The notes under the pieces were generated by a model that saw only the letters and a program-made list of their open reading frames with translations, was not told the origin of the DNA and did not search any database. Both the position numbers and the translations under genes were made by a program. Shown piece by piece: positions 1 to 35,546 of a stretch of DNA of 35,546 nucleotides. This DNA is from Thermoplasmata archaeon (GTDB taxonomy: Archaea; Thermoplasmatota; Thermoplasmata; Thermoplasmatales; ARK-15). Numbering within the stretch: the stretch's first letter is position 1; each line of letters starts with the position of its first letter. The stretch lies in contig JAVYRZ010000002.1 of assembly GCA_038729465.1 (NCBI GenBank), forward strand, positions 82,601 through 118,146, given 5' to 3'.

Positions 1-2
1 AT

Positions 3-905
3 CTTGAAGCAATAGAAGAAAATTACATGTCAATAGCGTACAACAAATCATTCATGATCAAAGATGTAGAGATCACAGGGCATTCTGCAGGACATATACC
101 GGGATCAACAATGTATATGATTGATGACTCTCAAAAGACCCTGTTTACAGGAGATCTGCAGACTATAGATACAGAACTTCTCAAAGGGTGTAAAAGTTAT
201 TCTGCAGACACACTTTTCATCGAGTCAACATACGCAGGCAAAGAGCATCCTCCACGTGCAAGTACAGAGCGCGAGTTTCTGGGGAAGATCGAGGAAGTAC
301 TGGATCGAAAAGGAAAGGTAATAATTCCTGCATTTGCAGTGGGCAGGACGCAGGAGCTTATGCTGGTCCTTAAAAAACTGGATCGAGAATTTTATGTAGA
401 TGGTATGAGCAACACTGTAAACCATATCCTAAAACATTATCCTGGGTATATCAAAGATGCGAAAGAGTTCAGTGAGGTCAGAAAGTTGGCCATTCCAGTA
501 ACCAGGAAAAAAGAGAGAAAACAAGCACTTGAAAATGGTTTAATAATAACCACCAGCGGCATGTTAGAAGGTGGCCCTGTGCTGGGGTATCTGGCTCAGA
601 TAAAAGATGACTCTAAAAATGCAATATTGTTTACAGGATATCAGGTAGAAAACACCAACGGTAGAATGCTGTTGGAAACGGGTATACTAGATCTGTATGG
701 AGTTAGATCCAGAGTAATGGCTGAGATACATAAATATGATTTTTCAGCGCATGCATCGCACTCTGAGCTCGTAAAGTTTATAAACAGTACAAAAGCAGAG
801 AATGTGGTTCTGTTTCATGGAGATCACAGAGAAGCATTAGCGCAAGATCTGGATAGAAACGTAATACTTCCTGTCAAAGGAGAGACGTACGAGTTAAAAG
901 AATGA
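3..905 (+). CDS. beta-CASP metallo-beta-lactamase ribonuclease, aCPSF2-like (5' truncated)
   Basis: The C-terminal ~300 residues of a metallo-beta-lactamase/beta-CASP RNA nuclease, a family that cuts or trims RNA in archaeal mRNA 3'-end formation and decay. The reading frame is open through the left edge, so the ATG at 27 is probably internal. The first zinc motif (HxHxDH), expected ~60-80 residues further upstream, is missing from the window. Visible motifs are GHSAGHIPGS (motif 3 His), FTGDL (motif 4 Asp), the beta-CASP segment IPAFAVGRTQE, TSGMLEGGP, FSAHASH (motif B His) and LFHGDH (motif C His). No KH domains are seen, and the short form fits aCPSF2 better than aCPSF1; aRNase J is the alternative. 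The next gene follows after 4 nt. The family call is firm, the subfamily call is inference. Confidence 0.85.
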   Translation, partial: LEAIEENYMSIAYNKSFMIKDVEITGHSAGHIPGSTMYMIDDSQKTLFTGDLQTIDTELLKGCKSYSADTLFIESTYAGKEHPPRASTEREFLGKIEEVLDRKGKVIIPAFAVGRTQELMLVLKKLDREFYVDGMSNTVNHILKHYPGYIKDAKEFSEVRKLAIPVTRKKERKQALENGLIITTSGMLEGGPVLGYLAQIKDDSKNAILFTGYQVENTNGRMLLETGILDLYGVRSRVMAEIHKYDFSAHASHSELVKFINSTKAENVVLFHGDHREALAQDLDRNVILPVKGETYELKE

Positions 906-909
906 TAAG

Positions 910-1569
910 ATGAGCATAAAAATAAAAAATTATGTGGTAGGCGAATTGGAAACAAACTCATATCTTGTTTTTGATACTGATACAGGAGAGGCAATGATCA
1001 TAGATCCAGGATCTGAACCAGAGAGGCTTTACAAAGATATAAAAGATGAAAATTTGCACTTACAATATATTATTGCCACGCATGGCCATTTTGATCATGT
1101 TTTAGGCGTTAACAGATTGAGGGCTTTAACGGGAGCAAAGTCTTGTATTAATGCCAAGGATCTAGAAATTATGAAATATTTACTATCCAGAGGTCTTTTT
1201 GTAGTAACATCAGAACCAATAGAAAATCCAGTATTCGATTTTTATATAGATGAAAACACCGAGTTTGAGATTGGAAATGCTATATTCAGGGTGATTACGA
1301 CTCCGGGGCATAGTCCTGGTGGTATATGCCTATACACTGAAAGAATGCTGTTTTCCGGAGACACACTTTTTTATAGAGGTGTAGGAAGGACAGATATTCC
1401 GGAGGGCAATGATAAACTGCTACAAAAGTCACTTTTGAAATTGATAGAACTAGATTCAGAAACTGTAGTATATCCTGGCCATGGTCCTGTTACCAAAATA
1501 GGGGATGAGAGAAAATACAATCATTTTATTTTAAGTATTTTAAAAAATAAAGTTAAAGAACATGTGTGA
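910..1569 (+). CDS. MBL-fold hydrolase, glyoxalase II-like
   Basis: A 219-residue metallo-beta-lactamase-fold hydrolase of the glyoxalase II-like group, soluble and probably binding two metals. The metal motif HGHFDH sits at residues 58-63, followed by TPGHSPGG, FSGDTLF with the bridging Asp, and YPGHGPVT with the last His ligand. The C-terminal alpha-helical substrate domain of true glyoxalase II is absent, so the thioester substrate cannot be assigned; a thioesterase or persulfide dioxygenase-like role is possible. The gene starts 4 nt after the beta-CASP nuclease stop and probably shares its transcript. Confidence 0.85.
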   Translation: MSIKIKNYVVGELETNSYLVFDTDTGEAMIIDPGSEPERLYKDIKDENLHLQYIIATHGHFDHVLGVNRLRALTGAKSCINAKDLEIMKYLLSRGLFVVTSEPIENPVFDFYIDENTEFEIGNAIFRVITTPGHSPGGICLYTERMLFSGDTLFYRGVGRTDIPEGNDKLLQKSLLKLIELDSETVVYPGHGPVTKIGDERKYNHFILSILKNKVKEHV

Positions 1570-1591
1570 GTATTCTCTTTTTAGATTGTAA

Positions 1592-2920
1592 ATGTCAGTA
1601 AAGAATACAAAAAGCAGGGATCTTACAGCTAAACAAAACAAGAAGTATCTCTGGTTTTTAAGCTATGTTCTATCCAATATTTCCGGTGGTTTAATAAGTC
1701 CTCTTATTCCTCTTTTTGTAGTTCTCTATCTTCATTCAAGTGTTTTTTATGTGGGCTTGGCATCTTCAATTGCATCCATAGCTACTGTTCCTGCGCTTAT
1801 ATTTTGGGGCAATCTTTCGGATGCTATAGGAAAAAGGAAAATATTCATAACGATAGGATTTATCGGCTCATTTGCGTCTTTGCTTCTAGTTATTTTGGCG
1901 CATATGATATGGACATATATAGGCGTGCTAGCATTATTTCAATTTATTGCAATGGCTGCAACTCCGGTCTCTACACTATTAATATTAGAAAATACCAAAA
2001 AGGAAGAATGGGCAGCAATGCTCGCCAAGTTTAACTGGTACTCATATATAGGGCTTATTATAGGCCTCATTGCCGGTACCATGCTTATAACTGCCTATGC
2101 ATCTGGATCTGAAACTATACTTCCGATTTTATATGTAATTTCTGCTTTACTTTACCTGAGTGCCGGGATATCTGCAATATTAATACTTCCTGAATCTGTG
2201 CAAAAACTGAAAAGGTCCGGAGTGTCGATTTTTTCAGTTCGACTAGTAGAGAGAATCAGATATTTTCCAGGTAGCGTTTTGCATATTATCTCCTTAAAAA
2301 ATCTTAAGAAAAGTAAGCCATTGCTTCCAAAAACTCGCAATTATATATTTATTACCGCTTTATTGATGTTAGGCTTTCAGGTTTTTTTTGTACCTTATCC
2401 TGTATACATGCTTGAAAAACTGAAAGCAAATGAAAATCAGATATTTATAATGTATCTTTTAAATAACATTTTCTCTGCGATAGGGTTTAGGATAGCTAAT
2501 AGATATGTTACGAGATTCGGGCTCAGAAAAACAATATCAATGTCACTTTTTGCGAGAATATTACTTATAGGAGTTGTGGCAGTAATTGCTTTTATATCTC
2601 TATCCTCTGTGTCAATACTATACCTATCTATTATTATATACGGGCTCATGGGATTTACATGGAGCTTTATCGGACTTTCATGGGTTACATCAGTGTCAAA
2701 GATCGCATTGCCTGAAAACAGAGGGAAAGCTATTGGCTTTTATAACTCGTTTCTTAGTATCGGACAGGTTGCAGGGGCTGCAATTTCAGGAGTGTTAGCC
2801 TATTACATTAGCTATGGTTTTGATTTTCTGGCAGCGATAATTATTATATTTATGGGCACAATCATAATATCTAGCTTTTACCTACATAACCCAGAAATAG
2901 AAAAGACTACTGCTACATAA
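1592..2920 (+). CDS. MFS transporter
   Basis: A 442-residue integral membrane protein of the major facilitator superfamily, with about 12 hydrophobic segments. The loop between segments 2 and 3 carries the MFS signature motif A in the form GNLSDAIGKRK (about residues 72-82). A longer polar loop at about residues 200-245 separates the two halves. It starts 22 nt after the hydrolase stop without a clear Shine-Dalgarno. The substrate cannot be told from sequence; drug or small-metabolite efflux is the usual role of this architecture. Confidence 0.85.
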   Translation: MSVKNTKSRDLTAKQNKKYLWFLSYVLSNISGGLISPLIPLFVVLYLHSSVFYVGLASSIASIATVPALIFWGNLSDAIGKRKIFITIGFIGSFASLLLVILAHMIWTYIGVLALFQFIAMAATPVSTLLILENTKKEEWAAMLAKFNWYSYIGLIIGLIAGTMLITAYASGSETILPILYVISALLYLSAGISAILILPESVQKLKRSGVSIFSVRLVERIRYFPGSVLHIISLKNLKKSKPLLPKTRNYIFITALLMLGFQVFFVPYPVYMLEKLKANENQIFIMYLLNNIFSAIGFRIANRYVTRFGLRKTISMSLFARILLIGVVAVIAFISLSSVSILYLSIIIYGLMGFTWSFIGLSWVTSVSKIALPENRGKAIGFYNSFLSIGQVAGAAISGVLAYYISYGFDFLAAIIIIFMGTIIISSFYLHNPEIEKTTAT

Positions 2921-3041
2921 CTTAAATGTTTTAGAGATTGAAAAGACAGTAATTTTGCGATCTTCAGAGAGAAGTAGCTCAAGGTTCAATAGAAAACTCA
3001 AAAAAGTAATAATATATATATTACCTTGTAATATTCATTAA

Positions 3042-3049
3042 ACATATAT
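3042..3049 (+). promoter_or_regulatory. candidate TATA box of threonine ammonia-lyase gene
   Basis: The AT-rich box ATATATAG is followed ~65 nt later by the start codon, leaving a leader of about 38 nt that carries the Shine-Dalgarno AAGGTGAT at 3098-3105, 5 nt before the ATG. The short inverted repeat ATAGG/CCTAT (about 3046-3062) overlaps the box and could be an operator. Confidence 0.4.
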
Positions 3050-3110
3050 AGGGATATACCTATTGGAACATTAGAAAAGAAGATATCTGAAAAAATGAAG
3101 GTGATTTAAG

Positions 3111-4334
3111 ATGATAGAGCAATTTATGATAAACATAAAGGATGTAAAAGATGCAGAGAAGACTTTGAAGGGTGTTGCAAAGATTACACCGGTAGAACAT
3201 TCAAGAACATTTTCAGAAATGTCCGGAAATGATGTATATTTAAAACTTGAAAATTTACAGACTACAGGCTCATTTAAGTTAAGAGGCGCATATAATAAAA
3301 TATATCATGCCACCGAAGAAGAACGGAAGAGAGGGATAGTAGCCACCAGTGCTGGCAATCATTCACAGGGAGTTGCTTACGCCGCCAAACTATTAAACGT
3401 AAAAGCTACAATATTCATGCCTATTTTTACTAGTCCCTCAAAAATAATTGCAACAAAAAATTACGGTGCAGAAATCCAACTTTTTGGAGAAACATATGAT
3501 GAATGCAACAAGAAAGCAATTGAATATGCTGACAAAAATAACAAGATATTTGTCCATTCTTTTAACGATCCTTATGTCATAGCAGGGCAAGCTACAATTG
3601 GAATGGAAATTTACGAACAAATAAAAGATCTAGATGCAGTAGTAGTTCCGATTGGCGGTGGCGGGCTTATATCAGGAATAGCATTTGCATTAAAATCTCT
3701 TAACAACAAAATAAAAGTAATCGGTGTAGAGGCTGAAGGAGCTTCATCTATGAAATATTCTGTGGAAAAAGGGGAAATAGAGCCACTGGTAAAACTTGAC
3801 ACTATTGCCGATAGCATTTCTGTGAAAATACCAGGGCCATTAACTTTAGACATGGTTAAATTATATGTGGATGAACTTTTAACCGTTAAAGATGAAGAAA
3901 TAGCAAACGCTATGTATTTACTTCTGACAAGAAATAAAATTGTAACAGAGCCTGCGGGTGCTGCTTCACTGGCTGCGATTTTGTCAGGAAAGATAAAAAT
4001 GAAGAACAAGAAAATTTGCGCAGTGATCAGTGGCGGTAACGTGGACTTTAATTTACTCACGCAGGTAATACAGAAAGGCCTTTTAAACGAAAAACTTATG
4101 ATAAAGATCTCTGTGATTATTCCAGACAAGCCAGGCTCTCTAAAGCAGATATTGAACTATCTGTCTGAGAGGCAGACTAATGTTCAGGATATTTCTATAG
4201 ACAGAATTGAAAACGATGTTCCGGCAGGAATGGCAAAGATCAATATTATAGTTCAGACAATAGGCGCCGAAAACATCAAAGAGATTGTTAACTTTCTGAA
4301 AGCGCAGAATATAACATATAAGATATCGGATTAA
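3111..4334 (+). CDS. ilvA: threonine ammonia-lyase with C-terminal ACT domain
   Basis: A PLP enzyme of 407 residues that deaminates threonine (and serine) to 2-oxobutyrate, the first step of isoleucine synthesis or of threonine breakdown. The PLP lysine is K56 in SFKLRGAYNK. SAGNHSQG follows at about residue 80, and the glycine-rich phosphate loop IGGGGLISG at about residue 180. An ACT-type regulatory domain occupies about residues 327-405, beginning IKISVIIPDKPGSL. The single ACT domain and the length match the TdcB/short IlvA group found in many archaea. The start is fixed by the Shine-Dalgarno AAGGTGAT at 3098-3105. The gene stands alone between an MFS gene and a convergent peptidase gene. 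Confidence 0.93.
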   Translation: MIEQFMINIKDVKDAEKTLKGVAKITPVEHSRTFSEMSGNDVYLKLENLQTTGSFKLRGAYNKIYHATEEERKRGIVATSAGNHSQGVAYAAKLLNVKATIFMPIFTSPSKIIATKNYGAEIQLFGETYDECNKKAIEYADKNNKIFVHSFNDPYVIAGQATIGMEIYEQIKDLDAVVVPIGGGGLISGIAFALKSLNNKIKVIGVEAEGASSMKYSVEKGEIEPLVKLDTIADSISVKIPGPLTLDMVKLYVDELLTVKDEEIANAMYLLLTRNKIVTEPAGAASLAAILSGKIKMKNKKICAVISGGNVDFNLLTQVIQKGLLNEKLMIKISVIIPDKPGSLKQILNYLSERQTNVQDISIDRIENDVPAGMAKINIIVQTIGAENIKEIVNFLKAQNITYKISD

Positions 4335-4337
4335 ATT

Positions 4338-4419
4338 GTATTCTAGTAGAATACATCTCTTATATTTTTTGGTTTTGGCAAGGCTATAAAACCTCGATGC
4401 TTTAGTGGAGATTGAGGTT
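4338..4419. terminator. hairpins between convergent genes, probable terminator
   Basis: GTATTC/GAATAC (4338-4354, loop of 5) is followed by a T-rich stretch at 4359-4370. A second stem AACCTCGAT/ATTGAGGTT (4390-4398 with 4411-4419, one G-T wobble, loop of 12) follows. Both lie in the 107-nt gap between the convergent threonine ammonia-lyase and S66 peptidase genes, so a terminator serving one or both is likely. Confidence 0.55.
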
Positions 4420-4441
4420 CTGTAAACAATGGCAATTTTGT

Positions 4442-5374
4442 TTATTCTACTACATTTTCCTGTAATATAATTGATGGCTCATATGTTGATATTTTCATTT
4501 TTGCAGCTAAAGGTATAGTCATTTGGTCTGGGCCGTGCCCAAAAGGCATGCCGTAAATAACCGGTTTTTTCATTTTATTTACATAATAATAAATTATTTC
4601 TGGAAGTGAAGGATTAGGGCCTTCATCGTTCGGGATTTGTGTAAAGTCTCCAAAAACTAGTCCTTTAGCTCGATAAAGCATTTTAGATAGCCATAGTTCA
4701 GACATGTACCGATCTATATCAGAGATGCTTGTAGATACATCTTCTAAAAATAATATTCTCTCACTTGACTTGAACTCATATTCTGTACCTATGAGAGATA
4801 TCAAAAGTGAAAAATTTGTGCCAGTGCTAATCCCAAAAGTTTCCCCGTCAACAATGCTCCCAACAATTCTTTTGATCTGAGGAGTTAAGTCCAAGGTTTC
4901 ACCAGCCAGAATTTCAATCATATGATTCATAGTTATATCATTTGTAATGTCAAAATCTACGCCGGGCATCATGCCATGAAATGTTATAAGCCCTGTTTTC
5001 TTGTTTATTGCAATATGTAAGGCAGTGATGTCGCTATATCCAACAAATACTTTTGGATGCTCTTGAATTATATCGTAGTCTATAAGAGGGAGTATTCTCA
5101 TTGACCCATACCCTCCTCTTGCGCAAAATATTGCATCTACGCTGTCGTCAGTGAACGCATTAACCAGCTCTTTTGCGCGTTCTGTGTCAGGCGCAGATAA
5201 ATACCCAATCTGCTTTGTTTTCTTGATATTATCCCCGAATGAAATTTTAAACCCGAATTTTCTAAATTTTTCAATGCCAATACTTAAATTCTTTAAATTT
5301 GGGGGGCTTGCAGGAGCAATGATTCTGATATGCGCATTTTTCTTCAATTTAGGAGCTTTAATAATCTCTTTCAT
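4442..5374 (-). CDS. S66 family serine peptidase (LD-carboxypeptidase/MccF-like)
   Basis: A 310-residue peptidase of family S66, which includes LD-carboxypeptidases acting on murein tetrapeptides and MccF, which cleaves microcin C. All three catalytic positions are visible: nucleophile S114 in VGYSDITALH, E211 in LEDVSTSISDIDRY, and H280 in GHGPDQMTIPLAAK. The length is normal for the family and no signal peptide is seen, so it acts in the cytosol. The organism type suggested by the window lacks peptidoglycan, so a detoxifying or peptide-scavenging role is more likely than wall recycling; this is inference. The start ATG has a plausible TATA box (ATATAAG) ~25 nt upstream. Confidence 0.85.
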   Translation of the reverse strand: MKEIIKAPKLKKNAHIRIIAPASPPNLKNLSIGIEKFRKFGFKISFGDNIKKTKQIGYLSAPDTERAKELVNAFTDDSVDAIFCARGGYGSMRILPLIDYDIIQEHPKVFVGYSDITALHIAINKKTGLITFHGMMPGVDFDITNDITMNHMIEILAGETLDLTPQIKRIVGSIVDGETFGISTGTNFSLLISLIGTEYEFKSSERILFLEDVSTSISDIDRYMSELWLSKMLYRAKGLVFGDFTQIPNDEGPNPSLPEIIYYYVNKMKKPVIYGMPFGHGPDQMTIPLAAKMKISTYEPSIILQENVVE

Positions 5375-5518
5375 ACGTAGTTAGTATTTTATTATCTTAT
5401 ATGAATATTGCTAATTTTTCAGAGCAGGGTCTTACAAAAGTTTTTTTTGAAATTATCTTTATAAAATACAAAATTTTATTAAGGCACTTACAAATCATGA
5501 TTAAACTGGTGTATATGT

Positions 5519-6172
5519 ATGATTAAAGGAATAATTTTTGATATAGATGGCACCATTTTAGATTCTTTTGAGTCTATATACGTATCTCTATCAAATATAC
5601 TTAAAAAATACAATGTTGAAGATTTAAATAGGGCAGAACTAAAGGCAATGATGGATTATATGTCCTTTGAAGAGATTGTCTTAAATTTAGCAAAGAGATA
5701 TAATCTCCTTGATTCTGAAAAAATATTAGAGTTGAGTAAAGATTATATAGCATATTTTAAAAAATCAATAAAGGTTGATTCAAAGCTTTTTCCAGGCATA
5801 AATGAAACTATTCAGCATCTATCAGAAAATTTTAAATTAGGAGTAATTTCTTACAATCCAAAAGATATTGTTAGAATACAATTATTAGATTTTGATCTAT
5901 TAAAATATTTTCCATTCGTAAGAGGATTTGAAGATGTAAATGGTCATAAAAGAGTGGGAATTATCGAATTTTCCAGAACATACGGCCTAGATCTGAAAGA
6001 GATCGTATATATTGGTGATCAACCGAAGGATATAATAGAAGCAAGGTTTGCGGGAGTAAGGTCTATAGCAGTCACTTATGGAGTGAGTAAATATGATACA
6101 TTGTTAAAAGAGCATCCAGATTATTTTGCGGGTAGTGCAAAAGAGCTCCTTGAGGTTATTCAAAAAAACTGA
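5519..6172 (+). CDS. HAD superfamily phosphatase, Gph-like
   Basis: A 217-residue HAD hydrolase with a helical cap (subclass I). Motif I is FDIDGTILDS (D8, D10), motif II is the Ser in GVISYNP, motif III the Lys in GHKRVG, and motif IV is YIGDQPKDI. The arrangement is closest to phosphoglycolate phosphatase and pyrophosphatase (PpaX)-like enzymes; the substrate is a small phosphate ester that I cannot name. It stands alone, with GGTG at 5508-5511 as a weak ribosome site. It lies directly upstream of the RuBisCO-like protein operon on the same strand but is separated by a 149-nt promoter region, so any functional link is only suggested. Confidence 0.85.
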   Translation: MIKGIIFDIDGTILDSFESIYVSLSNILKKYNVEDLNRAELKAMMDYMSFEEIVLNLAKRYNLLDSEKILELSKDYIAYFKKSIKVDSKLFPGINETIQHLSENFKLGVISYNPKDIVRIQLLDFDLLKYFPFVRGFEDVNGHKRVGIIEFSRTYGLDLKEIVYIGDQPKDIIEARFAGVRSIAVTYGVSKYDTLLKEHPDYFAGSAKELLEVIQKN

Positions 6173-6249
6173 ATGATCAATTTTTATTATATAAATATGA
6201 ATGAACATTTTTCTTATATCAATATATATTTTTAGAATTTTTTTAAAAA

Positions 6250-6267
6250 ATTATAATCATTTATAAT
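6250..6267. promoter_or_regulatory. palindrome upstream of the operon promoter, candidate operator
   Basis: A perfect inverted repeat ATTATAA-TCAT-TTATAAT ends ~25 nt before the TATA box of the aminotransferase operon. A regulator bound there could act from upstream. In such AT-rich DNA a 7-bp palindrome can also occur by chance. Confidence 0.3.
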
Positions 6268-6291
6268 TATTATATCAGACTATTAAAAAAG

Positions 6292-6300
6292 TATATATAT
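6292..6300 (+). promoter_or_regulatory. TATA box of the RuBisCO-like protein operon
   Basis: TATATATAT is centred 26 nt before the ATG at 6322, the spacing expected when transcription starts at the start codon itself. It is the only clear promoter found ahead of the five-gene operon. Confidence 0.65.
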
Positions 6301-6321
6301 AATCATTTCAATCGATTTTTT

Positions 6322-7683
6322 ATGGTTTTTAATCCCAAATTTATAAAAAAAGAGGAGATTGAAAAGTTATTAACTGAAGTTACACAAGAAGAATTTTATA
6401 ATGCGAGGGCAAAATCACTAACACCTTTGAAAGATACTATTTTATTGAAAGGAGAAGGTCCTTACGTAACAGATATAAATGGCAACAAATATCTAGATAT
6501 GACCGCTCAAGCATGGACATTGAATTCTGGCTATTTAAATGAAGATATAATGTACAGTGTTTATACGCAGATGCACTATCTTACTCATGTGAGATATGGG
6601 TATCCAACCATACCAAGAATAAAACTGATAAATACTTTAACAGAGCTTTTTGGATTTGAGAAGGTAGCTTTCAACAATGAAGGTGGCGGCTTAGCAATAG
6701 AAGCAGCAATGAAACTCGCAATGGTAAACAGGCCAGGCAAAAAAGTTTTTATTATGAGTTATAGAGGATACCACGGCTCTACCTTGGCAACCATACCTGC
6801 CGGAAACCCTCTGCCATCAGCAATACGATTTGACGGATTTGGTGCTGAGCATTTTAAAAGAATACCTTATCCATATTGTTATAGGTGCCCTTTTAACAAA
6901 CAATTTGGAGAATGCGAATTTGAATGCTTAACTTCATTAGAAAATTTGTTGATATATGATAACAATAATGATATTGCGGCCTTGATCATAGAACCTATGC
7001 AAGGGCCTGGTGGTCAAATACCTTCACCGCCAGGGTATTTAGAGAGACTGAAAAAGATAGTTCATGAAAATGAGCTACTTTTAGTATTTGATGAATCTCA
7101 AACAACTTTTGGGAGAATAGGTAGATGGTCAGCTTCAGAATACTATAATGTAAAACCAGATATAATGACCACTACAAAAGCTTTAGGTGGAGGTTTTCCG
7201 TTAGGTGCAATTCTTGCAACTAAGGAACTGAGTGGTTTTACTGAGGGAGAGGAACATACCACGTTCGGAAGTGATCCAGTGTTATTTGCAGCAGCGTTAG
7301 CGAGCATAGAAGTAACCAGGAGAATGAAGCTTTTAGAAAATTCGGAAAAGGTTGGAGGATATATCTTAAAGAGGCTTAATGAAATGAAAGAAAGACATAA
7401 GCTTATTGGGGATGTTAGAGGTGTAGGATTATTCATCGGCGTTGAACTGGTGAAGGACAAAAAAACAAAGGTCCCAGCTACAGAAGAGACAGAGCTTATT
7501 ATACATTATGCATATGAGAAAAAAGTGATATTTGACTTTTCAATGCCACAGATTACTAGGAACGAATTTTCATTCAGAAATGTATTGAAAATCAAACCTC
7601 CACTAATAATCACGGAAGAAGAGGCAGATCATGCGCTGAATGTATTTGAAGATAGTCTGACAAAAGTGGAGCGGGAGGAATAA
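6322..7683 (+). CDS. class III PLP aminotransferase, first gene of RLP operon
   Basis: A 453-residue fold-type I aminotransferase of class III, the group that moves amino groups from terminal or secondary amines (GABA, ornithine, taurine, amino-sugar-like compounds) to an oxoacid. The PLP lysine is K286 in TTTKALGGGFPLG, D257 in VFDESQTTFGR pairs with the pyridine nitrogen, and YRGYHG at 147-152 is the usual cofactor-stacking segment. Two oddities stand out. The phosphate-binding loop, normally S-G-S/T-E-A, reads EGGGLAIEAA near residue 120. Four cysteines (C186, C189, C198, C202) form a CxxC...CxxxC group, which is also seen in some archaeal relatives. The gene is probably leaderless, its TATA box lying 26 nt upstream. 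The kinase gene follows after 4 nt. The amine substrate is unknown. Confidence 0.85.
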   Translation: MVFNPKFIKKEEIEKLLTEVTQEEFYNARAKSLTPLKDTILLKGEGPYVTDINGNKYLDMTAQAWTLNSGYLNEDIMYSVYTQMHYLTHVRYGYPTIPRIKLINTLTELFGFEKVAFNNEGGGLAIEAAMKLAMVNRPGKKVFIMSYRGYHGSTLATIPAGNPLPSAIRFDGFGAEHFKRIPYPYCYRCPFNKQFGECEFECLTSLENLLIYDNNNDIAALIIEPMQGPGGQIPSPPGYLERLKKIVHENELLLVFDESQTTFGRIGRWSASEYYNVKPDIMTTTKALGGGFPLGAILATKELSGFTEGEEHTTFGSDPVLFAAALASIEVTRRMKLLENSEKVGGYILKRLNEMKERHKLIGDVRGVGLFIGVELVKDKKTKVPATEETELIIHYAYEKKVIFDFSMPQITRNEFSFRNVLKIKPPLIITEEEADHALNVFEDSLTKVEREE

Positions 7684-7687
7684 AGCA

Positions 7688-9187
7688 ATGAATGAAGATC
7701 AGATTTTAGTTTTTGATATAGGCACAAGCAAACTCAAAGCAGGTGTATATAATGAACAAGGGGTAAAAATCGCAGAGTCAGCAAGGGAAATGGATATAAA
7801 TTATCCTGTCGAAGGGTGGGCTGAACAAGACCCAGAAAAATGGATGCATTATATAGTAGAATTGTCAAAAGAGATCTTGAGTAAGATGAAGCAGGTAAAT
7901 ATAAAAGGTATTGGAGTTACTGGGCAGTTGATGGGATTAGTGCCTGTGAATGTGAACATGAAACATTTAAGAAACGCAATAATCTGGTTAGATTCAAGGG
8001 CAGAGCAAGAAGCAGAAGAGATATTATCCAATATTTCAGTCATGGATTTTCTTGAAATGACTGGCGGAATACCAACCGGAAAAGATGTTATAGCCAAGAT
8101 TTTATGGTTAAAAAACCATGAGCCTGAGATTTTTGATAAAACCAGATATTTCTTAGATGTGAAAGATTATATAATTTATAGATTGACCAACAATATAGTA
8201 ACAGATATCAGCACTGCAGCCGTGAGGGGGCTGATAGATGTAAGAATTAAAGATTGGTCGGAAACGCTTTGTAACATCATTGGCATAACAGTAGATAAAC
8301 TGCCAGTTATTAGTGAAACTAAAAGCATTATAGGCAATTTAAAAAACGAGAAGCTGTTGAATCTGGGGATCAGCAAAGAGGTAGCAGTTATAAATGGATC
8401 AGGGGACGCGTTTGTTACACCATTTGGTGCAGGTGCTGTAAGAGACGGTAAAGCACATTATTATCTCGGTACTTCCAGCTGGGCCAGCACGCATGTCTCA
8501 GATCCTCTAATGAATGAAGAAAGAGGAATTGGAAGCGTTTATTCTGCCATTCCTGGAAAATGGCTTTTGATCTCAGAATCAGAAAGTGCTGGATCTTGTC
8601 TTGACTGGTTTATGTCAAATATATATAACGCAAAAGATGACAATGCGTACAGAGAAATTAATGAGAGGGTATCAAAATCGAAACCAGGGTCAAAAAACCT
8701 TATTTTTCTGCCTTGGCTATATGGAGAGCGGTCTCCTGTACTGGATGTATATGCACGTGGAGGGTTTGTAAATCTGAGCTTGGACCATAATATAAACGAT
8801 CTAGCTAGGTCTGTGATGGAAGGTATTGCAATGAATGCAAGATGGATGGTTGAGGGAATCTCTGAAGCAGGTATTAATTTTTCATCCATAAACGTGGTAG
8901 GTGGAGGCGCGAAAAGTGAAGTATGGATGCAAATTCTATCAGATATGTTAAAGATGAAGGTGAATAGGATAGCAGATCCACAAAACGTGACTCTTAGGGG
9001 AAGTGCAATGCTAACATTGCTGGGATTAAATTATCTTAAAAATGTTGAAGAAACTGAGAGTTTAATAAAGATTGATACAACGTTTGTTCAAAATCCCGAT
9101 ACTGCATATGTATATGACAAACTTTATGAAAACTATAAGAAGATATATTCTTCATTAAAAGAAATATTTGAAAATTTGAACAGTTAG
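7688..9187 (+). CDS. FGGY-family carbohydrate kinase (xylulokinase-like)
   Basis: A 499-residue two-domain FGGY kinase that transfers phosphate from ATP to a hydroxyl of a sugar, polyol or sugar acid. It shows the N-terminal phosphate loop FDIGTSKLKAG, the catalytic Asp D240 in NGSGDAFVTPFGAG, the second ATP motif GTSSWAS, and the adenosine site GGGAKSEVWMQ. Overall similarity is to xylulokinases, but the substrate motif that reads GQMHG there is GQLMG here, so a different substrate is likely. A strong Shine-Dalgarno (GGGAGGAA, 7673-7680) inside the end of the aminotransferase gene sets the start. It sits between the aminotransferase and the RuBisCO-like protein, so its product is the best candidate substrate for the latter (inference). 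Confidence 0.88.
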   Translation: MNEDQILVFDIGTSKLKAGVYNEQGVKIAESAREMDINYPVEGWAEQDPEKWMHYIVELSKEILSKMKQVNIKGIGVTGQLMGLVPVNVNMKHLRNAIIWLDSRAEQEAEEILSNISVMDFLEMTGGIPTGKDVIAKILWLKNHEPEIFDKTRYFLDVKDYIIYRLTNNIVTDISTAAVRGLIDVRIKDWSETLCNIIGITVDKLPVISETKSIIGNLKNEKLLNLGISKEVAVINGSGDAFVTPFGAGAVRDGKAHYYLGTSSWASTHVSDPLMNEERGIGSVYSAIPGKWLLISESESAGSCLDWFMSNIYNAKDDNAYREINERVSKSKPGSKNLIFLPWLYGERSPVLDVYARGGFVNLSLDHNINDLARSVMEGIAMNARWMVEGISEAGINFSSINVVGGGAKSEVWMQILSDMLKMKVNRIADPQNVTLRGSAMLTLLGLNYLKNVEETESLIKIDTTFVQNPDTAYVYDKLYENYKKIYSSLKEIFENLNS

Positions 9188-9202
9188 AGGTTGGTGATTT
9201 AG

Positions 9203-10558
9203 ATGAATAAAGAGTATTTGAAAAAATTGTATGGTGAAGAGAATTTAGTTGAAAAATTATCCGATCCCGAATCTTTGCCTGAGAGCATAGATAAAGAAGA
9301 TTATGTGATAGGGACCTATCTGTTAAAAACTAAGAGATCATGGAAAATAAGAGAGCTTTCAAAAGCACTGGCAATAGAGCAATCAACAGGAACATGGCTA
9401 CCGGTACCGGGTGAAACTGCAGAAGTGAGAATGCAATCAGTCGCAAAGGTAATAGGGATCTATGAATTACCAGATTATGAAACTGAAGTTCCAGAAGATG
9501 TAAAAGAAAGAAGCTATGTTGTAAGAATTGCGTTTCCATTCATAAATTTTGGCATGCAGATACCAATGATGCTTTCTACGGTTGTAGGCAATATATCTCT
9601 TGCCGGGCAGATAAAAGTTTTGGACATAGAATTTCCAGAAAGTTTTGTAAAAGGTTTCAAAGGGCCAAAGTTCGGCATTGAAGGCATAAGAAAGCTTTTA
9701 AATGTGAAAGAAAGGCCTTTATTATTAAACATGATCAAGCCCTGCACGGGTTTTCCTCCAGATATTGGTGCAAAATATTTTTATGAGGCAGCAAAAGGAG
9801 GTGTAGATATCATAAAGGATGATGAGTTACTTGCAAATGCAGCATTTAACAAGCTGGAAGATCGTATTGTTAAATATATGGAAGCAGCTGACAGGGCCAG
9901 TTCAGAAAAAGGAGAAAAAACCCTGTACACTATTAACATAACAGATACATACCCCAAAATCATTGAAAATGCTGAAAAAGTGATCGAGCTTGGAGCTAAC
10001 GCACTGATGGTAAATGTTTATACAGCAGGTTTTCCTGCTTTACAAGCACTGGCAGAAGATAGCGGTATCAAAGTACCAATTCTAGCGCACATGGACTTTG
10101 CAGGAACTATGTATCAATCACCATTGTACGGTGTTACTTCTCCCATAATTTTAGGAAAGTTACCAAGATTGGCAGGCGCGGACATGATGGTCTTTCCTGC
10201 ACCATATGGGAAAGCATTTTATCTTAAAGAAAAAGCGATAAAAACAGGAAGAGCGCTGACTGATATATTCCATAATTTAAAGCCTACATTTCCTGCGCCG
10301 AGCGGTGGAATTGCACATCCAATGGTGCCTGACATAATAGAAGATTTTGGGAAAGATGTGATCATAGCAGCTGGAGGAGCTATACATGGGCACTCTAACG
10401 GGCCGGCTGCTGGAGCCAGAGCGTTCAGAGCCATAATAGATGCTATAATAAGTGGAAATACCATTGATAGTGTAGCAGAAGAAAATGCGGAAGTAGCAAT
10501 GGCAATAGAAGACATGCTAAAATCTATAAAAGAACTGAGAAAGATAGTAGGTGAATAA
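9203..10558 (+). CDS. RuBisCO-like protein (form IV)
   Basis: A 451-residue homologue of the RuBisCO large subunit with both the N-terminal domain and the TIM barrel. Compared by eye with plant RuBisCO numbering, it keeps E60, T65 and W66 (AIEQSTGTW, residues 57-65), N123 (N130), K175 (K179), the carbamate/metal triad K201-D203-E204 (K205, D207, E208 in IIKDDE), H294 (H296), K334 (K337), S379-G380-G381 (367-369) and G403-G404 (391-392). It has lost K177 (C181), R295 (M297), H298 (A300) and H327 (V330). Loss of R295 and H327 rules out normal RuBP carboxylation and places it among RuBisCO-like proteins, which isomerise, decarboxylate or enolise sugar phosphates. The acid-mine archaeal RLP clade (IV-AMC) is a possible home, untested. 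Shine-Dalgarno GGTGAT at 9193-9198 fixes the start. Confidence 0.9.
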   Translation: MNKEYLKKLYGEENLVEKLSDPESLPESIDKEDYVIGTYLLKTKRSWKIRELSKALAIEQSTGTWLPVPGETAEVRMQSVAKVIGIYELPDYETEVPEDVKERSYVVRIAFPFINFGMQIPMMLSTVVGNISLAGQIKVLDIEFPESFVKGFKGPKFGIEGIRKLLNVKERPLLLNMIKPCTGFPPDIGAKYFYEAAKGGVDIIKDDELLANAAFNKLEDRIVKYMEAADRASSEKGEKTLYTINITDTYPKIIENAEKVIELGANALMVNVYTAGFPALQALAEDSGIKVPILAHMDFAGTMYQSPLYGVTSPIILGKLPRLAGADMMVFPAPYGKAFYLKEKAIKTGRALTDIFHNLKPTFPAPSGGIAHPMVPDIIEDFGKDVIIAAGGAIHGHSNGPAAGARAFRAIIDAIISGNTIDSVAEENAEVAMAIEDMLKSIKELRKIVGE

Positions 10559-10576
10559 TAAAAAGAGGTGAAAAAA

Positions 10577-10942
10577 ATGGTAAGTGTACCATCGTTTTTA
10601 TTAAAAAAGTTGTATGTAAAAAATAGCCTGAAAAATACGGAAAACGGATTTCAGTTTGAGCTGAAAAATGTGCTTGCAGAAGCAACCATAATATCTGGAA
10701 TAAAAGTGTATCTGAATGAGAAACCTATAGATCAGAAAAACATCTCTCTATCAATTAGAGAAAGTTCTATAAAATCAGAGGATATTAATATAGGAAATCC
10801 TATAAAATTCTCTGTAGGAAATTCAGTAATAGTGAAGGTTATAGATAAACCATTAACCCCATCACAGTACAAGCTCGATATAAAGACTGAATCCAAAGAA
10901 TTTGGAGAAATCGCATTCTCTGTCCAAGATTCTGTTGCATGA
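10577..10942 (+). CDS. small beta-rich protein, possible C-glycoside deglycosidase beta-subunit-like (DUF6379-type)
   Basis: A 121-residue protein with no signal or membrane segment. It is predicted to be mostly beta strands, with the pattern SLKNTENGFQFELKN early on (from about residue 15) and a closing IAFSVQDS. From memory this resembles the small beta subunits of C-glycoside deglycosidases and their stand-alone relatives (DUF6379), which form beta-sandwiches beside TIM-barrel partners. I cannot confirm this without a profile search. The ATG at 10577 is preferred over the in-frame GTG at 10568 because that GTG lies inside the Shine-Dalgarno GAGGTGA (10565-10571). The gene follows the RuBisCO-like protein by 18 nt, and its stop overlaps the MFS start (ATGA). 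No deglycosidase alpha subunit is present; the adjacent TIM-barrel protein is the RLP. Confidence 0.6.
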   Translation: MVSVPSFLLKKLYVKNSLKNTENGFQFELKNVLAEATIISGIKVYLNEKPIDQKNISLSIRESSIKSEDINIGNPIKFSVGNSVIVKVIDKPLTPSQYKLDIKTESKEFGEIAFSVQDSVA

Positions 10943-12114
10943 AAACTAAATTTTCAGTCACTCTTATTTTTTTCTCGTACCTTTTATTAGTTGCATTAAA
11001 CCAATTTTTATGGATCAATTTTGTAACATTGAGCAATAACGTTGTATCTGCGTATAATGTATCAGTATTTGATGTGGGGTTATTGGCAATAGTTTTTCCG
11101 ATAGTATACGTGATAGTTTCCATACCGTCAGGTATTATAATAGATAAAAAAGGATATAAGTTCAGTCTGTTGATCGGTGCATTATTCATGACTGTTTTTT
11201 CAGCAATCAGGATTGCACAAAATACATATATATTCTTGTTAGTGGGACAGATTGGAATTGCCGTTGCACAACCATTTTTTAATAATAGTGTCTCTAAACT
11301 TGCAACATCCGAGTATTCTCCAGAAAAGGCGCCTATTATTATAGGGTTAGGATCGTTAGCAATATTTGTGGGTGTTGCTCTTGGAATGATCTTGCCACCG
11401 ATAATGATCCTGTATATGAGCATACAAAACATTGTATACATCACGACAATAGTATCTGTAATAGTATTTTTCATATTCTTAATATCCCTGATAATGATGG
11501 GTAAAACAAAGGAGATAAAGAGCGAGACAAAACTCAATTTTTTAAAGATCCTAAAAATAAGACAAATATTAATTTTTGCAATAATAGCATTTGTGGGGAT
11601 GGGAATTTTTAATGGCATGCTGACTTGGATACAGCCGATTCTTGCACATTTCAATTTCAGTGATATACAGATAGGAATTATCGGACTTGCTATAGTAGTT
11701 GCAGGAGTTTTCGGAAGCGTCATAATCCCTGGAATGGTCACTAAATTTCATAAAAGAAAGATTTTCGTCTATCTTGCATTTGCAGTTTCTACCCCCATTT
11801 TATTGATATTCGTATTTGTATCTAATTTTTATTTGCTGGTTATCATAAGTGCATTGCTGGGGTTCTTTATGCTGGGCGCATTCCCAATTTTGATTGACTG
11901 GGGCACTCTCTTATCAGGATCTCAACTAGCAGGATCTACAACTTCACTAATATGGTTATTGGGGCAGATTGGTGGATTTATAATACCCATAGTAATGGGA
12001 ACTGTAGGGCCGCTTTCTCCAAACAATGACTACTTTTACGCTTTACTCTTCGATGGGATAATGTTTATAATACTATTTCCGTTGATAGTAAAATTAAAAG
12101 AAACAGATAGTTAG
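10939..12114 (+). CDS. MFS transporter, last gene of RLP operon
   Basis: A 391-residue major facilitator with about 12 membrane segments. Motif A appears as SGIIIDKKGYK after segment 2 (about residues 60-70). It overlaps the small beta-rich gene by 4 nt (ATGA), which implies translational coupling, and completes the operon. As the only transporter in the operon, it most likely imports the compound that the aminotransferase, kinase and RuBisCO-like protein process. That is inference from position; export is not excluded. Its stop overlaps the stop of the convergent regulator gene by 4 nt. Confidence 0.85.
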   Translation: MKTKFSVTLIFFSYLLLVALNQFLWINFVTLSNNVVSAYNVSVFDVGLLAIVFPIVYVIVSIPSGIIIDKKGYKFSLLIGALFMTVFSAIRIAQNTYIFLLVGQIGIAVAQPFFNNSVSKLATSEYSPEKAPIIIGLGSLAIFVGVALGMILPPIMILYMSIQNIVYITTIVSVIVFFIFLISLIMMGKTKEIKSETKLNFLKILKIRQILIFAIIAFVGMGIFNGMLTWIQPILAHFNFSDIQIGIIGLAIVVAGVFGSVIIPGMVTKFHKRKIFVYLAFAVSTPILLIFVFVSNFYLLVIISALLGFFMLGAFPILIDWGTLLSGSQLAGSTTSLIWLLGQIGGFIIPIVMGTVGPLSPNNDYFYALLFDGIMFIILFPLIVKLKETDS

Positions 12115-12890
12115 AAAATGATCTCCATATCCCCTGTTTTATGATCCCAATAATACTTGAATAAATTGTTTACCCAATTTATCTCGTTTTCTCTTTCTGC
12201 ATAAAACGTGGTACTGTAATCTATATTCCCATCTGAGAAAGGTATATTGAATTCTCCACTGTTTTCATCAACTAATATCGCCATCTCAACAGTGTCTACG
12301 AATCTAGTTCTGATCTTTCCATTTCTTTTATATCCAATGCTTTCCAAAACATCAAAAAACTCTTTTTCAGCATTTTTCTGAAGCAATAATTTAATCTCAA
12401 CACCATTTTCTATCATTTTTTTAATGGGATCTATAAATGACGTAAAAATTTCCTTTGTCATAATATGCTCATATTTATGCGCTTTTCCAAATCTCTCCAC
12501 AGTCAAATTAAACCCTTCGATAGTTCCTACTACAATCTTGATGCTTTTTAGCTCTCCGATAGAAGCCTGAAATTGTATAGGTATAAAATTTAAGTCATGA
12601 TTTTCCAGAATGTTGCTATAATTTTCCAGAAATAAAAAGTTTTGAAGTTGCATCATAATTATCTTACCGCTGGTAGTAAGGGCGTACTCATTTTTGTTAT
12701 CTTTATAAATGATGCCAGCAGAAATCAATCTTTTTAAGTTTCTATAAATTTCTGGTTTCGGTATAGTCATATTTTTGGAAAAATCTTTTAAGTTTTGATT
12801 GTTGCAACTCAATATACTCAAAATTTTTAATCTATGCTCATTAGAAAGTTCAAATAACAGTTCTGCTAAGTCTATCTTGTTTTTATCCAT
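12111..12890 (-). CDS. winged-helix transcriptional regulator, FilR1-like
   Basis: A 259-residue archaeal regulator. Residues ~8-75 form an ArsR-like winged helix (ELSNEHRLKILSILS, then a recognition helix around PEIYRNLKRLISAG). Residues ~115-250 resemble the FilR1/DUF1724 effector domain common in methanogens and other euryarchaea, ending with the typical VNNLFKYYWDHK. The ligand is unknown. It converges on the RuBisCO-like protein operon and overlaps its last stop codon, so it is a reasonable but unproven candidate for controlling that operon or the amidohydrolase behind it. A TATA-like box (TTTATATA on the minus strand) lies ~31 nt before the start. Confidence 0.8.
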   Translation of the reverse strand: MDKNKIDLAELLFELSNEHRLKILSILSCNNQNLKDFSKNMTIPKPEIYRNLKRLISAGIIYKDNKNEYALTTSGKIIMMQLQNFLFLENYSNILENHDLNFIPIQFQASIGELKSIKIVVGTIEGFNLTVERFGKAHKYEHIMTKEIFTSFIDPIKKMIENGVEIKLLLQKNAEKEFFDVLESIGYKRNGKIRTRFVDTVEMAILVDENSGEFNIPFSDGNIDYSTTFYAERENEINWVNNLFKYYWDHKTGDMEIIF

Positions 12891-12993
12891 ACTTATTTTT
12901 ATTCATTAATTTTCGGCTATATAAATATTTTTAAAACAATCATATTTTCAAAAATTTATTTTTTTCAGTATAATTTTAATAACGGTTTAAATG

Positions 12994-14151
12994 TTAATGA
13001 TATGATGCATAATCCTCTTTTATCTTGTATAATAATGACGGTTGATTAAATATCTCTATTATAGTATCTATTGAAACAGCAATTCCTTTAAAAAGATTCT
13101 CTCCGGCTCTGTCTGGATTTACAGCTTCTCTGAAATCATCAGAATGTCCCGCTATGTTCTTAAATCCTACTTCAATGTCTATATGCCCTGTAGGAACAAC
13201 CTTGCTTACATTCGCCTCATCCGAACTCCCTGAAGCTAAGCTTAGCTCTAAATCAAGATTTTCGGGAGTTATGTTTATCTTTTTGAGAGAGGTTTCAAGT
13301 AAATTGTTTATAACTCTGTTCGATTTATAATCTTCATAAAGAGGTGTAATTTCTTTGATAGTAACTTCTACACCATAGGCTTTACCAATGTTCATAATCA
13401 CATTTTCAACTTTATTCTCTAAAACTCTAAGAAACTCACTAACGCTGGATCTTAGATCTATTTCCATGACCACCCTGTCAGGAACGATATTTGTTGCTGT
13501 GCCACCTTCCTTAAAAATCATTCCGATCACCGCATGTTTATCAATTTTTATCCAGCTTCTGAGATTATTAATTCCTACATAACTCATTACAGCTGCATCA
13601 AGCGCATTTGCACCCTCTTGTGGAGAATCTGCCATATGTGCTGTTTTTCCCTTGAATACCACCTCTAAAGTAATGTCTGCTAATGTTTTTGAACCCACTC
13701 TCCATCGATCATCCGGATGCATACCGATCACAAAATCAATATCTTTAAATGCACCGTTTTTAGCCATTATGGCTTTACTGCCTGCATATTTTCCTCTTCC
13801 CTCTTCTGCAGGCGCTCCAAATACTACTATTTTTCCTTTTTTAATTATATTGCTTAAGCATATTGCAGTACCGTAAGCCCAAGCAGATATTAGATTATGA
13901 CCACAAGAATGGCCGTTTGGAAGCGCATCGTATTCAGCTAAAAGGCCAACAACGGGAACGCCCACCCCAAATTCAGCTTTAAATGCAGTCTCCATGCCAA
14001 GATAGGGATATTGAACATCAAATCCATGTTTTCTAAAAGAATCTACCAGTAATTTTGAGGATTTGAATTCTTCACTTCCCAGCTCTGCAAATTCATAAAT
14101 TTTTTTTGAAATACTCAAGATTTCATCCTTGAACATAATTTCATATTCCAT
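12994..14151 (-). CDS. M20 family amidohydrolase/peptidase (M20D-like)
   Basis: A 385-residue di-metal amidohydrolase of peptidase family M20, subfamily D, the group that includes p-aminobenzoyl-glutamate hydrolase, aminoacylases and N-acyl amino acid hydrolases. Metal and catalytic motifs seen are LLAEYDALPNG (about 71-80), HSCGHN (about 81-86), GAPAEEGRGK with the catalytic Glu pair, and GMHPDD. A dimerisation domain lies between about residues 170 and 285. No signal peptide is seen, so it is cytosolic. The ATG at 14151 has TTAAATAT ~26 nt upstream, which suits a leaderless start. It is divergent from an APC-type permease across a 250-nt gap, which suggests paired uptake and hydrolysis of an amide or acylated amino acid. 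Confidence 0.85.
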   Translation of the reverse strand: MEYEIMFKDEILSISKKIYEFAELGSEEFKSSKLLVDSFRKHGFDVQYPYLGMETAFKAEFGVGVPVVGLLAEYDALPNGHSCGHNLISAWAYGTAICLSNIIKKGKIVVFGAPAEEGRGKYAGSKAIMAKNGAFKDIDFVIGMHPDDRWRVGSKTLADITLEVVFKGKTAHMADSPQEGANALDAAVMSYVGINNLRSWIKIDKHAVIGMIFKEGGTATNIVPDRVVMEIDLRSSVSEFLRVLENKVENVIMNIGKAYGVEVTIKEITPLYEDYKSNRVINNLLETSLKKINITPENLDLELSLASGSSDEANVSKVVPTGHIDIEVGFKNIAGHSDDFREAVNPDRAGENLFKGIAVSIDTIIEIFNQPSLLYKIKEDYASYH

Positions 14152-14401
14152 AAAATATCATCATTCTATCTAATATTTAATATTTGTTAATATGCCATGT
14201 TGAATAATTCATGCAAAGTATTTATAAAAAAATATCTTTGAAAATTGATCCTTAATAGGCAAAAATATTAGAATTTTATTTTATATAAATTATTTCCTAC
14301 TAAAATCATGTTTTGATCTATTTAACATCTATGTTAAGAATTCATCAAACAATCACTAATCATAAAAATTATATACAGTTTAAAACATCACTTATGATGA
14401 G
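14152..14401. promoter_or_regulatory. divergent promoter region, amidohydrolase/permease
   Basis: A 250-nt AT-rich gap holding promoters in both directions. TTAAATAT on the minus strand serves the amidohydrolase, and ATTATATAC at 14368-14376 lies ~30 nt before the permease GTG. No RNA gene or conserved repeat was recognised. Confidence 0.5.
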
Positions 14402-16357
14402 GTGAATTATACGAACGATGAAAGTAAAACAACAGCGGAGCAAATAGCAGAGAAAGTATCAATACAATCAGATAAAAAACTAAGAAAGGCGCTGTCATTC
14501 CAAGACCTATTTTTCTTGTCATTAGGAGGTATGATAGGTTCTGGGTGGCTGGTCGCAATTGGATATGGAGCTTCAATAGCCGGTCCGGCTATAATTATAT
14601 CATGGATTATAGGCGGAATAATTGTATTATTTATAGCACTTACCTTTGCAGAAATATCAAGTGCAATACCTAAAAGCGGTGCAATAGTCAGATATCCACA
14701 GCTTGCATTGGGTGGATATACAGGTTATATAGTCAGCTGGGCTTACTTTTTAGGTGCTGCCAGCATGCCCCCGGTAGAGGCAGAAGCAACACTACTTTAT
14801 GCAAATAGCTATTTGCCTAGTACTTTAAAAGCAGTTTCTGGAATCGGGCATTTAACTACAATCGGAATCTTGTTTGGAATAGTACTTATGGTTGTATACT
14901 TCTTCTTGAACTATCTAGGAATTAAGTTTTTAGGCAAATTCAATACTTATGTAACATGGTTCAAACTAGTCATACCAATTATTACATTCATCATAGTATT
15001 CATATTTTTGTACCACAGTGATAATTTAACAGGATTTGGATTTATGCCATACGGATCATCAATGATACTTTACGCAATTCCAACTGCGGGAGTAATATTT
15101 TCATATATTGGTTTCAGACAGGCTTTACAGTTTGGTGGAGAAGCGAGAAATCCGCAGAGAGATATACCAAGAGCAACAATATTTTCTGTGTTAGTAGCAA
15201 TGGTAATTTATGTGCTGATAGAACTTGCTTTTATTGGTGCTATTAACTGGACCAGTGCAGGCGTGGTTGTCGGGCAATGGTCTACGATAGGGCCTTCAAA
15301 TGCATTAGGTTCAACACCGTTATTGCCAATTCTAAAATATAGTGGTATCGCAGGAATAGTTGCGTTTTCTTATTTCTTAATGATTGACGCATGGATATCT
15401 CCATCAGGTACGGGCTGGATATATGAAGGTAATGCAGCGAGAGTAGCTTACGGTATATCTTCAAACGGTGTGTTTCCAAGAACGTTTTTAAATGTAACTC
15501 AAAGGACTAGAATTCCATTATACGCTCTTTTATTAACGTTATTTGTTGGCATATTACTGCTACTTAGTTTCTCTTCTTGGTACGTGTTTGTTGGATTTAT
15601 TACCAGCATAACAGTGCTCACATATGTGATAGGCCCAATAGCAATCTATGCATTTAGAAAACATGCACCGGACCTTAAAAAGCCATTTAAGCTAAGAATG
15701 GCGGGAGTTATTGCGCCTATTGCGTTTATAGGTGCTGGATTGATCGTATATTGGTCTGGAATAAAAACGCTAGGGCTTGTCTACTCAACAATATTTGTAG
15801 GTATTCCTTTATTCTATTTCCTGTACGGAACAGTAAAACTAGAGCTATCAAAAGCATACGCGTATACAGTAGGTATTATCGGCGTGATCATTGCCGCTAT
15901 TTTGGATCTATTTGAATACTTTTATGTATTATATCCATCATCATCAGAATCTTTGGCTACTAATCAAAAATACTTCATAGTTATCTGGATAGTTCAACTG
16001 ATACTGATATTCGGTATTACATTATTAACGCAGAGAAAAGTTAAAGAAGAGCACAAAAAAATGTTCAAGGCATCATACTGGCTTTTAATATTTATATTCT
16101 TCTCATATCTTATCTCATACATAGGCGCTTATGGATACACACTTTTATTCACAAAAACGGTGACAATTATCCAGAAACATGGTCCTGCTAAAGTAGTTAC
16201 TACAGCACCGAATGCATTGCTTGCTTATCCTTACGATACGATACTAATGATCATTGTTTTTGCAATAATATACGTATTTGGACTCAGAGCAACATATAAA
16301 ACCGAAGATATGGAAGATGTGATAGAAGAACAAAAAGAATTAGAGCAGGCAGAATAA
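14402..16357 (+). CDS. APC superfamily amino acid permease
   Basis: A 651-residue membrane transporter of the amino acid-polyamine-organocation superfamily. The first membrane helix carries FFLSLGGMIGSGWLVAIG with the unwound glycine segment typical of APC carriers, and GFRQALQFGGEARNPQRDIP is the conserved loop after helix 6. About 14 hydrophobic segments are seen. The chain is longer than the ~450-500 usual for the family because of extra helices at the C-terminus and a charged tail ending in EEQKELEQAE. GTG is the only in-frame start available before the first helix. It is divergent from the M20 amidohydrolase, so N-acyl or peptide-derived amino acids are plausible substrates. Confidence 0.87.
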   Translation: MNYTNDESKTTAEQIAEKVSIQSDKKLRKALSFQDLFFLSLGGMIGSGWLVAIGYGASIAGPAIIISWIIGGIIVLFIALTFAEISSAIPKSGAIVRYPQLALGGYTGYIVSWAYFLGAASMPPVEAEATLLYANSYLPSTLKAVSGIGHLTTIGILFGIVLMVVYFFLNYLGIKFLGKFNTYVTWFKLVIPIITFIIVFIFLYHSDNLTGFGFMPYGSSMILYAIPTAGVIFSYIGFRQALQFGGEARNPQRDIPRATIFSVLVAMVIYVLIELAFIGAINWTSAGVVVGQWSTIGPSNALGSTPLLPILKYSGIAGIVAFSYFLMIDAWISPSGTGWIYEGNAARVAYGISSNGVFPRTFLNVTQRTRIPLYALLLTLFVGILLLLSFSSWYVFVGFITSITVLTYVIGPIAIYAFRKHAPDLKKPFKLRMAGVIAPIAFIGAGLIVYWSGIKTLGLVYSTIFVGIPLFYFLYGTVKLELSKAYAYTVGIIGVIIAAILDLFEYFYVLYPSSSESLATNQKYFIVIWIVQLILIFGITLLTQRKVKEEHKKMFKASYWLLIFIFFSYLISYIGAYGYTLLFTKTVTIIQKHGPAKVVTTAPNALLAYPYDTILMIIVFAIIYVFGLRATYKTEDMEDVIEEQKELEQAE

Positions 16358-16364
16358 ATATCCT

Positions 16365-16384
16365 CCCTTTTTTTCTATTTTTTA
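16365..16384 (+). terminator. T-rich stretch between convergent genes
   Basis: Two T runs (16368-16374 and 16378-16383) lie directly after the permease stop, in a 30-nt gap before the convergent decarboxylase stop. Archaeal RNA polymerase commonly stops at such U-rich runs. Confidence 0.5.
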
Positions 16385-16387
16385 AGA

Positions 16388-17929
16388 TTATAAAAATAAT
16401 TTAGGTACGGTTTTATCTACGTTTACAACTAGCACTTTCGCATAATCTCCCTCTTTTAACCACTCTATTTCTTTCAAATCAGCACCAGCAACCATTACGT
16501 CTATTCCAAAGCCTTTAACTATGTTTTCTATGTCCAAGTTTAAAGTTAAATATTCTGCGTTCTCAAGCTCTGGATAATAGCTTTTTGCAAAGCTCTTTAA
16601 AATATTATACCCACCATTATTTAGGACCAGATATTTTACTGGCAAATGATATTTTTTAGCTGTCCACAGACTCTGGATCGTGTACATAAAAGCTCCATCT
16701 CCAACAATTTCCAGTACCTTGTTGCTGTGCATTGCGATTCCTAATGATGCTGCATTTGCCCAACCTAATTGCCCACTTTTTGCGGTAAAATAACGATTGT
16801 ACCCATATCCAAAAATGGACCTGACTACATAGGATGAGGAAATTGATTCATCCACTATTGTATATCCTGCAAAGTATTTTTTTGCAATGTACATTACATA
16901 ACTTACACCCATCACTTTTTTCTCTCTCGCCACCTTGTTTGCAAACGTAAGGTCATCTGGTCTTTTAAAATTAGATTTTTTAAGCGCATGCTTCTTAAAT
17001 TCTTTTAAAAATAGTTTCGGGTTCATAATATAAGAATCTCCAATCTTATTTGACACTCCAAAGCCAACAAAAATTAGGTCTTTGCCAGGCAATGGTGGGG
17101 ATGGCAAATATGGATAAAATGTAAGGTCTCCTCCAACAAATAGTATTAGGTCATGTTCTAAAAGTTTTAAGTTTATAAGCGTAGTTCCAGGCATAAGGTC
17201 TCCGGCGTAAGAGCTATGATCTGAATTAAAAACAGACCTGCTGGACAGAGGCTCTCCATAAACAGGGCAACCAGTATGCTGTGCTAGTTCTTCAGCTTCT
17301 TTAAATGCATTAAACAGATCGATTTCATATCCAAATACAATTGCAGGGTTCTTGGCCGCATTAAACCTATTTGCAATGTGTAGCACTGATTCGACATCTA
17401 TCAGATTATATTCTGAATTATGTTCAATATATTTAGAATAGTTAGCATTCTGGTCCATTACATCCATAGGAAATGATAAAAAAACTGGCCCCATCGGCGG
17501 TGTCAGAGCTATATTTTTAGCTTTTTTTATGGCGGGAGCAATATCTTCAACATTATGTATTTCATACTTATATTTAACAGCGTCCCCTATTACTGAAATA
17601 AGATCATAGTACAGTATAGGCTCATAAAACATGTGTCTAGTATCTTGTTGTCCAGCAGTGATAATGATCGGTGTATGATTCTGTTTAGCAGTATATACAA
17701 AAGCCATGGAATTTGCAAGGCCAGGCAAAGTATGCAGATTTACCAAGCTTGCTTTTCTCAGGAATTGGGACCTTCCATCAGCCATTCCTACAGCAATAGA
17801 ATCGTGGAGAGTAAGCACATAGTTTTTGACATTTCTCAACATCGGCAACTCTGTAGTTCCAGGGTTTCCAAATACAGGATACAAATCTAAATCTTCCAAA
17901 ACTTTGCTGAAAATTTCAGAGCCTTTCAT
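16388..17929 (-). CDS. ThDP-dependent 2-oxoacid decarboxylase, benzoylformate decarboxylase-like
   Basis: A 513-residue thiamine diphosphate enzyme with the three-domain layout of benzoylformate decarboxylase. VFGNPGTTELPML (19-31) matches the family N-terminus, VNLH with H66 matches active-site H70 of benzoylformate decarboxylase, and GDG (411-413)...NN (438-439) is the ThDP/Mg motif. Two departures are clear. The Glu that activates ThDP in nearly all members (E47) is Asp here, D43 in LTLHDSIAVG, read directly from the codon. The counterpart of H281 is missing. The substrate is therefore probably not benzoylformate. Its ATG overlaps the upstream dehydrogenase stop (TGATG), so the two are translated together. 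A likely sequence is 2-hydroxyacid to 2-oxoacid to aldehyde, by inference. Confidence 0.83.
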   Translation of the reverse strand: MKGSEIFSKVLEDLDLYPVFGNPGTTELPMLRNVKNYVLTLHDSIAVGMADGRSQFLRKASLVNLHTLPGLANSMAFVYTAKQNHTPIIITAGQQDTRHMFYEPILYYDLISVIGDAVKYKYEIHNVEDIAPAIKKAKNIALTPPMGPVFLSFPMDVMDQNANYSKYIEHNSEYNLIDVESVLHIANRFNAAKNPAIVFGYEIDLFNAFKEAEELAQHTGCPVYGEPLSSRSVFNSDHSSYAGDLMPGTTLINLKLLEHDLILFVGGDLTFYPYLPSPPLPGKDLIFVGFGVSNKIGDSYIMNPKLFLKEFKKHALKKSNFKRPDDLTFANKVAREKKVMGVSYVMYIAKKYFAGYTIVDESISSSYVVRSIFGYGYNRYFTAKSGQLGWANAASLGIAMHSNKVLEIVGDGAFMYTIQSLWTAKKYHLPVKYLVLNNGGYNILKSFAKSYYPELENAEYLTLNLDIENIVKGFGIDVMVAGADLKEIEWLKEGDYAKVLVVNVDKTVPKLFL

Positions 17930-18858
17930 CAGATCACCCTGAACTGTGGCTCTATACCTTGACTATATCTAAGCACATTCGAAATGGTCTCAGTTAAAAA
18001 TCTTCTCTGGCTCTCTACTGTTACCCCTGCTATATGCGGAGAAAATAGCACATTATCTAACTTAAACAACTCAGATTCAAAATCAGGTGGCTCTTTGTTA
18101 TAGACATCTAATCCTGCCTTTAATCCCTTAGTCTTAACCGCTTTTATTAGCGCTTTTTCGTCTACAATCTCTCCGCGTGAGGTATTAATAAAAATAGCTC
18201 CATCTTTCATTATTGAAAATTCGTGATCAGAAAACAGATGTTTTGTCTTTTCAGTCAATGGTAAATGTAATGAGATTATGTCAGAGTTTTTTAGAAGGTA
18301 TTCAAAATCAGTATATTGAATACCTAATGTTTCTTCGAGTTCTTCAGGTAATCTGTTAATATCATAATAGATTATACCTACCTCAAATGGAATTAGACGT
18401 TCTACCAGTTTTATGCCTATTTTACCCATCCCTACAATTCCTACTACTTTTCCCATCAAATCCATAGATCCTGTAATTAAAGGCCAGTTTTTTGATCTCA
18501 ACTGATTATCTAAAAATTTAATATCTTTTAAGAATGCCAAGGTCATTGCAATTACGTGTTCTGCCACGCTTTCTTTGTTGGCAATTGGGATGTTACATAA
18601 CATAATATTCTTCTTTTTTAGATACTCCACATCTACATTATCATAACCTGTACTAGCCACCTGTACAAATTTTAAATTTGGCATACGGTCAATCATCTCT
18701 TTATGCACAGCAGTAAAAGTAGTAACTACAAGCACTTCAACATCACTTGATTCGAAGGAACTATCAGTAGTTATTTGCATTTCCGGTAATATCTGGGACA
18801 CTGTAGCTTTGATTTCTTCAGTGGGTATAAAACCTGGAATTATTGTCAAATATTTCAT
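17929..18858 (-). CDS. D-2-hydroxyacid dehydrogenase
   Basis: An NAD(P)-dependent dehydrogenase of about 309 residues in the D-isomer-specific family (phosphoglycerate, glyoxylate/hydroxypyruvate and D-lactate dehydrogenases). It has the Rossmann motif GIVGMGKIG, the catalytic Arg in INTSRGEIVDE, Glu in YNKEPP and His in FSPHIAGVT. The ATG at 18858 is chosen over one at 18870 because TATAAATA (18882-18889, minus strand) is ~27 nt upstream, which suits a leaderless start. It forms a two-gene unit with the decarboxylase, the stop and start overlapping by 1 nt. There is no C-terminal ACT domain, so it is not a regulated SerA. Confidence 0.87.
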   Translation of the reverse strand: MKYLTIIPGFIPTEEIKATVSQILPEMQITTDSSFESSDVEVLVVTTFTAVHKEMIDRMPNLKFVQVASTGYDNVDVEYLKKKNIMLCNIPIANKESVAEHVIAMTLAFLKDIKFLDNQLRSKNWPLITGSMDLMGKVVGIVGMGKIGIKLVERLIPFEVGIIYYDINRLPEELEETLGIQYTDFEYLLKNSDIISLHLPLTEKTKHLFSDHEFSIMKDGAIFINTSRGEIVDEKALIKAVKTKGLKAGLDVYNKEPPDFESELFKLDNVLFSPHIAGVTVESQRRFLTETISNVLRYSQGIEPQFRVI

Positions 18859-18881
18859 AAATTTATACATAATTTTTCTAA

Positions 18882-18889
18882 TATTTATA
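18882..18889 (-). promoter_or_regulatory. TATA box of dehydrogenase-decarboxylase unit
   Basis: TATAAATA on the minus strand is centred ~27 nt before the ATG at 18858, matching a leaderless transcript. Confidence 0.55.
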
Positions 18890-18980
18890 CATTTCTTAAA
18901 ATTATATCAGAAAGCCAACTAAAAACAAACCTAAAAATTATAGGTCAAGAATTATGATCTTTGGACAATATCAGATCTTT

Positions 18981-19105
18981 GTTGATAATTTAATATTATT
19001 TCATTATGCCGAAGCCATAGGTTTTATCCGGATCATTTAATTTGCATTGTTTTCAAAACAAGTGAGCTGTGTTAATTGATAATATTTTTCAACAGATACT
19101 TGACA
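18981..19105 (-). repeat. left copy of ~125-bp inverted repeat flanking the oxidase operon
   Basis: Read on the minus strand, this stretch matches 22077-22201 at about 106 of 126 aligned positions by hand. It includes the uninterrupted blocks TTAACACAGCTCAC and AATGCAAATTAAATGATCC. It lies between the dehydrogenase start and the oxidase start (a 298-nt gap) and contains no credible ORF. On the minus strand this copy also holds GGC-TTCG-GC, a possible UUCG tetraloop hairpin that is not preserved in the other copy. Confidence 0.85.
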
Positions 19106-19125
19106 GCGCCGATTTTTGGAAATAT

Positions 19126-19133
19126 TAATATAA
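19126..19133 (+). promoter_or_regulatory. candidate TATA box of oxidase operon
   Basis: TAATATAA is centred ~27 nt before the oxidase ATG at 19157, consistent with a leaderless start. It lies just inside the left inverted repeat. Confidence 0.45.
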
Positions 19134-19156
19134 TACATATTTATTAATTATATATT

Positions 19157-20713
19157 ATGACTAAAAGCCAGGTTGTTTTTGCAGGTGTTTTTGTAGTATC
19201 ATCATTAGCAACACTGGGCGTAGGTGTGAATAACGCAAATCTTGCTGAGATTATTACTATTGTAGGTATATATGTTCATGCTTGGTTTTTGTCTTTTGCA
19301 CTTGGACTTCCCTTGATAGTACTTACTTATGAGGCTCTTGCAATAAGAAAAAAAGATCCTGAATATATGAGAGCCGCTATAAGAGGCAGTAGAGTATGGG
19401 GGATATCTTTCGCTACAGGTGCAGTTACTGGAACACTAGTCGAATTTGGGCTGGTACAGATATGGCCTGGATCTCTATTAGCAATTGGTACATTTTTCTT
19501 CGCGCCTATGTTCATAGAACTTTTTGCATTTATGGCAGAAATTGTGTTTCTTGCACTTTATTTATATACTTGGGATCAGTTTAAATATAAGTGGAAGCAC
19601 TGGATACTTGGAATAGGAGTAGGTGTAGGGTCTATCTGGTCAGGTTTTCAAATATTAACAGTAAATGCTTGGATGAACGTTCCTTGGGGTACTGGCTCAA
19701 TAGTGCAACAAGTATTGCCTTGGGAACCTAATTTAGGGCCAAATGTTGTAAACAATCAGGCGCTTTTAAAAATACTTAGTTTATTGCCCTCTACAGGCTC
19801 TAGTATATTAGGTAACCTTAGCACCGTACAAACTCTTGGGCAGTTGCTTACAGATCCATTTATCTCATTTTTCTCACCTGATACGATCCCGTTATTTTTG
19901 CACACAGTTACAGCTGCAATAATCGTAATAGGATTCTTAGCATGTTTTATCTTGGCAGTAAAGTATTTCAAAAATAAATCTAAAAAGGCTTATTACGCCA
20001 AGCTCATAAAAATACCATTTGGAGTAGCTGCAATTGCATCTTTATTGCAGCCACTTTTTGGGGACTTTGAAGGTAGAGTTGAGTATACATATATGTATAC
20101 CAAGTTTCTGGCATTAGAAGGCATCCCAGCACAGGGTGGAAATAACCCAATTATTAGCATATTACTGTATGGCAATCCCAATCACTTTTTCTATGGATTC
20201 GATTATTTGAAAACGCTTGTTTCAAAATCTATCTCCCCTGGGATGGCGCTTTATACAATAAACTTTGCACAACAGAACCAGTACTGGCTCAGTCCTCTCT
20301 ACTTGATCATGGTAATATTTGGAGTGATTTTGTTTATATTTGCCATCATTTATTTTGGCCTTTTTTCCAAGATCATAAACAAACTTGTGAGAACGGTGCT
20401 AAGAAGGGATACTATAGACATACTGTTTTATGGATCCCTCGTCCTACCTTTTATTGCAATAACAGCTGCAATTATAGGGTGGATGGTTAGAGAAGTAGGC
20501 AGGCACCCATGGAGCGTTCTTGGCCTCATCACATATAATGAAATTGTGACCCCTGTCAATCTTACAATATCCTATCTTGCATTGATATTATTTATTGAAC
20601 TTTCAATTTTCATTGGCGGAACTATTGCAATGTACGTATCGTTTCAGTGGAAAGTAAAGGAAAAAACAATATCTATAGAACCAGAACCAGAATTTCCAGG
20701 TGATAAAAAATGA
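19157..20713 (+). CDS. cydA: cytochrome bd-type oxygen reductase subunit I (CydA)
   Basis: A 518-residue membrane subunit that oxidises quinol and reduces oxygen to water. Likely heme and proton-path residues by comparison with E. coli CydA are H41 (H19), E121 and E128 (near E99/E107), H249 (H186), M385 (M393), and E446 in REVGRHPW (E445 and the GRQPW motif). The quinol residues K252/E257 correspond to K316/E321 in TKFLALEG. NAWMNVP matches the conserved NGWMQNP. About nine membrane segments are seen, and the Q-loop is short. The second subunit overlaps by 4 nt (ATGA). The operon is bracketed by inverted repeats. Confidence 0.88.
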   Translation: MTKSQVVFAGVFVVSSLATLGVGVNNANLAEIITIVGIYVHAWFLSFALGLPLIVLTYEALAIRKKDPEYMRAAIRGSRVWGISFATGAVTGTLVEFGLVQIWPGSLLAIGTFFFAPMFIELFAFMAEIVFLALYLYTWDQFKYKWKHWILGIGVGVGSIWSGFQILTVNAWMNVPWGTGSIVQQVLPWEPNLGPNVVNNQALLKILSLLPSTGSSILGNLSTVQTLGQLLTDPFISFFSPDTIPLFLHTVTAAIIVIGFLACFILAVKYFKNKSKKAYYAKLIKIPFGVAAIASLLQPLFGDFEGRVEYTYMYTKFLALEGIPAQGGNNPIISILLYGNPNHFFYGFDYLKTLVSKSISPGMALYTINFAQQNQYWLSPLYLIMVIFGVILFIFAIIYFGLFSKIINKLVRTVLRRDTIDILFYGSLVLPFIAITAAIIGWMVREVGRHPWSVLGLITYNEIVTPVNLTISYLALILFIELSIFIGGTIAMYVSFQWKVKEKTISIEPEPEFPGDKK

Positions 20714-21867
20714 TTTTTCCGTCGTTTTCAGGTTCCGTATTAATGGCATTTTATTTGCTTGGCTTTACATTGATAGCCCATCTCTTTTTAGTTAATATAG
20801 TACTTGGTATTGCAATATTAGTGCCATTTTTAGAATGGAGAAGTTATAAGAAAAACGACCCGGAACTTTTAACTTTGTCCCAGAGACTGTTCAAATATCT
20901 AGCAGTATCAGAGCTTGTAGCTGGTGTTTGGGCTACTTGGGTAACTATCGTTCTGGCAGGGTACTGGAGCACGTTATTGTTTATTGCAACATCAAAGTTA
21001 TTTATGCCAATAACCATCGCATTAATAGGAATCTTAATTTCGATACCAAGTATGGCATCATATTACTATCTATGGGGGAAAGTAAGACACTCTGTACATC
21101 TATTAATCGGCGTATTAATGATCATTGGAGCGGCGATGGTACCCATAGGGTTTAACTATATCTTTACTTTTATAGATGATCCTGTAGGGCTGAGTTCCAC
21201 AAATGTATGGAATGTGATGTTTAATCCTTTATATCCAGATTTTACACTGCATCGGATACTTGGTGGTATAATAATAACTACCATGATATTTTCAGCGCTT
21301 TATGCAATAAAGTATGTAAAAAGCACAAACGAAAAAGAGAAAAGTATCTATGTCAAAGGAGTGAAATATGGTCTTTATATAGGTGTTCCTGCACTGATCT
21401 TGCAAACTGTTATTGGGATAATATACGCTATAGAGCTCACACAATACGCTCCTTATATATCCAGTGCGGTCTTTGGCGGTATTTATAATTCTTCAGTGCC
21501 AACATACTATCAATTTACACCACTTTTCATTGTGTTCATGATAGTAATTGCCATTATATGGATTGGAAGCTTTTATAACCTAAGAGCCCTAAAAAGATTA
21601 AAATTTCACAATTCAATATCGTACATGCTTTTAATTGCAGCTATAATAGGATTACCGTTAGGTGAGTACTTAAATGATGCTTCCAGGTTTCCATATTTTG
21701 TTATAACAGGCAATACGGGAATACCTGCTTCTAGTTTTATAAATACGTGGATGACTATACCTGACAGCTTTGCTTACGTGGCGATAGTAATCTCTGGTTT
21801 TTTGATGATTATGTTCTGTATACTTTTATACTGGGTATTCATAAAAGCTTTTAAAGCTAAAATTTAA
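20710..21867 (+). CDS. second oxidase subunit, CydA paralogue (CydA'-like)
   Basis: A 385-residue membrane protein in the position of CydB but with sequence features of a second CydA. H24 in IAHLFLVNIVLG followed by EWRSYKKNDPE lines up with HAWFLSFALG and EALAIRKKDPE of subunit I. H181 in FTLHRILGGI lines up with H249, PLFIVFMIVI with PLYLIMVIFG, and SRFPY with the GRHPW motif. The acidic residues matching E121/E128 and the quinol K/E pair are absent. This is the arrangement described for archaeal CydAA' oxidases, in which a degenerate CydA replaces CydB. It starts inside the cydA stop (ATGA). Plain CydB is the alternative label, but the paralogy is visible in the sequence. Confidence 0.75.
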   Translation: MIFPSFSGSVLMAFYLLGFTLIAHLFLVNIVLGIAILVPFLEWRSYKKNDPELLTLSQRLFKYLAVSELVAGVWATWVTIVLAGYWSTLLFIATSKLFMPITIALIGILISIPSMASYYYLWGKVRHSVHLLIGVLMIIGAAMVPIGFNYIFTFIDDPVGLSSTNVWNVMFNPLYPDFTLHRILGGIIITTMIFSALYAIKYVKSTNEKEKSIYVKGVKYGLYIGVPALILQTVIGIIYAIELTQYAPYISSAVFGGIYNSSVPTYYQFTPLFIVFMIVIAIIWIGSFYNLRALKRLKFHNSISYMLLIAAIIGLPLGEYLNDASRFPYFVITGNTGIPASSFINTWMTIPDSFAYVAIVISGFLMIMFCILLYWVFIKAFKAKI

Positions 21868-21903
21868 CAATTTTTTATTAAATTTTTTAGCACATTTTTT
21901 TAA
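21868..21903 (+). terminator. T-rich terminator after oxidase operon
   Basis: Three T runs (21871-21876, 21883-21888, 21895-21901) directly follow the last stop codon of the operon, a typical archaeal U-rich termination signal. The rest of the ~400-nt gap up to 22268 is AT-rich and holds the right inverted repeat. Confidence 0.6.
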
Positions 21904-22076
21904 TCTTACATCAAAATTTTTCGTAACAACATATTGCAAAAATTAATTGGTTATTATTTAGAATTTATCAAATCCATAACATTGAGTTAATTGCCCGCTG
22001 CAGTTTTAAAATTATAATTTATATTTAGATTAATACGGGTTTTAAACGAAAGATTACAAAATCAATTCAGTGGATT

Positions 22077-22201
22077 TGTCAATTCTCCTTTGAAAAAATT
22101 GTCAATTAACACAGCTCACATATTTCGAAAACAATGCAAATTAAATGATCCAGATAAAAGCTATGTGTGTCGGCAAAATGAATTAACATTCGCTTATCAA
22201 C
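22077..22201 (+). repeat. right copy of ~125-bp inverted repeat flanking the oxidase operon
   Basis: The plus strand here matches the minus strand of 18981-19105 at about 84% by hand alignment, with one single-base gap in each copy. Both copies run from TGTCA to TTATCAAC. No target-site duplication or long terminal inverted repeat could be recognised at its ends. A 69-codon open frame over it is not credible as a gene. Confidence 0.85.
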
Positions 22202-22267
22202 GGAGAGTTGACATCTTCATTTCAACAAAAATAATAAATAATGGAAACAAATATAGGTGGAGCAAAA

Positions 22268-22495
22268 ATGAAAACCTATTTAAAAATAACATTTCATAGT
22301 GAAGGAGCAAAACCAACAGAGATTGAGGCACGGTTAGAAGCGCTAGGATTCAGACCCCTCACTGGAATATATGATTTTGTATATGAATGGGGCAACAGCG
22401 CAACTGTTGAAGACGCTTTATGGTTTGCAGATAAAATACATGAAACCCTAAAAGGGTTAGACGTGTTATTCGAACTAGAAACTTCTAACGACTAA
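22268..22495 (+). CDS. small conserved archaeal protein, function unknown
   Basis: A 75-residue soluble acidic protein beginning MKTYLKITFHSEGAKP and containing GIYDFVYEWG, FADKIHETLKG and LFELET. The alternation of strands and helices suggests a small ferredoxin-like alpha/beta fold. It looks like a conserved archaeal small protein, but I do not recognise a named family. The ATG at 22268 is preferred over 22241 because GGTGGAG (22256-22262) lies just upstream at Shine-Dalgarno distance. It lies 66 nt after the right inverted repeat and is convergent with the Rpp21 gene. Confidence 0.7.
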   Translation: MKTYLKITFHSEGAKPTEIEARLEALGFRPLTGIYDFVYEWGNSATVEDALWFADKIHETLKGLDVLFELETSND

Positions 22496-22510
22496 ATTTT
22501 TATTTTTTCT
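22496..22510 (+). terminator. T-rich stretch after the 75-residue protein
   Basis: T runs at 22497-22500 and 22503-22508 fill the 13-nt gap between two convergent genes and reach the Rpp21 stop codon. Confidence 0.4.
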
Positions 22511-22817
22511 ATTTGATTATAAATCTTCTGTAAGTGCCGCAATTTAGGCATTTTATTATTATCTTTTTATTTTTCAATCTTATTTGCGCAGTTTTTGATG
22601 AAATTAAAATAAAGTTACATCTTTTGCAATAAATATGTTTATACTGCTCTGGCACTGGAACTTTGTAATGTGATGAAATTTTAAGTGCAGAGCTCACATA
22701 TTTTTTTGCTTGGTCAAAGTTACCTTTTTTGGTATACTCTATTGCCAAATTGAACAGTTTGTTAATTCTCTGCTCTGAAATCTTTTTTATTTCTGCTTTT
22801 TTATTGCAATTATTCAC
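22509..22817 (-). CDS. rnp4: ribonuclease P protein component 4 (Rpp21/Rpr2)
   Basis: A 102-residue RNase P subunit that works with Rpp29 to help the RNA subunit bind and cleave pre-tRNA 5' leaders. The N-terminal helices include EQRINKLFNLAIEYTKKGN and AKKYVSSALKISSHYKV. The zinc ribbon is made by YCKRC (C69, C72) and CLNCG (C92, C95), followed by the basic end TYRRF. The length is typical. The start is GTG, with no other Met before the first helix. A TATA-like box 24 nt upstream (TTTATTAAA, minus strand) suggests a leaderless GTG start. Confidence 0.88.
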   Translation of the reverse strand: MNNCNKKAEIKKISEQRINKLFNLAIEYTKKGNFDQAKKYVSSALKISSHYKVPVPEQYKHIYCKRCNFILISSKTAQIRLKNKKIIIKCLNCGTYRRFIIK

Positions 22818-22836
22818 TTTTTATTTGAATGAGAAC

Positions 22837-22845
22837 TTTAATAAA
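22837..22845. promoter_or_regulatory. shared TATA-like box between two divergent genes
   Basis: TTTAATAAA reads TTTATTAAA on the other strand. Its centre is ~28 nt from the phosphatase ATG on the plus strand and ~24 nt from the Rpp21 GTG on the minus strand, so one AT box may serve both leaderless genes. Confidence 0.4.
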
Positions 22846-22868
22846 AAACTTTTCTATATACCTTTATA

Positions 22869-23540
22869 ATGATAAAAGTAATAGCAACAGATATTGATGG
22901 AACAATAACAGATTTACAGAGAAGAATAAATATTGATGTGCTATCTGCGTTCAGGAAAGTTGAAGAAAAAGGCATAAAAATAATACTTGTAAGCGGTAAT
23001 GTTCTGCCAGTAACGCTAGCATATAAGACATTTATAGGTACTTCTGGGCCTGTAATTGCGGAGAATGGTGGAATACTGCTTTTTAACAATCAAGTTTATA
23101 AATATTTTGAGATCGAGCCAGTGCTCGAGGCCTATAAATATCTACTCAAGTACATGCCGGAAGCTAAGAGAATATTAACAGATCGCTGGCGAGAAACATC
23201 TATAGCGCTAGATGCTTCACTGGATATACAGAAGATTAAAAATGTACTATCCAATTTCAATGTTCGTATAGAAACTACGGGTTATGGAATTCACGTTACT
23301 GCAAAAGAGCAAAACAAATTTTTTGGATTACAGAAAGCGCTAGAGCTTATGAAAATATCTCCTGATGATGTTCTGGCATTTGGAGACAGTGACAATGATG
23401 TGGATATGATCAAAAATGTGGGCATAGGTGTGGCCGTAGGAAATGCATTTGAAGTAGTGAAAAAAAACGCTAAGATAGTAGCTGAGAAAAATGGTGGAGA
23501 GGGCGTAGTAGAAACATTGAAACTATTCGGCATAATTTAA
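22869..23540 (+). CDS. phosphoglycolate phosphatase (archaeal, TA0175-type HAD)
   Basis: A 223-residue HAD phosphatase of subclass IIB. Motif I is ATDIDGTITD (D8, D10), motif II the Ser in ILVSGNV, motif III the Lys in TAKEQNKFFG, and motif IV GDSDNDVDM. Between motifs II and III lies the alpha/beta cap. Length and motifs match the Thermoplasma acidophilum phosphoglycolate phosphatase TA0175, which dephosphorylates 2-phosphoglycolate; the match is from memory. It begins at the first ATG after a TATA-like box and is probably leaderless. Confidence 0.88.
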   Translation: MIKVIATDIDGTITDLQRRINIDVLSAFRKVEEKGIKIILVSGNVLPVTLAYKTFIGTSGPVIAENGGILLFNNQVYKYFEIEPVLEAYKYLLKYMPEAKRILTDRWRETSIALDASLDIQKIKNVLSNFNVRIETTGYGIHVTAKEQNKFFGLQKALELMKISPDDVLAFGDSDNDVDMIKNVGIGVAVGNAFEVVKKNAKIVAEKNGGEGVVETLKLFGII

Positions 23541-23876
23541 AAATATTTATTTTTATTAAAGATCTTAATATTCTTATCATCAGTGCAATCTGCCAGTCAA
23601 ACACTTATATCTATCTTAAAACTGTATCTAATATTATTATCACGAATAGGTATGGAAATATCATGAAATACGGATCATAATGAAGGATAATAAAAATGAC
23701 TATAAATGCCAAAAAATATAATCAAGATGTTTGCACTGCAACTATGGTTTCATAGTTATAGCACGAATAAACCACAATATTGCTGGGGATATTGACATGC
23801 TCTTTCTGTTTTTTAAGATATATTAAATTAGCGTAATATTAATAAAGGGATTTACAATGTCTATCATTTAATAAAT
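23541..23876. other. 336-nt intergenic gap
   Basis: AT-rich gap between two plus-strand genes. It begins with a T-rich stretch (about 23544-23557) that could end the phosphatase transcript. It contains one perfect hairpin, AACTATG-GTTT-CATAGTT (23740-23757), followed by no T run. AATATTAATAAA at about 23835-23846 may be the promoter of the next MFS gene. I see no tRNA, C/D-box or H/ACA signature and no credible ORF. Confidence 0.5.
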
Positions 23877-25091
23877 ATGGATTGGTACAAGGATAAAAAT
23901 TTAATTGCCCTATCGGTAACATTCATGCTTGCAAATATAGGTTGGGGAATGGCATGGCCATATTTGCCTGTTTATATAGAAATTCTTGGTGGATCATTAC
24001 TGGCTGTAGGATTACTATCAATTTTATACAATATATTTGCAAGCGTGTTTCAGTATCCATGGGGTAAAATGTCAGATAAATACCACAATAGAAAAATATT
24101 TATCAGCACGGGAGTGCTAGGGTCTGGTTTTCTATACTATGTAATAGCATCAACTGTATCACCACTTATAGTCCTTGGATATCGGAGCATACAAGGCATG
24201 GTTACATCGATGAGCACACCTGCATCATCAGCATTAATAGTGGAGATGGCCGGAGCACATACCGGTATCTATTTTGGCATATTCAACTCTTTTTCAGAGC
24301 TAGGATACACGGTGGGCAGCTTACTAGGAAGTGCTGCAGTAGTATATTTTCACAGTGTTAAAGCAGTTTTTGTAATTGCCTTTATATTGCTTTTACTGTC
24401 TGCATTAATAGGCATAATATTCATAAAAGAGAAGAAAGTACCAATCGACAGATCGAAAATACCGTTTCCAGTATTTAGGCATGAAGGTAAGCCAGGCAGG
24501 ATGCCTTTAAACATAAAAGAAGCTATAAAAATGTGGAAAACAAACAGAAAAATAATAATAATATTTTTTACAGTATTATTTGTGATGTCAGGATCTGGTG
24601 AAGTATATTCACTTCTTCCAATCTATTTTGACAAATTCGGGCAGCAATGGGTCGGTTTTTTATATGGTATAGAAGCAATATCAATTACGGTCACTATGCC
24701 TTTAATGGGATATATAGTGGATAAGCTAGGGAAGAGAATCACTTTATTGATAGGAATTGTAGGATATATTATTACATTCATACTATTTTCGATAATGCCA
24801 TCACCACAATTAATGATAGTTGCAGAGTTAATATCTGGTATAAAATGGTCTGCTTTTCTGATCGGGAGTTCGACATACATTGCAAGCGTCTCTCCGAAAG
24901 ATAAAATGGCAAGGGGGCAGGCATTGTTAAATACTGCACAAACTGGGGGTTGGGTTATAGGGCCTATTGTTGGGATAATAGCTGCAACATATCTGAGCCT
25001 GGTATTGAACTTTTATATAGCAATGATATTCGTGTTTATAGGCTTGATAATCGCACTTCTATATGTTAAAGAGCCTTTAACTGAAAAATAG
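23877..25091 (+). CDS. MFS transporter
   Basis: A 404-residue major facilitator with about 12 membrane segments. Motif A is GKMSDKYHNRK (about residues 61-71), and GYIVDKLGKRI at the matching place in the second half supports the internal duplication. It is monocistronic with its own promoter region. It is related to, but clearly different from, the MFS proteins at 1592 and 10939. The substrate cannot be predicted. Confidence 0.85.
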   Translation: MDWYKDKNLIALSVTFMLANIGWGMAWPYLPVYIEILGGSLLAVGLLSILYNIFASVFQYPWGKMSDKYHNRKIFISTGVLGSGFLYYVIASTVSPLIVLGYRSIQGMVTSMSTPASSALIVEMAGAHTGIYFGIFNSFSELGYTVGSLLGSAAVVYFHSVKAVFVIAFILLLLSALIGIIFIKEKKVPIDRSKIPFPVFRHEGKPGRMPLNIKEAIKMWKTNRKIIIIFFTVLFVMSGSGEVYSLLPIYFDKFGQQWVGFLYGIEAISITVTMPLMGYIVDKLGKRITLLIGIVGYIITFILFSIMPSPQLMIVAELISGIKWSAFLIGSSTYIASVSPKDKMARGQALLNTAQTGGWVIGPIVGIIAATYLSLVLNFYIAMIFVFIGLIIALLYVKEPLTEK

Positions 25092-25117
25092 TTTATCCCT
25101 AAAGATTATACATCAGA

Positions 25118-25127
25118 TTTAAATATT
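25118..25127 (+). promoter_or_regulatory. TATA box of activator ATPase gene
   Basis: TTTAAATATT is centred ~28 nt before the ATG at 25151, which helps choose that start over in-frame TTG 25127 and ATG 25139. Confidence 0.5.
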
Positions 25128-25150
25128 TGAAAATAGCTATGCCCCTTAAC

Positions 25151-25894
25151 ATGGTATATAAAGGACTGGATATAGGTAGCACTACTACAAAAATAGTGCA
25201 TTTAGAGGATCATACTATTGCATATAAAAAGATAGAGCCTACTATCAAATTTATATATGGGTCTAAAAAAGACTGGGAAGATTATATTACGACAGGATAT
25301 GGGAGATATTCTGTTCCAAGTCTAAAAAGCATCCCGGAGATCAGGGCGCATGTGTTGGGAGCATTTTGGCAAACACAACTAAAAAATTTCACAATCTTGG
25401 ACATTGGGGGTCAGGATTTCAAAATAATTTATGTTAAGGATTCAGCAATAATCGACTTTTACACTAATGATAAATGTGCAGCAGGAACGGGAAGGTTCTT
25501 AGAGAAGATGAGCACAGTATTCGATATAGACATAGAAGAGTTATCTTCTTATTACTCTAATCCAGTTATTTTAAATTCGGTCTGCACAGTTTTTGCAGAA
25601 ACTGAATTAATATCCAAGATAATGGAAGGGAAATCAAAACAATCATTAATGGCTGGAGTGAACTGGACCATTTTCGAGAAAATAAAACCATTTTTGAAAA
25701 GATATAGGTCAGAGAATTTGATATTTACTGGCGGTGTGGCAAAGAACAAGGCATTAAAAGAGATCATAGAGCAAGAAACAGAGTTCAATGTTATTATTCC
25801 TGAAGAACCACAGCTAAACGGCGCAATAGGCTGTGCCTATTATCTTGAAAAACTGAAAAAACATGAAATCGCTGAAAAATCAGAAAATTTTTAA
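25151..25894 (+). CDS. 2-hydroxyacyl-CoA dehydratase activator-type ATPase (BadF/HgdC family)
   Basis: A 247-residue ASKHA ATPase of the kind that binds a [4Fe-4S] cluster between two monomers and uses ATP to drive a low-potential electron into 2-hydroxyacyl-CoA dehydratases or benzoyl-CoA reductases. It shows the phosphate loop KGLDIGSTTTK, TTGYGR, and ILDIGGQDFK. Both cluster cysteines are present: C109 in NDKCAAGTGRF and C145 in NSVCTVFAETE. FTGGVAKNK is the adenosine motif. The start is chosen from promoter spacing. No dehydratase subunits are nearby, so its partner is outside the window or it serves another radical enzyme. Hjc follows after 25 nt with its own TATA box. Confidence 0.85.
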   Translation: MVYKGLDIGSTTTKIVHLEDHTIAYKKIEPTIKFIYGSKKDWEDYITTGYGRYSVPSLKSIPEIRAHVLGAFWQTQLKNFTILDIGGQDFKIIYVKDSAIIDFYTNDKCAAGTGRFLEKMSTVFDIDIEELSSYYSNPVILNSVCTVFAETELISKIMEGKSKQSLMAGVNWTIFEKIKPFLKRYRSENLIFTGGVAKNKALKEIIEQETEFNVIIPEEPQLNGAIGCAYYLEKLKKHEIAEKSENF

Positions 25895-25897
25895 ATA
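25890..25897 (+). promoter_or_regulatory. TATA box of Hjc gene
   Basis: TTTAAATA overlaps the stop codon of the preceding gene and is centred ~26 nt before the ATG at 25920, as expected for a leaderless transcript. Confidence 0.55.
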
Positions 25898-25919
25898 AGG
25901 CGTTCACATTGCTTACTTT

Positions 25920-26453
25920 ATGAGCGGGAGTGTTTACGAACGTGAACTAAAAGAGATACTTAACGGAAATGATAAGATAATTGAAAGGATATCTAAAAAC
26001 CTAAATGAAGAGGAGAAAACAGGATATCAATCGATGCTAAAACATCCATTTTTAGTTCTTAGAGCTGCCGGATCTTTGGGTGTAGATCTGGTTGTCATAA
26101 GAGATGATTTTTCATTTCCTATTGAAGTGAAAAGCTCAAAGTTCGAAGTAATAAGATTTGCAGAAGCGAGTAGCAGAGCTCAGAATCAGGCATTGCACCT
26201 GATACAGGAAACTGAACGTGCACATGTGTTTCCTGTTTATGCATACAGGCTCAAGAGGGCTGGAGGAGATCCATGGAGAATATTTGCTCTGAAAGTCGAA
26301 AAATTGGACGGAAACCTGAAATTATTGCATAGGTTATTGCCTGAAGTTTCAATGTCCTCAAAAGGTAACTATATTTTAAAATGGAATGAAGGATTTCCAT
26401 TAAATAAACTTTTGAGTTATATGAACTTTAAAAAGCTAAAGAACACTGAATAA
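25920..26453 (+). CDS. hjc: Holliday junction resolvase Hjc
   Basis: A 177-residue nuclease of the archaeal Hjc family, which cuts four-way DNA junctions during recombination and fork repair. The catalytic set is visible: E7 and E9 in VYERELKEIL, D56 in AAGSLGVDLVVI, and E69-x-K71 in PIEVKSSK. Usual Hjc proteins are ~120-145 residues. This one has about 25 extra residues between the first helix and the core (about 18-42) and a longer C-terminus. Confidence 0.82.
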   Translation: MSGSVYERELKEILNGNDKIIERISKNLNEEEKTGYQSMLKHPFLVLRAAGSLGVDLVVIRDDFSFPIEVKSSKFEVIRFAEASSRAQNQALHLIQETERAHVFPVYAYRLKRAGGDPWRIFALKVEKLDGNLKLLHRLLPEVSMSSKGNYILKWNEGFPLNKLLSYMNFKKLKNTE

Positions 26454-26529
26454 ACTTTCATTTACCATAATATTTCAGGATTTTTTCAAGTTTATTTTAT
26501 ATTTATACTCTTATTCTTTATCGTGGTTC

Positions 26530-26662
26530 TCTATTGTTCTAATTTAAATCTTTATTTATGGGTTTGCGGGTGGGTAAAATCTTCTTTTAGAGAGAAGAGA
26601 GCGCCAGATTAGAACAATCTACAATATTTCTATTGTGCTAATTGAAAAGGGATGCTTTTCAA
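26530..26662 (+). ncRNA. hairpin-rich intergenic stretch, candidate structured RNA
   Basis: Within the 286-nt gap before the ATP-NAD kinase homologue, four perfect stems follow one another: TCTTCT/AGAAGA (26580-26598), AGATT/AATCT (26606-26620), ACAATA/TATTGT (26621-26636) and TTGAAAAG/CTTTTCAA (26642-26662). A 10-bp segment TTGTTCTAAT (26534-26543) can also pair with 26608-26617, excluding the second hairpin. A near-exact 19-nt direct repeat begins at 26530 and 26629. TTTAAATC at 26543-26550 could be a promoter. No known RNA family was recognised. Whether it is transcribed, or is instead a set of protein sites, is open. Confidence 0.4.
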
Positions 26663-26739
26663 ATAAACATTTTTCATAGAAGAATTAACAGCACCGAACG
26701 AGAGAAAACTATATGATATTAAGTTGGTTTATGAGCAAT

Positions 26740-27828
26740 ATGAAAAAGATAGGATTTATAATAAATCCAGTTGCAGGCATGGGTGGGAAAGTAGGGCTTA
26801 AAGGCACGGATTTTAAAGTAGAAGAGGCCGTAAAATTAGGTGCAAAAGAGATATCAGAGCATAGAGCTTTAGAGTTTTTAGAGCATGTCTCTTACAGCAT
26901 TGAATTTTTTACATGTTCTGGTAAAATGGGTGAAAATGCACTTAAATTCAAGAATTTAAAATATCACATTGTCTATTTTGCGGGGCAGAATACTGATAAA
27001 ACAGATACGATAGCAGCAGTAAAAGAATTATTGAAATTAAATGTAGATCTTATAATTTTTGTAGGTGGAGATGGTACTGCCAGAGACATTGCATCAGAAT
27101 GCAAGGATACGCCAATACTCGGAATCCCGAGCGGCGTGAAGATGTATTCTGGTGTATTTGCAAACAGGCCTAAGGAAGCGGCAGAAATATTGAAAAAATT
27201 TTTAGAAGATGAGGCGGATAGAATAGAGGCTGAGATATTAGATATTGATGAGCAAGCATACTCTGAAAACAATCTTAAGATTAAATTTTACAGAACGGTG
27301 AATACCATATATATACCTGATCTAATGCAGCAGAGTAAAGCTGAGTATTATGGCGTTGATGAGGAAGAAAGTAAGCAAGGTATTGCAGAGTACCTTTACG
27401 ATACGATGAGTTCGGATACATTGTATCTGATAGGAGCGGGAACTACTGCAAAGAAGATATTGGAGCTTTATAACTTGTCAGGAACTTTGCTAGGAATTGA
27501 TGCTATTTACAATAGAGAACTGGTTGGAAAAGATCTTAATGAAAAAAAAATATTAGAGTTAATTAAAAATTACAGTAATAAAAAAATTATATTATCTCCC
27601 ATTGGAAACCAAGGTTTTATACTTGGCCGCGGAAACCTTCAGATTTCCGAAAAAGTGCTTGAGCGATTTGAAAAGAAAGATCTTATTATAGTAGCCACAG
27701 AGCAGAAAATAATGAATTTAAAATTTTTAAAAATAGATACAGGCTCTGAAAAAATAGATAACAAATTTAAAGGGTATTATAAGATCATTGTTGGATTTCA
27801 AAAGATGAAAGTTTTAAAACTAATTTGA
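26740..27828 (+). CDS. ATP-NAD kinase family protein, AcoX-type
   Basis: A protein of about 362 residues related to NAD kinase and to the AcoX group of unknown substrate. It has INPVAGMGGKVGLKGTD near the N-terminus, the GGDGT motif at 109-113 (IIFVGGDGTARDIA), GIPSGVKMYSG, and SPIGNQGFILGRGN near the end. The ATG at 26740 is preferred over 26713 and 26731 because it begins directly at the conserved MKKIGFIINP and has TATATG ~27 nt upstream. Its 3' end overlaps the convergent gamma-subunit gene by 9 nt. The activity is uncertain: NAD phosphorylation or a related nucleotide or acetoin-linked role. Confidence 0.8.
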   Translation: MKKIGFIINPVAGMGGKVGLKGTDFKVEEAVKLGAKEISEHRALEFLEHVSYSIEFFTCSGKMGENALKFKNLKYHIVYFAGQNTDKTDTIAAVKELLKLNVDLIIFVGGDGTARDIASECKDTPILGIPSGVKMYSGVFANRPKEAAEILKKFLEDEADRIEAEILDIDEQAYSENNLKIKFYRTVNTIYIPDLMQQSKAEYYGVDEEESKQGIAEYLYDTMSSDTLYLIGAGTTAKKILELYNLSGTLLGIDAIYNRELVGKDLNEKKILELIKNYSNKKIILSPIGNQGFILGRGNLQISEKVLERFEKKDLIIVATEQKIMNLKFLKIDTGSEKIDNKFKGYYKIIVGFQKMKVLKLI

Positions 27829-28341
27829 GACGTTAAATCCAAGATAAAATGCATTTTTGTTTGCCTCAAATGTTTTTTCTGGCACAGAATCTTTAATAGC
27901 ATTAATCATTGCTTTTTCTGACACAATCTTTGTAATTCTTGTCAGATATCCAAGAATGACCAGATTGACATATATGGTTTTTCCAAGATTTTCTTTTGCA
28001 ATATTTGTAGCGGATATACCTTTACTGTTTTTCTCAGCATTTATTTTTACCAGATCTTTTTCGTATATTAACAACCCATCCTCTTTCAATATATCTTTGA
28101 ACGTATTATAGCCTTTTTGAGACATTGCAACAAGAATATCAGCGTTTATAATATACGGATAGTCTATCTTCGTGTCAGACAAAATCACTGAAGAGCTGGA
28201 AAATCCGCCCCGGGTTTCTGCACCATAACTCTCAGTAAACACCACTTCTTTGTCTTCATATATTGCGCAAGCTTTGCCAAGTATCATACCTGCAAGTATA
28301 GCACCCTGTCCTCCAGATCCCGCGAATTTTATGGATAACAT
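27820..28341 (-). CDS. 2-oxoacid:ferredoxin oxidoreductase gamma subunit (orphan)
   Basis: A 173-residue catalytic gamma domain of the pyruvate/2-oxoglutarate:ferredoxin oxidoreductase family, similar to KorC. Signature sequences are KFAGSGGQGAILAG at the N-terminus and TESYGAETRGG. The ATG at 28341 is chosen over one 42 nt upstream because the family begins at this point and GTGATC lies just upstream on the minus strand. Alpha and beta subunits for it are not adjacent. The oxidoreductase at 29973-32557 carries its own fused gamma domain, so this subunit probably belongs to another enzyme. It follows sepF by 25 nt on the same strand. Confidence 0.83.
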   Translation of the reverse strand: MLSIKFAGSGGQGAILAGMILGKACAIYEDKEVVFTESYGAETRGGFSSSSVILSDTKIDYPYIINADILVAMSQKGYNTFKDILKEDGLLIYEKDLVKINAEKNSKGISATNIAKENLGKTIYVNLVILGYLTRITKIVSEKAMINAIKDSVPEKTFEANKNAFYLGFNVSN

Positions 28342-28366
28342 TGATGGATCACTCGAAATACAACAT

Positions 28367-28756
28367 TTATTGTTTGGCACCAATCTTGATTTTGTTTCTG
28401 TCTATTTTCATACCAGAAGGAGTTAAAAACAACAAATTCTTTCCAATACCTGCCACATCTCCATTAACATCCTTCGCGACATTCTTCAGTTCTCCAACAA
28501 TTCTTCTCAGCGTTAGTTCGTCACTTGCAAGTATACTGTAATCTATAACCAAGATATCTCCATTATATACTACATCTGTAACCGAATTAAGATCTTCAAA
28601 TCTGGAGATCTCTGCGATCTTAATTATAGGACCTGATGCAGTGCTTTCAACACCCGGCTCGAAATCGTTCAAATCTATGAATTTTCTAGGCTCTGTACCA
28701 ATAGCTGCTGATTTTTCAAGCGTTTTAATCTGTTTTCTTCTAATAAATGCTGGCAT
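28367..28756 (-). CDS. sepF: archaeal SepF, FtsZ membrane anchor
   Basis: A 129-residue SepF homologue, the protein that ties FtsZ filaments to the membrane in many archaea. The N-terminus MPAFIRRKQIKTLEK is basic and could form the membrane-binding amphipathic helix. The core from about residue 45 onward (KIAEISRFEDLNSVTDVVYN, then ILVIDYS and GKNLLFLTPSGMKI) matches the SepF/DUF552 fold. The ATG at 28756 is preferred over the upstream in-frame GTG, which lies in the Shine-Dalgarno AAAGGTGA. It shares a strand and likely a transcript with the oxidoreductase gamma subunit. Confidence 0.87.
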   Translation of the reverse strand: MPAFIRRKQIKTLEKSAAIGTEPRKFIDLNDFEPGVESTASGPIIKIAEISRFEDLNSVTDVVYNGDILVIDYSILASDELTLRRIVGELKNVAKDVNGDVAGIGKNLLFLTPSGMKIDRNKIKIGAKQ

Positions 28757-28852
28757 AGTAGTTTTCACCTTTCACATGGTAATTAAATTATTAAGATAAA
28801 AATCTTTCTGATTTTTTATCTTTAAAGAACAAATAAAAAATAAAAGAAGATT

Positions 28853-29779
28853 TTATAAATAGTTTGCAGGTACCTGCTTCAAATTTGCTTTTATTGCTTC
28901 TATGCTTTTTATGAACTGTTCTTTCTGTGACGGGGTTAATTCAACCTCTATGATTTTTTCCATGCCACCTTTTCCTAGTATTACTGGCACTTCTGCAAAT
29001 ATATTTTTCACTCCGTATTCTCCATCAAGATACACACTAGCTTCTAAAGCTATTTTTCGGTCTTTCTTTATAGCATCAACCATCAGTAAAATTCCTGCGG
29101 CCGGGCCCCAGTTACTGCTGAATTTTCTCAGATTTGTTACAGTAGCACCAGCATTTACGGTATCTTTCACAACTTTTCCATACTGTTCCTCGGTGAGAAA
29201 AGATTTAAGACTCTTTCCATAGACCATGGATAATTCAGGTACAGGATACATGTTTTCTCCGTGCTGTCCTAAAACCAAAGGCATTATAGCTGCTGGAGAA
29301 ATACCTATATATTGTGCAGAGTAATAGGCCATTCTCCTGGAATCCAATATACCACTAAACCCTATTATTCTATTTCGCGGGAACTTTAATTTGTTGTTTA
29401 AAACCGTGACCATTGCATCTAGAGGATTTGTGGTGATAATTACTATTGCATTAGGAGCATATTTTTTAATATTTTCTGCCACACCAGACACAATCTCCGC
29501 ATTTTTGGCAGCAAGCTCTTCTCTGGTCATTCCTGGTTTTCTGGCCAATCCAGCGGTTACTATAACTATATCACTACCTTTTATGTCTTCAAAGTTATTT
29601 GAGCCTTTTAAGGTCACAGCCTTACCAAGTATTGCGGCTGTGTGATTTAGATCCAAAGCTTCTCCCTGTGGTACTCCCTCAACCACATCTATCAGTGTGA
29701 TGTTGTTATCCACATCACCAAACATTAAAAAAGCGGCAGTTGTTGCACCTACTCTTCCGGAACCTATTATTGATATCAT
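28853..29779 (-). CDS. mdh: malate dehydrogenase (NAD-dependent, LDH-like)
   Basis: A 308-residue dehydrogenase that interconverts malate and oxaloacetate in the citric acid cycle. GSGRVGATTA is the Rossmann loop, and LID with D30 favours NAD. ARKPGMTREEL carries the substrate-loop arginines typical of malate rather than lactate dehydrogenases. ILDSRRM and LGQHGENMYP give the catalytic Asp, Arg and His. The start at 29779 is chosen because the protein family begins at MISIIGSG and ATTAAATATT lies ~27 nt upstream. It is divergent from the 2-oxoacid oxidoreductase operon, giving a small central-metabolism cluster. Confidence 0.93.
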   Translation of the reverse strand: MISIIGSGRVGATTAAFLMFGDVDNNITLIDVVEGVPQGEALDLNHTAAILGKAVTLKGSNNFEDIKGSDIVIVTAGLARKPGMTREELAAKNAEIVSGVAENIKKYAPNAIVIITTNPLDAMVTVLNNKLKFPRNRIIGFSGILDSRRMAYYSAQYIGISPAAIMPLVLGQHGENMYPVPELSMVYGKSLKSFLTEEQYGKVVKDTVNAGATVTNLRKFSSNWGPAAGILLMVDAIKKDRKIALEASVYLDGEYGVKNIFAEVPVILGKGGMEKIIEVELTPSQKEQFIKSIEAIKANLKQVPANYL

Positions 29780-29800
29780 AAATATGTTAATACCGCCCGC

Positions 29801-29810
29801 AATATTTAAT
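29801..29810 (-). promoter_or_regulatory. TATA box of malate dehydrogenase gene
   Basis: ATTAAATATT on the minus strand is centred ~27 nt before the ATG at 29779. It decides against the longer frame starting at 29833, which would begin upstream of the promoter. Confidence 0.6.
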
Positions 29811-29972
29811 ATTTTTCTTTTTTTTTCGAGCATATTTTATATATTGTTTGTTAGGTTTCTATAATTTAATCACGCGATATGATCTATGGAATACTTTTTA
29901 AAAAATAATATTCAAAAAATCATAGAATTTAAATAATAATTATGACTTTTATGTTACAAGCTGGTGAAAAAT

Positions 29973-31709
29973 GTGAATGATTTAATAATTAGAATAGCGG
30001 GGGCTGCAGGAGATGGAGTGCAGTCTGCAGGAACTATGCTAGCCAAATATTTTCAGAGAAACGGATTATATGTGTTCACCTACAATTACTATCAGGATCT
30101 GATTCGAGGTGGGCAAAGTTGGTATCAGATAAGGGTATCAAATGATAAAGTAAAAACTCATGGAAACGATTTGCATATACTTATATCTTTAACAAGTGAC
30201 GGCGTTTTCAGGCATACCAATGAAAAAATAAATGAGGGCGGTGCGGCGCCGCTGGCGAAAGACGGTATTGCAATATTTGATGAAAGTCTGAAGATAGGAA
30301 CAAAAGATCCAAGATTCAGAGAATTACCATTATCTGCGATCGCAAAAAAGCATAGCTCGAATACATTAGTAAGAAATATGGTCGCATTAGGCTCACTTAT
30401 CAAGGCAATAAGATTCGAGATAGAACCAATGCGGAAAATAATAGAAGAACAGTTTGGGGCTAAAGGTAAAATCGTTACAGAAAACGAAGATGCCCTAATA
30501 GACGGTTATAACTCTTATTTATTGGAACCATTTGTTACTTCATTAAGAATTACAGATAGAAAAACATATTTGATGGGCGGAGGAGAAGCGGTTGGATTGG
30601 GCGCAGTAGCTGCTGGTATGAAAGCATATTTTGCATATCCTATGACTCCTGCATCCTCTGCTTTGCACTGGCTAGCAAATCATGCAATTAAATATAAGAT
30701 TCTCGTAAAAGTTGTAGAAGATGAAATTTCGGCAATAAATATGGCTATTGGCGCTAATTATGCTGGAATAAGAGCCATGACCGGTTCTTCTGGTGGTGGA
30801 TTTGCCTTGATGACCGAAGCATTAGGAATGGCTGGCATGATGGAGATACCTTTAGTTGTTTACGAAGCACAGAGAGCAGGGCCTTCGACAGGATTGCCAA
30901 CAAAAACAGAGCAATCAGACCTCAATCAGGTTTTGGGAGCATCACAGGGAGAATATCCAAAGATTATTCTTGCACCCAGAAATGTAGAGGACTGCTTTTA
31001 CTGTACAAGAGAAGCATTTAACCTTGCAGAAAGATATCAATTGCCTGTTATTGTTATGTCTGACCTCTATCTTGCAGAAAGAATGGAAGCTGTTACTGAC
31101 TTTAACTTTGATTATAATATAGATCGTGGCAAGATCGCGGACTCTAAATTTACAGATTATAAAAGGTATGAATATACAGATGATGGAATCTCTTACAGAG
31201 CCATGCCCGGAACGATGAACCTGATGCATGAAGAGGATAGCGATGAGCATAATGAATATGGGGATGTCATAAGCGATGCGGTCTTAGACCCTATATTAAG
31301 GGGCAAGTCTGTAGAAAAGAGAATGAGAAAACTGGAGGAATATATAAAAACTATGCCTGCCACACCTGAATACATGCTCAATGATGCAGAGTTCATAATT
31401 GTTCAGTGGGGCTCTACACAGGGTGTAGTAGAAGAAACAGTAGAATCATTGCGAAAAGAAGGATATAAGGTAGGTGCTTTAGAGATAAACAGACCTTACC
31501 CCATGAATCCGGATATTAAAGATAAATTAAAAAATAGAAGGTTTGTGGTAGTCGAAAATAATTATACAGGTCAGCTAGCAAGGTTAATAAGATCTAATTT
31601 TGGATTGACGCCACTGAAAGTAATAACTAAATATGATGGAGAACCATTTTATGAAAAAGATTTAAGAGAAGAGATTAAAAAATTGATTTTAAATAAGGAG
31701 GCGCTATAA
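29973..31709 (+). CDS. korA: 2-oxoacid:ferredoxin oxidoreductase alpha subunit (fused gamma-alpha)
   Basis: A subunit of 578 residues in which the gamma domain (about 1-190, beginning IIRIAGAAGDGVQSAGTMLA) is fused to the alpha pyrimidine-binding domain (about 205-430, with AYFAYPMTPASS and TGSSGGGFALM) and a C-terminal domain III. This two-subunit plan is the one used by thermoacidophile 2-oxoacid:ferredoxin oxidoreductases, which cleave 2-oxoglutarate, pyruvate and other oxoacids with CoA to give acyl-CoA, CO2 and reduced ferredoxin. The GTG at 29973 is preferred because GGTGA (29963-29967) fits as its Shine-Dalgarno; the other in-frame GTG (29964) lies inside it. TTTAAATAATAA upstream (about 29926-29937) is a likely promoter. 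The beta subunit follows after 2 nt. Confidence 0.88.
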   Translation: MNDLIIRIAGAAGDGVQSAGTMLAKYFQRNGLYVFTYNYYQDLIRGGQSWYQIRVSNDKVKTHGNDLHILISLTSDGVFRHTNEKINEGGAAPLAKDGIAIFDESLKIGTKDPRFRELPLSAIAKKHSSNTLVRNMVALGSLIKAIRFEIEPMRKIIEEQFGAKGKIVTENEDALIDGYNSYLLEPFVTSLRITDRKTYLMGGGEAVGLGAVAAGMKAYFAYPMTPASSALHWLANHAIKYKILVKVVEDEISAINMAIGANYAGIRAMTGSSGGGFALMTEALGMAGMMEIPLVVYEAQRAGPSTGLPTKTEQSDLNQVLGASQGEYPKIILAPRNVEDCFYCTREAFNLAERYQLPVIVMSDLYLAERMEAVTDFNFDYNIDRGKIADSKFTDYKRYEYTDDGISYRAMPGTMNLMHEEDSDEHNEYGDVISDAVLDPILRGKSVEKRMRKLEEYIKTMPATPEYMLNDAEFIIVQWGSTQGVVEETVESLRKEGYKVGALEINRPYPMNPDIKDKLKNRRFVVVENNYTGQLARLIRSNFGLTPLKVITKYDGEPFYEKDLREEIKKLILNKEAL

Positions 31710-31711
31710 TT

Positions 31712-32557
31712 ATGGATCAGAAAATTTATGTTCACCCTCGCGTTAAGCCAGACTGGTGCCCTGGCTGTGGCAATTTTGCACAGCACAATGCAATAAGATC
31801 AGTGCTCTCAAAACTAAATATAGAGCCATATAACGTTGTTACAGTATCTGGGATCGGATGTTCAAGCAACATGCCTGAATATCTAAACACATACGGTTTC
31901 CATGGTATTCACGGGAGATTATTGCCTGTAGCGCAGGCAATTAAATGGAGTAATCCAGACTTAACAGTAATTGCATATGGAGGTGATGGAGATGGGTATT
32001 TTGAAGGCACAAATCATCTTATCCACGCGGCAAAAAGAAATGTGGATATAACATACATTGTTTCAGACAACCAAATATTTGGGTTAACTACTGGTCAGGC
32101 ATCTCCAACGTCAGAGCTTGGAATGATAACAAAGACCACACCTTATGGAAATGTAGAGTATCCGATAAATCCATTAACAATAGCTCTAAGTGCAGGAGCT
32201 ACATTTGTAGCTAGAGGCTTTTCAGGAGAGCTGGCTCACCTAGAAATGCTGATACAAAGGGCCATAGAGCATAAAGGTTTCTCTTTAATAGATGTGATGA
32301 GCCCTTGCATTACATGGAACAAACTAGATACTTATGAATATTTTAAGCAGAAAACATACAAACTTGACGAAGAGCACATAACAGATTTTTCATATGCTTA
32401 CAATAAAGCATTAGAAACTGAAAAAATACCTATTGGCATTTTTTATGAAATATCAAGACCGAAATATGAGGATCTTGATCCAGTATTAAAAACTGTGAAC
32501 CTGAGTAAAGATAAGATACAGATCAATAAAGATGAGGCTTTAAAAGAGTTTTTATAA
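31712..32557 (+). CDS. korB: 2-oxoacid:ferredoxin oxidoreductase beta subunit
   Basis: A 281-residue ThDP-binding partner of the fused alpha subunit. The iron-sulfur cysteines appear in DWCPGCGN, GIGCSSNMPEY and SPCITWN. The ThDP/Mg motif is AYGGDGDGYFEG followed by SDNQIFGLTTGQASPTS. A strong Shine-Dalgarno (AAGGAGG, 31695-31701) inside the end of korA sets the start. Substrate preference cannot be read from the sequence; broad specificity is usual for this two-subunit type. Confidence 0.92.
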   Translation: MDQKIYVHPRVKPDWCPGCGNFAQHNAIRSVLSKLNIEPYNVVTVSGIGCSSNMPEYLNTYGFHGIHGRLLPVAQAIKWSNPDLTVIAYGGDGDGYFEGTNHLIHAAKRNVDITYIVSDNQIFGLTTGQASPTSELGMITKTTPYGNVEYPINPLTIALSAGATFVARGFSGELAHLEMLIQRAIEHKGFSLIDVMSPCITWNKLDTYEYFKQKTYKLDEEHITDFSYAYNKALETEKIPIGIFYEISRPKYEDLDPVLKTVNLSKDKIQINKDEALKEFL

Positions 32558-32597
32558 TTCAAGATATATATCTTTCTAGATTTAATGGTGATAAAAA

Positions 32598-33020
32598 ATG
32601 ATTAAATTATTTCAGATAGATGCAATAGAGGCAAAGAGATTTATAAAACCGGAAAATATGAGCTTTGAAGTGAGAATAGACAATAACAGTACAATTAACT
32701 CTATTAAGAAGATTGATGATAAAACCGCAGAAATAACGTTCAGGTACACTGCGACCTATGCTGGTATAGGATCTATATCTATTGAAGGCACTTTGATTTA
32801 TGAAGGTGACGCAGGCAAACTAGAAGAAGAATGGACTAAAAAAAGAAGAATTCCTGACGAGAACGTAAATGAGATTCATGGCGTTATCATAAACAACTGC
32901 ATAATCGAGGCAACATGCCTTTCAAAAGAAGTTAGATTGCCCCCACCTACTCCACCACCAGCACAATTCATGCCCCCTAAACAGCCTGACAAGAAAACAG
33001 ATGGGTATGGATACGCCTAA
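32598..33020 (+). CDS. conserved archaeal protein, function unknown
   Basis: A 140-residue soluble protein that looks beta-rich. It carries AEITFRYTATYAGIGSISIE, YEGDAGKLEEEW, NEIHGVIINNCIIEA and a proline-rich tail beginning LPPPTPPPAQ. The pattern is familiar from uncharacterised archaeal proteins, and the overall layout loosely recalls SecB-like folds, but that link is unverified. GGTGAT (32586-32591) is its Shine-Dalgarno. A palindrome AGATATATATCT at 32562-32573 could be its promoter. Its stop overlaps that of the convergent TFS gene by 4 nt. Confidence 0.75.
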   Translation: MIKLFQIDAIEAKRFIKPENMSFEVRIDNNSTINSIKKIDDKTAEITFRYTATYAGIGSISIEGTLIYEGDAGKLEEEWTKKRRIPDENVNEIHGVIINNCIIEATCLSKEVRLPPPTPPPAQFMPPKQPDKKTDGYGYA

Positions 33021-33319
33021 TATTCTCTCCACTTATATCCACAATGCTTGCAGATATAAAACCTGGTTTCAGGTTCATCCGATGCACGGGTCTGCCTTAT
33101 CATATAATACGCTCCAGTTTGATCGCATTTTGGGCAGGTAACATTGTCATCCACAGGCAGTGTATTTAATTCTTCCGTAATAACGATCAACTCTTTTTCT
33201 TTGCTTTTTTCAACAACTCTAATATCCTTATTTCCAATATCCTCTGAATATCCACATTTTTTGCATACTAATTTACCTCCAGAAGGATACATTAAAGCAC
33301 CACATTTAGGACAGAACAT
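33017..33319 (-). CDS. transcription factor S (TFS, TFIIS/RPB9-like)
   Basis: A 100-residue factor that stimulates RNA cleavage by stalled archaeal RNA polymerase. The N-terminal zinc ribbon uses C3, C6, C19 and C22, and the C-terminal one C62, C65, C90 and C93. The acidic pair D81-E82 in QTRASDEPETRF, which supports cleavage in the polymerase active site, is present, so this is an active TFS rather than an inhibitory paralogue. The start at 33319 matches the family N-terminus MFCPKCG and has TTATATAC 26 nt upstream. A longer in-frame reading up to 33427 runs through that promoter and is rejected. Confidence 0.92.
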   Translation of the reverse strand: MFCPKCGALMYPSGGKLVCKKCGYSEDIGNKDIRVVEKSKEKELIVITEELNTLPVDDNVTCPKCDQTGAYYMIRQTRASDEPETRFYICKHCGYKWREY

Positions 33320-33739
33320 AATGTATATGAATGCAGAATCTGTATATAACATTTTTCCAGATTTTCTAAAGTGATCTGGTAATGAAAAACAAGATTGCCA
33401 GATTTTCAACACTAGAAAATAGCCCAAAATGGTAGGTTATCGATCATGGAACTGCACCGAAAATCTGCATTGATCATTAACATAAATTATAACCCAGATA
33501 TTATTATATCTGAGACATATTCTTTTTAGTGTCAGATTCAAATTTTGAGATTGCTCTAAAGTACCGAAAAATAAAGAATATACATTTGGAGGTAACAAAA
33601 TGAATATATATTTATAAGCTACTGGATCTATTTTTTTATATCTATGAAAAGTTAACTTTATGAAGGATGATATCCTGCAATAGTTGACAGAGAGTACCAG
33701 AAGGTAAAATTATATATATCGCTTAGAGATTCACCTGTT
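33320..33739. other. 420-nt divergent intergenic gap
   Basis: Holds the TFS promoter (33342-33349, minus strand) and the aminotransferase TATA box (33711-33719). Between them are a perfect hairpin CAGATAT-TATT-ATATCTG (33495-33512) followed by TTCTTTTTA, a Shine-Dalgarno TTGGAGGTAA (33585-33594) before a five-codon ATG frame at 33601-33618, and a small hairpin AGGAT-GAT-ATCCT. A short RNA gene or a decayed gene is possible; nothing was identified. Confidence 0.45.
33711..33719 (+). promoter_or_regulatory. TATA box of class I aminotransferase gene
   Basis: TATATATAT is centred 25 nt before the ATG at 33740, as for other leaderless genes in the window. Confidence 0.6.
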
Positions 33740-34885
33740 ATGTTTTCTGATCGTGTACTGAAAATTGAGCAATCCTCTACCGTTAGTTTAATGAATAAGG
33801 AGGAAGAGCTAAGAAAAAAAGGATTAAATATTGTATCTTTTTCAGTAGGAGAGCCGGATTTCGCAACGCCGGTGGATATTATAAATGCTGCATATAAGGC
33901 AATGCTTGAGGGGAAAACACATTATACAAATTCAAATGGCATTGAACCTTTGCGTATGGCGATTGCAGATAAATACACAGTTGAAAATAAAGTTAATGCC
34001 AATTATAAGAACGTGATAGTAACACCCACAAAGTTGGGGTTATATATGGCGATTGCTGCGCATATCAATAAAAACGATGAGGTACTTTTGCCAGATCCAG
34101 GATGGGTTTCATATCATGAGATGGTTAAACTAAATGATGGAAAACCAGTATCTTACACATTAGATGAATCCAATGGATATGCTCTAGATCAAGAATCAAT
34201 CAAGCGGAAATTAAATAAAAACACAAAAATGATACTTATAAATACACCTTCAAATCCTACAGGATCTATTTTATCGGTTGACGATCTCAGGTTTTTAAAT
34301 GATATTGCTGAAGATAACAATATAATAATATTATCGGATGAGATCTATGAGAAGATAATTTATGAAGGAGAGCATGTTTCAATTGGCTCATTTGACAAAA
34401 ATCTAGATCATACAATAATAGTAAATGGTTTTTCAAAATCTTATGCCATGACTGGCTGGAGATTGGGGTACCTGATAGCATCTGAACCTGAAATATATCA
34501 GATCAATAAGTTACAGCAACAGACAATTACCTGTTCAGTATCATTTGCGCAGTATGCGGCAGTAAACGCGTTTAAAAATATGCAAACAGTAAAAAACATG
34601 GTTGCTGAATTTTTAAAAAGGAGGAATCTTATATCTAAGTTATTAAAAGAGCTCGGTATTTTCGAGTTTGAGGTACCCAAAGCTACATTTTACATATTCC
34701 CAAAATTTGATTATAAAAATATGAATGATTTAGAATTCACTGAATATCTGCTTGATAAAGCTCAGGTTAGCCTGACCCCAGGATCTGCGTTCGGTGAAAA
34801 TGGGAAAGATCATGTTAGATTCTCTTTTGCTACAAATACTGAAAATATTGAAGAAGGCATAAGAAGAATAAAAAATGCTTTATAG
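33740..34885 (+). CDS. class I/II PLP aminotransferase (aspartate aminotransferase-like)
   Basis: A 381-residue fold-type I aminotransferase, closest to the Igamma aspartate/aromatic aminotransferases of archaea. The PLP lysine is K233 in NGFSKSYAMTGWRLGY. NTPSNPTG (N172, P173) and LSDEIYEKI (D200) are cofactor contacts, and HVRFSFA near the end carries the carboxylate-binding Arg. The residues after the first strand of the large domain read VTPTKLGLYMA where relatives often have a GAKQAL-type loop. It probably transfers amino groups between aspartate or aromatic amino acids and 2-oxoglutarate. It is a single-gene unit with its own TATA box. Confidence 0.88.
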   Translation: MFSDRVLKIEQSSTVSLMNKEEELRKKGLNIVSFSVGEPDFATPVDIINAAYKAMLEGKTHYTNSNGIEPLRMAIADKYTVENKVNANYKNVIVTPTKLGLYMAIAAHINKNDEVLLPDPGWVSYHEMVKLNDGKPVSYTLDESNGYALDQESIKRKLNKNTKMILINTPSNPTGSILSVDDLRFLNDIAEDNNIIILSDEIYEKIIYEGEHVSIGSFDKNLDHTIIVNGFSKSYAMTGWRLGYLIASEPEIYQINKLQQQTITCSVSFAQYAAVNAFKNMQTVKNMVAEFLKRRNLISKLLKELGIFEFEVPKATFYIFPKFDYKNMNDLEFTEYLLDKAQVSLTPGSAFGENGKDHVRFSFATNTENIEEGIRRIKNAL

Positions 34886-35023
34886 TTAGAAAAAGTGATA
34901 ACTATATATCATATGTATGCTAAGATATTAACAATGAAAACTAAGGGATGAAAGGACTTATAAAAATAGGATCATTATTGCACTGTTGTTCAAAAAGAAA
35001 ACACCATTTAATTGAGATGTATT

Positions 35024-35546
35024 ATGAAAGTTAAAAGAACAGAGCAGATCCAGATTTGTGAAAATGATGAACTTCGAAAACTTACACATCTCTCTAAAAA
35101 TCTTTACAATAAAGCTAATTATATAATAAGGCAGGAGTTTTTTCATAATAAATGGTGGATCAGATACAATGATCTTGATAAAATTATGAATAGTTCTAAG
35201 AACTATCGATCGTTACCAGCAGCTACTTCACAGCAGATTCTCCGATTGCTGGATCGGTCTTGGAACTCATTTTTCAGATCCATAAAAAAATGGAAAAAGC
35301 GTTCTGAAAAGTTTATAGAAATACCAAAACTGCCAAAATACAAGAAAAAGGACAGCGAGCATATTTTAATATTCACAAATCAGCAGTGTATAATAGAAAA
35401 TGGATTATTAAAATTTCCAAGATTAATTAATCTAGAGCTAGAGACCAGATTAAAGGAGGTAAATTTAAGAGAGGTTAGAATAGTGCCACAGGGTGTAGGA
35501 TACATAGCAGAAATAGTGTATGAAATAGAAGATTCAAAAGAGCAAG
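35024..35546 (+). CDS. tnpB: TnpB-type RNA-guided nuclease of IS200/IS605 family (3' truncated)
   Basis: An open frame from the ATG at 35024 to the right edge, 174 codons with no stop. The translation has the N-terminal features of TnpB/OrfB: LTHLSKNLYNKANYIIRQEF, then LPAATSQQILRLLDRSWNSFF, a basic KKWKKRSEKF, and IPKLPKYKKK, followed by the beta-rich segment leading to the RuvC domain. The RuvC catalytic residues, the zinc finger and the right-end guide RNA lie outside the window. No tnpA lies upstream, so this is a tnpB-only (IS1341-like) unit or a partial element. The left end of the element is not defined in the 138-nt gap before it. Confidence 0.85.
   Translation, partial: MKVKRTEQIQICENDELRKLTHLSKNLYNKANYIIRQEFFHNKWWIRYNDLDKIMNSSKNYRSLPAATSQQILRLLDRSWNSFFRSIKKWKKRSEKFIEIPKLPKYKKKDSEHILIFTNQQCIIENGLLKFPRLINLELETRLKEVNLREVRIVPQGVGYIAEIVYEIEDSKEQ
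35024..35546 (+). mobile_element. left part of an IS200/IS605-like element (tnpB-only as far as seen)
   Basis: Defined only by the tnpB gene. No transposase gene or clear subterminal hairpin was identified in 34886-35023, and the right end is beyond the window. Confidence 0.5.

Follow-up and report, generated by a model that had tools for sequence, protein, structure and literature searches.

Inverted repeats around the cytochrome bd oxidase genes of a Thermoplasmata archaeon: a MITE family, its probable Mutator-like partner and TnpB-bearing relatives

In a window of 35,546 nt from a Thermoplasmata archaeon (the whole stretch of DNA that was analysed), two similar sequences in inverse orientation stand on either side of a pair of cytochrome bd-type oxidase genes. 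A sequence-only reading of this locus had offered four explanations for them: miniature mobile elements, the ends of a mobile oxidase cassette, the arms of an invertible switch, or two copies of a small RNA or leader. The question is whether the repeats belong to the oxidase genes at all, or reached this place independently of them.

Extent and dispersal of the repeat

The inverted similarity was borne out by BLAST. When 18970-19125 was used as a query against the organism's own genome (1.34 Mb in 40 contigs), positions 18981-19105 matched the reverse complement of 22077-22201 (G000:C2:104677-104801(-)) at 84% identity over 125 positions on the minus strand (E=7.7e-32). A repeat search of the window returned arms at 19016-19088 and 22093-22165 with 90% identity. 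The uninterrupted block of identity, previously given as 19 nt, exists and by direct reading is 25 nt long (GGATCATTTAATTTGCATTGTTTTC). The borders drawn earlier, at about 125 bp, were too short: both elements extend outwards to terminal inverted repeats (TIRs), so that copy A occupies 18964-19110 (+) and copy B 22072-22218 (−), 147 bp each, as located by BLAST, profile search and direct reading.

In copy A the left TIR (18964-18985, +), recognised from the family consensus and by direct reading, pairs with the right TIR (19089-19110, −) at 14 of 22 positions; in copy B the two ends (22072-22093, + and 22197-22218, −) pair at 17 of 22. Copy A lies between GATCTTTG (18956-18963) and GATTTTTG (19111-19118), a target-site duplication (TSD) that agrees at 7 of 8 positions. 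The flanks of copy B, AATTCAGT (22064-22071) and ATTTCAAC (22219-22226), agree at 5 of 8 and represent a decayed TSD. Neither copy contains an ORF of at least 75 codons, in line with the earlier statement that the repeats carry none.

The similarity is more than shared AT-rich, low-complexity sequence, for the same query found nine further copies in the genome with E values from 1e-10 to 1e-50. In total, BLAST marked 11 places at E<=2e-10, and a profile built from nine copies matched 14 places at E<=2e-6, 9 of them at E<=6e-26. The genome holds about 10 copies of the family. They occur genome-wide in both orientations and have a well-conserved interior; a copy was looked for in the four genomes of the organism's own taxonomic family and not found. 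The family TIR is about 22 bp long (consensus GAYRTTGTCAAATCTTCGTTGA) and has decayed to different degrees in different copies. Perfect 8-bp TSDs flank three other copies (C15, CAAAATTG; C1, CATTTTTA; C10, CATGTTTC), and no recognisable TSD was found around five others in the same genome. A target duplication of 9 bp was considered and dropped for 8 bp, given the symmetric ends seen in a related genome (G057) and in the autonomous insertion sequence (IS) described below.

The copies are intergenic and promoter-proximal. In sampled DNA that is 86% coding, ten copies were analysed and none of them falls in a clear gene; a longer variant, at C10, reaches 19 bp into the end of a putative ORF. A start codon was found within 75 bp for 9 of the 10, whereas the same holds for 37.5% of intergenic positions taken at random (p=0.001, an approximate value, as a simple ORF caller was applied to stretches chosen around such elements), and the median distance to a start codon was 45 bp for the copies versus 118 bp for random intergenic positions. 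The element thus tends to land just upstream of genes.

These repeats are short, end in TIRs, lack a transposase gene, are dispersed, are flanked by TSDs and have ends in common with an autonomous transposon. Copies A and B are therefore almost certainly two independent insertions of one family of miniature mobile elements (MITEs), that is, of a 147-bp non-autonomous, gene-less transposon presumably mobilised in trans. Among the four earlier explanations this is the one that stood: TIRs, 8-bp TSDs, about ten copies spread through the genome and, in related genomes, an autonomous partner IS all support it. The remaining three found no support.

The bracketed oxidase genes

Both genes between the copies match cytochrome bd oxidase subunit I (Cyt_bd_oxida_I, PF01654), the first at 19157-20713 (+; E=2.9e-64) and the second at 20710-21867 (+; E=4.9e-20), where subunit II would be expected. 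For one gene of the window, the two best solved homologues include TA0175, a Thermoplasma protein. The repeats bracket the two oxidase genes in position only: 204 nt separate the stop codon of the second oxidase gene from copy B, which lies just upstream of the gene that follows. Downstream of copy B, the ORF list gives an 84-aa frame (22241-22495, +) with no match in Pfam or NCBIfam; its true start may be the ATG at 22268, which is preceded by GGTGG.

A composite transposon carrying the oxidase genes, with A and B as its ends, would fit the inverted copies on both sides of the operon and the differing gene neighbourhoods of the oxidase pair in relatives. However, each copy is complete with two TIRs of its own, and a near-perfect TSD directly flanks A itself. 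The 8-mers on the outer sides, GATCTTTG and ATTTCAAC, differ where a cassette would show a single outer duplication, and therefore give no sign of insertion as ends of one unit. The two oxidase genes are also adjacent in relatives from this family and order, where their neighbourhoods differ and no such repeat accompanies them. These neighbourhoods are unrelated, so no empty site could be read from synteny. A mobile oxidase cassette is accordingly very improbable.

An invertible segment between A and B, acting as a promoter or operon switch, would draw on the inverted orientation and the 25-nt identical block. We consider it the least probable of the alternatives, as the copies are only 84% identical, about ten of them are spread over the genome in both orientations, they end in transposon ends with target duplications, and the neighbouring genes that were scanned include no recombinase.

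The well-conserved interior and the nearness of copies to start codons could also suggest that A and B are copies of a small RNA, a leader or another regulatory element. Against this, no Rfam family was matched, folding was no better than that of shuffled sequences except for the TIR pairing of B (z 0.1, 0.5, −1.5 and −2.7), and target duplications account for the dispersal without an RNA function. As a primary explanation it is about as improbable as the cassette, although copies may have a secondary regulatory effect on downstream promoters. Cassette, switch and small-RNA pair are all left unsupported, because relatives have the oxidase pair without the repeat and because A and B do not match in their outer flanks.

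Under independent MITE insertion, by contrast with a cassette, the bracketing is coincidental. By our own arithmetic, about ten copies in 1.34 Mb are expected to yield roughly 0.2-0.3 pairs within 3.1 kb by chance, and more with a promoter preference, so the arrangement needs no further explanation.

The partner insertion sequence and its transposase

Of 117 genomes of the order, 22 have the 18-mer core of the TIR with at most one mismatch, far above a reversed-pattern control, which gave 2 sites in all. In several related genomes these ends bound an autonomous IS of about 1269 bp with the MITE's ends and perfect 8-bp TSDs (L199, CTTATTTT; L201, TAAACTAT; L205, CTTTTTAC; L206, TAAAAATC; L207, CCTAAATG; L208, GGTTCTTG). 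Its only gene is an intact open frame of 400 codons, or about 379 if counted from the first methionine-like start; in the copies L206 and L208 the transposase gene is interrupted. The interior of the MITE shows no clear derivation from this IS.

In the encoded transposase an N-terminal zinc ribbon is joined to a DDE domain, in which D151, D210, C234xxH237 and E344 are invariant among eight sequences. A structure model of moderate confidence (mean pLDDT 68, above 90 in the core) places the first aspartate in beta1 of an RNase H core and the second just after beta4, and has a helical insert, about 100 residues long, between the latter and the glutamate; its best Foldseek matches are retroviral integrase cores. 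DDE residues, a C(2)H motif and a helical insert characterise prokaryotic Mutator-like transposases (PMC3942029). The partner combines these features, including the long helical insert, with an AT-rich 8-bp duplication: across 22 target duplications the A+T content is 71%, and their symmetrised consensus is about YAAWWTTR. We thus place the transposase in the Mutator superfamily, in a separate ISH6-like subgroup. It is not an ISH6 member, because ISH6 is the closest curated family but its NCBIfam model scores only 35.2 bits (E=5.7e-9) against a cut-off of 240.

ISH6 itself (p-MULT 2) is similar in having a DDE domain with C(2)H and helical insert, archaeal hosts and an AT-rich 8-bp duplication, AANATNTT, and its describers suggested a preference for promoters or intergenic DNA (PMC3942029); besides the low model score, it differs in that the target motif of the present IS is merely similar to AANATNTT.

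A relative of the partner transposase was searched for in the 40-contig assembly of the organism and none was found; donor IS and MITE were thus not seen together in this genome, and the IS is known from related genomes only. The missing transposase fits the decayed ends of the MITE copies. Given this absence and the decay of both ends and TSDs, the copies are probably stranded relics that are now immobile.

Other transposase genes were considered as partners. An apparently intact 474-codon DDE_Tnp_1 frame in the same genome (C34:8547-9968) is unrelated to the window repeats and was rejected, as no such ends surround the gene. At a contig end (L144 3-1117), a TnpB remnant and a copy of the inverted repeat directly follow an IS5-family transposase gene; this gene was set aside as one contig-end case with its left end out of view. 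The ends also serve a second, independent MITE family of about 154 bp in G057, with 8-bp TSDs. Such elements, with a different interior, were observed in G057/G058 at L163 2792-2936, L156 7388-7533, L157, L158 and L160-L162.

As to mechanism, we infer mobilisation of the MITE in trans by an ISH6-like transposase. A DDE transposase of the Mutator superfamily would recognise the inverted ends of about 22 bp (GACATTGTCAAATCTTCGTTGA) and carry the MITE into AT-rich DNA near promoters, duplicating 8 bp of the target. The oxidase genes are bystanders: by chance, two insertions went into the spacers on either side of them.

TnpB-bearing relatives

In the organism's own genome, remnants of the zinc-ribbon end of TnpB, an RNA-guided nuclease, were found inside longer elements with the same ends (C26:11909-12319, C7:23380 and C3:86047). 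In related genomes the full form measures about 1.24-1.42 kb; between its two TIRs stands a single gene, tnpB, which has about 397-420 codons and fills the element from end to end. Such TnpB-only elements were observed in several genomes of the order, at L155 1252-2497, L164 2205-3447, L093 2923-4167, L255, L256, L262, L267, L268 and L272, most of them with perfect 8-bp TSDs. TIRs together with 8/8 TSDs were read at L262, L268, L254/L093, L255, L256, L164 (two elements), L267, L272 and L275; in ten elements, some of which have internal deletions, the two 8-bp duplications are identical. The closest named TnpB matches are from Thermoplasmata MAGs. Another TnpB remnant in the own genome (C40:4028-4477) belongs to a different lineage without these inverted repeats and was not counted as a family member.

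TnpB remnants suggested an IS605-type origin. Elements of the IS200/IS605 or IS607 type have neither TIRs nor TSDs; the TnpB-bearing relatives have both, which ruled out this origin. TnpB-only elements of prokaryotes are likewise described as lacking TIRs and duplications (PMC3627910). The relatives resemble those of the IS1341 group in having TnpB as sole gene and an RNA-like 3′ end, and depart from them in their TIRs and TSDs (PMC3627910). In the papers searched, we found no literature on TnpB within prokaryotic TIR elements.

Conservation at the DNA level is unusually high at the 3′ end of tnpB, which folds into two stems, the last of them formed by the inverted repeat itself. An omega-RNA-like structure from the last ~90 nt of tnpB into the TIR was observed at L155:1252-1421(-) and in relatives, and in the own genome at C26:12150-12319, where the remnant provides one supporting sequence for covariation. 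Among ten related sequences, a small sample in which coding constraint overlaps the signal, compensatory changes affected both partners of five base pairs, compared with one at most in shifted controls, and the covariation score was reached by none of 500 shuffles. This structure, which ends at the end of the element, is likely an omega-RNA.

We lean slightly towards a reading in which the MITE family arose by reduction from a hybrid archaeal transposon, with TnpB as sole gene between Mutator/ISH6-like ends. The omega-RNA scaffold would run from the 3′ end of tnpB into the TIR, and the guide would begin with the 8-bp TSD and continue into the flank. A DDE transposase would mobilise the TnpB element in trans, and TnpB would cut the empty site, helping to retain the donor copy.

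As a kind of element, the MITE is ordinary. Archaeal MITEs that depend on a trans-acting IS are known from Haloquadratum (PMC3119063); those are likewise short and gene-less, have TIRs in common with a known IS and TSDs of its length, and in some cases their transposase is absent from the host genome, but they involve another IS family and another host group. The present MITE family and its partner IS are new: no description of the family was found in the papers searched, and Thermoplasmata gains both together. For the locus itself, the oxidase operon is very probably neither a mobile nor a switching cassette, and the repeats around it are transposon relics, whose promoter-proximal landing habit could alter the expression of neighbouring genes. 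The TnpB-bearing relatives are a more surprising lead than the MITEs of the window. Fanzor-bearing TIR transposons and Pack-MULEs similarly hold a TnpB-type nuclease or a gene fragment between the ends of a DDE transposon, but they are eukaryotic, whereas the present elements sit in archaea and have the ends of a prokaryotic Mutator-like IS. TnpB between DDE-transposon ends is thus a prokaryotic parallel to Fanzor in eukaryotic transposons, and these relatives make it testable whether TnpB can serve a transposon other than IS605 or IS607.
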